Assembly (NCBI GenBank): GCA_019054805.1
Contig: JAHQIY010000004.1
Coordinates: 7,820,501 to 7,884,500, forward strand
Origin: Brachionus manjavacas
Taxonomy: Eukaryota > Rotifera > Eurotatoria > Ploima > Brachionidae
Length of the DNA: 64,000 nucleotides
Direction of reading: 5' to 3'
Shown here: in pieces, positions 1 through 64,000 of the stretch
Numbering within the stretch: the first letter of the stretch is position 1
Layout: every line of letters starts with the position of its first letter
Translations under genes and position numbers: made by a program
The notes under the pieces: generated by a model
Database searches by the model: none
Seen by the model: only the letters and a program-made list of their open reading frames with translations
Told to the model about the DNA's origin: nothing

Positions 1-592
1 CTATTGGGAGACTGAGATTTTGCACTTTGAAAAATCCGGTTAGTTCGGCAATTCCGAGATCTATAGTAAAGCCATGATCCTCTTTGGTTTTAACACTGCC
101 GCTCAGAATCATGTCGTCCTCAAGACTGGCAAAAGTCAAATTGCTATTTACTTGACTTGGCTCCATGGTCAAATAAAGTTTGTTATTTGTAAAAGATAGA
201 ACTTTGCATCGGACCAAATCGCCTTTATGGAACAGATCAACAAGGTTCGGAATTTCTGATTTTTTTGGATTGTCACAGTTCTTAATCATATCAGAATAAA
301 TTTTTGATATGTTGTTAATTTTTACGTGTCCGAAATTTCCCAGACCTGGCAAAGAAACCACCAATTCGCTCGGCAGAATGTCGTGGACACAGCCCAAAAC
401 CAGACAGCCATCTACAAAGCTCTTTTTTCAGATTAAATTAAAATTTTATCTTGTATTTTTTATGCATCAAAATTTTACTTTGCAGATCAAGTCGGGAACA
501 GTGGATTTTTTGGTCGTAGCTGCTTTTCCATTTGTGGTTTTGGTGTCCTTTTTTTTATTGACTTCTTTAAACTGTTTTTTTACTTTAAACAT
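1..592 (-). CDS. PDCD11: RRP5/PDCD11 ribosome biogenesis protein, N-terminal part
   Basis: Partial gene running off the left edge. Exon 1 is 592..479 on the minus strand (start MFKVKKQF, a lysine-rich basic leader). Exon 2 runs from 421 to the window edge, joined across a 57-nt GT..AG intron in phase 0. The joined protein reads DLICK-SFVDGCLVLGCVHD, then ELVVSLPG, DLFHKGDLVRC and SGSVKTKEDHGFTIDLG. This is the pattern of the first S1 RNA-binding repeats of RRP5/PDCD11 (compare LVLGCV, ELVVSLPNG, LFSPGMLVRC and LEDHGYLVDIG in the family). RRP5 is a nucleolar protein with about a dozen S1 repeats followed by HAT/TPR repeats and is needed for 18S and 5.8S/28S rRNA maturation; only the beginning is present here. 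It lies head-to-head with BBIP1, 275 bp apart. Confidence 0.85.
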
Positions 593-867
593 TTTTGAAA
601 TAGAATTTTTTTTGAATATTTCTTTTAGTTTAATTGAACAAAAAATGAACATGTGCTTGTTTTTACTTTTTGCTTGCAATTTGAAAAATGGATGAAAATT
701 TTTTGTTAATTTTAATGGAGTAATTTTCGGACAATATTTTATGGGTAAAAGGTAAGTTGGGAATGATAAAATAAGCAAGTAATTTATCGTTGTTAAGGAA
801 ACATTTATTTTTTAAAATTAATTAGATTTTTGTAAAAAAATTTCAGTATTTTAGTCTTTTTAAAGAA
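593..867. promoter_or_regulatory. Shared intergenic region between RRP5 and BBIP1 start codons
   Basis: 275 bp separate the start codons of two divergently transcribed genes, so promoters and 5' UTRs of both must lie here. The sequence is AT-rich and I see no distinctive core-promoter motif; the call rests on gene arrangement alone. Confidence 0.5.
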
Positions 868-3375
868 ATGTCTACTGAAAATAATATTTATGAAGTTTTA
901 CCAAAAATTGGATTCTTGTTTGAAGATGATTCGCCATCTTCGATTGTTTGCAAGCCAAAGTTAATGCCATTAAAAACAGTAACTTTGGAGAAGGTAAGTG
1001 TTTTTTACCTATTTTTGTGAGTGATATCTTTTGCTAATCAAGCAGTCTAAATTTTTTTTTATCTCTTTTACTTACGTCTATTTTATTTTATTGATTTAAT
1101 AAATAAAAAAAACAAATTAAATAGTTTAATTACAGAATAATTTAATTTATTTATTTTTGAATCATCTGATCTTCCACGTTTTTTCTTATTTATAACTTGA
1201 TTATTTTCCAGTTTACTCTTTTTTGTCCACACTGAAATATACAAGGATCTTTGATGACTTTTACTCAGATTGATTGAATTTCAGTAGGCCGTTTTTATCA
1301 TTTCTATCATTACTGCTTTATTTTTTACCAAGTTGGATACCATTTTAAGTGGAATAGCAAATTTTATTACCATTCACTGAAACCATGTTGTATCTGCTTG
1401 CAATGTATCAGTTTTTCTTTTTTCCAATCCAATTATCGCCCTCAAATTCTTGATCAAGGATTTTTTTTGGTATCATCAACGATAAAAATACAGAAAGGAA
1501 AATAACTTTTACCTTTTTCTCTATTTTTCCTTTTAGAATTAGGTTCAAAATATTATTAGGAATTTTTCAATTAAAGACATTCTGTTTTTGAAAACAAAAT
1601 AAATTTGCTTACATATTATAGCTATTTAAAAAATAAAAATATTATACGCGGTTATTTTCTTAGAGAGCTCTAAATGGTTTTGCAAAAGTGAATTAAAAAA
1701 TTAAAAATATTATTTTATAAGACTTATTTTATTAAATGTTCAAAGTATTCGCCATTGATTATTAATAGAATGCTCTATCATCTTAACTCACTGTTTTAAA
1801 TATCTTTTGGAACTCTTCTTGTCAGCTATTGAATTAATGTAATTAAATTTTTTACTCCCATCATCGGGGTTTTTGCCTCTATATATCTTAAGTAAAAGTC
1901 TTAGACAATAATCACTATATTTTTTGTTGTTTAGAATACTCTCTTTCAAAAAATGTCATTGATGCCTGAAAATTTTGTCTGGAAAATGTTTAAAATTTCG
2001 AATCTTTCAAATTATGATTCAGTGTGGCAAAATAAAGCTCGATTCAGTATAGGAAAAAGCTGTAGCAGACCAGAACCATATATTAATAAAAATAATCGAG
2101 AGAAGTAATGTAAAGAACTTACTCCTGTTTTTCATTTTGTCGAGTTTAAGAACAGACAGGTAATCTTCAAAACCTTAAGAAAACACTATGGAACCATTTA
2201 AAATAGTGCAAGGTATTGAAGTTATTTATGGCAACTCAAAAAGTTCCGTGTTTGCTGATGAAAAAGGATAATAATAAAAGAAGTTGTTTGCTGAGGAGTT
2301 GGATAAAAATAAAAGAAGTAATCATAGAAGTAATAAATCGATGTTTAATCCTTAAAGATAACTAACTTGTGTAGTAATTTCAATATGAAAATACCAGATT
2401 TTTTATATTTCTTAAAGCTTTTTTATTTAATATCTTTCAAAAAATAAAAAATCACTCACAAAAATAAAAATTCTATGGGACTGATCAATTTTGTGACCAA
2501 TCGATTATATTTTTATCCCAATAAACTTATTAGTTAATTTCTTGAACAAACAAAAATTTTTACTTAAATAATAAAAGTCAGAAAATTGACCTTTATTAAA
2601 ATATTAGTTTTTTAACCAAATTTAATTTAGGATTTTCAGCTAGTATTTTAATTTAACAATTTTTTAAAAAAGAAAATAATTTTGATCTATTCTTAAATTA
2701 ATTAATTTAAAAACATGAAATTTTTATTATTCAAACCAGACTTGTTTTTAAGTTACAGTTTTATGTCTAAGTCAGAAAAATTTAAGTCAAAGTCATGACT
2801 TAAAATTTTTTTTTATTTTTTTAGTGAAGTTTAGTCAAGTCAACTAATTTTCTGATTTTAAAGCTAAACTTTTTTTGGATTAAAATAAAAAATCATATTT
2901 ATTTTTTAGTTTAAAAATCAGAAAATTAGTTGACTTGACTAAACTTAACTAAAAAAATAAAATTTTAAGTCATTGACTTGACTTGACTTGACTTAAGACT
3001 TGTGACTTAAAAACAAGTCTGATTCAAACTAATTAATTTAATTTTATTAATTCTTAATTTTACCCATATATTATCATGAATAAAAATTTTGCTAAGAATA
3101 TTGTCAACTTAAATGATACCATTTGATAGGAGCATTATTCTTGGTCAAAAAAAATTTAAATTGCATATTGAGATATTAAGATAGTGTTTTTTGGTCATAA
3201 CATTTACATTCAAAAACATTTCAGGTAAATAATGTGATCAGTGGGTCGTAAAATTGAATAGTCCCAATTCTATTTTATCATAATAAAAATAAAATTTTTA
3301 ATATTTAAGTTGGAAAAAATTCAATTAGAAGCGGAGAAAAAACTGAGAGAACAAGATCAATTACAAGAGAATTAG
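868..3375 (+). CDS. BBIP1: BBSome-interacting protein 1 (BBIP1/BBIP10), two exons
   Basis: A 63-residue protein in two exons: 868..993 (42 codons) and 3310..3375 (21 codons plus TAG). They are joined in phase 0 by GTAAGT at 994 and TTTAAG at 3309. Exon 1 contains [13 protein letters not shown] and [15 protein letters not shown]; exon 2 begins [15 protein letters not shown]. This matches the BBIP1 core (EVLPKxGxLFxED, CKPKLLPLKSLTLEKLEKM) through the junction and into the C-terminal helix, with a shorter N-terminus than the human protein. BBIP1 is a small subunit of the BBSome, the coat complex that sorts membrane proteins into and out of cilia. The intron is 2316 bp and contains a hAT-type MITE. 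It ends 63 bp from the stop of the convergent gene at 3439. Confidence 0.82.
2737..3021. mobile_element. hAT-type MITE in the BBIP1 intron
   Basis: A fold-back element of 285 bp. It starts CAGACTTGTTTTTAAGT and ends with the inverse, AACAAGTCTG. It is flanked on both sides by the same 8 bp, ATTCAAAC (2729-2736 and 3022-3029). The two arms are complementary almost to the centre (about 2866-2905) and contain iterated AAGTCAAGTC/TTGACTTGAC units. An 8-bp target duplication and CAG termini are typical of hAT elements. There is no coding capacity, so it would need a transposase in trans. Confidence 0.8.
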
Positions 3376-3438
3376 TTTTTTTTTATTGTAATTTTTAAAA
3401 ATAAATTTTATTTAATTCTAAAAAATCCTTAATTTAAT

Positions 3439-5046
3439 TTAAAAGCCTGAATAAAATTCGACGCTCTTTAAAACAGAATTTTTAAAATCATCCAATTTCA
3501 TTGTTGCTGTTTCTCTATTTAATCGAATTCCATCCAAAAATTTCTCAGCCCTCTTGTCACTATATCCTTTATTCAATCTTTCATTGAACTGTTTAATAAA
3601 CTCTTTGGCTTCATAGAAATTTATTTTTTCATCTTCTTTCAACACAAGTGAATCAAGTACTTCATCAACTAAAGAATTAGTAGTTTGGGGAAACGTTCCG
3701 GCCCAAGGCTCTGGTGATTTAGCTCTAGTTACCACATATTCAAAAGTAGGCTCGTTTAATTTTTCCTCCACTTTTTGTTCTCTAGGAAAAAAAGACTCAA
3801 CCGGACAAGCTTCATGAGTATAAATCGGAGCAGGCTGTGAAACATAATAACTTGGTATAACAGGTTGTTGAATCTGATAAACTGGAGGAGGTACTACATA
3901 AGTTTCCTGAGGATATTGGCTTACTATATTGGACCTTTCCTGGACTGACTTTGGAACTAAGTGTTTCAATTCACTAAGACCTTCTCTATCCAAATCGATC
4001 AAGGACAATGAATCTACATCACCCTCTAGAATAACTTTGTGACATTCTTTTGATTCGGCAGCCAATGTTAGACCTTGAGGAGGCCTAATGCTTCTAACAA
4101 AATCAGGAAGTTCTTCTACTTTTTTAAGAGATGCCCCGTATTTAGATGTGTAGTCGTCAGGATTTACCTTTACCACGCCCAAATCTTTATATTCACGAGT
4201 TACAGTACAAGCCGGACTTTCCCATTGAATAATTACATTTTTCTGTTTTTCATAATAAGGACCTGTGTCAGTAGGTTTATAGTGAATGACCCGTCTTCTA
4301 GTAGCTTTAGATCCTAGCCAACGCTCGACCACAACTGGTTGAGGCTTGGGTGGCATTTGAGGTAGTCGTTCAATAATGACTTTACGCGGTGGTGGGGGAA
4401 CTTTTTTAGCAGGAATGGTAATAACTTTAGTTTCTAATTTTTTCACTGGCTTTGGTGGAGCTTCTCGAAGAACAAGAGGTGGAGGGGTTTCAGGTCTAGG
4501 AGGCTGTTGTCTAATGCAAACAGGTGGTGCAGGTGGAGGAACAACAACTTTTTCATGTTGGATGACAATATCACCGTGAGGAACAGGGGATGGAGGATTC
4601 AAATATCGGACCGAAACTTCCTGAGAATATTGACAAGTTTCCGTTGGCTTTTTGGTAACAACCTCTGGATTTTCATCTTTATTAATTGGATATTCACTCA
4701 ATGGAATAACTCCACTCCAGCTTGTAGTTTCCCTCTTTGGCTGTCTAGTATAAGTTGGAACTGATTCACTCTCACTAACATATTCGATTGGAATAGTTGA
4801 TCCACTTTCGTAAGTCCATTTTGGCTTACGAGATTTTTTTTTCGACTTGCAAGGAGCAGGAACTGTTGAAACTGGTTCACAGATAGGTTCAGAAACAGTC
4901 GGCGCTACAAATACAGCTTCCAAAGGCGCATTTTGAAATGGTACTTGACTGCCCATTGATTCAAAAGCCTGTCTGATTAGTTCTTGTTCTTCGGATGAAG
5001 AACCTGATTCTTCTGGAACTTCGTAGTCATATGCATAAAACGACAT
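3439..5046 (-). CDS. Proline-rich protein of unknown function (535 aa)
   Basis: An uninterrupted 535-codon frame starting MSFYAYDYEVPEESGSSSEE at 5046. I do not recognise the family. An acidic N-terminus (1-30) carries QELIRQAFESMG. A basic patch CKSKKKSRKPKW lies near 66-77. Residues 169-255 are strongly proline-rich, with repeated phrases of the form R-E-A-P-P-K-P, KVIIERLPQMPPKP and VVVERWL followed by RRRVIHY. Residues 395-430 are rich in P, Y and Q. The C-terminus is charged and probably helical (KINFYEAKEFIKQFNERL). There is no signal peptide or membrane segment. The repeated valine-proline-charged phrases recall articulin/alveolin-like cytoskeletal proteins, but that is only a resemblance. 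It appears intronless and is convergent with BBIP1. Confidence 0.7.
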   Translation of the reverse strand: MSFYAYDYEVPEESGSSSEEQELIRQAFESMGSQVPFQNAPLEAVFVAPTVSEPICEPVSTVPAPCKSKKKSRKPKWTYESGSTIPIEYVSESESVPTYTRQPKRETTSWSGVIPLSEYPINKDENPEVVTKKPTETCQYSQEVSVRYLNPPSPVPHGDIVIQHEKVVVPPPAPPVCIRQQPPRPETPPPLVLREAPPKPVKKLETKVITIPAKKVPPPPRKVIIERLPQMPPKPQPVVVERWLGSKATRRRVIHYKPTDTGPYYEKQKNVIIQWESPACTVTREYKDLGVVKVNPDDYTSKYGASLKKVEELPDFVRSIRPPQGLTLAAESKECHKVILEGDVDSLSLIDLDREGLSELKHLVPKSVQERSNIVSQYPQETYVVPPPVYQIQQPVIPSYYVSQPAPIYTHEACPVESFFPREQKVEEKLNEPTFEYVVTRAKSPEPWAGTFPQTTNSLVDEVLDSLVLKEDEKINFYEAKEFIKQFNERLNKGYSDKRAEKFLDGIRLNRETATMKLDDFKNSVLKSVEFYSGF

Positions 5047-6941
5047 TTTTTTTCAAAATTTTTTCAAGAATAAAATTTTAAAATCACTTGATTTTAGCTT
5101 AAAAACCAAAAGAATAGACTATTTTACGGATTTGATTTCTATTTTAAGGCAGTTTTGGAATTTAGAGAACTCATGCCCTAAGTGAATTATTTAAAGGGTC
5201 AAAAAATTTCAACTATGGAATTTTGAAGCTATTCAGGTCATTATTCGAAAAATGTTTTAAAATTATTAAATTTTTATTGAAGGTGCGCTGTACACCTTAA
5301 TGCTAAAAACAAAAAAAATTCTTTTATTTAAAATATAAATGTGTCTTAAATATCTTTTTTTAAAAAGAACCAAAAAACAAATATTTTCAATTAGGTAAAA
5401 AAAATAAAAATCTAATATTTGAAAAAAAATTAAAGAATAAGTCAATATTTTTTTTGTCGTATTATATATTGCATTAGAATTTTGTAATTTCCATTTCCAA
5501 TAAATTCGAATCAAAGAAAAATAAATTAAAATTAATTTTTTAAAATAGAAATTTCTTTTTGCTTAGGAAAATTAATCAGTTTGTTTCAAAAAATTAAAAG
5601 TTTACTATAGAGACTTTATTTGAAATTCGAAAAAAAAAATAAATTAAGACAATCATGTTATTTAATTTTATTTCAATTAAATTATTTTATTTACTTGAAC
5701 GAAATATTTGGTATACCAAAAAATATATTGGTATATCTAAAAGCATCGAATTTACTGACTTCTTTTGATTTTGGTAAACTTAAATTAATTTTCACGAAAT
5801 TTTTTTTTCTAAATTAAATATTGAACCATAAAATCTAAAATTCTTTTAGCCGATTAATTAAAAATTTATTTTTGAAATTAAGTCATTTTATATTTTTCAA
5901 ATAACAATTAAATTTCAAGTTTAGGAAAAAAATTCTTGGGAATTATTTTTAAAAAATTTTAATTACATTTTTTTAATAAAAATTGTGCATTCTCATAAAA
6001 ACCTTCAAAAATTAAAAATTTATATTTTTTTACGCTAATTAAATTTAAAAAAATTTAACTTTATAAACTCTGATGGTGAAACAAGAAAAATTAAATTTTG
6101 AAAATAAAAATTGATTACAATTTTAAACAAATATTGATGATGTAATAAATTGAGATTTCTTTTTTTAATATCTATCGTCTATCTTTATTTTAAAAAAATG
6201 GGAAATCTTTTTTGCAATTTTTAAATTAAATTTGTTTAAATGTTAAAATAATTATTTGGCAGATGGATCAAAGTAAATAAGAAAAAAAAATTAAAATCCA
6301 GTCCCCTTAGAAAGTCATCCTTTAAATTTGAACCAAGTTTAACTCAAGTAATCCTGATAGCAATTAAAGCGATAGCAAATACCAATGGATAAAAAAAATA
6401 TAATATATTATTTGAATTCTCGTTCATTAATTCTAAATAACTCATCGCAATAAAAAAATTTTTAATTATTTTTTTTTTCATTAAAGCCAGATTCAATCTT
6501 GTTTTAAATTTAAAAATAAAAAATTCTAAAGGTCTTTCGAATTTTTTTAGCAAATAAAATCGAACTTTTGTGTTATTTTTATCTATATCCGTTAAAAAGA
6601 GTAAAAAATAATTAAAAATAAATGAAGAAAATTTTTTTTTTTTTAATTATATATTATTACTGGTTGTAACATTTTCTCATTAAAAAAATTTATTTATACA
6701 ATATTCATTTTTAATTTATTTGGCCGACTGCTAAGGCCAATTTACATTTGCTTGCGAGTACGCTGTAAAAGAAAGAGTATCAATTTTTAATTTAAATTTT
6801 AAAAATTTGAATGAGCCTTTTTAAAAATTTATATTAAAAAAAAATTAAAAAAATTAACAGTAACCTTTTTCTAACATTTTTAAAGTCTAAATTAAATTAA
6901 AAATTAACAAAAAAATTTAATTTGATTTTATTCCAAAACAA
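5047..6941. other. AT-rich intergenic region
   Basis: About 1.9 kb of A/T homopolymer-rich sequence between two minus-strand genes. No credible exon was found; open frames here are low-complexity K/N/F/I-rich. A short GC-richer patch near 6720-6770 (GGCCGACTGCTAAGGCC) could be the end of an old LINE tail, but nothing supports a family. Confidence 0.6.
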
Positions 6942-8558
6942 TTATTTTGATTTATAAAAAATTCCAAATATAACAATAACAACGGCAGTAAATGCAAATA
7001 TACAATAAAATGCAATAATATGATAAAATGCGTAATCATAACAAATAAATTTTAGTTCAACTAGATTAAAGTTATCTGATTTAAGCTCGCTTAAAGATCT
7101 TAATATCTCATCTTTTGACAAATATTTTTGTTGACTTTTGTTTGTAGAATTTGCGTTTAAATTGCCAAATTCTGGATTGAAAACCCAGTAATTTCCGCAG
7201 ATGAACCATATTAGCAGAAATAATAGAAAAGATTGTCTTACCCAGAGAAAAAAACAATACCTCATAGTATGACAATCGACTAGTTTAATTGGTTTTTGAG
7301 ATTTTGTATGATGACGATACAAATGTTTATGAGTGGAATATTTGTTGCCATATCGTCCATTAAAATAGTGGTTTCCAAGACTATTATCACTCAAACTTTT
7401 AGTCCTTTTTTGGGCTCGCTTCTGTTTTTTTTTCTCCGGGTTTATCTCACTAGATGACTTGGAACGCCTAAAATTTGAATTAGACGCCTGAGCCGGATTA
7501 CGGCCTCGTTTTGTCCTTAAGCCGACAGTGTCCACACTAGTCTTGCCACTTGAACTTTCAGATCTTTGAAAAGTATTGTCTCTTCTTTTAATTCTTTCAC
7601 TGGTGTTATCACTCTTGTTAGATATTGAATTTAAACTTGCATTGAATCTTGCCATGGAACTGCTGTTTGAATGTGCCAGGTTTCTGCTTAAGTTCAAGCT
7701 TGTTTCGGAAATATTGCACAATGACGGCTGATTATGCATGGTCGAATGAGCCTCCCGAGTTGCTTTCCGTATAAAGCCTTTGCAGCAACTAAAACAACAG
7801 CAGTCACATAAAAAAAAGTTCAAAAAAAAAGTTGAGCAACAACTTATTTTGACATTGAATTTGGAGCATGGTGACAATTCCGAATAGCTTTTGCCTGAGT
7901 TTTCATATAAAGAAGCAGATGTAAAGTTGGATAAAAACAGCGAGGCGTTCAACCGGTTTATGATAAGACGCCAAATAAGATGTTCGTACATCTTGGCAAT
8001 AATTGACTTGGAGTATTTAAAGGGACATGAAAAGTAGATAAATATGTGTACAATACCGACAATGCCGAATGCTAGTAAGTAAGTCGGGATTTTTTTATAA
8101 TTGCCGCAGTTCTCTAAACCAAGGATGCCAATTACAATGAAGGACAGATATGCACAAATGGAAAACAAGGATAAGAAGGCTATAGCAGCGTATTTTAGGG
8201 TGGAAGAGGTAATTACCGTGTTTATATTTGGATCATGAACATTTTTATGAAGTTTTTTGTAGCTAGATTTAGAATTGTGCATATTTTCATTCAAATTTGA
8301 TTCTGGACTTTGATTATGAACCAAATTAAGCTCGCTAGAAATTTGGTAAGTATTAGAATTTGCATTGTCTAATCTTAGTCGTGAAATTTCGTCACATATT
8401 TGATGATTAAACACACAATTTGCATTTGAATTATTTGTTTGGATACCTGTATTAGTACCCCGAAAATTATGGTCTAGAAATTGATTTGCACCCCCGACGC
8501 TTTGATTACATTTATTTGAAATCAGGGAGTTGATGTGGTGTTGAGACGAGCGGATCAT
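6942..8558 (-). CDS. TMEM272-like four-pass membrane protein with long cytoplasmic loop
   Basis: 538 codons in one exon, start MIRSSQHHIN at 8558. Hydrophobic segments lie at about 123-148, 157-178, 433-455 and 513-534. The first pair reads IVIGILGLENC then KIPTYLLAFGIVGI. This is the TMEM272-like pattern, in which a short loop with Cys and an IP-x-YL motif separates TM1 and TM2. TM3 with FICGNYWVF and the ICYDYAFYHIIAFY segment before TM4 also fit that family. The biochemical role of the family is not established. Unusual features are a Cys cluster at 240-259 (CC, then C-CCC and CC in aromatic context), which could be palmitoylated, and a Ser-rich basic loop (about 290-425) with RRSKSSSE and KRAQKRTKSLS. 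There is no cleavable signal peptide; the N-terminal 120 residues are Asn/Ser-rich. An upstream exon cannot be excluded. Confidence 0.75.
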   Translation of the reverse strand: MIRSSQHHINSLISNKCNQSVGGANQFLDHNFRGTNTGIQTNNSNANCVFNHQICDEISRLRLDNANSNTYQISSELNLVHNQSPESNLNENMHNSKSSYKKLHKNVHDPNINTVITSSTLKYAAIAFLSLFSICAYLSFIVIGILGLENCGNYKKIPTYLLAFGIVGIVHIFIYFSCPFKYSKSIIAKMYEHLIWRLIINRLNASLFLSNFTSASLYENSGKSYSELSPCSKFNVKISCCSTFFLNFFLCDCCCFSCCKGFIRKATREAHSTMHNQPSLCNISETSLNLSRNLAHSNSSSMARFNASLNSISNKSDNTSERIKRRDNTFQRSESSSGKTSVDTVGLRTKRGRNPAQASNSNFRRSKSSSEINPEKKKQKRAQKRTKSLSDNSLGNHYFNGRYGNKYSTHKHLYRHHTKSQKPIKLVDCHTMRYCFFLWVRQSFLLFLLIWFICGNYWVFNPEFGNLNANSTNKSQQKYLSKDEILRSLSELKSDNFNLVELKFICYDYAFYHIIAFYCIFAFTAVVIVIFGIFYKSK

Positions 8559-11500
8559 TAGTTTTTACTTTGTTTTCGAATTCAATCAGTTTTAATTTAA
8601 GATATCATTTGAATACCGTGTTCCGTATGATACAATAAGTAAGATGACTAATCAAGTTAATGCTGTTCTCCCACCACACAGGTAGAAGAATATCAACATC
8701 AAAACTAAAATGAGGTTTTTCTTTATTTTTAGTTCTAATTTGATGTCATTATTGTTACCTGTTACTAAGATCTAAAAAAAAATTATTAAAATATTCGAAA
8801 TATTCTTGGAGATTTAAAAAAGTTTATTTTTATCTTATCTAGAGAAAATAAAAAAAAAAATTTTAAATGAGTTTTTTTTCTAAATAGTAAAAAATGATTG
8901 AATAGAGACTTAATTAACCACACTGTGGAATTTTGACAAAATTTAAATTAAATTTCATCTATAATTATTGTGTATACATTGTTACTTGAGATTTGACAAA
9001 GTTTTTTTGTTAACTTTTAGCTTCTATTTACATGGAAATACATTTACCTGTATTGGTTCTCCATTATAATATTTTTATTAGAAATTACGTAATGTCTTGT
9101 CTAGAAAGACAATTTTGACGCAAGAAAAGGTTTTTTTTCGAATTTTTCACCTTAAAGAGTTGAAAACTTAAAACTAGCATAAAATTTTATATCAATAAAA
9201 TTTTTTTTTGAATAATTTTAAAATTCTTATCGGACTGATTAGATATTTAACTATATCATTTAAATTTCAAATAATCTAAATAAATCTAAATTTTAAATCT
9301 TGAATTTAGGTCGGATTCCACCCTCTTTTTAAAAAAGCTTCTTTACTTTATCATTAATGAACTTTAATTTTTGGACTATTTCCATAATCAATTAAAAAGC
9401 TGAAATTAGAAAAATGGTTAGTTCAAAAATTTTATAAAATGGATTTAATTTTTAAATTTTTTAAATCCAAAAATTTAAGTATTTAAAAATGAAGAGATAT
9501 TTAACTTAGTAACAAGTTATTTTTTTTAAAGAATTCAGAAATGTTTCAAAAAAATCATTTAAATTTATATCTAAGATTTTTAATAATATGCAAAAAGTTA
9601 ATGTATAAAGAAATCTTAAAAAAATTCATGTAAAGTTTTGCATAAAATCTTAAATTTTAAAATTTCAAATAGCTTGGTGACGTATTTAAAAATAAAAATC
9701 GATTTAAAAACCTAACTACAGTTGCTATAATTAAACTTATTCGATTTTTTTTTAGAAAAGATGTATAAAGTCAGCGTTATACCTGTAAGTGTAGGAGCTT
9801 GAATCATTTTAGATTCAGGGAATTTTATTTTATATAAAATAATTTAATGAAGTTATATAATTTGTTGTGACTACGAGATATACATTAAAACTTGAAAAAT
9901 AAGGTTAAAGAATTATTGAAAGTACAAAAGAATTTAATTTATTCAAATGCATATAAACCAATGTTCTAGATATTGAAATTCGAGATTTTTAAAGCAATAA
10001 ACTATTTTAAATTAAATTGGAATTTTGATATATTATTCAAATAATTAAATTCTAACAGTTGTCAAATTTAAATTTTTAGTTATTTTGCCAGTTTAATAAA
10101 AAATTGAAATAAAATCAATATCGTTTAAAATTTAAACACAACTTTCAAGTTTTTTTGACAAACCGAATTTTGTTTTACCAATTTTTTTCTAACCAAAACT
10201 TGGTTAACCAAATTTTTTTCAAGCATGCTCTTGATATTAATGACTAATTTTATTTTGCATTTTAATTGAGTTATTTATTTGCTTGGCGACATGACAACTA
10301 AACTATAAAGTTTAAAATTGCTTTTACAATTTTGATTAAAATATACTCAATGATAAAACAAAATTAAAAAAAAATCCAATTATTTTTTAAAATAATTATT
10401 TGTTGCATTAAACATTAAATAAATATGCGCTTTTAGCTACATAGTACTAATTAAGATATTCTAATTGCTTAATCTAGATTTATTATCATTAAATAAATTA
10501 AGAAAAATGTTTCCTAATATTTAAACATTTAAAAAATATAATAATAATTTTAAAAGCACCAAGAAAAACACAATATACATCTGTAAAATAGATCATTAGA
10601 TGCAATGCCTAATATAAAAGTTACAGACCGACATCGCTCTTTATTATGTGAATTGAATAAAGCTTAATTTATTTACTTTATTTTCTTATTCAATTTTTAT
10701 TATTCTTATTATTTCTTGTTTCATAAACTTCTTTCTGGTATACTAGAGTTCTCTTTGATCAAAAGTGTGCCAGGTAGGTGGCCTCACCATCGGCCCAAAT
10801 AAATAATTAAATAATATTTTAAATCATAATTAGGTAGGTAATGTTTTTTATTTTAATTTAATTTGCTTATGAAAATTTAAAAAAATATCTAAATTGTTGA
10901 AATTAATTTTATAATATCAATAAACGGGTTCCACAAAAAAAGCATCAACAGAGAATTTGTTCATATCTGTCTTTGAATTGATAAAATTTTATAAGCTATT
11001 CCAAGCAATAGTCAAAAAAAGCCATCGGAGATGAGAATATTTTGTTTTAAAATTTCATGTTGAACTCGATGGACAAGTTTTATTTGTGTAGGTAAGTTGA
11101 TCCAGTAGATGATATCAATCTTTATCTTTAGCCCTTGAGTGTATCTAGGAACTGTGTCTTTAAGCACTTAATTTTGGGAGCTTAAATTAATTATTTGATA
11201 AATTTAAATTATTGAAATAAATGATGTATAAATCAGTCTAATAAGTCAAGATACTGAAACCTGAAAGTTAAGCAGATTCAATATATTAGAATATGAAAGC
11301 ATTCAAAATTTTTTTTGGACACTAGATTATAAAAAAAAAGATTGTTTATTTAAAAGGAGTCTAATTTCAAAGTAAGCATTATCGCGTTTATTTTTTACTT
11401 TTTCTGTTTATTAGATCAAACAAATTTTGATAAATTTAAACATCTTGTTAAAAAATAAAAGAATTTTTGCGGTTTTTAGATCAAAATTTTGGCTTCTAAA

Positions 11501-12409
11501 TTTGAAATAATTTTTATCTTTCGATTAAAATAGGAAATTTAACACTTGTAATATCAATTACGTTATTTTTTCAGAATTTCAATTATTTTTTGTCTAAACT
11601 TAAAGTGTTCAAAAACCAATCAATATTTATTTATTAAAATGATCTTGGAAAATATCTTAGGAAGTTTAGAATGATCCTAGAACTTCCTTTCAGCTATGAG
11701 ATAGATATATAACTGTAAATTTGTAAACTGTGTCATTTTGTAAGAAAACTTGGTAGATTTCTACCAAAAAGTAATTTTGCAAAATTAATATCATTTGCCC
11801 AAAAAAAATTCTAAAAGAAAAAAAACTTTAATTTTAAAAATTAAAAAAAACAATTCAATAATAATTTAGTATATCTTATTTTTTTACCCGATTTCGCGGC
11901 ATTTCAAGCCAAACTTGAACTCAGCTTTTCAAAAAGAATATCAAACATTTTTTTTTCTGGTAAATTATAAATATTAATCAAAATTATTTTGAAAATAAAA
12001 TACTATCATTATTTTATCATTAATGATTGAATATTATCATATTTTTTTTCTCTAATTAAATTTACGTGTGGCTGTAAAAGGGTTCATCCACGTACTCACT
12101 ATCACTATCCGCTAGAATCTATAGCTGGTCAATTATTTTACTTAGATCTGTCAAAAACAATTCAAATAATATACTCAAAAAATAAACAAAATTTTTAAAA
12201 ACTAGTCTATTAGATGAGCTTTTTTTTTATTCATCCAAAGTTTGATCAAAAATTATTCCAACTTTGGAATTAAAAAAAAAAATTTAATTAAAGTTTTATT
12301 AAAATTTAATGGATTTTTAAAATTTTCATACATTTAAAATTGACTATACAAAAAAAAGCTAAAAATTGGTCGAAAAGTGATAAATATTTATTTTAAATGA
12401 ATGTAATTG
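8559..12409. other. AT-rich intergenic region with one LINE-type tail
   Basis: About 3.85 kb without a supportable gene. At about 10740-10830 a GC-richer stretch (GTGCCAGGTAGGTGGCC then ATCGGCCC) runs directly into AAATAAATAATTAAAT. This is the look of a severely 5'-truncated LINE 3' end on the plus strand. The remainder is low-complexity. Confidence 0.5.
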
Positions 12410-14094
12410 TTAACAAGAACCTGAATTTGATTGACTTGAGTTAAACGATTCAAAGCCATAGCTGTTTTGGTGAAGATTTGAATTTTCATTTAAAGTCACG
12501 CATGACTCACAAATTGAGCTAATAATCGATTGATCCGTAAAGAGACTTTCAGAATCATCAGCAAAGGTAAAATCATCTTGGTCGCTTAAAGTTTCGGTAT
12601 CATCATGTGGCAACAAATCTTCATCGTAGCACACTTGGCTCAATTTGATGTCACTCGGATCGATTAGATTAAGTATTTTTCTCAATTCGACAATTACAGA
12701 ATCAATGTGTGGCGCTTCACTTGGACTACGCTTCGATTCCACAGTACACATTCGAATTTGCTTGAACAAGTCCATTGTTTTGTGCATGTGCACAATTGGC
12801 AAGTCGATCAAATTGGACAGAGTCAAATTGGCCGATTGGGTCTCGTTGAGAAACAGTCTGAACTGCTTTGAGTGCAACACAAGATCGTTGAGCAAGTCTT
12901 TGGCTTTGGGGTATCCTTTGACATAGGTGCAGAACGCTTCTTTGAAAAGACTCATTTTTTGTGTGTACAATTGACCAATTTTGGTGTACAAATCGTAGGC
13001 CGACCACTTGTCCATTGATCGCAAAAGTTTTCGCTTATGATCAAAATTTTCTCCACATTTTGAAACAAAGTAAAGTAGTCTTGCTGCTGAATGAAAAAGC
13101 CTCTCAATGGTCTTGAGAATGTGGCCACTGACAGACTCAAAAACGAGACAAAATTGGCCTCGATTTCGATCAAGCTTCCGATCAGCTGTGTCCTCATTTG
13201 GTTGAATTTGTCCGCTTTCATTGACTCATAGTTCATTGTAGACTTTAGCTGATCTTTTAGTTTTGATGTAGAATGCAAAGTTAGGTCACACTGTGAGTAA
13301 GAATTGGTCGTGTTTGTCACAGTGGTAATTGACAAATTCGACTGCATATTTGCACCATTGGACTGTGTCACTTTTTCACTTGATTCATTGTATCGAGACA
13401 ATGTTTCGTATCCAGTGTCTGCTCCGGACTCACATTTTGCCATTTGGCCCATTCGGCAACATTCTCTGCTGCACACAACATACTCGTTTGCTTGGAGACT
13501 TGAGCATTTGTTTGTGCACTCGGGCTCTTCAATATAAGTTGCCGAAATGGTTGTGTTTGTTGGCTGAGCACACGACAACCACAACGATGGCCGCAGCCAT
13601 TTGGATATTAGGCTGACATTTTTTTTTCTTTTTATTTCATTTTTTTGGTCGGTTTGTCTAGTTTCGCCAAAGAGAGGCTTGGCGTGAAATTTTTTAACAT
13701 TTTCTTCCTTGTCGAACAATCGACGGTAAATTGTTAATTTTAGAAAATCAGCATTGTTTGATTTTATCAAAGTTAAAATGGATTTTATTCTAGCTCGACA
13801 ACAGTTTACATCATTGACCTTGATTATCAAGTCTCCTTTTCTCAGGCCTGATTTATCAGCCACACTATTTTGAACCACAGCTTCCACATGACTCGGACAA
13901 TAGCCCGCTACTACAAAGCCATAGCAGTTGCTTGACTTTAATTCATCTTTGGTTTGCTTAAGACTCAATTCAATTTGTTCGTAGACAACACTTTTGACTT
14001 TTACATATTTTGGCATTTTTTTGCCTCTGGTCTGGGCCTTACTAACCATTGGTACTGGATTGGATTTTTTGCTATTAAAAAAATTCAAAGACAT
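12410..14094 (-). pseudogene. PDZ-DH (RhoGEF-like) gene, copy A, frameshifted
   Basis: First of two paralogs. The frame from 14094 encodes MSLNFFNSKK, a PDZ-like domain (about residues 26-115, with GYCPSHVEAVV, GLRKGDLIIKVNDV and LTIYRRL), a Cys-rich linker and the first part of a DH domain. It then breaks at an A run near 13023-13026 that is one base shorter than in copy B. The other frame resumes at LRSMDKW and runs through the rest of the DH domain to an acidic and Ser-rich tail, stopping at 12410. DH domains load GTP on Rho-family GTPases; no PH domain follows. Both halves are otherwise clean, so the shift is either very recent or an error in a homopolymer. Bases 12597-13618 are nearly identical to copy B, whereas the PDZ part and the C-terminal tail are diverged. 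Confidence 0.8.
12597..13618 (-). repeat. Homogenised DH block, copy A
   Basis: By eye, this block matches 20928-21950 with two substitutions (13535, 13608) and one single-base deletion (A run at 13023-13026). Similarity ends abruptly on both sides, inside the coding sequence. Confidence 0.9.
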
Positions 14095-15650
14095 ATCCGT
14101 ACTAAATTTAAGGTATAAAAAGATGTTTTTTTTTCTTTTAATAATTGGTTATGTAATTTTATCTAAAATGAAAAAAATGTTATTTATACAAAATTCTAAA
14201 AGAACAGTAGTTTTATTGATTTAGCACTTGTTGATTTGAAATATTTGAAATAGAAAAAAAGAAATAGTGAGCCGACAATTAAAATATTCATTTAACACGT
14301 GTCAGAGTAATCTCATTAAGTTTTAATTGAAAACATCTTTTAACGTTATAGGAAACATTTTCTTTAGTCTAACAAGATTAAATTGAACAAGCGTGTCTGA
14401 CTGAGTACTGCTCCGTGCATTTACACCACTAGATCTCTTGCCGTGTTTTAAGGAATAATTCCGCAAAAAAAAAAATTTCTCTCCAACTCTAGTTTTTTTA
14501 TAAAGTACATTGACAAAAGTATCCTATATTTGAAATAGTAAACAAATTCAATACCGTTAAGTGGAGTAGATAATCTGATAAAAATAATTGTTGAAATTGT
14601 TAGGTAAGTTTAGCGTTTCAAAGAAAAGCGCTTTTAGAATTTCAAGTTTATTAAACTGATCCAACTGGCATGAAACTGGGACACAAATAATAGACTCAAG
14701 TAGAGTTTATATACAGCTCGTGGTGTTAGATATGCCTGGGATAGATTTGATCTTGAGATTTGTGTGACACGTCTTAAAGAGAGTCTATTTATAAGCCGAG
14801 TCAAGTTTATCAATGGTGCATCGCATTGAATCAAGTGGAAGAGATTAGAATCTTATACACCTTTATCTGGGAAATCTGCTGGAAATATCAAACTGTTTTT
14901 GCTGTAAAAACATACGTGAACTATGTGACTTAAATATTAGAAGCATTTAGGGTCATAAAACTAGTTATTAGACCTAATGATAAGTTGATGTTTTTTTGTT
15001 AATTGACAAGTTTAATTTGTCCCTCTTGTCTCGTCCAGATTCTCATTTGGCGTCCCATATCAATTGTGTTGACAAGCAAGCTAATTGACCACCTATTGAA
15101 ATTAGATTATGTCTTATCGATGAAGCTTAATTGATTATTTTATTTTCTCAAGTGAATTATTTCAATTGACCTTATCTTTTTTGTGTCCAATCTGTAAAAA
15201 TTGATTTAGCATTCAGGCTATAGAATTATTCTTAAATACATGAGAGGGTTGCATAATTTGTACCTAAATTTAAAAAAATAAGCATGCTAAACAATCAATG
15301 CTGATTGATTAATAAATTCCAATAGTACAAATTAGTTTTTTACAATCAAAAATTGTACTAATTGTTGAGACCATGACGAATTTTGATTAAATCATTTATT
15401 TTTTTTATTGTTTTATGTAAAGATGTCAATTAATTTATCGAAAAAAAAATTCTTAAATCTGTTTTTTTACTTTTTTTATTGATAGAATTGGCGCAGACCT
15501 AAATTGACTAATTATTAATAATAATTTTAATGTTAATACGTTTTGAGACATTTTATAAAAAATATTTAAAAAAATTTTGAATAAAATAACATGAGTTGAC
15601 AATTTTTTTTTTCTTATTCTAAACTTTATTTTATTTTTTTTTTTTTTTTT
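14095..15650. other. Upstream flank of RhoGEF copy A
   Basis: About 1.5 kb with somewhat higher GC than the neighbouring intergenic DNA. No further exon was recognised and it shows no similarity to the upstream flank of copy B. It probably holds the 5' UTR and promoter of copy A. GATA-like TTATC motifs occur, but not clearly above chance in such AT-rich DNA. Confidence 0.4.
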
Positions 15651-15654
15651 TTAA

Positions 15655-15703
15655 TCTGAAGGAGCCTTAGCTCGATACAGATATACAAATAAATAAAATA
15701 ATA
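15655..15703 (+). repeat. LINE-type tail, family 1 (copy a)
   Basis: Reads TCTGAAGGAGCCTTAGCTCG, then ATACAG and an (A)AATAAAT-type tail. GAGC-CTTA-GCTC forms a small hairpin bracketed by CTG and CAG. A second copy lies about 150 bp downstream and others occur at 35296, 38535 and, inverted, at 59881. It looks like the extreme 3' end of a 5'-truncated non-LTR element. Confidence 0.65.
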
Positions 15704-15806
15704 ATCTATGTCTTCTAAACTTTCATTTTTTTTAGCTTATTTACTTTATTTTGATTTTTTTATCTCATTTTATTAACTTAAATTTGATTTTTTTTTCTAA
15801 ATTTAT

Positions 15807-15855
15807 TCTGAAGGAGCCCTAGCTCGGTACAGAAAATAAATAAATAATAAATAAA
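15807..15855 (+). repeat. LINE-type tail, family 1 (copy b)
   Basis: Reads CTGAAGGAGCCCTAGCTCGG, then TACAG followed by AAATAAATAAATAATAAATAAA. The GAGC/GCTC stem is kept while the loop differs from copy a by one base. Confidence 0.65.
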
Positions 15856-18800
15856 AAAAAATCGAATAAAAAATACAGTACAAACAATAATTTTTGGTTT
15901 TAGAAAAATTTTAATTCACTTTTAAAAGATAAAATTATAAAGCTATTTTTAAATCAATTTGTCGGATGTCTAATTATACCAAATCTTAAAAACAATAAAG
16001 GCAATGATAAAATAAAATCTTTAATTAAAGTTTATTTAAATTTTTATGAAATAGTTAGGACTAACAATTAAATAATTTGAATGAAATAAAACTCTTGTGA
16101 AAAATCTAGACTTATTTACAAAAAAAGAGATTTAGAGATCTACTTCTTCCTTTGCTGTGTTTAAAGAATAATTTTTTAGGGAAAACGCTGATTAATAATC
16201 TAGAAAAATTTGATTATTCTTTCATTAAAATTAAGATTATAAAAAAATTCAAATAAATGATTTCGAATGGTTATAACCTTTATATTCATTGAAACAGATA
16301 TTTAGAAACAAAAATAAAAAAAGATTAAATTTTTTATCTTTAATCATTTGAGGTGAAATTAAACATTTAAAAAACAACTGATATTTTAGTTTTATTAAAA
16401 ATAATCTAATTTTAAATTCTGATTTTATTTAGACTTTAACCCATTCTGGCTTTTATTAAAAAGACTAGTTTTAAAATACCTGTATACCTGATTTGATTTC
16501 ATACAACAAGAGCGGAACCAAAACTTTTTTCATTGCTAAAAAAAGGAAAAAAAACTGTCCCTTTACAAAAATTTTATTTTTTTTTTATTTCAATATTTAT
16601 TAATTAATTCTATAGTAAAGTTTTTTATTATTTATCTTTTTTTAAAAAAGGACTCTGAATGCATCTATTTTGTCCGAATGTACTTCAAATTTGTTACAAA
16701 AAATTGGAATTTTTAAGATTAATAAAAATAAAAATTTCTATTACCTTAAACAAACTTGTTCCAACTTTATTAATTTATTTACGAAAAATAATGATTTATT
16801 AAAAAAAAAAACTATAAAACAATACAATACTTAAATGCATATCTACTTGATTTAATCGAAGACTATAGCCATTCAGGTAAAATCCATGGAACAATCGGAT
16901 CATCAATTAGTTTTAAAAAAATAGTATTAAATAACTAATTTTTTAATTTAATGTGAAAAAATTTAACAATAAAATTTTATTCGAAAAATCATCTTTTAAA
17001 ATGTAAAAAAAATTCATTAATTATACAGAAAATTTCCTTTAGACGATATGTAAAAAAATTTATAAAACAAGTGTATTTCTTCGAAACTTTTTATTAAAAG
17101 TTATATCTTAATTTTTCAAACAACAATATTTTTATTTTCCATTTAGAAAAGAAAAATTATTTCCTTTTAATTTCATAAAATAACTTGAAAATTTTTGGAC
17201 TGTTTAGCTTAGTTTAGGTCTTTTTTAACACTATATGGAATTATGGATTTATTTTTATCCGTTTTGAAAAATTTGAATTTGTTAATTCTTGAAGAAATAC
17301 CAAAAAATTCAAAACATAAAAACTAAAAAATTCAATTAAATCCTATCTTCCTAAATTTAAAAAAAAAATTAAATTCAAAACAATAATTAATAACAGAGAT
17401 TTTGATCTAATTTTAAAATTTGAATTAAAAATATTTCTTTATTATCACATTTAAATCCTTTGCGAATTTTTTTAGAATTAAATCTCAGCTTGTTGCTTGG
17501 TATTTATTCCATATGAACATACAACATTTATCTTTTTTCTATGTAATAAAAATGCCAACTAATTGATTACAACATCATAAAAAATCAAAATATAAAACTA
17601 TTCGCTAAAGAATGTAAATCTTAGTCCGAAAATGACATTTATTTCCTATTTATTTTTTGTAGATAAATAAACAACCAATTTGTCATGAACCTTGTTTCGG
17701 GACACAAAGATCGAGTACTTACCAATAAATAACCAATTAATCTAAGTTGTAAAACTATTATCGATCTTATAGATAAATAAAATTAGTCAGCACTAATGAA
17801 AAATAACGAGAATATAAGTACAATATCGTAATCCTCTGATATTTGGAAAATAACTATTTGATATTTGTTTGAATTTTCATTTCAACACCTTTAATAAATG
17901 ACTTGTATCGATTAATCGATTAGAGTTGAAAATGCAAATTTTCATTCTCTTAAAGAGTTTTGATTTTCCAACTTTTGATAATTCCGATCTCCATTCTTTT
18001 CACGTTCATTCTGAATAATTGGAATTTAATAACACAGATTACTTTCCCAATGAGGAATTTAACTTGATAAATTTTTCTTTGATATTCAAATTTTTCATTA
18101 CAAATTTTGGAAATAATTTTCCGTCAATTTGCATGATTGAATAAGTCATTAAGATCAATACCGCCAAAAAAAATTCATCTACTTAGGTTTTATCTGTTCA
18201 TCCCTAATGATTTCCACATTAATAATAACATACATATATTTTTTATAGAATGCTGATTTTAGAATTTATTATTTTTTATAAAAATTTAAAATTAATTTGA
18301 GCTGAAATACCAGATTCTTTGGAAAGAATGTAAGTCCTTAATTTTTTAAACCTCTTATAAAAAAATTACATCTATAATTTGAAATTTTCAATTAAAAAAA
18401 ATTTATCAATAATATAGCTAAAATTTATAAAACTTTAAATTTTGAATTCAATTTTGATTTTGAGAATATTTAAAGAATAAATTAATTAATTAAATCAATT
18501 TGAGAATTAATCTAACAGAATTTGGCTAAAATTTATTTCTTTTTTGTTTGTTATGAATTTCGTATTAGTACATTTTTTGATAATGATAAAAAAGTAAATA
18601 CTTAAATTTGAATGTATAAAATAACGAGTTTTATGAATGCTTAATAAGCAATAAAAAATCGATCAAATATTTTTGAATAAGTTCTAGTTTATTACCGTAA
18701 GATAAGAAAAATATTTATAACTCCATTCAAAGAATTTCAGAAATTTTCAAATTATTTAAAGTTCAAATAAAAAAATATATCACAAAAAAAGAGTATAATT

Positions 18801-18920
18801 GTCATGATTGAATTTCGGATTTTATCAAACATCAAGAGTATAGCATCTAAAAAAACCACTAAATAATTATAGTTCAGCAAAACATTTAAAATACTTTAAA
18901 CTAACTGATTTTTGCTAGAA
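15856..18920. other. AT-rich intergenic region
   Basis: About 3 kb of low-complexity AT-rich sequence between the family-1 tails and the LINE relic at 18930. I see no exon, RNA gene or structured repeat in it. Confidence 0.55.
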
Positions 18921-18929
18921 CATTTGATT

Positions 18930-19260
18930 TTACTGAATTTTATCAAAAATTCACGTTTGAATCAAATGAGTGTTCAGTGTTTGATGTATGATAGCGAATA
19001 TTGGGGGATGTGTGAATCTGACAGGAAAAGCATAAAAATAAATAACAGGAACACCTTTCATACTGGGAGCCTGCGGAGGATCCTCGGGATACACTGGCCT
19101 GAGACATTTTAAAATGCTGACCTATGCACAAGAACGAATTCAATGCCATTAAGTCAGTGTATTAAGAATAAAAGACTGCGATGGCTTGGACATGAATGAT
19201 ACCAAAAAATGCCCTTCAATGGGTGGCGTAAGGTAGGACGACCAGTAGTAAAATGTAAGT
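18930..19260 (+). mobile_element. LINE reverse-transcriptase C-terminal relic
   Basis: Plus-strand fragments read YDSEYWGMCESDRKSI, then FHTGSLRRILGIHWPET. After an in-frame stop they read RTNSMPLSQCIKNKRLRWLGH and finally NGWRKVGRPV. The order G-SE-W, LRRILGI, RLRWLGH and GRP is the C-terminal region of many non-LTR reverse transcriptase ORFs (RTE/jockey-like). Stops and truncation make it a dead relic. Confidence 0.7.
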
Positions 19261-19800
19261 CAACAATCACGAAGCAAGTCATCTAATAAGACAAAATTTG
19301 AAATTAAACTTGATCCCGAATTTGAAAAAAAATTTTTAAAACAATAATGATACTAATAAAATTATTAATTAAAAAAATAGAGATAAATTTCTAAAGGACT
19401 TTTAAAATCGACACAATTTGAATTAAATATTCCAAATTTTTTTTATTTCACCAACAATTAAAAAAAATTACCCAATTTATAATATTATGCAAAAATAAAT
19501 TTATCAACACTAAATTAATAGAAATTTAATATTTTTAACTTAATATGACAAAATATCCAAATTTTCTGCTTATTATACTTTTTAATTAAATTAGTATAAA
19601 TTAAAAAATTAAAATAAAATTAAAAAATGTCTGTAAAAGTTGTTGCCTTATTTCCTGCTATCTTTTAGAATTTATCCATACCTGAACATTTAAAAGCCTA
19701 TTATATATTAGTTCAATATCTTTTTTATTTGTTTTAATCTGAAAGGAATAAAGTCCGATAAATGATAAAAAAGGCTTTTAATTAATTATTTTTTAAATGG

Positions 19801-19895
19801 TAATAATAATAAATAAATAATTTGAAGGGGGCCTGGGACAGCACAGAATTGAATTGAAATTGAAGTCCTTCTTTTTAGTTCAATGAATGCAATAA
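19801..19895 (-). repeat. LINE-type tail, family 2 (copy f)
   Basis: The plus strand reads AAATAAATAA, then GGGGGCCTGGGACAGCACAG, then GAAGTCCTTCTTTTTAGTTC. It shares GTCCTTCTTTT and the CAG-AATTGAA block with copies near 20431, 24331 and 58130. The T-poor side with AATAAATAA is the 3' end, so the element lies on the minus strand. Confidence 0.6.
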
Positions 19896-20430
19896 AAACG
19901 AATAAAATAAAAATAATCACATAATAAAAGATTAATTTCGGCTCACTATTTTTTTTGTATCAAATAAACAATTTAGGTAGCCCCGAAGTTCTGAAAAATA
20001 CGTCAAAAAGTGAACCTTTTAGTTTAATCTGGATTAAAAGGAGTCAATAAAAAGAGAAGATTGATTTCTAAAAAAATAATTATTTGAAATTGCTCACTAT
20101 TTAAGTAAAAAAAAATTAATTTTTGTAATACAAGATTTTTGGAATTCCAAGCGTCTCCAATAATAAACAGTAGTGTCGGACATTCTAATAATTAAAATTT
20201 TTGAAATTTAAATACCGATAACAGATTTATAGATTTATTTTTATGTAAAATCAAAAATATCATGATTTACTTATTTTCATATTTAAAAAGATTTTTAACA
20301 ATAAACAATTTTCTCTTTTTATTCTAGAGAATAATGAGTAATAGGAGTTTATGATTTGGGCGCTACACAGCATTTCTCCTTAACATTAAAATTTATTCAA
20401 ATTTGATAGTTGTTTTTAATTATTTTGTTT

Positions 20431-20510
20431 TATTCATCAAATAATTCGAGGTCAACCTCAGGCTGCTCAGGATTGAACTAAGTCCTTCTTATTAGCCTAG
20501 CGAGTGAAAA
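20431..20510 (-). repeat. LINE-type tail, family 2 (copy g)
   Basis: Contains CTGCTCAGGATTGAACTAAG followed by TCCTTCTTATTAGCCTAG, matching family 2. It sits 310 bp beyond the stop codon of RhoGEF copy B. Confidence 0.6.
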
Positions 20511-20821
20511 AATAAAAAAATTACAAAATTGAGTAAAATAAATTAAGAAAATTAAAAGAAAATGTTGGATTTAGAGCTCGAACATGTTAGAAAAAGTTGG
20601 AAAATTTAAGTACATTAAAAAAGCTGCGTTCTAAATATTTGCTACAGAAAATGGACAATTTCAACTCAGACTATTATCATTATTAAGTAAAGATTTATTA
20701 AACGAAAGCAAATTAAAAAACTTTCAAATGAATGAAAAAAAATTAAAATTTCAAAATATTTTTATTAAAATTTAAATAGAATGGATATAAAATGGAAGCC
20801 TATTTACAATAAAAAAATAAA

Positions 20822-22375
20822 TCAATGACTTTCATTTGAAACTTTTGATGATTCGGTTGAATGGAAATATGAATTTTCAATGCAAGTAGAGATGGATTGA
20901 TTAAAAAAGGTAATAAACGAACTGTCTGTATCATCATGTGGCAACAAATCTTCATCGTAGCACACTTGGCTCAATTTGATGTCACTCGGATCGATTAGAT
21001 TAAGTATTTTTCTCAATTCGACAATTACAGAATCAATGTGTGGCGCTTCACTTGGACTACGCTTCGATTCCACAGTACACATTCGAATTTGCTTGAACAA
21101 GTCCATTGTTTTGTGCATGTGCACAATTGGCAAGTCGATCAAATTGGACAGAGTCAAATTGGCCGATTGGGTCTCGTTGAGAAACAGTCTGAACTGCTTT
21201 GAGTGCAACACAAGATCGTTGAGCAAGTCTTTGGCTTTGGGGTATCCTTTGACATAGGTGCAGAACGCTTCTTTGAAAAGACTCATTTTTTGTGTGTACA
21301 ATTGACCAATTTTGGTGTACAAATCGTAGGCCGACCACTTGTCCATTGATCGCAAAAAGTTTTCGCTTATGATCAAAATTTTCTCCACATTTTGAAACAA
21401 AGTAAAGTAGTCTTGCTGCTGAATGAAAAAGCCTCTCAATGGTCTTGAGAATGTGGCCACTGACAGACTCAAAAACGAGACAAAATTGGCCTCGATTTCG
21501 ATCAAGCTTCCGATCAGCTGTGTCCTCATTTGGTTGAATTTGTCCGCTTTCATTGACTCATAGTTCATTGTAGACTTTAGCTGATCTTTTAGTTTTGATG
21601 TAGAATGCAAAGTTAGGTCACACTGTGAGTAAGAATTGGTCGTGTTTGTCACAGTGGTAATTGACAAATTCGACTGCATATTTGCACCATTGGACTGTGT
21701 CACTTTTTCACTTGATTCATTGTATCGAGACAATGTTTCGTATCCAGTGTCTGCTCCGGACTCACATTTTGCCATTTGGCCCATTCGGCAACATTCTCTG
21801 CTGCACACAACATACTCGTTTGCTTGGAGACTTGAGCATTTGTTTGTGCACTCGGGCTCTTCAATAAAAGTTGCCGAAATGGTTGTGTTTGTTGGCTGAG
21901 CACACGACAACCACAACGATGGCCGCAGCCATTTGGATAATAGGCTGACACTTTTTGCACTTTTTATCTTTTTATTTATCAATGGCTTAAGAAATTTTTT
22001 ATTTTCATCTGATATTATTTTTGACAGTTGATAGGCTTTTTCTGAGTTTTTCAGTCGTCTGTAAATTGTTAAATTTATTTTTCCATCCACAGGTTTCAGC
22101 AAGCTGTTGATTGTTTTCAAAGTGGCTCTGTAGCAATTGACTCCGTTTATTTCAATTAACAAGTCTCCTCTTTTGATTCCGTTTGTCTCCGCGCCACTGT
22201 CTTTTGACACATGTTGTACGTAGCAAGGACAGTATCCGGCTAGTGAAAATTCATTAAGGCTGCTTTTGATCTCCTGTTTGCCTATGCACACTTGCAGGCG
22301 ATGATAGACCAGATTTTTCAATTTAACGTATTCGGCCTGGGCCGCTCTGGAAACATTTTCTTGTTTGTTTGACAT
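20822..22375 (-). CDS. PDZ-DH (RhoGEF-like) protein, copy B, intact
   Basis: 517 codons in one exon, start MSNKQENVSR at 22375. A PDZ-like domain at about 20-105 has GYCPCYVQHV, GIKRGDLLIEINGV and LTIYRRL. A Ser/Thr-rich linker at 140-280 includes a Cys cluster (ECTNKC, CSRECCRMGQMAKC). A DH-like domain at about 285-463 has QLIGSLIEIEANFVSFL, RPLRGFF, TLFQNVEKIL, ENFLRSM, KIGQLYTQ and DLLNDLVLHSKQFRLFL. DH domains activate Rho-family GTPases, and a PDZ domain would tether the protein to membrane or junctional partners. No PH domain follows, which is unusual. The tail after HDDT (484-517) differs completely from copy A. It is intronless although nearby conserved genes have many introns. The middle 1.02 kb is nearly identical to copy A. 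Confidence 0.82.
   Translation of the reverse strand: MSNKQENVSRAAQAEYVKLKNLVYHRLQVCIGKQEIKSSLNEFSLAGYCPCYVQHVSKDSGAETNGIKRGDLLIEINGVNCYRATLKTINSLLKPVDGKINLTIYRRLKNSEKAYQLSKIISDENKKFLKPLINKKIKSAKSVSLLSKWLRPSLWLSCAQPTNTTISATFIEEPECTNKCSSLQANEYVVCSRECCRMGQMAKCESGADTGYETLSRYNESSEKVTQSNGANMQSNLSITTVTNTTNSYSQCDLTLHSTSKLKDQLKSTMNYESMKADKFNQMRTQLIGSLIEIEANFVSFLSLSVATFSRPLRGFFIQQQDYFTLFQNVEKILIISENFLRSMDKWSAYDLYTKIGQLYTQKMSLFKEAFCTYVKGYPKAKDLLNDLVLHSKQFRLFLNETQSANLTLSNLIDLPIVHMHKTMDLFKQIRMCTVESKRSPSEAPHIDSVIVELRKILNLIDPSDIKLSQVCYDEDLLPHDDTDSSFITFFNQSISTCIENSYFHSTESSKVSNESH
20928..21950 (-). repeat. Homogenised DH block, copy B
   Basis: Counterpart of 12597-13618. The block is GC-richer than both flanks and includes the whole DH domain and the Cys-rich linker. 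Similarity drops at GGCTGACA on the PDZ side and at GTATCATC on the tail side. Confidence 0.9.
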
Positions 22376-23179
22376 TGTTATCTAAAATATTTCTCATAAG
22401 CTTAATAAAACATTATTTATATTGCGATCTTTGAAAAAATTAAAAGTTGAACATCCGACAATTAAACTTGGACTTTTTACACAGTCCAACCCAACCGAAA
22501 GCAGAGGGATTGAGTTTTCATGAGAACTCAAACTAATTAAAAGTTTGCAAAATACGTTTGAGTTTATTTGATAGTAATTTATTGCTCTATCCCTACCAGT
22601 CGGTATCAATAACCAACTTTATGTTAGTAATTAACTTAAAAGAGATAAATACCGATGCTGTATAGTTTAGGCCAGAATTTTTCTGTTATGCGACAGGGTC
22701 AAATTAATTTAATTGAAATTTAATTGACCGAAACCCAGTACTTGTTTGTCCAATATTAACTAACACATGATGGTTTATCTTATCTATTATGAAAAAAAAA
22801 ATTGAAATCTATTTTTGCAGCTATTAGTTATTCATAAACTAAACAAGAAACTTTACACTTAAGATTAAAGGTAAAAGTCAAGTTGCTTGAGATCGAGATA
22901 AATTATTAAACCTACCTTATTATTTCTTTCTTTCCTGAACCTCTAGCTATTTCTACTTAACGTTTTTAATTTTATTTCTTATTACTTGGACTAATTTTTC
23001 CTTTTTTTTTCTTTTTAATTGATTTTATTTTTCAGACTCATTTATTAAAATATTAATTTTGGAAGACTCTTTTTCACTAATTTCCTTAAAATGGTCTGTA
23101 AATTTTAGTTTCAGGTCAAATTTGATAAGAAGGAATTTAGGTTCATGGGTTAAGGGGATAGGTTCAGATACGATATAAA
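22376..23179. other. Upstream flank of RhoGEF copy B
   Basis: 800 bp without a recognisable gene, presumably 5' UTR and promoter of copy B. It contains the short palindrome GAGTTTTCATGAGAACTC near 22511. There is no visible similarity to the upstream flank of copy A. Confidence 0.4.
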
Positions 23180-23640
23180 GGTCTATCGAGTATTTTCTCT
23201 GCTAATTGCTTCTAAGCTCAGCTGTAGTAAAGACAGAATAACAGGTTTTCGATTTTTTAATTTTAAAGGCCCCTTTTTATACAAAAGGTGACCTAATTGC
23301 CAACTGCTCTTTGGACGATTTTTTAATCTCTTTTTTGGATATGCTTGTGTACCAAATACAAAGATCGTCTGCAAAAGGTGCAACTTGTACATCTGACAGA
23401 AAACTTTTTACTATATGACTAAAATATAATATGAAAATTGTAGGTGAAAGGCAGCTATTTTGTGGAACACTAGCCCTGATTGACTTGGGTCTCGAAAATG
23501 AGCCATTTTGAAAAATTTGGAAAGTTCGATTTTCTAGAAACTTAGTGACTTAGTAATTTTAGTGCATTTGGCTTTAAAAAGGCCGCCACATCAACTACCT
23601 GGAACGGCAAAAAAATCAGGTTGTTCGAATTTAAAAAAAA
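23180..23640 (-). mobile_element. LINE reverse-transcriptase relic around the YADD box
   Basis: On the minus strand the frame around 23480-23260 reads SFSRPKSIRASVPQNSCLSP, then TIFILYFSHIV, then VQVAPFADDLCIWY. These correspond to the G-VPQGS-LSP-LF-LY and F/YADD catalytic boxes of non-LTR reverse transcriptases. Upstream (toward 23600) VVDVAAFFK fits the D-x-x-x-AFD box. Frameshifts and stops show it is dead. Confidence 0.7.
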
Positions 23641-23913
23641 ATGTAATTCATTGACCTGAGACCCAAAAAAAAATTCTGATTTAATATTTTATCTAATTTA
23701 CCTTTTTTTTCTTTTTTTTTACATTTTTTTAGTTTCAGTAGATAAAGTAAATTTTAGTACAGATTTACAAATAAAAAACAAAACCGTTCAGTACTCAAAC
23801 ATCTTGAACCTGTATCAGAAGGGTCCCTGATATTTTTTTAATCAATTTTTATTTTATTTAACTTGATTTTTTATTTTAAAATTTAATTGATACAAATTGT
23901 AGATTAACAAATA
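23641..23913. other. AT-rich spacer
   Basis: Low-complexity sequence between the LINE relic and the long inverted repeat. Near 23813 CTGTATCAGAAGGGTCCCTG resembles an inverted family-1 tail, but it is too diverged to call. Confidence 0.4.
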
Positions 23914-24280
23914 TAATAATAATATGTTTTGAGAAATTCGGTACAAATTGTTAAAAAGAACAAAAAAAAATGTAAAAAAAATTGATTAACTTTTTACTAA
24001 AGGTTTTAACTTAGTTCTGTAAGTGCAACATTCAAAAATGCATCAAATATCTAAGTCTGATAAATTTGCAGACGAAGTGAAAGTGCATATTGCAGAGTTT
24101 TGCATTTTGCAGAGATTTTGCACAACTTTAGCAGACCTTTACAGTTGATGCAACTTTGAATGTTGCACCATGCTGCTCTCACAGAATTAATTTTAAACCT
24201 TTAGAAAAAAAGTTATTTAATTTTTTTACACTTTGTTCTGTTCTTTTGTACTGAACTTCACAAAACCATAATAATAATTC
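23914..24280. repeat. Long imperfect inverted repeat (MITE-like)
   Basis: The left arm at about 23914-24047 contains AATATGTTTTGAGAAATTCG, CTAAAGGTTTT, TTAGTTCTGT and TGCAACATTCAAA. The right arm at about 24144-24280 is its imperfect complement, with TTTGAATGTTGCA, ACAGAATTAA, AAACCTTTAG, GTACTGAACTTC and ACCATAATAAT. The loop has iterated TTTTGCA/GCAGA units. It is probably an old non-autonomous DNA element; the target duplication is not resolvable in the AT-rich flanks. Confidence 0.65.
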
Positions 24281-24330
24281 TTTTTTGTTTGAAAATATAA
24301 AAAAAAATTTTAAAGAAAAAATTTTTTTTA

Positions 24331-24395
24331 AAACAGATTCGGGTCAGTTCAGAATGGATCAAAGTCCTTCTTTTCGGTCCAATGTAAATAATATT
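24331..24395 (-). repeat. LINE-type tail, family 2 (copy h)
   Basis: Contains GGTCAGTTCAGAATGGATCA, then AAGTCCTTCTTTTCGGTCCA, the family-2 core. Its 3' A-rich tail is decayed. Confidence 0.55.
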
Positions 24396-24664
24396 TTGTT
24401 TTAAAATTTATAAGACGAATAAGAAATTAAAAAAAAATTTAATTTTAATTGAGCATAATTTTAAAAACGAACGAGATAAACAAATAAATTAATTTAAATT
24501 ATAGTTTCATTGCTTACCGTAAAATCTTGCTAACTACACCAGAGTTCTGGCGTATATTAAGTAAAAAGTTGCTAGGACTGAAGACTCGGTTACAACGAAA
24601 ATTGAGGAAGTCAGAAAAAAAGTTATTTTTAAGTCAAAATTATATGATTAATATAAAAATTATA

Positions 24665-24752
24665 AAGTTGTGTTTACTCTAATTTTTTTGCTCAAATATT
24701 CATTTTTTTCTATTAATTTATTTTAAGTTTGGTTAATTCATTTGATTCTAAA
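24665..24752 (+). repeat. 88-bp direct repeat, first copy
   Basis: From AAGTTGTGTTTACTCTAA through TTTGCTCAAATATTCATT to GTTTGGTTAATTCATTTGAT. It matches 26646-26734 with about seven differences by eye. Confidence 0.65.
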
Positions 24753-26645
24753 TAAAAATTAAACTCTTTATATTTCACTAAAGAGTTTTATTTCAAATAT
24801 GAAAATGCAGTATTAACTCAAAATTATTTTTTTAATTTGAGACTGAAAAAATTAATTGAAACATCGCACTTTTTCAATGTAATTTCAACATTGGATACAT
24901 TTTGTAATTTCTAACACAAAAAATTAAACCATATTTTTTTGTATTTATCATACTTTTTTAAATTTCAAAAATATATTATTTCATTAATACATTTTTAAAG
25001 AAACTTCAAGAAATCTTTTACTGTTATTTCATTTTAAGCGTGGCATCAAATTGATTTTTTTCTAGCTTTCTAATTTTAGGGTTTTCGAAATTTTCCCCTA
25101 ATATTGACCAGAACATTGTGGTGTTAAAATCAAATCACAAAATTAAACTTCAAAACTTGCATGCGATAATGATTGCGATTACATGAAATTTAGTCCGACA
25201 ATAGAAAAAAAGATTTAAGAATTGACTTATATGTTAAGACTTAACTCCTGACTTTAAAACAGCTCTTATACTTATTAATTGATATCAAAAGATAAATTTA
25301 TATAGCATTTTAGATATTTAAATTTTCCTTTTTAAAAATGAATGCTTTAAAAATTATAAATTTTATATTAAATTATATATCAAATTATATAATCAAATTT
25401 ATAATCAAATATAATCAAATCAAATTTAATTCAAATTAAACAAAAAATTCAAATTGATTACATATATGAGTTTATTACATATTTAAAAATTAATTAAAAA
25501 TAAATCAAATTTCTTTATATAATTTAAATTGAATAAATTATTATTTTAATAAAAGTCAAATTTAAATATTTTCATTTTATTTAAAAGTAAATTCAAAACT
25601 GATCATTTAAACTCACAATCAATTCCCACACGTTTTCTACTGTCTATAGATAAACTAAAACAAATGTGTCGTAAAACTAAGAAATAAAAATAGAGTTAAA
25701 TATATGGTAATCATTTTTATTTCATTAACAGTGTCAGTAAAAGTGATTTATGAGGCTAATAATAAAGGCCATCGAAATAAGAACTCATCAGGCCTTCAGA
25801 GCACTTTTCAAGACTACTTGTCTTCTCGATTCTAAATCATCTAGGTCTACATGAGTCTGCGAATTTCAGCTTCCATTCTAAGAACAAAAAGATAAGTTGT
25901 CAAAAATATATATTATCATATTATTCCAAAAATTTTTAAACTCAAAATTGTGGATAGTGTAATTTTTTTTTAAAGAATACAAACCATTAGCAGCTAAAGA
26001 TGAATCTAGATGAATTTATTTTATTAAATTAAATTTTAAGCCTAATCTCTAAAGTCAAATCTTTTTCAAATTTGATTGCATTGTAAGTTATATTGTAAGT
26101 TTTATTTTTATTTTTTTTAATTATCTCAAGAAGAAAATGAAAGGAAGAATTTTGATCAATTTAGTTAATAATCAAATCTAATAATTAATCATTTATTTAT
26201 TTATTTATTAATTGTTATCTGAAACTAATTCATATTTAGTAATAATTTAAAAATAAATAAATAAATAAATGGGTTTGATGAACAAAAGTTCATGTCATTC
26301 AATGGACCCTTTTATTTTTGTTTTTAATTTGAAAAGTCCAAATGAGAGCAAGTGGGTCCTATTTTTATTTAACCATGTTTAAATAATTTAAGAGATTCGC
26401 TTTTGAAACAAAAAATTTTATCTCGCAATGAAAAAAAAAATTAGATTTATTATTAAATTAAAATTGCCTGATATAATGTGCTGCTATGAGAATAATGATA
26501 GTGGCAATGAAACAAGCACAATTTTCAGAAAAAATAAGCTTCTGTTTAGCTCAGCATTTTTCTTAAATTTGCACTCCATAATAATATAATAAAATGAAAA
26601 TTCTCAATTTATTTTCGGTGTTTATGTAGAGATTGTTTTAAACAG
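24753..26645. other. Gene-free segment between the 88-bp repeats
   Basis: 1.9 kb, AT-rich. Near 25345-25445 there is a loosely tandem array of ATCAAATT/ATAATCAAAT units. Around 25720-25880 the GC rises and a 36-codon open frame exists, but it resembles nothing I know. Near 26175-26270 ATTTATTTATTTATT and its inverse AAATAAATAAATAAAT flank a short spacer. Confidence 0.45.
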
Positions 26646-26734
26646 AAGTTGTGTTTTCTCTATTTTTTTTTGCTCAAATATTCATATTCTTCTATTAATT
26701 TATTTTAAGTTTGGTTAATTCATCTGATTTTAAA
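26646..26734 (+). repeat. 88-bp direct repeat, second copy
   Basis: Counterpart of 24665-24752, ending TTAATTCATCTGATTTTAAA. Flanking bases do not match beyond these limits. Confidence 0.65.
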
Positions 26735-27606
26735 GTTTAAAAGGAGACCTGCTCTTATTTAACACGAACATTGTTAAAATGAATTCAAATTTTATTTAAT
26801 TTTTTGATATTTACGTAAAAAAATTTTTTTAAATTTATTTAAAATAATTAAAATTTAATTTATGCTGCTTAGTTAAGATAAATAATCTTCAGTTATGTGA
26901 AAAATTGATTTTTAATTTTAATATAAAAACTAGCAAAGTTTGTTTTTTATTAAAAGGATTTCCAAATTTTATTATTATTAGAAAACTATGACCTAAAAAA
27001 ATTAATTCTTTACGGTCGGTTTTCCTTATTAATTATAGTTTTAAATTTACACCTTAACATTGAGGCACATGAATTTTGAGTAATCTGTAATATAACGACT
27101 CTAGATTCAATTCACTGAACATTTTATTGGATTAAGATATATTGTCAAAGGATCTCACAATAACTCTCTGAATGACGAAAATTAAAACTGTATCAAACAT
27201 TTCAAATTTTTGCATTATTTTTTTAAAAATAAGACTGATTTAAATTTTTCTTGCTAAATAAAAAAGATAAAATTTAAGTCCCTTTTCAATCGATTTTTTT
27301 TTTAATTTGTTTAGAAGAAACTATTTAATGTGCAAGAAGATATCTTTTATTAAGAAAATGGGTTATCATTATAGTTAGACCTGGTTCCAATAAATTATTT
27401 CCAAAAATTGCACCATCTTTGCGTAATTTTGCTTCTTTCATCCCTTATGATACATAAATTGATATAAAATTCAAGGAACGAAACAATAATGTAGCTTAAA
27501 AATTTCCAACATTTAAATTTAAAAATTAACATTAATTATTCGTAAAAAATTTGCACTTAAATTAACAAAAAAATTCTTCTATTATCCCTGAGTTCGAAGC
27601 ATTTAG
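26735..27606. other. Upstream flank of the type II receptor gene
   Basis: AT-rich, no exon identified. The signal-peptide exon of the receptor should lie here or further upstream, but I could not pick it out with confidence. Confidence 0.4.
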
Positions 27607-29951
27607 AAAAAAGCCGTCGGGCAAACAGTGCGATTTAAAATGCACAAAAAAGTAAAACCAATACTAAAATGTTTACATAGAAAATCTAATTGTGATGACA
27701 ATAAATGCTTTTCTGAAGAAGAATGCACACAATCTGGCATGAACAAACATTGTTATTCAATGTTTAAAATACCTGAGGAAAATCGTACTGTTCAACAAGA
27801 TGATATGGTTATTGCTGGCTGCTGGAGTGGAGAAGTTGAATGTGATCCACCATATAAAATAAAACAAAAGTACCAAAGTGAACTCAATGTGAATATTTCT
27901 TCTATAATTCCAGAATTTCTTCTCGAACCAGAGGTGCAAAATAAATGCATCACCTATGCCATGACTCATGACTCAACCAGCTACAGATCCCAAAACAATG
28001 TAACCTTTTGCTGTTGCTCGACCAGCATGTGCAATAATGATATTCTTATAACTAATGAAAAAAGTCCATATCAAGTTATCTCACAGATGATTAAGAGACG
28101 AACCAGTTCCGAAACATTTACAACAAAAGCAACAAAATTAAGCCCAAATATCAATATAAACACTGTTCTTATTACATCTCTGATCCTAATGTCTTTGCTA
28201 TTTTTGATGCTTCTCATTGTTTTGACATTTAAAAAAAAATGCTTTTCTTTTAAGTCCAAGTCCGAGCTTCCAAATATCATATTTAACCATAATGCGACCA
28301 ACGAACATAATGGTACTCAACCAATGCAACCATTCGTTCAAATACCCCCGAATTCTAATTTAATGAAAGATTATTTGAAACAAAATCAACCAGAAAATGG
28401 AGAAATTAGACAATTGACTCAACCGCTCTTAAACCCTGCAAATGAAACACTTTTTTTTCACAATATAGTGCCTCCTAATCTAGGAGTACTGCCTGATTCT
28501 ATGCTCAAATCAGATCCAGTAATAAGTTTTCAAAGTGTGCCTCAAAATGTGGAAATTGTGAAGCGCAATGATCTCAACGAGCTTGAGAACTTTAAAGCCA
28601 GACTGGAAGAACAACTTGGCAAGAGCAGTAAAAGTTCATCCATCGATCAAATTGATCCTAATTTGATCATTTTACCAAGTCCAATTCGACCAAGTGACAT
28701 TTATCTGATAGAAAAAGTGTCCCAGGGACAATTTAGCTCAGTTTGGAAGGGTCGGTGTCTAAATAACAAACAAGATTGCGAAGAAGTGCCAGAATATGGC
28801 ATAAAAATATTTTCCCAGATGCAAAAAAGCTCCTGGTCTAACGAAAAAGAGATATATCATGCTCTATCAACCATAAATCCTTTTATTTTAACTCACTTTA
28901 CTTCGGATTTAAAAGAATTGCCAAAAAGCAACATAAATCCAAATTTAATGTTTTCCAGTAATGAATACTGGATAATTACAGAATACCACTCGAATGGTTC
29001 ACTATGCGATTTTTTGAGAATTAATTTTCTTTCATGGCCTCAAATGGTACGAGTGGTTCATTCAATTCTAGAAGGCTTGGCCTATCTGCATAGTGAAAGC
29101 ATTGATCCAAAGAAACAATTTGCCATAGCACATCGAGATTTGAAGAGCAAAAATATTTTGGTAAAAAAAGATGGACAAACGTGCTGCATTGCTGATTTTG
29201 GCCTAGCACTTAAACTAAACAATCACAACAAACTTAATAGTGCAGAAATTAGAAGCAAAGTAAATTAAAAAAAAATTTATTTTTTTTTTAAAATAAATTG
29301 TTGAAGGTGGGTACTCGGAGATATATGTCGCCTGAATTGATCGAAGGTGCTATTGCATTCAGCAAAGAAACATTTTTAAGTAATTGATAATTAATTTTAG
29401 CCTCGGGTTTTCTCATCGGACTGGTCAAGTCTCAGTTTTCATGCTAGAATAAACTTCATGTGATTATTTTATTTTTGTCTTAAGGAATCGATGTCTACGC
29501 TTGTGCGCTTGTCCTTTGGGAAATTATTTCAAGAGGCGATTTTTACGGTACGTAGTCAGATTAAAATTTGAAACATATTTTAAGATTTGTATCAGTTTTA
29601 AATCCAAATTGGTTTAAAATTTATATCTATTTAACTTTAAGATGAAAAATATGAGTACAAATTGCCATTTGAGGACGAAGTAGGTCAAAACCCTTCGCTA
29701 GAAGACATGAAAGACATAGTGGTGGACAAAAGTTTTCGACCAATAATTAAAGAAAACTGGCTCAAGCACCATGTAAGCTGTAAAATTAATTTTTGAAAAT
29801 TTAAAAAAACCAATAAAATTTTATTTTGCTCAAGAAAATATCTTCAATAGCTCAAACAATTGAAGAGTGTTGGGACATTGATTTGGACGCGAGAATATCG
29901 TCCGAGTGTGCTGCGTCCAGGATTAGGAAAATTTACAATGAACTAGATTAA
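27607..29951 (+). CDS. Type II activin/BMP receptor serine-threonine kinase
   Basis: Visible exons are 27607..29259 (5' limit uncertain), 29307..29379, 29485..29547, 29642..29772 and 29835..29951; all introns are GT..AG and keep the frame. The extracellular domain carries ten or more cysteines ending in [11 protein letters not shown], the hallmark of the three-finger ligand-binding fold. A membrane segment follows ([20 protein letters not shown]). The kinase has a modified glycine loop ([11 protein letters not shown]), GIKIF lysine, [62 protein letters not shown] and [15 protein letters not shown]. These are ACVR2/punt-type signatures. It would phosphorylate type I receptors after activin or BMP binding. 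It ends right after the kinase, unlike BMPR2, which has a long tail. The first Met in frame (27640) lacks a signal peptide, so at least one upstream exon is missing from this model. Confidence 0.9.
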
Positions 29952-30708
29952 TTGCAGTTTTAGTCTTGTTAGCTTTAGGACTAATTGTAAAAATAAGATG
30001 GAACTCAATTATATCGATGGGGTTTTTGTTCGTGTAAATTAAATTTTTAATTAGTTTTTTATAATAGAACGATTTAATTAATAAAATTTCAAAAAAAAAA
30101 TTATCTATTTTTAAGCTGAGCATTTATTGAGTCTACTTATTTTGTAATCAAATTTCAATTAGTTGTATATACAAAATGACTAAGTCGAAGACGAAACATT
30201 AATCATGGTGTACCAAAAAATTGGCCAATATCCCAGTTAATTGCAAATGAAAGCATATTTTTTTTCTCAAGCTGAAAATTTCAATTAGCAAACACAACAA
30301 AATTTATATCAACTTACCTGTGTTGGTATAAAAGAGCTGCAATTTTATTTTTCGTTTGCCAATGGCTCTACAACAATTTTGTTTTCAATTATATAATGAT
30401 AGAAAAATATTTTCTAAATTTCCTTCAGTTTTCTCTTAAAATTTTCTTCAAGATACGCTTGGCTGTCTATTTAACATGGCCAAAACTAAACTTCAAAATT
30501 TCTAAGTAACCACTAAACAAAAATTACGTATTATTAAATCCATCTAAAGCTAATATTTAGACAATTTTTAATATTCCTTAATTGCTATGACTTACGATTA
30601 CAATTTCAATCAGATAAATAAATTTTTATCAAGTATATTTGTTTTCATATTTAAGAAAAAATGATTTAGGACGTGAATTACAATTTTTTTTTGAAAGTGA
30701 ACCAAATA
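29952..30708. other. Intergenic region between receptor and PARP14-like gene
   Basis: About 750 bp, AT-rich. It holds the receptor 3' UTR (AATAAA-like signals near 30080) and the promoter of the next gene. No coding evidence. Confidence 0.5.
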
Positions 30709-33700
30709 ATGGAGAACGATGCAGAAAAGCGTTCCATTTTGATTAGCGGTATCACCCAAGAGCTCAATATTGAATCGGTTTTGAATGCTTTCTCTGATTC
30801 TAATGTAACTGGTGGTGGAGTGATTCAAAGCTACGAGTTTTACAGTTCTAGTAGAATGAGAATAACTTACTTTTATCAAAAAGGTAGCTTTTTAAATTTA
30901 TGACTAATTAAATTAATGAAAAATTTAAGACGCTGAGAGGGTTTTATCTCGAGGATCAACTTACAAAATTGGAAAAATCTATCTCACTGTTTCCAGATTT
31001 TCCTATGACTATGAAAGTTCATTTTCTTCGAATTCTTCTCTTGTTACTGCCATTATTAACTCAAGTCGAACTAACACGCCACTAGAGATCATAAAACCAA
31101 TTGACCAGAAACGCATACTGCTCACAAATGTTCCCAGTTCAATCGACAAAGAGTATCTGGACCTTTATTTGGAATATCTGAGCGATGAGGTTGAGATAGA
31201 AAGAATTGATGTTGGTCAAGAAATAGCCAACTCTATTGTAGTTACATATTCAAAATTTATAGGTAATTAAACTTGTTTGTTCAAAATATATTTTATTTTT
31301 TTAATTTAGATTTTGAGAATTTGAAAAAGAAGCATAAATCAAAGCCAAAAATTTTGAAAAATACAACTGCTGTCCTTCCAGTATACCTGCCAAATACAGT
31401 TATACTCGAATTCGAGGGGGATAAGCCAAAAAAACAGCTGGAAAAGCATCTAAATTCTGAAATGCTGGAGCTATATTTTAGTAATAAAAAAAGGTATAAA
31501 TGAATCGAATGACCATTTATTTAATTAAAATTTTTTTTTTTTGATAATTTAATTTATGGTTATGAGTGATTGATTTTTGAATATTTTTCCTACTGACTGA
31601 CTAGAAATCACAGATTCAAAACTGATTGTTTTCAATTAAAAGTCAGTTCGGCAATCAGAAAGCATTAAAATCAATTTAATTATAAAATTTTCTTTTTTTC
31701 GAATTTTATAAACTTATTAGTTAAGGTCTTTGTTAAAAAACAAAAAATTAATTAAGAAAACAAACATTTACAAAATAAACATGTATTAATTTAGATCGGG
31801 TGGCCATAATGCTAAAAATGTAAGAATAGACTCAAAAAAAAATTTTGCCATTGTTTCGTTTGAAAACTTTGAAAGTAAAAAAATTTATTAATTTGAAAAA
31901 AAAATTATAAAATATTTTTTTAGCAGCCAAACAAGTCTGCACGCGCAAGCATTCAATTAATGGCCTTGATTTGATTGCAAAACTTTATTATGATAACATT
32001 GGTCCAGATCCATTTTCGGTCGAAAGCAAAATTCACACTTCCAAACTTAACGAGAAGAATAAGACAGATATCAAAGATGAGTCGGCAAAATTGCAACACC
32101 AGGCTAAAAATACCCATTCCAGCAATTTTTTAGACTCGCAGCGGTCAACTTACACAATTGAGTCTGATTCGACTAATGATCCAAAAAAAAATTCAATAGA
32201 TAAGCCCAAAGTAAATTTGCCAAGTCTAGATGATCCAATTCTTTCTTTTGAAGAATACGCAATATTGAACAATATCTCTTTGAAACCCGATATTGCCTAC
32301 GGACCTGAAAAAGAAGCGACCCAAAGTTTATCTGAGGATTTCAAGGCTAAATTTAAGACAGATACTAGACCTGATGCTTTTATTTTAGGCGGAAAAAATA
32401 GTCATCAAGCTAAAATGACTTTTCCTCCAGTTCCTAAACTAGTTGGAAATAATGTAACATTTGATCCACAAAGTGTGAGACGTGCTGAACTAGAAGCAAT
32501 ACTAAGTGATTCGGATAAAGCTTTCGAATCGGAAATTAAAGGTGAAATTGAAAAAATTGGATTCAAGGAAAAACACAGAGTTGAGAGAAAAATTGATGAT
32601 GAACAAATCATTGGTGGTATTCATGGTACTAGAGCTGATACCCCTAAAGTGGAAAATTCGAGCATAAGGAGATTTTATCTTGATCATCTTGCTGAATATG
32701 AAAAAAAAGAATCCTTTAAATTTGCTGACAATGCTAAAATTCGGATAAAAAATGACGAGGAAATGACTGGTTTTATTTTAGGAGGCTCAAATGGGCATCA
32801 AGTTAAAGTAGACTCCAACAAAGTTAGTCCAAATGCTGATGAAAAAAAAGAGCCAAATGAAAAATTATTTGATCTTGTTTTGAATCAAGAATGTGGACAG
32901 ATGGGCGATTCAATATTTGAGAAAAAAGTTAATGCTATCAAAAAAATCATTCAGGATCCTCAGAATAAAAACAGGTCCCAACTAGAAGGCCTTCTGTATG
33001 GACACGACAAAACCAACTCAGAAAATGAGTCAGATTACATTGAAGAGCCGACTAAATGTCCAACTCCTACAAATAGTCCGAAAACACCTGTTTTTAAAAC
33101 AGATTCGTTGAAGAATAGTATTGAGGTTAATAAATCAAGATTGGCGGCTATTCCGGACCCTCGATTGAATCAAACATTGCCCTCTAAAGTCCGAGCCTTA
33201 AAAATACCACCACTTCCCAAAATAGTTCAAAAAGAAAGCTTAAATATTTCGCTCCAAGAAACCACTGTTTCTAAAGAAAGCGACTCTAAGCCTATTAAAG
33301 TCATACTTAAACCAAGACCATTTTCTTCGGTCGAAAAAAGCTTCGATGATAAAGGATCTAATAGTCTCAAGTTGAAAAATAATCACATTTTGAGTCAGTA
33401 TGGCAATTCGACCACTGCTGATTCAATAAACAAATTAAATCCAAAATTTATTCAATTTTTGAAATCTAACTCTTTTTTAGAAGATGTTAAAAATATGTAT
33501 CCAAAAATTAATATAAATCTGAACGAAAATCAAAAGAGACTCTACTTTTTCGGTGCTCAAAATCAAGTTTTGGAAGCCAAGGCTTTGATTAGCAAAGACT
33601 TGGAAGCTATCAAGTCAACTGTGGTCAAATTAAATTCGAAGCAATTAGCAAATTTTCTTAAGAAATCAAATGCTAAAGATCGGCTAGAAGAACATTTTAA

Positions 33701-34109
33701 GAAATTTAGCAAAAACAAAGAAAAATATTCTTTTTTTTCCTTTGATATCTTGGCAAAAAAAGAAAATGAATCAGAAGAATATTTGCTAAATATATATTCG
33801 AATTGTTCAAGTTTTATTCCCGATGTTCATGATTTTATAAACAAAAATGTCATGGTTGGTCTAAGAGTAGAAATAAACTCAACTCACTTGAGTAATTCGA
33901 TCAAGAACGAAGATCAAAAATGGATCGCTTTTTATTCGGAAAAGTACAAAAACTCCATTGATTATAGACTTGAATTTCACAAAATTAGAAACAAGAATTC
34001 TGACAAAGTTGACCAAAGGTGTTTTTTGAAATTAACCGGTTTTAAGGATAACATTCAAAAATTTCAAAATGAACTAGCCACAGTTTATAAGCTCAAAAAA
34101 ATAGCATAG
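30709..34109 (+). CDS. Protein with PARP14-type RRM repeats and KH-like C-terminus, no ART domain
   Basis: Five exons, 30709..30883, 30930..31262, 31310..31493, 31795..31874 and 31924..34109, give one frame of 985 codons plus stop from MENDAEKRS. RRM-like repeats lie at about 8-80 (RSILISGITQELNIESVLNAF), 119-170 (KRILLTNVPSSIDKEYLDLY) and 198-280 (LELYFSNKKRSGG, FAIVSFENFE, RKHSINGLDLIAKLYY). The last is the typical PARP14/PARP10/IFI35-type RRM. The middle is long, charged and probably disordered, with a twice-repeated FILGGxNxHQ motif. The C-terminus (about 770-985) looks KH-like. Family members of this type usually continue into macro and ADP-ribosyltransferase domains; here the stop comes before any of these. 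It may be a genuine short form acting in RNA binding. The function is inferred from the fold only. Confidence 0.78.
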
Positions 34110-36340
34110 TATTGTATCAGAAATTAAATTTAAATATTATTTTTAATATTTGCATTTTTAAAGTATTATTTAAAATTTATTCTATTCATCGAATTCTGAA
34201 AGTATGTTTGTTATGTCAATTGAAATATTTAGCTCTATTAAGTTTTAATTGATAAATAATATATTTGTTTTCTCTTTTTTATTGTGTTTTTTTTTAATTT
34301 TAATTTGCTTAGAAAAAAAACTAGTTTATTCAAAATTAGATGGAAATTGTTTGTTATGCATCAAAATTTTACACTTTATTTTTCAATTTTTATTTTTTTT
34401 GGTAAATAAATATTTTTGAATTGTTTTAAAATAATCTTTAATAAAAATGCATTACTTTCGGAAATTGAGATTTTTTTAAAATTTTTTTTGAATCAATTAA
34501 ATCGAATCCTTTTCTTAATCAATAAATAATAATAGATTTGTTAGCTTTTTGTCTCTAACTAAGTTTCACTAAGGTATCCATATCGATTAAGATTATTTTC
34601 ATTTTACTTTTTTCTAAATTTTGTAACTTGGTTCGATTATCTGGCACACTAAAAAATCCTTAGAGTAAGTAAAATTCAAAACTTCTAATTTTTTGTTCAA
34701 TAAAATTAATCATAAAATTTTGAAAATTAAAATTAAATAAATGAAATGGCATATAATTATCACTTGTGTTATTTTCTTGCATAAAAAAAACAAAATATTG
34801 ATTTTACGAATAATTTTATTTACTCATATTTTATTTAATTAAAACAAAATAAATACGAGAAAATTGTTGCAAAAATAAAACAATACAAACAAAAATATAT
34901 TATTAATTTATTTTTTTTATTTTTTGACTCGGCAGGTCTACCGGTCTACCGCGTAAAAAGTATATTATAAAAAAAGTAAAATCTAAATTTAAAGGCTAAA
35001 CGATAAATGAAGATCAAAATTTGGCTTTTAACTTTGAAAACTGGTTTTATTTGATTCAATAATTTTTTGATTTTATTTTCAAGTAGAATTGTTTCAATTA
35101 AGTTAATTTGTTTCTGATAAATAAAAAAAATATATTTTATATATAATTGAAACTATTTATTAATTTTGTAATTTATATTCTATTATGTTATTTTTGTCTC
35201 TCATCCTTTCATAAATAGATGAAAAATAATATACTTCAAATTTAAAATGTTTTAAAATATTTTAAAACTGTTTTATTTATTTATTTAATTTTTTATCTGA
35301 AGTAGCTTATGCTCGAACAGAAAAACAAATTAATAAAAATAATTAAAAATAATCCTAACTTCGGTATTTTTGTTTATTAAATAATAATTTTTGTTATTTT
35401 TATATATTATTCGCGAAATGAAATGTTTAAATTTTTATTAGAAAATAAATAAAACATATCTAAGATGAGCCAGATTGCTCTTTACCCTTACAAGTCCAAT
35501 TGTATATTTTTTTGTTTCAAGGGAATTCGACCAGTTTCGTGTTCAGAACAAGCATTTATTAAGCATCAGCTTTCTTAACAAGATCCTCAAAGAATTAGGA
35601 ACAGGAATATGACTTAAACCACATTTTATCTTAAATATGGAGCCAAAACCCATGATTTGAATAACCCATCAGTTAACAAAATTATAATTTTTTTTTTTTA
35701 AATTATATTTGTGTTCTTAAATTTAAATGTGTGGCTTAAAATCACCCAAACATCGGCAAAAACGCAGTGGTGAGGTTTGAAGCAAAATATTTAAAAAATT
35801 AATTGATTTTTTGGAAAATTTTTTGCATTAAAAACAAAATAATTTTGATTAAGTTCGAAAAAAAGTCAAAAACTTAACATTTATTACTGTTTCTATCAAT
35901 ATTCGATTTATCTTTCTAAATATAAAGATTTATATATATTTTTTACTTTTTTTTTCCTTTAAAAAATTATGTTTAAAAGCGTTTTTTAATATTTTGTTGG
36001 TTTTTACAATCAGTTTTTACTCCAAACTTCAAACTTCAAAAAGTTTTTTCAGAATATTACAGGGTTCAACTAGAATAGTTTTGTCCAAGAATTAGTAGAG
36101 TATCTTTTTCTTTTTTTTTCTCATCTTTTTCAAAAAATAAAAATATTAATCAAAAAAATTGAATTTTGGTAAAAATAATTTTGCAATGCTTGTAGTCTAA
36201 AAAGCTTCAAAATTTTTCAAGTCGGTTAAATTTATGTGAAACAAACTAATGAATATTTTATTCAAAAAAATATTTAATTGGCAATTAATTTAATATTAAA
36301 TTCTATCAAACTTTTCTTTAATAGAATATCATTTGATAAA
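34110..36340. other. Intergenic region with LINE-type tails
   Basis: 2.2 kb, AT-rich, no gene. Near 34925-34962 GACTCGGCAGGTCTACCGGT, then CTACCGCG, sits next to A/T-rich DNA and resembles an inverted LINE 3' end. A family-1 tail lies at 35296. Around 35490-35660 the composition is less AT-rich, but no frame stays open. Confidence 0.5.
35296..35340 (+). repeat. LINE-type tail, family 1 (copy c)
   Basis: Reads TCTGAAGTAGCTTATGCTCG, then AACAG, followed by AAAAACAAATTAATAAAAA, matching family 1 with several substitutions. Confidence 0.55.
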
Positions 36341-39300
36341 ATGTCTGCAACTGAAGCATATTCACTGTATAACTGGAAAGACAAGACTTCCGAATTCAAG
36401 AATGCTTGTGCTCAGTTGAACACTGGTGAACTAGTAAAAGAGCCATCGTAAGATAAAATATAAAAGATTTTGAAATAAGTAAATTGCTAAAATGCTTATT
36501 AGTTTTGGGCTGTTTGAAGCAATGTCCGCTATAGAAATGATGGTAATAAATGGAAATATTTTATTCACAAAAAATTTGAATTGAATTGTTTAAAGGATCC
36601 AAAAATGGATGCTGGAATGGCTCAGAATCAAACCCAGTCGAGAATAAAATCAATAAAAGCAGGAATCGAAGTAATTTTTTGGAAAATTTGAAATTAATAA
36701 TTTTAATATTTTTAAATATTCAAAGAATAATTTGTTAAAAACTGAAAATTTTGGTTTAGAAGAAAAATTAGCAATTGTTGATAATACTTTGCGTAATTTA
36801 GTAACTTGGCTCGATGGTTCATCTTTAGCTCAAACAGTATTTACCAACTTGTATTTACATGATCCAAATTTAGTACAAGATTTCTATATAAAAAATTTTT
36901 CTATTGCCATTTTAAAAATTACGGATCATATGCGAAACAAAATAATCACATCTGCTACATTTGAAGAAGTATTTTTTTTTGAAAATTTAAATTTCTTTTT
37001 GTAAATTTTAACTAAAGGAAGACTTTCAGCCGCTGAGTTATAATTTTAAATTTGCTGAAGAGATTGCTGATAACACGATTTTAAATAATCTAAAATCAGC
37101 AGAAGACACATCTGCTAAATTTTATCGAGTAAGATAATTAAATTATTTTAATTGTGGCAGTGTCTAAAAATTCATTGAAGCATCTAAAAGGAGAAGTTAA
37201 AGGTGACGAAAAACAAAGAAAAGAGGTATTTAAAAATAATTGAAAAAAAATAAAAGAATTAATATATAAAATTTTTAAGGCTGACATGGCTTATGGACTT
37301 TGGTACAGAATGAGATTTATTCGCTCTTTTTTTTTCTTGATGAGTTCAAACGACGAATATCGAGCATTTGTAAATATTAAAAAAATATCCTAATTAATTA
37401 ATTAATTAATATTTAAAAAATAAAAGGCGAGTAATTCCGAAGAAATTACAAGGCACATTAACATTTGTTTGGAGTCATTGATTAAAGTCAAAGAAACCCA
37501 TGAGCTCGGTGCACAACCTGAAATGATTAAAGTTGGAAAAACAAGTAAACTTATTTATCTAATTTTAAGAATCGGACTCATGTCACTTTTTCAAGCAATC
37601 CTTTTTTTTTATTTTTAAATCATTAAGTTTATTTATTCAATCTATTTTTAAACCTTTACCAATGACAAATTTTTTTTTTTAAATTATCTAAGAAAAAAGT
37701 TAATTGAATTCTGTGACCAAAAAATATTTTTTTTAAGTTCGAATTCATACTATTTTTTTTAAATGGTATAATTCGATTTTTATTTTTCTAAAGAATTTTT
37801 TAGAAAACACGTTCCGAAAACAGTTTGTATTTTCAAATAAACTTTATAAATAAAATTTGCTTGTTTTGAAAAAGAAAATTATTTACGAATGAAAATATTT
37901 TTATTGCTTTGGAATTTCATAAAGAAGATTTTCCTTAAAAAAATTAATCAAACTCGTAATTTTAGCAAGATTTTTCTTTTTTGCAGTAAAATCCAAGAAT
38001 GAATTGTCAGACAAAGATTTTAATTGCAATTAACTTTTTATTTCTTACATTTTTTCTGGAAAATGTATATGTTCAAGAAGATATTTGTCTTTTTTAAAAA
38101 ATAAGACCGTACAATAACTGTTAAGTCTCATCAAAGATGGAAAATTTAAATTATTTTCTTAAAAACATTGTTCATAACGATACTTAAATAATTGATAAAA
38201 ATAAACAATTATATCATGATAATTTTTAGTTGAAAAGGTACAAAAATGATAAATTTTATATGTTTTTTATTTACAATTAAAATATATATATATCAATTAA
38301 TTCAAGATAAATTTGGATAATTTGATAGGCTTGTGAGCACAAATTCACTTAAATTGAATAAAAATATTTGTCTTTTTTTTGATGTTATGTTGTATTAGAA
38401 GGAAAAAAACATTATTGAAAAGACAAATAACTTATTAAATTAGCTTTTATAAATAAAGCAAATTTCGTTAATAAAGAGGTGCGAGGACTGAATAAACATA
38501 CAAAAGTGAATTTTTATAAATGTTTTTATTTTAATCTGAAGAAGTCTTACCTTTATACAGATAAACAAATAAATAAAAGTGAATCAAACATTAACATAAT
38601 TTTATTTTTTAGATTGTTACCAAATATATATATTTTTTTCATAAATGTTAGTAAGACATAAAATTTTTGTACAAATTTAGAAAAGTGAATTGAAACATTA
38701 GAAAAGTGTCATTTTTTATTTGAAAAAAAAAAAAAAAGTATTCAACCTCGAGCACTGTAATAACTTTGGTTATTAAAAACCATTTCGTATCAATTTTGGT
38801 TTTTATGTTTTGTTTTCTTTTTCTGAAACATTAATATATAATTTAATTAAAAATTTTAGTTTATATTGTTGTATTTTAGGGTCAAATTTTATATGTTTTA
38901 TTTAACTCCCTTCAAAATGAAGGCTTTCGATTTTCTTGATTTAACTTTATCTATCTAATTGATTTTATCTAAATGTAGCATAATCTGAGCCTTGAAAAAT
39001 CTTAAAAGAGTCTTATGATTTTAGAAAATTTTAATTGTTGACATAATTTGTATTTTTTGGAAAAAACTTATTTATATCTTTATAAGAACATCACAAACAC
39101 ATTTAAACAAATAACAAAAAGAGTATCTGAAGAGGTACTTTTTAAGAGAATTTAAATTTTTATATTAATTCAAACAAAAATTTGAAAGTTCAGAGAATTA
39201 ATAGTTCCTAAATTAAGAAAATTGAAAATATTTTTCCTTATATAGTTAAATTAAACAATATAAATTTTTTAATAGTTTTTTATTTTAAATTTTAGTTTGC

Positions 39301-40993
39301 ATCTCTGAAAAAGAAAAATCGTATTGAAGGTTTTAAATTTTGTTGAAAATTTAGACATTTTTAATAATTTATCTTAAAGTTGTAAACTTTGATTTAATTT
39401 ATTGACAGCTAGAAAAACAAGAATTTCCTATTTAAAAATAATAAATTTTTCTATTTAGTTTATCCGATTGTAATGGGTTTCGAGCCTACAATCAACCAAC
39501 GTTTACTTCCGCCTACTTTTCCTCGTTTTATTCAAATACATTCTTTTGCTGCAGCTTATGAATATTTTCAGGCGCTTTTAACAAAATTAAGCGAACTTGC
39601 CAAAATTTCCAAGATGAAGACATTTGACGAAATTTACAATTTCGGTCTAGTTTTTAGCCAAACACAATCAATTTTTTTAAGATCAATGCTTCAAGTAATA
39701 AGATTAATTTTAAATTTAAAGTAAATAAAAAAAATCCAAGTTGGTTATGCTTCCACGATTAATGATCGAAAAGGGAATGGTAATGAAAGAAATACTCTTG
39801 AACAGTGTTACAAAATTTATCTCACCTCCAATTCTAAATCCAAAGTAGTAGCATTTTTTTATCTAAATATAATCAAAAAACTTTTCATAAAATCAACATT
39901 TTTTATTTAAATAAAAACAAGGTGTCCGGTGAATAATAAAGAAGTTTGTTTACAGTTGGTTGACAGTTTTATGATCAAGTGTACACCTGCTTTTGTTAGT
40001 TTGTTACAAATTTTGGGTCATAACAAACCTAGACAGCGAGAAAAAATTGCTCATGTATTCGAGGAGTTTGCTTCTTTCCAAGACGAAGCCGACAATTTGG
40101 ACAGCATTTTGCACTCGTTTTTTGTTCAGCAAAAAATTTCACTTGTTCATTACGGTTGTTTTGGCAGTTGGATACTGAACCACAATTTGGCTCTGATGAG
40201 CCAGTTTCTCATTTCTGGTTTCGAATTGCAACTCTTTGCCAAATACGAATGCCATTACATCTACTGGTACTTATTTGAGATTATAGTTAATTGGCAAATG
40301 AGTACTTTAAGTCGAGTTGATAATTTTTTGTTGACTAATGAGATTAGCTTTTTGCCAAAGAACGCCAAAAAACCCAAGAAAAAAAAGTCAATTTTTGAAA
40401 AAGAAAGTCTGTTAAAAACGGCTGATCGACATATGTTTTCTGCTTTTTATCAGGTAAATTGTTTATAATGCTCTAGTGGTGAAAATATTTGCCTATCTAT
40501 TAAAAACTAGGCCTTCAGGGCGTTTCTAATCGAAGGCCTTATCAAGTCACCCAGTCCAGACTTTGACTGTGAAGAGTTTCGATATAACCACAGACTAGGC
40601 CCATTTCAGTTTTTTACTTCTCCAGCCGTTTGTTTATACAATCAGTTTAAAGACAAAGATGAATATTTTATCAAAGCATACGAATTGAACAAAATTTATG
40701 GCTTTGCGAGGGACCATTTCGAAATGGCTAGAGGAATTTATGAAAAGTACTCTGAGAGTGCTAATGTAAAGATGCAACTAAAATGAATTTTTTATTAATT
40801 TTTCAATTATTTAATTTAAAAGCAAGCAAAAATTGCCAAGAATAATTTTGTTGTAATGCGTTTACTTTCGAGTGGATTGAAGAAATTAGAGGTAATGTTT
40901 ATTCAAAGTAGATTTATTTATCTGGATTTATTTTTAAAGAAAATTGAATTGGATTTTTCCGAAATTGCCTACTTTCCAATGATGCGACTTTAA
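36341..40993 (+). CDS. NAA35: NatC N-terminal acetyltransferase auxiliary subunit NAA35 (Mak10)
   Basis: Fourteen exons (36341-36447, 36503-36542, 36596-36670, 36726-36968, 37018-37128, 37181-37225, 37280-37369, 37427-37544, 39459-39694, 39741-39844, 39922-40453, 40511-40765, 40823-40891, 40940-40993) give a continuous 692-codon frame; human NAA35 is 725 aa. The diagnostic Mak10 motif [20 protein letters not shown] spans exons 2-3. Later blocks are GFEPTINQRLLPPTFPRF, KFISPPILNPK, GHNKPRQREKIAHVFEEFAS, YIYWYLFEIIVNWQMSTLSR, YNHRLGPFQFFTSP, KNNFVVMRLLSSGLKK and YFPMMRL at the end. NAA35 anchors the NatC complex (with NAA30 and NAA38), which acetylates N-terminal Met-hydrophobic proteins on the ribosome. 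Intron 8 is 1914 bp while the others are about 45-77 nt; it holds a LINE tail. The start of exon 6 is the least certain junction. Confidence 0.92.
38535..38578 (+). repeat. LINE-type tail, family 1 (copy d), in NAA35 intron 8
   Basis: Reads TCTGAAGAAGTCTTACCTTT, then ATACAG and ATAAACAAATAAATAAAAG, a diverged family-1 copy on the sense strand. Confidence 0.6.
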
Positions 40994-41489
40994 AAAACAA
41001 TTAATTAAATGATAAAAAAATCTTTAGATTCTAAAATAAAATTTTACTTTTTTCGTTGGAATTATTCAATATTTTTAAAAATTTTGAGGATAAATGACAA
41101 ATTATTCAGGACCGATTTGGCTTTAAAGCAGTTGATCAGCTGTCTTAAATTTTTAAATAATCTAACTATTAAGGAATTGTCAACTTTAAAGCAATAACAA
41201 ATTCAATTTCCAATATTAAACATAGTTTTCCATCAATATTTCTGAAAAATCACTATCAAAATCCTAAATAAAAATAAAAATTCCTTTTTTTTATTAATGA
41301 TAAAATTAGAAAAAAAATTATTTTTTTTAATTTACTGTTAAATTCATTAAAAGGCATAGACAACTAGAATATTAAAAAGTAAAAATCCTCTTTGTTCTTT
41401 TTGATAATGTAATTTTTAATTAAATAATAATTTAATTATTTATTTTGATATTAACTAATAGTTCTCTAATACTCGCTCTCTAATACTCT
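40994..41489. other. Short intergenic region
   Basis: NAA35 3' UTR and AT-rich spacer. A 62-codon open frame at 41009 is K/L/N-rich and unsupported. It ends in a degenerate TCTAATACTC microsatellite (41460-41495) that borders the next LINE. Confidence 0.5.
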
Positions 41490-42660
41490 CTAATAGTCTT
41501 GGCGCCATTACTATTTGTCATATTAATCAACGATATTCCGGAAATAATCTTCCACTTTTCTAAACTTTTCGCGGACGATTGTAAGGTAATCGCGCTATTA
41601 AGAAATGATCTCAGATAGAAAACAGCTACAGGAAGATTTCGACAAGGTTAGGCACAAGATTCGAAAAATGCTATTTAATTTGCTATATAATGTAAAAATA
41701 TGCATGTTAGAAAATCAAACAAAAACACTAGAATCCGGGTACCATCAATACTTTATTCAATGAAAAACTCAGATAGCAAAAGACACGACTTGGTAGAAAC
41801 TGAGTCAGAAAGAGATTGTGAAATCCGCCTCACAAGAAACTTAAAATGGGGTGAACAAGCCACATTAGCAGCAAACAGAGCAAACTTCGCCCTTGGTTCA
41901 CTAAGACGTGCCTTCAAATGCTGTATTTAGTGAGAACTCACCTCGAATAATTAGGAAGATATTAAAAAAATTGAGAGAGTCCAAAGAGGGGCTACAAAAT
42001 TTGTACCAGAACTGTAATGTTTAGATCAGTTTCCTTGGGCCCGTCTATCCAATCTCTTTGTAAGACGTATTGAAGTAGTTATCTTTGATGCCCTTGTTAA
42101 CTTAAAAGCTCATGGTTAGGTTAATCAACTTTCCAGTGATATCGAAAAAGATGTCGCTATATCACAAGAACTTAGAACACTCACTACTCTTTAAGAAAGA
42201 CGAATCCGCGACTCTATGATCACATTCTATTAAATTGCAAGCGGAATAAACTCTGCTAACTGGTTCCAGCCAAATAGTGTAGCACAAGCTTTAGACATAT
42301 GGTATTCGAGAAAGTCAACACAGAGTAGCAAGACAATTTTTGAGAAAAAGTGGTCAACGAGAAAACTTCCTGGTAAACAGAATTATTCCAATTTGGAATA
42401 AGTAACCGTTTTGTGTAGTCAATTCTCTAACTGGGAAACTTTCAAATCGAACTATGATAAGTATGCCAAAATGCCAAATGAAATTAACAAATTTTCTATT
42501 AGTAAAACACAACAAAAAAAAGAAAAAGAATGAGTTTCGTCTAGAGCGTAATTCAGCAGCCGCCATAGTGTGTCTGAGGACACTTGAAGTGGCCGTGGTG
42601 TCATGCTTGCAACTTAATATTATTATTGAAATACAACATACCTGAAATCCTAAATTAGAG
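41490..42660 (+). mobile_element. CR1/jockey-like LINE fragment
   Basis: A frame from about 41497 reads VLAPLLFVILINDIPE, then KLFADDCKVIALL, the LINE palm motifs with the FADD catalytic box. Further frames give the thumb region (ERDCEIRLTRNLKWGEQ, then ANRANFALGSLRRAFK at 41815-41922) and the C-terminus (RQFLRK, ENFLVNRIIPIWNK, then NSLT). Frameshifts and stops separate the pieces. The 3' end near 42560-42650 carries GTGTCTGAGGACAC, a 5-bp stem hairpin, followed by ATTATTATTG. Confidence 0.8.
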
Positions 42661-42699
42661 TTCTAGCTGGCTCCCTCTTTTGGATTACCTGTATTCTTT

Positions 42700-44060
42700 T
42701 AATTTTGGTTTATGAGAATTGGTCAAGACATGGGAAAGCATAATCATTTCATAAAGTTGCTTCCCTTGATGCGGAAAAAGCTTTTGACAAGGTTTGGAGA
42801 GATGGTTTATTCTTTAAGCTACTTCCAAGAATGATCTTTTGTCTTTGGGTACTCTTAAAAAAATACTATGACTCAGCTAAAGCTGTAGTATGTCTTGATG
42901 ATAATATTTCGGAACTATTTCAGGTTGAATGTGGTGTAAAGCAGGGTGGGTACTTATCCCCTTTCCTTTTCAATATCTTTATAGACGATTTAATCGATGA
43001 ATGCTTAGAAAAGAAATTAGGTGGTATTTTTAATAATCTCAATATCTCAATAATTGTTTATGCTGATGACATAATCCTCATCAGTCCAGTTGACAGTCAT
43101 CTTCAAATTTTACTTGATATCTGCAATAACTATGGTCCTAAATGGAGAATAAAATTTAACCCAATAAAATCTAAAATAATTACGTTTGGCCCTATCCTCT
43201 TTAACTGTGATTTCTTCTTGAGTGGTAAAAAGTTGAATATAGCTCCAAGTATAGAATATTTAGGATTCGTTGTCGACTCCAATCTAGACTTTAACTTTTT
43301 TGCAATTGAAAAATTTAAACAAGTTCAGAAATCATTCTTCTCAGCTTCTTTTTTGTTAAACAAGATGAGTCATATTTCCCCTTCTCTAAAGAGTTTCATT
43401 TACAAAACATTTTGCCTTTCTCAATTCACATATGGTCTTGAAAACTTAACTCTAGACACAAAAACCCTCAAAACTCTAAAAATTAATCAAAACAACCTTG
43501 TTATACAAATGTTTAATCTAAAATCTAATTGTCACATTTCTGGAATCCTAAAAGTTCTTAGACTTTTTAAAATTGATCAGCTCTATCTTTTTTACAAGAT
43601 GTCTTTTATCACTTCAATTAGGTTCAATCAGTTATCTTCTCTAATATTTAAGTAATTATGTTATATTTAAGTAATTATGTTATGTTATATTTCCAACAGC
43701 TCTCCCCTTTCTTTTGGAAATGATCTCAAGCATTTGTTACAATTCACTAATAAAAATCTAGACTCAATATTAGCAAATATTGGTCAACTGAAGTTGGATC
43801 TTAAGCGGCAGTTCTACATTCGTGACGGCATCTCGGATTCAATTGAGCTTTGTTTGAATAACTTAAGATTTAAATCCTTTCAAAACCTTCTAAACGAACT
43901 AATCAAACCAAGGTAGATCAGTTCACTTCTTCTGGTCCAAAGGAGTTTATAAATTGTATATTTTTCTTTTCTACTTTAGAATTGTACTTTTTTTTTTTTT
44001 TTTTAAACTTTATTTTAATTTTTACTTCTCCTGATGGAGGTTAATTTGAATCAAATAAAT
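42700..44060 (+). mobile_element. Second LINE fragment, reverse transcriptase
   Basis: An open frame from about 42756 to 43655 reads KVASLDAEKAFDKVWRDGLF, then VECGVKQGGYLSPFLF, IFIDDL, IIVYADDIILISPV, and downstream IEYLGFVVDSNLDFNF. These are the catalytic boxes and post-palm region of a non-LTR reverse transcriptase. The sequence style (GVKQGG, YADD) differs from the neighbouring fragment at 41490, so it is a different lineage. A short direct duplication (TTAAGTAATTATGTTATATT, 43648-43690) interrupts the frame; the remainder continues to a stop at 43914-43916. A T-rich stretch and a CTCCTGATGGAGG hairpin with AAATAAATAA mark the 3' end near 44060. Confidence 0.82.
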
Positions 44061-44575
44061 AATCAAAAATGGATTCAATTAAAATTTATAAAGGTTTCTT
44101 TAAGTTTTTAATTTAGACCACATTTTTTATTTGACGAATCTTTATTAAATTAAAATGTTCTTTAATTAAATCTATCATTTTATATCAAGAAATTTGTCTA
44201 TTTTTGTCTAATTAATTTTTCCCTTAGATTCTTAAGTTTACATCAGCCTTTTCCTTGTTTTATTTTGAGAAGATTTTTCAATACTCCGTACTTACATTGG
44301 TGATAGCGGTTAAGCTTTAAATTTTGTGAGCTAACCAAGTTAAGAAGCGTGTATCAAGAGTAGTGATCAATTAAGTGCTAAGCTTTTAGTTTGTAAGCTA
44401 AGTCGAGAAGCGTATTAATGTTAGTGTTTATCAAGTTCATTGTTGTCAAGTTAAGCTATTATTAAAGACAATAGAGTGTTGCAAAATCGGAAAAAAAAGC
44501 TAATTCTATTGTTGAACATGCTGCATTTAAGAGAGGAAAATTTTCGCTTTTTTCGGTGAGCGGCTCAAGGATCTA
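44061..44575 (+). repeat. Possible LTR-element leader with imperfect tandem duplication
   Basis: Two units of about 65 bp (starting at about 44312 and 44380) share TAAGCTTT, TTTGTRAGCTAA, GAAGCGT and ATCAA. They lie directly upstream of a gag-like relic, so they may be the leader or LTR remnant of that element. No complete LTR pair is visible in the window. Confidence 0.4.
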
Positions 44576-44577
44576 AA

Positions 44578-44770
44578 ATGAAACGTGGAATCGGTAAAAA
44601 TCTAGTTTATGATGGCGAGAATGGAACTTTTGATGAATTTGAAGCTACCTTCAAGTACGACTGCATAATGGAATGATGGAATGATGCTCAAAAAAAAGAT
44701 GCAATCAAGATTTGCTTGACAGGAAAGGCAAAGAAGCTGTTCGAACAAATGACAGATTTTTTTAATTTTT
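44578..44770 (+). mobile_element. LTR-retrotransposon gag fragment
   Basis: A short plus-strand frame starts MKRGIGKNLVYDGENGTFDE, with later WNDAQKKDAIKICLTGKAKK. The arrangement F/Y-x-G ... F-DEFE ... W-DA-KKDAI-LTGKA-LF is that of Ty3/gypsy-type gag capsid proteins. It has an in-frame stop between the halves and breaks off after LFEQM. No pol domain follows. Confidence 0.55.
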
Positions 44771-45045
44771 AAATAAATTAGCTAGCCGGTGATTAAGAAT
44801 TGTTAGGAAGATTAAATTCTAGATTTGTAGTTTAATTAAATTTTAATTTTATTGTTTTTAATAAAATTGTATTTTATTATAATTTTATTTTTGAATAAAT
44901 GAAGTTTTAATAGGTCTTTCATGGACAAGAACACTAGCCTGTTGATTAACCCTGAAAGTCTGAAAAGAGAGATATTTGGCGAAAACTTTAAACTATAATT
45001 AAAGGAAATTGTATCTTTATTTTAAATTCTAAACTGATTTACATC
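44771..45045. other. AT-rich spacer downstream of FIS1
   Basis: About 275 bp, presumably including the FIS1 3' UTR. Nothing else seen. Confidence 0.4.
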
Positions 45046-45495
45046 TTATTTATTCGCCAATATGGCTGCTCCAAGTGCAATGATACCAGCTGCAATGATA
45101 CCAACGATACTAACCGTAGCAGCACTTTTAACTATTGATTGTTCAGAGGCATTTTTCATTCTTCTATTCACTTCAATATAAAGCTCTCTAACTTGTTCAT
45201 TCGCCGGCTGTACATTTAAAATTGACTGCAGAAATTTCAAAGCTTGCTCATAGTTATTCAATTTGGTCTGGCCAATAGCCATGTAATAAAGAGTATCTAT
45301 TTTCATATTTTCATCGTTGGTATTGGAAAGCAATTTTTGAGACATTTCTAGGCCTTCCTCGATAACTGACCTAGGCTTGCTTCGAATCAATTTGAGCGCA
45401 AATTCAAATATTTGTGTCTCTGTGGGGTTTTTGATTGATTTAAAGCTTTCTCTTGCTTTTCGCAATTCCTTGTCTGATATAAACTCATTGAGCAT
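45046..45495 (-). CDS. FIS1: Mitochondrial fission 1 protein
   Basis: 149 codons in a single exon, start MLNEFISDKELRKARE at 45495. The body is the FIS1 TPR-like helical bundle: EFALKLIRSKPRSVIEEGLE, then YYMAIGQTKLNNYEQALKFL and VQPANEQVRELYIEVNRRM. A C-terminal hydrophobic anchor (about 123-147, VSIVGIIAAGIIALGAAILA) and a final NK complete a tail-anchored outer-membrane protein. FIS1 sits in the mitochondrial and peroxisomal outer membrane and recruits partners for organelle fission. The length equals that of animal FIS1 (about 150 aa). Confidence 0.93.
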   Translation of the reverse strand: MLNEFISDKELRKARESFKSIKNPTETQIFEFALKLIRSKPRSVIEEGLEMSQKLLSNTNDENMKIDTLYYMAIGQTKLNNYEQALKFLQSILNVQPANEQVRELYIEVNRRMKNASEQSIVKSAATVSIVGIIAAGIIALGAAILANK

Positions 45496-46093
45496 TATTG
45501 AAGTTATATTAACAATTGTATTTTTTTAATCTTAAAAATAAAATGATAAATAAATAAAATATTAAATGATTTTCTTAAAATGAAGTTTTGTTTGATTTTA
45601 TTTTCAAAATGTCTTCGAGAAATTTAAATAAATTGAAATTACAATGAGATAGCTTCTTATAATTATGAAAATGAATTAACTCTTTGAATTAATTTTCCTA
45701 ATATAATATTTATAAAAAAATAAAAGATAAGCAGGAAGCAGAGCTTTATATGCAAATAACGAGACATTAACTGTAATTTTTGAAAGATAAAATTTTCAAG
45801 TTACTTTTGCTGCAAAATGTTATCTCTTATAATTTTATTTTATTTATAATAAAATTAAGAGTGGGACTTTTTTTCTTAAGAAATAGAAAATATAAACATA
45901 AAAATATAATGTTTTAATTAAAATTACATATACTAATTATATTTTTAGAGTTTAAATAAAAAAAATCAAGATTTAACAAAAAAATATTTATAAATTGAAC
46001 TTTTTTAAACTAATATGATTAATTGAATAATTCAAATGGAACAAACTATCCTAAGAGATTTGATGAAAGATTAGGGCTCTTTATAAATTAATA
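45496..46093. other. AT-rich intergenic region
   Basis: FIS1 upstream region, low-complexity, no other feature recognised. It ends at the TA dinucleotide (46092-46093) where the pogo-like element is inserted. Confidence 0.5.
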
Positions 46094-46952
46094 CAGTCAA
46101 TCCTCGATATAACGACAAAGTTGGGCGGAAATTTTTATATTCGTTGTATCGAAATTCGTTCTATCGAAAATCCCATACAAAAGCATTGAATAAATTTTAA
46201 GATTTATTATTTTGAATTTTTATTAAAATAAATGAAAAAGGTGAAAAAATTTATAAAAAAATAAAATGAAAAGAAAAATTAATCCTTTTTAACATACGAA
46301 GTAATAGTTGTTTGTTTATTACAACTTTTTTCAATTACCAAATTTTCATTCGTTTTTTTTCTGGTCCAACTAAATTTTTCTCATACATTTCTAAAAGCTT
46401 TGATTTCGATGCTAAAATTGTTGAAATTGTTGAGGGGTTTGCGTTATATTCTTTTGCAAGAGCAGTAATCGTTATTTTTTGGTCTGTATGCTTTTTTATT
46501 ATTTCAATTTTTGTTTCAAGTGAATAACATTTTCGTTTTTTTGGGACAGGATTAGATAAATTTTCACTCATTTTAATAAAAAGATTAACAGATAAAATTT
46601 TTACCTGTAAATATATATTTTTTTATTGAAAGAATATAGATAAAGTCAAATAAAGAACAATTAAATTTTTGCTTTATTTCCAATTATTTAATTGAATGTC
46701 AAGATTTTTTTTATAATATAAAGGTGCGAATTTTTTTTTTGATTTTTCGTTGTATGAAGTTTTATTTCTTAAGAAAAAGATTAATTGGTTCGTTAGAAGA
46801 ACCTTGTTGTATCGGGTTTTCGTTGCAGCGAAATTCGTTCTATAGAAGATAAAAAGTATTCATTTTCCATTGATCGAAATCGGTTCTGTTAATCGAATTC
46901 GTTCTATAGGGTTTTTCGTTCTATGGGGTTTCGTTGTACGGAGGATTGACTG
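46094..46952 (-). mobile_element. pogo/Tigger-like DNA element, non-autonomous
   Basis: Terminal inverted repeats start CAGTCAATCCTCGATATAAC on the left and CAGTCAATCCTCCGTACAAC read inward from the right. The element is flanked by TA on both sides (46092-46093, 46953-46954), as for Tc1/mariner-type insertion. Subterminal TTCGTTCTAT and TTCGTTGTA units are iterated at both ends. The minus strand (46571..46335) encodes a 78-aa protein, KRKCYSLETKIEIIKKHTDQ followed by LAKEYNANPSTISTIL. This is the CENP-B/pogo N-terminal helix-turn-helix that binds the ends. The DDE catalytic domain is absent. Confidence 0.85.
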
Positions 46953-47461
46953 TAGTTGTTTGTTCTAACTACAAAAAAATTATGTCTCTGACAAGCTCAA
47001 CGAAAAAATATTCTTAGCTTGAGTAGTCCGTTCATCATTCTATTTCTATCTGACTTGTACCATTTGTCTAGCTCATTTTTGAAGCTTCATTTTCACTTTG
47101 ATTGACCACTTGTTCGAATAAATTCCATTAGTTAAGTTAGTATTAAATCGGTTGAGAAGAATGTTCATAAAAAGTGATTTAACGAGACGTAAATTTTTGA
47201 GTGATAATTTTTGAGCAATGACCTCTAACTGAGCAAACTGCGTCCTCTGACCTCTTTATAGTTGGTTTGGTGTGCAAATGCTCTTTTTTCTTCAAAGGAT
47301 TTTAAAGTATTATACAGTATAATAAATTAGTAAAATTAAAAAAAAGAAGCTTAATTTTAATTATAAATAAGGATTGTAAAATTAAGTAATTAGAACATAA
47401 AAAAACTTCATTTTTTGCAATTATGATTAATACAAAAGTATTTAACACTTCTAGGGGCTGA
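46953..47461. other. Intergenic spacer
   Basis: About 500 bp between the pogo-like element and a LINE insertion, with slightly higher GC. No gene or repeat recognised. Confidence 0.45.
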
Positions 47462-47482
47462 ACTGTTGAAAAAAATTTGGGT

Positions 47483-48242
47483 ATTTTTTGGATTTAATTA
47501 TTTATTTTGTGTGGCCTCAGCGTTAGCTGTTTTAGCCAAGAATAAAAAGAATAGAATAAAGGTTATTGAAAATTAAAGTTAATAATGTTTAAATATACAA
47601 AATATATAAATATAATTAAATATAATAAATAAAATTTTTTAGTCAAAAAATAATAAGACCAACGTAATAATTATTAAATAACTTTTTTAACTCCGCATAA
47701 AAATGTTTTAAAGTCTTTTAAATAGTGGTCATTCAAATATTCGTACTCTTCTTTCATTTCTTCAAAAAGTGGATTTTCGTTGAGGATTGCACTCAATGCG
47801 TAAGCTTCGTTAAGATCGGACATTCTATCTTCAACACTTGGTAACTGAGCTATCTTATTAAGTTCCTTTGATGGAGTATCGTATCTTAATTTAAAAATTG
47901 CTCTGATTGCTGCATTTTGGATTGCTTGTAGTTTTTTTTTTTTTTTTGATAGTCGAGTGAGAATAAATGACGAGTAATCAATAACTGAACGAATTAACGA
48001 GGCATAGATTGATGTTAGTGTTTTAGATGTGAGATTCCATGTCTTGTTTGAAATAATCTTAATGCAATTTAGTCTGTTTGTACATTTTTTCCTTAATTTG
48101 TCAACATGCTTTTGAAAAGTTAGTTTCTTATCAAAAGTTATACCTAAAAACGTTGGGTTTGGGTTATAAGTTAACTTCTGGTTGTACATTTTAAGTGCGA
48201 TCTTATTTGAAATATTTTGGTTGCAGTTTGAAAAAATAATAT
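47483..48242 (-). mobile_element. 5'-truncated LINE with target-site duplication
   Basis: Minus-strand frame 48189..47674 (171 codons) reads FLGITFDKKLTFQKHVDKLR, then YASLIRSVIDYSSFI, LQAIQNAAIRAIFKL and PSVEDRM. This is the C-terminal part of a CR1/jockey-like LINE ORF2 and is intact to its stop. The 3' end reads GGCTAAAACAGCTAACGCTG, AGGCCACAC, then AAATAAATAATTAAAT. A 21-bp direct repeat beginning ACTGTTGAAAAAAATTTGGG flanks it (47462-47482 and 48243-48263), giving precise limits. It is a relatively recent insertion, because the duplication is perfect. Confidence 0.85.
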
Positions 48243-48263
48243 ACTGTTGAAAAAAATTTGGGT

Positions 48264-48660
48264 CTTCTGGTATTAAAATATAAAACTATTTTTTTTTTAT
48301 ATTCGGACAGAAGTCATGAAAGAGAAGAATCTAATGCAGCTAATTACTCAGCTTCTAAACTAATTGGAATAAGAACCGAATGTAGTGAAGAGATAATTTA
48401 TTTAGATAAGATCCCTGATGATGATATTCCCATAAGTTTTCAAAACAAAATAGGGCAAAATGCAATAAATGTGAATCCTAGCAAAGAATAAATTCCTGAA
48501 ACTAATTTTTTCTTATTGTATTTTTTTTGAATTTATTTTTCACTTAACTTATTCATTTAATTTGTGTTTAAGGATTGTTGAAAAAAAAAAGAAAATTTTT
48601 ATTTTCTCATCTAATGTGTACGAAAAAAAAATTGATTTGTAAAAATTTGACTTATGAATC
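48264..48660 (+). other. Unassigned segment between two LINE copies
   Basis: A 77-codon frame (48258..48491) has a non-random-looking acidic C-terminus (KIPDDDIPISFQNKIG). It begins inside the neighbouring target duplication, so its start is not real. It may be the remains of another repeat that the LINE at 47483 interrupted. No family recognised. Confidence 0.35.
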
Positions 48661-51620
48661 CTTGTTAAATACAGGTAAGTCTGTATCTATTACTGAGGGT
48701 TCGAGTGAATTAAGTTGTTGGAATGCGAATGCTACATTGTTAACTCCAGGGAAGTTGAATGAATTGAGATCGTTGTGTATAGAGAAGATCTATGATGTGA
48801 TGTTTATCTCTGAAACTTGGTTCAATGAACTAAGTGTAAATAACATTGAAGGCTACGAATGTTTCCGAATAGATCGTAATGAAAATATAGGAGGTGGAGT
48901 TTGTATTTATGCTGGGGGTTTCTGTTTCCTTCAACTTCATGGAAATCGATAACAAACAACACAATTAAAATTAAATTGAGCAAATCTGGCGTTTAGCTGA
49001 ATCGAGGAAGGAAAAACTTCTGCTGGGGTGCATGCATTGACCAAAAATAATAAGAAGCAGTAAGGGGGTAACAGAAAGTGATGAAACGCAAATGGTGAGA
49101 GATAGAGAGATCATCAAATCGATATAAATGGCGAATAATTTAGTAAAACGGGGGTTATTTAGTGGATTATTACCGGTTGCTGATTTCAACTACAGTGAAT
49201 TGGACTGGAGTGATAACTTAGAGGCTAAAATATTAACGAAGACAGAGAGTGCGGCAGAATTCGTGAACTGTCTTAGCGAGGGGTTTTGGACTCAAAATGT
49301 CTGTTTTAAATACTTCTAGAAGGAACCATTTAAATTAACTAACATATTGGATCTAGTTATGGAGGCGCAGGAGAGAGTGGATAATCTAGAACCAGAAGAA
49401 ATCCTCGGTGGCTAAGAGAATGGTCATTTGAGTATGAGTTGGAGATACAAGATAAAGGAGAAGGTGAAAGAGTTTGGGGACAAGTAAAGGAGGAGTAAAT
49501 TCAGCTACAAGAAGGGGGACTATAAAAGCATGAAAAAATTCTTTGAGAGCATCAATTGGGAAGATACTCTTTGAGAGCATCCGCGATTGTTATAAAGAGT
49601 TCCTGAAAATATATAATGAAGAGTGTGATAGATTTATGCCAAAGATAAAAGTTGATGCGAATCGATGAATCCGGTCACCGTGGCTTACGAAGGATCTCAA
49701 ATCGTTGATGAGAATGAAGGGCAATTTATGGCAGAGCTGAGTGCAGGGCAACAAAATAGATACCGAGAAATATGAAGAGTACAAAGAAATAAGCAAATTT
49801 ATTAAAAGGTCATAAACACTAATATCTCGGTTTATGAAATAAAGCTCACAAGTAATTAGTATAAATCGCCCTGAACGTTTCCTAAGAATCCAAAGGCACT
49901 ATACAGCTACATGAAGAGCAAGCAGAAGGTGAGTGAGAAAATTGGGTCTTTAACTAAGAAAGACGGGAGTACCACAACAGAAAGAAAGCGGAGATTTTGA
50001 ATGAAGCATTCGAAACAGTCTTTTCGGTAGACGATATTGACTTTCAGGAATTTGAAATGAGAATCAAGTTCTTGTGTGATGAAGAAATATTGGAGAATAG
50101 AGATAAGCAATCAAAGTTGGAGAAACAAAATTGCGATAAGTCACCAGGCGGAGACGGGGTGTCACAAATGGTAATAAAAAGTTGCTTTCAAGAGTTGTCA
50201 AAAGCACTCGCTATCATTTTCAGCAAATCGTTAAATGAGAGAGACGTACTGAATGAAAGAAAGAAGCGAACATCTTCTCATTGTACAAGAAAGGGAGTAA
50301 ACTTAAGGCGTCAAATTACAGACCAGTTTCTTTGACATCATTATTTTGTATAGTAATTGAAGGAATAGTTAGAGATTAGATAACAACACATGTGAACAAT
50401 TACAATTTGATTTCTAGTAGACAGCATGGTTTTTTAAAACTTAAGGCATGTGTAACTTACCTTTTGGAGTGTCAGCATTTATTGTCGATGAGCGTGGGTA
50501 ATAATAAGTGGGTGGATGTACTATACACGGACTTGAGAAGGCGTTTGATAAAGTTTCATGTAGGAAACTACTCATCAAGTTAAGAGCGTATGGAATATGT
50601 GGTAAATTGCTTGACTGGATTTTAGCATTCTTGAGCTATAGAAGGCAAAAGGTGGTTATGGGCACGTCGGATTCAAGGTGGAGGAATACAACATGTGGCG
50701 TGCCTCAAGGATCATTATTAGGACCCTTACTTTTCGTGATATATAACAATGACTTGCCAGAAAAAATAAATAACATAATGCAGATGTACGCTGATGATAG
50801 TAAGGTGATTTCAGAGGTGAATGAAATGTCAATATCAGAATTACAAGCAGATAAAAATGAAATAAATAATTAATTAATATTAAGAATGTGATTTCAAGTG
50901 ATGGAAAGCATAGTAAACAAGTAGAAGCGGCGGTATCTAAAGCTAACAGTGCTTTAGGTAGAATGAGGAAAACGTTCAAATATTTTAATATAGAATTGTT
51001 TAAAAAACTGTATCCAGCATGTTTTTCGTCAGAATGCATTAAGAATTCGCTTCGGCGGTATGGAATTCTATAACAAGAAGTGAAATAATTAAGGTAGGGA
51101 GAATCCAGAAAAGGGCGACTAAGATGGTAATATAATTAAGAGGATTAGAGTACGTATATAGACTTAGGGAGCTTGGGTTTACAGACCTGGAAACAAGAAA
51201 GAAAAGAGGGGACTTAATACAAATAAATAAGATAAGGAAAGGGTTCGAGAGGGGAGATTTGGATACCAGAGAGAATGAGGGAGTAAGTGAAGGGACAAGC
51301 AGGAGATACAATAGCCAAATAAGAAGGGAAAAGCAAGATGGGACCATGAGGGATAAGTTCTTACTTAATCGAATAGCTACAACCTGGAACATTTTACCCT
51401 CTGAAATAGTAGGGACTGATACGGTGAATCATTTCAAGGCCAAAATTGATGTACACATGAAGTCGGAGACCTGGAGTAGATCTGTTTACAGAATCAGATA
51501 CTGAGGAACTTTGACTTAATGCAACGAAGGTTGCAAGCTGATAAAGTGCAGCGTTATGAACTGCACTCACACTTATGTGTTATAGCTCACACTACTCCTA
51601 CTACTACTAGTACTTTTTTC
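48661..51620 (+). mobile_element. Long decayed CR1/jockey-like LINE, endonuclease plus reverse transcriptase
   Basis: Domains appear in order with frameshifts. The AP-endonuclease covers 48700-49310 (LSCWNANATLLTPGKLNELR, MFISETWFNE, GGGVCIYA, VADFNYSELDW). A linker with KSPGGDGVSQMVI is at 50145-50180. The reverse transcriptase covers 50395-50873 (ISSRQHGF, YTDLEKAFDKVS with a frame change, GVPQGSLLGPLLFVIYNNDL, MYADDSKVI). The thumb and C-terminus cover 50920-51504 (SKANSALGRMRKTFKYF, LRELGFTDLETRKKRGDLIQ, FLLNRIATTWNILPSEIV). The stretch is visibly GC-richer than its surroundings. The 3' end holds two hairpins (51521-51534, 51545-51567) and an ACT-rich microsatellite to about 51612. Confidence 0.88.
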
Positions 51621-52266
51621 AATTTTTATTTATTTAAATTGTAAAATTCTGTCATCGCTTCTTTAATAGTTATGAATTAGAAGGTTATAGTTGTACGAAA
51701 CTAATTATTAAAGTAATTATTTGAAAATTAAGATTAGTGAAAAATTCAATTTTCAAATGATTTATCTTTTTTAAAAAAGCGTATCTAAGTAAATGCTTTT
51801 TTAAAAATGATAATTAAAATTATTCATTAATTTGCTTACTCACTAAACTTAAATTTTAATCATACAACTCAAAAAACTAAGTTAACATTTATACAATTCT
51901 GCTTAAGACTATTCATTTTATTGTTAATTTTTAGACTAATATTTGTCTAATATTCATTGACATCAACTAATATTTAAGAGATAAAAAAATCAGAAAAAAA
52001 TTTAATTAAAATTTAATTATTAATAAAAAATTTCTAAGTTATAACATTAAAAAGAAAAAAATATAAAGACAAAAAATTATTTCATCCACTTAAATATCAT
52101 TTTACCATCTACCTAAAAATATAATGATATTCACAAATTTTAATATTTATTAATTTCATTTCAAGTCGAGTATTCATCCAAATTAACTAGTAAATGATAA
52201 ATTGCAAAAATTCTTTTTCTATTTAATTAATTAAATTAAAAACTTCGATGAAAAAATGATCTAAAA
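51621..52266. other. Upstream flank of EXOC1
   Basis: About 650 bp, AT-rich, including the EXOC1 promoter and 5' UTR. No specific element recognised. Confidence 0.45.
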
Positions 52267-55200
52267 ATGTTCAAATCGGTGCAGCAAAAACTAAAAGACG
52301 CTTCGATATTAGAAGTCAATGAGCCCATACTTTCTTTTATCCAAGTCATAGATTTCAACAAACAACAGCAGCAATTTAAAAAGCTAGCCAAAGAAGAACT
52401 TTCAGCTCTAGTACAAAACAAGGGTTATTATTTTTTGGCATCAAGTAAAAATTAAATTTTTTTTAAAGTTAAATTTATTTAATTAATTATTTTTCAAGTA
52501 AAAACCGCCGACAATGATTCAACGCCAATTATTTATTTGTTAAGACTAAATGAAAAAACAAACGATTTTAAGCTAAAAGCAACCTATTATCTTGATGAAA
52601 TAAAATCAATCACTAAAATAGATAACAAAATAAAACAAAATTTATCTAATGGTAGCACAGTTGACAGCGATGTGTTCTCTTTCGAACTTGTTTTCAAAAG
52701 CGATTCAGTTGATTCACTAAATGACACTGTAGACCAAAAACTCAAATTTGTTTGGCAATGTAACAAAATAGAAGATAGAAACGATTTTTTGGACACTCTG
52801 TGGAAGTTGTCTGAACAATTTCTTAAAGTTTCTAGTCGTCCAAAATTTGTCAACTATAAATTCGAACGTAGGTTAAATGAAATTTTGGATTTTATTTTAA
52901 CAAATTGGTTTTAGCCAAAAAAGTAACAGCCCAGACAAGAAATGATAAGGACAGAGAGGACGATAATTCTATTTTAGATGATATGAAACAACAATATGAA
53001 ATAAGTAAATCGGATGAGGACTCTTTGCTTAAGCTCATGTCCGAGTGTGACTTTGCTAGTTCTAGTGCTGAGAAATTCATTGAAAAACTTCAAGATGAAC
53101 TTCTAAAGCTAGATACGGTAAATTTACCTTTTAATTATGTGTAATCTTTATGAAAATTTAAATTTTTTACTTGAAAAGCTATTTTTTTAATTTAAAAAAT
53201 TGTCAGATTTTCAAGTTAGCATGCTGTTCAAGGCCTTAATAATGATTTCATTCACAAAAATTAGAATTTTTATTAAGATTGTTTGGATAAAAGAGAAATA
53301 ATTCATAAAATTTTAACTAAAATTAATTTTTCTTAAATTTATAAAGGCAATAAAAAAATTAAAGCTTATTTTTGCATGCATTAGGTAATATGAGTTGATG
53401 TTAGTTCTAAGTGAGAGATTATTAACAGCAGCTTTACAATTTAGTTTTTCAAAGCATTATAAAATTTAATCGGTTAAGCATCATCTTATGTTTGATCAAT
53501 GTAATCAGAATTACTTTATTTTCCAATAATATAGGACAAATTTGAATTTCACTTAATAAATAAATTTCGATATTTAATTAATTTGTAAAAAAAAATTTTT
53601 TTAATTTTTTACTCTACCTTAAAAAGGAATGCGGCTTAAGTTTCGAAAATAAACCCATGCATCTTTTACATAAAAAGATTTTTCAAAAAAAAAATACAAT
53701 TGCTATTAAATTAAATTTAATAAAATATAATTAAATTTTAAAATCTTTAAAAATATTTTAAACTTGAAGCAGTATTAAGTACAAAAAAAATCCATACTTT
53801 TTTTAGATTTTAATGTGCAAAATATTAAAAAATTGTGAAATATTGTGACTTTTTTTCAATGCGACATTAAATCCGAAATTTTGACTTCAAATGCCGCATT
53901 AATTCTAAGATACCAACATATGAACATTTTTTGGATAATATTTTACATAAATTTTCTTTAATTTACGTTAAATTACATAAATTTACGAAAATTTAAAAAT
54001 TGTAAAAAAATTTTTTTTTTTTAAGCTTTCTTCAAAAAATTCAAAAAAATTGCGTAAAAATGCATAAATTCACTATTTTTAAAAGTAAAAAAATAGTAAA
54101 AAAAAGGTAAAAAAAAAAAAAATAATGAAGCAAAAAAGTAAAATTAATTAGTTTTTTAATTGTAAGGAAATTTCAGCTTTTTGCTTAGAATTATTTTCTT
54201 GGTGAGCTTTAACTTTTGTTTTAACTGTTTTTTAGCCTTTCTTACTGTTAAAAAGTGTGAATTTACGAAAATTTACGTGAGATAGCCGTCGAGTATTGTG
54301 TAATATCAAAACTGTACGAATTGATCAAGTAAGATAAGTCAATAGCTCTTCTCTTCTTGATAGAAAACAAAGATAATTGTTCAATTGTTTATTTATTTAA
54401 TAGTAAAATTATCTAATATTAACATCCTTATTATTAAAAATTGAGTTCCAAAAGACTAGTTTTTTTTTAATTTATTTTTAAATAATAAGGAAAAATTTCC
54501 TTTTATAAAAATTAAGAAAAAAATAAGATTAAATTGGTCAGAATTGAATCAAGTTTTAGAATTCTAGAGATAAAATTTTATGATGAACAATTAAACAATT
54601 TGATCTAAATTGTTGTTGTTTTTTTCAACAAAATATTTGAACTTTTTTTTCATTTATCAACTTTGAAGTCTCAAAGAGATCTAATCCTGAGGTCCCATCG
54701 GGCTTGGTGCGTTAAACTTTTAATAAATAACTTTGATCTAAAAGTTTTCTAATTTAAAATTTAACTATGAAGAAGGTAGCTAAAAAATAAATAAATTTTG
54801 ATTCCTTTTTTATTTCGTCTATTCTATGTGTTTTAATTTGAATCGTCAAAGTTATAAGTAAATTCGGCTCAAAAATTAATTAAACCATACAATAAAAATT
54901 CTCTATATCCATTTACTTTGCTTGCAATAGATGACTTAAGAATACATCAGTAAGTTCTTGATTTTAATATCTAATTAAATTGTTGTGAGAGTGGAAATAT
55001 TTTGAAGTAGAATCTTACACTAACATTTAAATTTAAATATAAAGAAAGCATTTTTGATTAAAAAAGTAATAAAAAATTAAAAATTAAAGTCTAACATTGA
55101 GAGTATAATGAACTCGGAAGAAAAAACCCTAAAGCTTATTGACATGCTTGATGGTGCTGTTGATGAAATTGAAAAAATTGATGTTCGATTGAAGGAATAT

Positions 55201-57707
55201 GAGGACAAAATAAGTGCAGTAGGTGATGCGGTTCGTCTAGTAGGTGAACGAGATAATGTGATTCAATTACAGCAAAATAATCAATACGCATTGCTTGAAC
55301 TTCTCGAGTCTTTTGTCACCAATTTAGATTTTCCTCAAGAATACCGAAAAGCTTTGATAGCCTGCGATTTATCCAACGAAAGATCCATCAAAAGAGTTTC
55401 GTTGGCCGCAAAAAAACTCTTGGAAGTTCTTGAGGCCGGATTACCACCAGGTAAGATTTTAATATTATTCCTTTAGCAGGTTTTAAATGGAAAAAAATTT
55501 AGGCTTAAAAAAAATGAAGGCCCATGGAGACCAAATTATTGTTCTTGAAAAATTCAAATTTAGTTTTTGTAGTAATTTATGTCAGCATTTAAAAAACGCA
55601 ATTGGGCATGCTGTAATTTTACCTAAATGTTGAAAAAAATACGCCTAATACCTTAATTATTTTCAAAGACAAATAAACATTTGGAGTCCTACAAAATTGA
55701 TGATAATTCCTTGAAAAATATTCCAAGTCACAAAAGTATACATGATGATTTGCTTTGCTTAAAAGATCTGGTTCCATGGGTACATCGATCCACTTGCTCG
55801 TTCTCTGAAAACAATCGAAAAATTACATTCTACGATGATCTAAAAAATTACTACATTGACACTACAAAACAGCTTTATCTTAGAGAAATTAATGCATTCG
55901 GCTTCTGTGCCAAGACAAGAATAGTGAGCAGTGACCGGGCCAAGTCAAGTAAAATTTATAAAAAAAAATTTTTTCACTGAAAAGAAAGTTCCTTCATTCT
56001 TAGAGAATGGAATTTTTTCCAAAGGACCCTTTTTTCATAGTCATTTGCATGAAAATGCTTGATAAAAATACTCAAAGAAAATTTATTTCCAATCCTTAAA
56101 AAATTTTAATTCTAAAAATTGAATTTAATTTATTCTAAAGACGTTTCAATGGAAAATATAAGAGGGTCGATGATTAGATCGATGGACAAGCCACATCATG
56201 GGGAAATTTTAGGAAATAAGACTGATCAAGAAAATAAAAAAACTTTAAAAATGATTTTCATGAAACTCTTAAATCAACTAACTTCCATTGTTGCAAATGA
56301 ACAAATATTTTGCCAAGAGTTTTTTGCGGTACCAAGTGCTACCAAACAAGTGAAACTCGAAGATTCAACATCCAATTCAATTAAGCCCATGTCCAGAACA
56401 AATTCAAATTTATCTCTAGCATCGAATGCATCTGCTAATAAACAAGAGCCTAAGGTTGATTTGTAAGCATAAATTTTGAATTTTATCATTAAAATTTTTG
56501 GTTGAATTATTTTTCAAGTACGATTCTGAGGGAAATTTTCGCAGGTTTAATTGAGGATCAGGTCAAGCAAGTAATGGACGGAATCGTTAGAGCAGATTAT
56601 CTGTAAATTTTGTTTTTCAATTTTTTTTTTAATGAGAAAAAATAATGATTTTATTTGAAAATGATATTTTTTAGTTTGGTTTTATTTCTTTATTCGGACC
56701 TGCTAGCTAGAGTGATAATTTGCCATACAAATAAAGAATACATGCATCAACCGATGGTTGGTTTGTTGAGATTTGCCAAAGAAAAATGCGAGGATTTTGT
56801 GGTAAATAATTTCTTGTAAAAAAAATGATGACTTTTTAATAAATTTTGAATAGAAAAATTTTAAAGATTTTATCAACGAAACGAAAGTTAACAAAAAAGA
56901 AAAAATTGGAATATTAAAATTTGTTAAATACTTTGAAGAATTCGTAAAAGAAGCGGAAATATGTTGGGAGCCGATCAAAAAGGACTCATATGAGAAACTT
57001 AGCAACATATATGACGGAATTGTGAGAGAAATATTCAGAGCTATCGAGGAAATTGCTACTGGCAGTTTGAAAACACCATCTGAAGTTGTTTTTTTCCAAA
57101 ACTACCATCATATGAATCGTATAATTATTTAAAAAAAAATTTAATTATAAAAAAACCTCTTAAAAATTTAATTAAGATATCATGCGTAGTATGAGTGGAT
57201 TGAAAGAATTGACAAAAAAAGCAAGAGAAGAATATCTTCATTGGCAAAAGGAATATGTAAAAAAATATTTTGGGAGACCTCTAGAGAAAATACACGTAAA
57301 TTTTAATTTTTTTCTTTTGAACAATTTTTAACTCCCAAAAGGAATTCTTTGAAAAAGTCCAAGCAAAAATTGATCGAGGTCTTAAGCACCAAGATATATC
57401 CTACCAACTTGACTTGTCGGCAAATAGTCTACGCGAAATAATTCGGGAATATCCAGCGAAGGAAGTTAAAAAAGGACTTTCCGATTTGTATAACAAGGTA
57501 GAAAAGCATTTAGTCGAAAATAGTAATTTATTAGATGTCGTTTGGCGAGAAATGTCTCACGAGTTCATCAATCAGTACAAAAACTATGAGCATTTAATTA
57601 AGATGTGCTACGAAGGCCAAAGCATCAAATTCGAATTTTCCGAGGAAGATATATACAGAATATTCAATGAAATTTCTATAGAAAAATCAAAAGATCATAA
57701 GTTTTGA
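52267..57707 (+). CDS. EXOC1: Exocyst complex component 1 (EXOC1/Sec3)
   Basis: Twelve exons (52267-52444, 52499-52867, 52915-53117, 55090-55450, 55503-55612, 55669-55948, 56141-56462, 56519-56602, 56675-56801, 56854-57118, 57177-57295, 57342-57707) give one frame of 927 codons; human EXOC1 is 894 aa. The N-terminal part (1-180) corresponds to the Sec3 PIP2-binding, PH-like domain (VQNKGYYFLAS, FVWQCNKIEDRNDFLDTLWK). Then come NIESIMNSEEKTLKLIDMLD with a coiled coil, LNQLTSIVANEQIFCQEFF, and the highly conserved end IREYPAKEVKKGLSDLYNKV, then VEKHL, VVWREMSHEFINQYKNYEHL. Sec3 is an exocyst subunit that marks plasma-membrane sites for tethering of secretory vesicles through phosphoinositide and Rho-type GTPase binding. 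Intron 3 is 1972 bp, the others about 40-190 nt. It is transcribed on the plus strand, with no operon-like neighbour. Confidence 0.93.
53118..55089 (+). other. EXOC1 intron 3, long
   Basis: 1972 bp starting GGTAAAT and ending TTAAAG. Most is low-complexity. AATTTACGAAAATTTA occurs twice (about 53985 and 54261). Near 54665-54725 CCTGAGGTCCCATCGGGCTT, then GGTGCG, followed by TTTAATAAATAA looks like another LINE 3' tail. No nested gene seen. Confidence 0.55.
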
Positions 57708-58006
57708 TATTATTTTTTACTATTTTATTGGTCTTTGTTTTGATTTATCTAATGATTTCTAAAAATTGACTCGATTCCAAGTTATGGGTCAAAACTGTTT
57801 AGCTTTTCCAATTAACCCTGACAAGCCTAACTAATTTTCAATTTATTTCTATAAAAAAATTGTTTACTTTATTCAAATAAATAAATTTTTTTTCTAGAAT
57901 TTCTTTTAATTTTTTTGAATTATTAATAAAAGGATCGAAAAAATTTAAATATTTCAAATAAAATAATATATAATCTATGCACGGTTTAAAACAGTTTCAC
58001 AAAGAA
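57708..58006. other. EXOC1 3' flank
   Basis: AT-rich sequence with AATAAA-type signals; presumably the EXOC1 3' UTR. Nothing else. Confidence 0.45.
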
Positions 58007-58122
58007 ATCTTAAATCTCTTAAATAAAAAATTTAAAATAATTTTAGAAAAAAATAAAAATTTTCTTATTCACTGTTTTTCCATATTGTTTTAATTTAAAG
58101 AACTCTTTTAAAGTACGAAAAT
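58007..58122 (+). repeat. 116-bp direct repeat, left copy (target duplication)
   Basis: Starts ATCTTAAATCTCTTAAATAA and ends AAAGTACGAAAAT. It differs from the right copy (58909-59024) at one base (CATATTG versus CATGTTG). It borders the A/T tail of the LINE fragment exactly. Confidence 0.9.
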
Positions 58123-58908
58123 TTTTTATTTATTTATTTAAATATAATTTGGGAGAGACTCCCAGGCAGTTTGGAATGGAACTTAGTCCTCCCTTTCAGC
58201 CTCTTGCTTGAAGAAACATAAAAAAAATTAAAAAGTTTGAATTTAAAATCAAAATAAAATAGAAACAAAAGTGTTTTGTTAGCTTGGAATTAAAAGTTGA
58301 AAGATATTGTTAAGTGATGACCAAATGTACTTTTTGAAGATTTGCATAAAAAATTATAGAATAAAAAATTATAAAATAAAAAATTATAAGTAAAGTTAGT
58401 GTTAGTTTAGTATTTTTGAATAATTAGATCGAATAAAGTTTTGAATCTAGGATTTGTTGTTTGGACGTAATCGTTAAGCTCTTCTTGGATTAGGCTGTGG
58501 CTCCGTTTGACCGAAATGAAATTTGCGATCAGTTTATTGAGTCTAGTAACAAGTAAGTCGACTTTGAGTTTTTGGTGAATATCACTGATTCTTGTTTTTA
58601 AAGGGAAGTATTGTATGATTCGAAGAACACGGTTTTGGAGTTTTTGAATGTCGCTTCTGATTCGTTGCGTGTCTGTCATTAGTGGGATGAAGATGTAGTC
58701 AAAATTGGAACGGATTAGGCTTTTGTAGACTATAAGCGAGAGATAAGTATTGTTTTTTAAATTCATACCCTTTAATTTTCTAATCATATTTATCTTGCTA
58801 AGGACTTTTTCTTCAACCATTGAAAGGTGCTTTTTGAAGTTTAGCTTCGGGTATAGTTCGTGGCCTAAGAATTTTGGAAACGGTTCAATTGGAATCATGA
58901 TGTTATCG
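58123..58908 (-). mobile_element. 5'-truncated LINE flanked by 116-bp duplications
   Basis: The minus-strand frame 58898..58407 (163 codons) has FLGHELYPKLNFKKHLSMVE, then YKSLIRSNFDYIFIPLM, IQKLQNRVLRIIQYFPL and RISDIHQKLKV. This is the C-terminal region of a LINE ORF2, intact to its stop. Downstream on the same strand lies a family-2 tail (about 58215-58130: AGGACTAAGTTCCATTCC, then CAAACTGCCTGGGAGTCTCT), ending in AAATAAATAAATAAAAA at 58123. The element is cut at its 5' side in mid-ORF, the usual result of incomplete target-primed reverse transcription. Confidence 0.85.
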
Positions 58909-59024
58909 ATCTTAAATCTCTTAAATAAAAAATTTAAAATAATTTTAGAAAAAAATAAAAATTTTCTTATTCACTGTTTTTCCATGTTGTTTTAATTTAA
59001 AGAACTCTTTTAAAGTACGAAAAT
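58909..59024 (+). repeat. 116-bp direct repeat, right copy (target duplication)
   Basis: Counterpart of 58007-58122. Beyond both limits the flanks stop matching (GAAATCTT versus TCGATCTT on one side, AAATTTTT versus AAATAAAA on the other). Confidence 0.9.
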
Positions 59025-60637
59025 AAAAACCATAGAAAGAACATAAAATTATTGGCAATTTGAAGTTCATGATCATGATCACATGTTCAAAACTTAATTG
59101 ATTAAAATGTCAATAAAAATGATGGAAAAAGCTTTTTTTAAATACTTTTTAATTAAATACAAAATGTTTATTAATTTAATCAATTAAAAAAAAAACTTTT
59201 TTTTTCCAATTGATCTTTAATTGATTTTTATAGAATATTTATTTGAAAATTTTAAAGGCAAATTTAAAATCCATATTAAAGCATCCAAATTATGGCTTCA
59301 AATTTTATTTCAATATTAATTAAATAAAATACAGCGAAACAAAGTTAAATTTTGTATTGAAAAATTTAAAAACATTGATTTAAATTATATTTTAATTCAG
59401 AAAAAAAATTCAAATAATTTTCTTCCCAATTAAAGATTAAACAAATCATGTTTAAAGTTTAAAAATTTAGTATTTAAAAAATTCATAAAAATAACTTTTT
59501 TTTAAATCAAAAACTTAAAATTTTGATCTGAAATTTACATTTGATCATAAACTTCAATTTTCCAAAATTATTTTGATTTTACGACTTTTGCTTTAACGAA
59601 AAGGAATTTTCATAACTAGATATTTCTTTCTTCTGAAAATTTCCCATTTTTTGGAAATGAAAAAAATTGACACCCAAAAAACAAATTTTTTTACTTTTTA
59701 TTTATTGTATATTATATTATTATTTAAAAAAATTATTTCTAACTACCTATTATAAATTAAAAATAATCGAAAATGAACTGAAATAATCAAGTAAAAAAAG
59801 GAAAATAATAACAACGAAAGCAACGAACAAGAAAAATCAAGGATTATAAAGTTTTTAATGATAGGTAAATTTGTATTTATTTTATGTTTATTTATTTCAT
59901 TTATTTGTTATCTATACCGAGTTAAAGCCTCTAAGAAAGAATATAAATTAAAAAATCAAAAATAAGGTTTAATAAGTTAAAATAAAATGAAAAGAAAATT
60001 AAAAAAAAGAGATAAATTGAAAAGAGATTTACATAATTGAAGCTTCAGGAAAAAAAGAAGAAAAAGTTAGGTTGCAATTACACAATCGAGTCGGGTATTC
60101 AATATTTCTTGATCCGAAAACTGCTTTATATTCCTCTAGTAGTGATGTTGGTTATGCTTGTTTTTGTGGTTAGCTAATTTTGGTTTTCCAAAAACTCGGT
60201 TAGCCATAATTTTGTTAACCAAAAATTTGTTTGAGTTATTGATTTAATTTTTAGTTATTCATATTAAATCCAGTCGAATACATCTGCTAATTTTTCTTTT
60301 AGACGGTTTTGGTCTAAAAGTTGTTTTTTATGTAACTAAAATTAAAGAGATTGAAATTTGAGACTAGGAAAGGCTCGTTGAACAAAATAAACAAATAAAA
60401 CTCTCTTTTAAAATTGAATAGATTTTGTGATGAAGCTCCTTAAACTTTTTTACAGTCCCTTTGTTTATTAACAATTCTATCTAATTTGTATCTGTTTTTT
60501 TATCGTAAATTAATTTTCCAAGCCTACTCGTAAGCTTAAAAAATCTGTACTGAGTTATTTTTAGTCATAGCGAATTGACTTGTTTAATCTTCTACATAAT
60601 TTTGTCTGACTTTTCCTCCTGATCAAAAAAAATTGAA
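59025..60637. other. AT-rich intergenic region
   Basis: 1.6 kb without a supportable gene. It contains an inverted family-1 tail at 59881-59940. The rest is low-complexity, with no coding signal. Confidence 0.5.
59881..59940 (-). repeat. LINE-type tail, family 1 (copy e)
   Basis: On the minus strand it reads CTTAGAGGCTTTAACTCGGT, then ATAGATAACAAATAAATGAA and AATAAATAAAC. It matches the family-1 core (GAGCCTTAGCTCGRTACAGAT, AAATAAATAA) with about 20 percent divergence. Confidence 0.55.
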
Positions 60638-60960
60638 CATTTTCTTACCTATAAGAAGATATTTCAGAGATTCTGAGTTTCTGAGATTTCTGAGAAAAAT
60701 CTCAGAAAAATTCTGAAATGGGATTTTTTTTCTTGGAATTGTCGGAAATAAATTCTGAAAAAAACTTCAGATAAATTTTCTTTTTTTACAAATGGAAATT
60801 AAAAAGAAAACGTTTATTCTAACTCAAGTTATCTGAGAATAACTAAAAAAATGTACACTCAAGATAACTTTGACTTTTGCAAAAAAATTTATTTATTTAT
60901 ACTCAAAAAAAAAAAAAAATAAAAATAAAAAAAAGGATTAACACATTATTAAGAGATTAA

Positions 60961-61893
60961 TTATTTAGAACAATTGTTACATTTCCAGACTTTCTTAATA
61001 GGAATATAAGCTCTATTAACACATTTTAAGTGGAAATCATTTTTACAATCACCGCATGTAATCCATTTATTTTCACAAGAAAGATTGCAAATTTTACAAG
61101 ATTTCAAAGAGTTCAAAAAATGGCCTAATACATTTTCTAACATAATAAATCCATCAGATGTAAAAAACTCTATTATTTGATCTTTTATAATACCATTTGT
61201 GCAAATAAACCCAGTATTTAATATTTGTGCCGATATTGCTTTTGAATCTACGATAATATTTACTTCATCGATTAATTGCTTTTTGTCGATAACTGAACTA
61301 ATAAAATCTTTTGAGTTATCGATAAGAATGAAGCTGATGAAATCGTATAACTGAGTATTGGATTCAATGATTTTGATAGACTTTGACTTTTGACTTGTTA
61401 TTGCTTGACATTTTGTTTTTATTTTTTTTTCGGCTTTAGTTGGAGCCCCTCCTTTGGAACGTCTTTTGCAAATGCTTTTTCGGATAAGCTTTTTCTCTGG
61501 ATTTACTCGTTCGTGTTTTAAATTACATTTGACTATTTGGTATTTATCTGTTTCAGATCCAGACATAACGTAGTTGACACGTATTTCAGCTAGACAGTTA
61601 CACGGCGCTACATACGCTTGTTTAGGTCTAATACCGCTGCTTTTGGTGATTATATCGTCTGATGCTCTATGATGAATACACTTGAAATGTACAAATTTAA
61701 AGCAAGTTTGGTTATCCTTACGTTTTAAACTACTAACTGTTGTCCAAAGGACAAAACTATCATTAGAATATTCATTAAAAACTTGTAAAATTTCATCAAA
61801 ACTAATGAATGTTTGTCCAAGAAAAATTTGTGGATTCATTGTTGTATTATAGGTTTTTAGGATTAAAGTATAGCTTTTAGAGTAAATCATCAA
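60961..61893 (-). CDS. Transposon protein with zinc-binding N-terminus and C-terminal PHD finger (310 aa)
   Basis: An uninterrupted 310-codon frame within the Mutator-like element, from MMIYSKSYTL at 61893 (the Met of MNPQIFLGQ is an alternative start). The N-terminal half has C/H residues in the order FKCIHH, then CNCLAEIRV, then KCNLKHERV, like the FAR1/WRKY-GCM1-type zinc domain at the N-terminus of MULE and ZSWIM proteins. A Lys-rich patch (RKSICKRRSKGGAPTKAEKK) follows. The C-terminus is a C4HC3 PHD finger: CKIC, CGDC, FHLKC, then WKCNNC. PHD fingers bind histone tails, so a targeting role is possible. There is no catalytic transposase motif. The clean frame suggests recent activity or constraint. 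Confidence 0.7.
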   Translation of the reverse strand: MMIYSKSYTLILKTYNTTMNPQIFLGQTFISFDEILQVFNEYSNDSFVLWTTVSSLKRKDNQTCFKFVHFKCIHHRASDDIITKSSGIRPKQAYVAPCNCLAEIRVNYVMSGSETDKYQIVKCNLKHERVNPEKKLIRKSICKRRSKGGAPTKAEKKIKTKCQAITSQKSKSIKIIESNTQLYDFISFILIDNSKDFISSVIDKKQLIDEVNIIVDSKAISAQILNTGFICTNGIIKDQIIEFFTSDGFIMLENVLGHFLNSLKSCKICNLSCENKWITCGDCKNDFHLKCVNRAYIPIKKVWKCNNCSK

Positions 61894-62301
61894 TTAATTA
61901 TATAGAAAATCAAATATATGGGACATCAATTAGAAGTAAAGGCAAGGGTAAAGTTAGTGTAAAGGGCTTCAATCGGAATTATGATTGATAAACTTCTTTT
62001 TATTTTTATTTTTTGATGGATTTCTGTTTTTTTTTAAAATTGACATTTGAGTGAGAATGAATAGCAATAACAAACAGTTAAAGGTAAAAAAAATATTTAT
62101 TCACACTCAATTTGAGTTAATTAATATTGTTTATTCTCACTCATATTGAGTGATAATATATGCATTCAATTAAAAAATTGATTATTGGTGTATCACTTTT
62201 AAATTACCTTGATGTTGCACATATCAAAAAAAATTACGGAAATAGATCTCTTTATCAATTTTTTTTTAAACCTAATACTAAAGTGAGAAAAAATTCGATA
62301 C

Positions 62302-62496
62302 TGAATCATGGTCTCAGCTAAATGTTCAACATTCGATTCAAAAAGATTCAATCAATTGCGGCGTTTATGTTTGTCAATTCACAAAAATGTTATTAGACGG
62401 TGATGTCAATTTGATTTTCGATACAACAAGATTAAAAGAATTAAGAAAAGAAATCAGAAACACGATCGAAACCCACCAAGAATTTAAATTAGCTTA
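62302..62496 (+). pseudogene. Ulp1/SENP-like C48 cysteine protease remnant
   Basis: The plus-strand frame reads ESWSQLNVQHSIQKDSINCG, then VYVCQFTKMLLDGDVN, ending EFKLA and TAA at 62494-62496. Q-x-D-S-x-NCGVYVC is the glutamine/cysteine active-site region of Ulp1-type SUMO proteases. The upstream frame is blocked by a stop just before SEKKFDTESW, so the His/Asp part is lost. Such proteases are frequent passengers of Mutator-like and KDZ transposons. Confidence 0.7.
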
Positions 62497-62984
62497 ATTG
62501 TTTGTTTTCTTTTTTATTCATTTAAATTATAACGTTTTTAATTTACGTTTTTTGTTTTTTTTTCTTTTTATTTTGAACTAAATTTTTGGTCCAATAAAAA
62601 TTTTCTCTGAAAAAAAATTTTGAAAATTTTGTCCGAAGTACTTTTCAGAATTTTTCTGAGATTTTTCTCAGAAATCTCAGAATCTCTGAAATATCTTCTT
62701 ATAGGTCATTTTCTTTGAGTAAAACAACAAAGCTACTAAAGTTGAACAATGCTTTCAAACATTCTTCAAAATTCTGAAATGAAATTGAAAACAAAAATTG
62801 ACTTAATTTTAATTTTATTTTTGTTAAATTATAAGGAATCCTTTTATTTTCTTTAATTTATCAAATAAAATTGCTAATCATTTTTTTAATAAAATACTTT
62901 TCAATTAAATGAATCATAAACTAAATAAGATAACAAGGCAAAAAATGAACAGGACATTATCAGCTCCATCTTGTCCAAGAACAA

Positions 62985-64000
62985 TTCTTGATTCGTATTC
63001 AAGTGCAAGTGAACATAGCTAGCAAAATTTAGTAATTCCTTAACAAATTCTGATACAGCAACTGAAAACCAAGGGTTTGAAATGAGTTTAAATTGTGGAA
63101 CTAATCCTGACCTAAACAAAAACTCATTTTTTAAGCAAGCTGAAAAAACAGATCGTAATCAAGTTTTTAAAGTTCTTCAATGCATTTAGTGCGAAAAAAT
63201 AGAAATAGAAAAGTATTTTTCGGCATCGACGTCAAAGACAAATTTAGACTTACATTTAGAGTTAATTCATGAAATATTGTTGCCAAAAAAAAAGAAAATT
63301 TAATAAAAACTATCCGTTGCATGGGACATGTACTCCAGCTAATTGTAAAAAAAGTATTGAATAACTGTAACTCTTTCCAACATAGCCAATTAGATGAGCT
63401 CGAAGAAAATGATCCAAATTTTAGTTTTAAACAATTGGCAATAATAATGTCAAAATCACGATCTATAGTGACTTCATTTAATCATTCTTCCCAGCTTAAA
63501 TGTCTATTAGAAAAATATTAGAAAAATATCAGAAAAATTCTGAAAATGTTTTAATGCTCACTCAAGATGTTTCAACAAGATGGCATTCTACTCATTTAAT
63601 GCTAAACCGTATTTTAAAACTTCATAATTACATTGACGCAGTTTTTCAGTTTTGTTTTGTTTGGGTCCTTTTAATAAGTTAAGTGAAACAATGAGTGGAG
63701 AAACTTATGTGACTATATTAATTAATTAGTGGTTAAGTGGTTAAGGAAGATGATATAGCAAAGATTTAAAAGCTGCTTTAAAACAATCTTATGATCACTA
63801 CTGTAATATTTATGATCTCAATAGCATCAACTTTCTTAAATCCTTTTTAAAAAGAATTCGAGTTCGTAAACCGAAATGAACGTAATTTTACAATCAAAAA
63901 GGCTAAAAAATTTCTTATTGATCTTTCCAAATTGAAAAGATTTAATGAGCTAATTGTCTGGTTAAATAATTTTGGCTTACCAGATTTTGGTTAAATAATT
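62985..64000 (+). mobile_element. hAT transposase relic, continuing past the window edge
   Basis: Plus-strand pieces include a BED-type zinc finger (63060-63280: LQCI, then a stop, CEKIEIEKYF, then LDLHLELIHE) and a transposase core. The core reads MGHVLQLIVKKVLNN (63321), SKSRSIVTSFNHSSQLKCLL, NVLMLTQDVSTRWHSTHLML and RILKLHNYIDAVF (63540-63645). Then come MSGETYVTI and DLKAALKQSYDHYC (63760-63810). H-x-LQL, QDV-TRW-S-x-ML and SxxTYxTI are hAT signatures. Several frameshifts and stops show it is inactive. A hAT-type MITE is present at 2737. Confidence 0.8.

Follow-up and report, generated by a model that had tools for sequence, protein, structure and literature searches.

Structure of the insertion locus

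The 64,000-nucleotide stretch of Brachionus manjavacas DNA analysed here (hereafter, the window) contains a 786-bp insert (58123–58908) that represents the 3' end of a minus-strand LINE truncated at its 5' end. The insert is flanked by two 116-bp direct repeats, one on the LINE 3' side (58007–58122) and the other on the LINE 5' side (58909–59024), both given on the same strand as the insert. The repeat search of the window placed their starts 902 apart at 99% identity; the two units differ at a single base (115 of 116 identical), which is A or G in the context CCAT(A/G)TTG. This exact arrangement had been proposed in a first-pass annotation of the sequence and was confirmed by our repeat comparison. 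Both ends of the LINE abut the repeats exactly, with no ambiguity from shared bases: the tail of the insert ends in AAAAA before ATTTTCG, and the outer flank preceding the other unit ends in GGTTTTT, which makes the boundaries unambiguous.

In the sense orientation, the insert consists of the C-terminal frame of ORF2, a 3' untranslated region with the conserved sequence GGGAGGACTAAGTTCCATTCCAAAC, and an AAATAAATAAATAAAAA tail. The ORF2 portion (58407–58907, minus strand) is restricted to the C-terminus, but its frame is intact, with 166 codons followed by a stop, and it is 49% identical over 163 residues to the ORF2 relative P0001. The conserved LINE 3' end (58144–58240, minus strand) includes the 25-base core at 58169–58193, and the tail (58123–58143, minus strand) is made up of AAAT repeats ending in AAAAA, a tail type common to the insert and its sister copies.

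A genome search with the 116-bp unit returned two matches in the 114,169,980-base assembly, both at this locus; the search skips very common words, and the rarity of the unit holds only at that sensitivity. Because there are only two matches, the unit does not look dispersed, and the idea of an independent dispersed repeat, which the first-pass annotation had named as the finding that would speak against its reading, was rejected. A 115/116 repeat lying directly against a LINE at each end is not a chance arrangement, and the view that the two repeats behave as a target-site duplication of the LINE is supported. With 116 bp, the insert falls into the class of long target-site duplications (>20 bp), its unit having been found at this locus only and a single pre-insertion target being seen only in a sister case, L044 (see below).

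The direct-repeat scan of the whole window (repeats of at least 30 bp, 60 bp to 9 kb apart, low complexity excluded) yielded four entries, one of which is the 116-bp pair. Two others are the halves of one long LTR-like pair, namely two adjoining pairs of near-identical direct repeats (12597–13624 and 20928–21956) that together span approximately 1,028 bp, lie 8.3 kb apart, and have the appearance of LTRs belonging to a young LTR retrotransposon. The remaining entry is a 70-bp direct repeat (24683–24752 and 26665–26734; 94% identical) around 1.9 kb of sequence in which no element was recognised by eye. Four further stretches of the window (23046–23549, 42765–43616, 47812–48243 and 50176–50840) were also matched by LINE ORF2 proteins in a search with seven queries, and the same scan found no close-flanking direct repeat of at least 30 bp around any of them.

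Identity and relatives of the element

The same genome contains a full-length relative of the element (L011), which is 68% identical to the window element over 812 columns. Its ORF2 encodes a reverse transcriptase domain (RVT_1, E=6.9e-39) and an APE-type endonuclease domain (Exo_endo_phos_2, E=4.3e-16) according to Pfam, as expected of an APE-type LINE. The 5' truncation, the fixed 3' end with a tail and the flanking target duplication found in this family are likewise those of an APE-type LINE. ORF1 of L011 contains cysteine-rich, CCHC-like stretches by eye, and Pfam gave no match for it.

Among the best 120 of the 7991 scored candidates for ORF2 relatives, the top one was P0001 (51% identity), and the closest with an organism name came from Brachionus calyciflorus (P0007; 43% identity over 97% of the query) and B. 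plicatilis (P0012; 34% identity over 48% of the query). The ORF2 proteins of these two are homologous to that of the element. The name 'mobile element jockey' appeared among the sources of the more distant matches in the same set. With up to 3 mismatches allowed, the 25-base core matches 123 places in the genome (100 listed) on many contigs, and the flanks of the family copies that we retrieved differ from each other, indicating that the family occupies dispersed places and not one fixed site.

Another LINE family in the genome, which ends in an (ACT)n tail, gave 370 3'-end matches at up to 3 mismatches; all 100 among the matches listed were exact, and the family looks young and abundant. An (ACT)n-tailed LINE in L008 is surrounded by a seeming 67-bp duplication, which we dropped from consideration as the target repeat extends beyond the upstream copy. 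Matches to the L008 repeat recur at steps of approximately 6.46 kb on two contigs (C26 and C48), which suggests a tandem array of units of that size.

Target-site duplications in sister copies

The five closest sister copies, which are 97–100% identical to the window element over 86–518 bp, carry duplications of 13 bp (L002/L012), 15 bp (L003/L013), 14 bp (L004/L014), 12 bp (L005/L015) and 17 bp (L008/L016) at the longest reading; thus, the closest relatives of the window element act like ordinary LINEs. The full-length relative L011 also has a duplication of 12 bp.

To the window element we added 66 other copies (L011–L016 and L032–L091), so that 67 of the 123 3'-end matches were sampled. In all 66 copies, the 420-bp 3' flank was compared with up to 1.3 kb of upstream sequence in a gap-tolerant test. 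Four outliers (L033, L044, L047 and L077) scored between 44 and 170, and the remaining 62 copies all stayed below 24. In a second test, applied to the 55 of the 66 copies that have a defined 5' junction, duplications were callable in 24 copies, 20 of which are short (9–17 bp) and four long, the long ones being the same four copies. The window element was not part of this run, and its 116 bp comes from the separate repeat comparison; when it is included, 25 of the 56 tested copies are callable, with 20 short and five long duplications. Long duplications therefore account for 5/25 callable copies (95% interval, 7–41%), 5/56 tested copies (3–20%) and 5/67 copies looked at. No callable length between 20 and 43 bp was found among the 25 callable copies. 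The first-pass annotation had regarded the presence of only short duplications in other copies as evidence against its reading, an outcome that was largely, but not entirely, obtained.

Several features of the survey bear on these figures. No duplication was callable in 31 of the 56 tested copies, so these data capture the true length distribution only in part. The threshold for calling a duplication (approximately 17 bits or more) was chosen by eye with the scores already known, and it lies above the 95% point of the null, 15.7; three copies with 15.7–15.9 bits (L032, L055 and L069) fall below it. Null scores of 82 and 72 were produced by L044 and L077, in both of which the shifted test region lies within the long repeat, and the next-highest null score of any copy is 21.7 (L089), so that chance may account for a few short calls. 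The duplication of L036 is 15 bp in one reading and 19 bp in another. Eleven of the 66 copies, whose 5' ends are undefined, were left out of the 25/56 count (L056, L060, L064, L066, L068, L073, L079, L082, L084, L087 and L090); three of them (L079, L084 and L090) have 13-bp candidates, and none has a long duplication in the gap-tolerant test. Although notable, the 20% share of long duplications in the callable set is based on five cases, and it is probably an overestimate, given that long duplications would stay visible longer in old copies.

Other long duplications and paralogous empty sites

The duplications of the four other long cases measure 44 bp in L033 (44/44 identical), 56 bp in L047 (53/56 identical, or 62 columns at 92% in the gap-tolerant comparison), 168 bp in L044 (165/168 identical) and 191/197 bp with gaps in L077 (187 identical of 197 columns). 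All five long cases, including that of the window, are 5'-truncated, as are nearly all of the short ones. The L047 unit occurs at its own locus only, apart from two partial matches of 40 bp. As for L077, query positions 1–105 of the unit have approximately 30 other matches at 87–94%, and positions ~109–123, which adjoin the LINE, are matched only by the two copies at its own locus (40 of 151 candidates scored).

The 168-bp unit of L044 sits in a dispersed repeat (all 40 scored candidates matched, out of 70), which by itself would cast doubt on this case. Two nearby loci, L092 (C9:2073250-2073850) and L093 (C9:2080590-2081190), contain the L044 flanks and one 168-bp unit without the LINE, and the flanks are nearly identical to those of L044 over the 213–219 bp retrieved on each side of the unit. 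These paralogous empty sites provide direct evidence that the insertion turned one 168-bp target into two. It is possible in principle that L092 and L093 arose later through deletion by recombination between two units; the two L044 units, however, have three bases in common that differ from both empty loci, which fits the duplication of one precursor. The three near-identical copies lie within 20 kb of each other on contig C9 (2.062, 2.073 and 2.081 Mb) and represent a local duplication.

Another repeat was seen in L050, in which a 47-bp repeat (1359–1405 and 1631–1677; approximately 60 bp by eye with a gap) surrounds an insert of approximately 220 bp with an ATT-rich end. Partial relatives of this insert occur in L078 and L048, and the repeat may be a long duplication generated by another retroelement.

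Comparison with known systems

R2-type elements are defined by a restriction-like endonuclease and the lack of an APE domain, and R9, a rotifer element, presumably belongs with them. The first-pass annotation had named an rDNA-specific R-type element of rotifers as a parallel for the window case. The rDNA-specific R9 of a bdelloid rotifer is cited with a stagger of 126 bp (PMC6895275) and thus resembles the window locus, with its 116 bp, in having a duplication of >100 bp. In other respects the parallel proved weak. The full-length relative of our family has an APE-type endonuclease domain; the 3'-end matches of the family are not confined to a fixed rDNA site but lie on many contigs with differing flanks; and instead of a constant length of approximately 126 bp, the duplications measure 9–17, 44, 56–62, 116, 168 and ~191 bp. 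Another rotifer LINE, the non-LTR element Hebe of the bdelloid Adineta vaga, has three intact copies flanked by 7–12 bp in the covered portion of PMC2861651.

The system closest in behaviour is the class of long target-site duplications described in cultured cells for APE LINEs, among them L1 of humans and ZfL2-2 of zebrafish, in which target-primed reverse transcription (TPRT) gives mostly short and some very long duplications (PMC2666801, PMC4245944 and PMC5223499, each as far as covered). Duplications of >20 bp are treated as a defined class of LINE inserts in the covered sections of PMC4245944, according to which one HeLa data set contains many long duplications with a distribution unlike those of another HeLa line and HCT116. 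This was read there as a host effect, the difference between HeLa data sets indicating that the pattern varies with the host cell. Our cases differ from those in cultured cells in that they are natural insertions in a rotifer genome, some of them old enough that their two units have diverged, and in that 5/25 callable copies are long.

As for frequency, one of 25 ZfL2-2 inserts in DT40 cells was long (1228 bp) in the data given in the covered part of PMC2666801, and our 5/25 with >20 bp is not significantly different (Fisher p = 0.19). Against a set of 66 L1 insertions with two exceptions, taken from the covered text of PMC4245944, the same count gave p = 0.016, although this does not compare like with like, because the L1 set consists of full-length elements and its exceptions are not stated there to be long. 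Duplications of >100 bp make up 3/25 of our callable copies (12%; interval, 3–31%), close to the 'never exceeded 10%' given for HeLa cells in the relevant passage of PMC5223499, where repair-complemented cells had 3/9 duplications of this size. A further survey was limited to 5–30 bp, and its authors, in the portion covered, said that longer in vivo duplications need more study (PMC2912911). In the part of the literature searched, we recognised no description of long LINE target duplications in a monogonont rotifer.

Formation of the 116-bp duplication

We consider it quite probable that the 116-bp duplication arose by TPRT of an APE-endonuclease LINE with an occasional distant second-strand nick. 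The endonuclease would have made the first nick at the present 59024/59025 boundary, and the nicked end would have primed copying of the LINE RNA from its AAAT-rich tail. Copying would have stopped after approximately 0.8 kb, resulting in the 5' truncation; the other strand would have been cut 116 bp away, as against the usual 9–17 bp, and fill-in of the 116-nt stagger on both sides would have generated the duplication. In the sister copies, whose tails are of the same kind, the duplications are 12–17 bp long, which indicates that the same machinery normally makes short staggers. Most likely, host repair made or selected the second nick, or a nick already present served as such; a fixed LINE-protein geometry is the less likely determinant. 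The interpretation in the first-pass annotation is thus supported in part: the repeats behave as a target-site duplication, long duplications recur in a fifth of the callable copies, and the one in L044 is accompanied by single-unit empty sites. The order of the nicks, the fill-in and the maker of the second nick are what we infer.

An endonuclease-independent origin appears unlikely; in this case the LINE copy would have been taken up at a widely staggered break or two nicks already present, and the 116 bp would have been duplicated when the gaps were filled. Its evaluation involves a weight matrix for the first nick, built from all short sites but L052 (19 of 20), which holds at most 0.37 bits per position. 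On this weak matrix the window site scores −0.9 bits (null mean, −2.3; null 95%, 1.9) and does not look like a preferred site, as capture would have it. The long sites as a group, with scores of −3.9 to 2.6, are nevertheless not poorer than the short ones, since 2/5 (L044 and L047) and 2/19, respectively, exceed the null 95%, and such low-information contexts neither show nor exclude that the long sites were cut by the endonuclease of the element itself. The 5' truncation of all five long cases would also agree with capture but does not discriminate, since it is shared by nearly all short cases, and the window insert retains a complete tail, as in ordinary TPRT.

A 116-bp tandem duplication that existed beforehand and was hit by the LINE precisely at the junction of its units is very improbable, because it would require insertion at an exact base, independently at five loci, and because the paralogous empty sites of L044 carry one unit and not two. 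We give hardly any credence, and even less than to a prior tandem duplication, to a fixed lineage trait of the R9 kind, in which duplications of >100 bp would be the rule or typical. The first-pass annotation had thought of such a trait of the integration machinery, and long duplications do recur within the family; however, the short duplications of 20 of the 25 callable copies, including the five closest sisters and L011, are incompatible with its being typical, and the APE-type endonuclease of L011 also argues against it. The window case is best read as a natural instance of the known long-duplication class, that is, as a minority outcome of TPRT and not an R9-like constant.

Regarding a possible host contribution to the distant second nick, human cells lacking XPA, XPC or XPD have mostly duplications of >100 bp, and repair factors have been proposed to influence the second nick, as reported in the covered part of PMC5223499. 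By analogy, host repair factors are a possible cause of the distant second nick in this genome as well. We found matches to Rad10 (ERCC1; one) and Rad4 (XPC; two) in the genome, all above the family cut-off. A simple loss of nucleotide excision repair (NER) is therefore unsupported as the host cause as far as these two domains, the ones looked for, are concerned. More tentatively, and with more doubt than confidence, we suggest that the family has a second integration outcome, in which approximately one-fifth of APE LINE insertions would be completed from a nick 40–200 bp away, the short and long classes being separated by an interval without cases. This would represent a natural germ-line, host-set bias of second-strand cleavage comparable to that in NER-impaired human cells.

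Implications

The way in which LINEs select and make the second nick is poorly understood, and in the literature covered the data on long duplications come from cultured cells. A natural family in which short duplications occur alongside long ones, with paralogous empty sites for one long case, provides material on whether the distance between the nicks is set by the element or by host repair. If the long class truly approaches 20%, LINE activity would also seed duplications of 50–200 bp in this genome.
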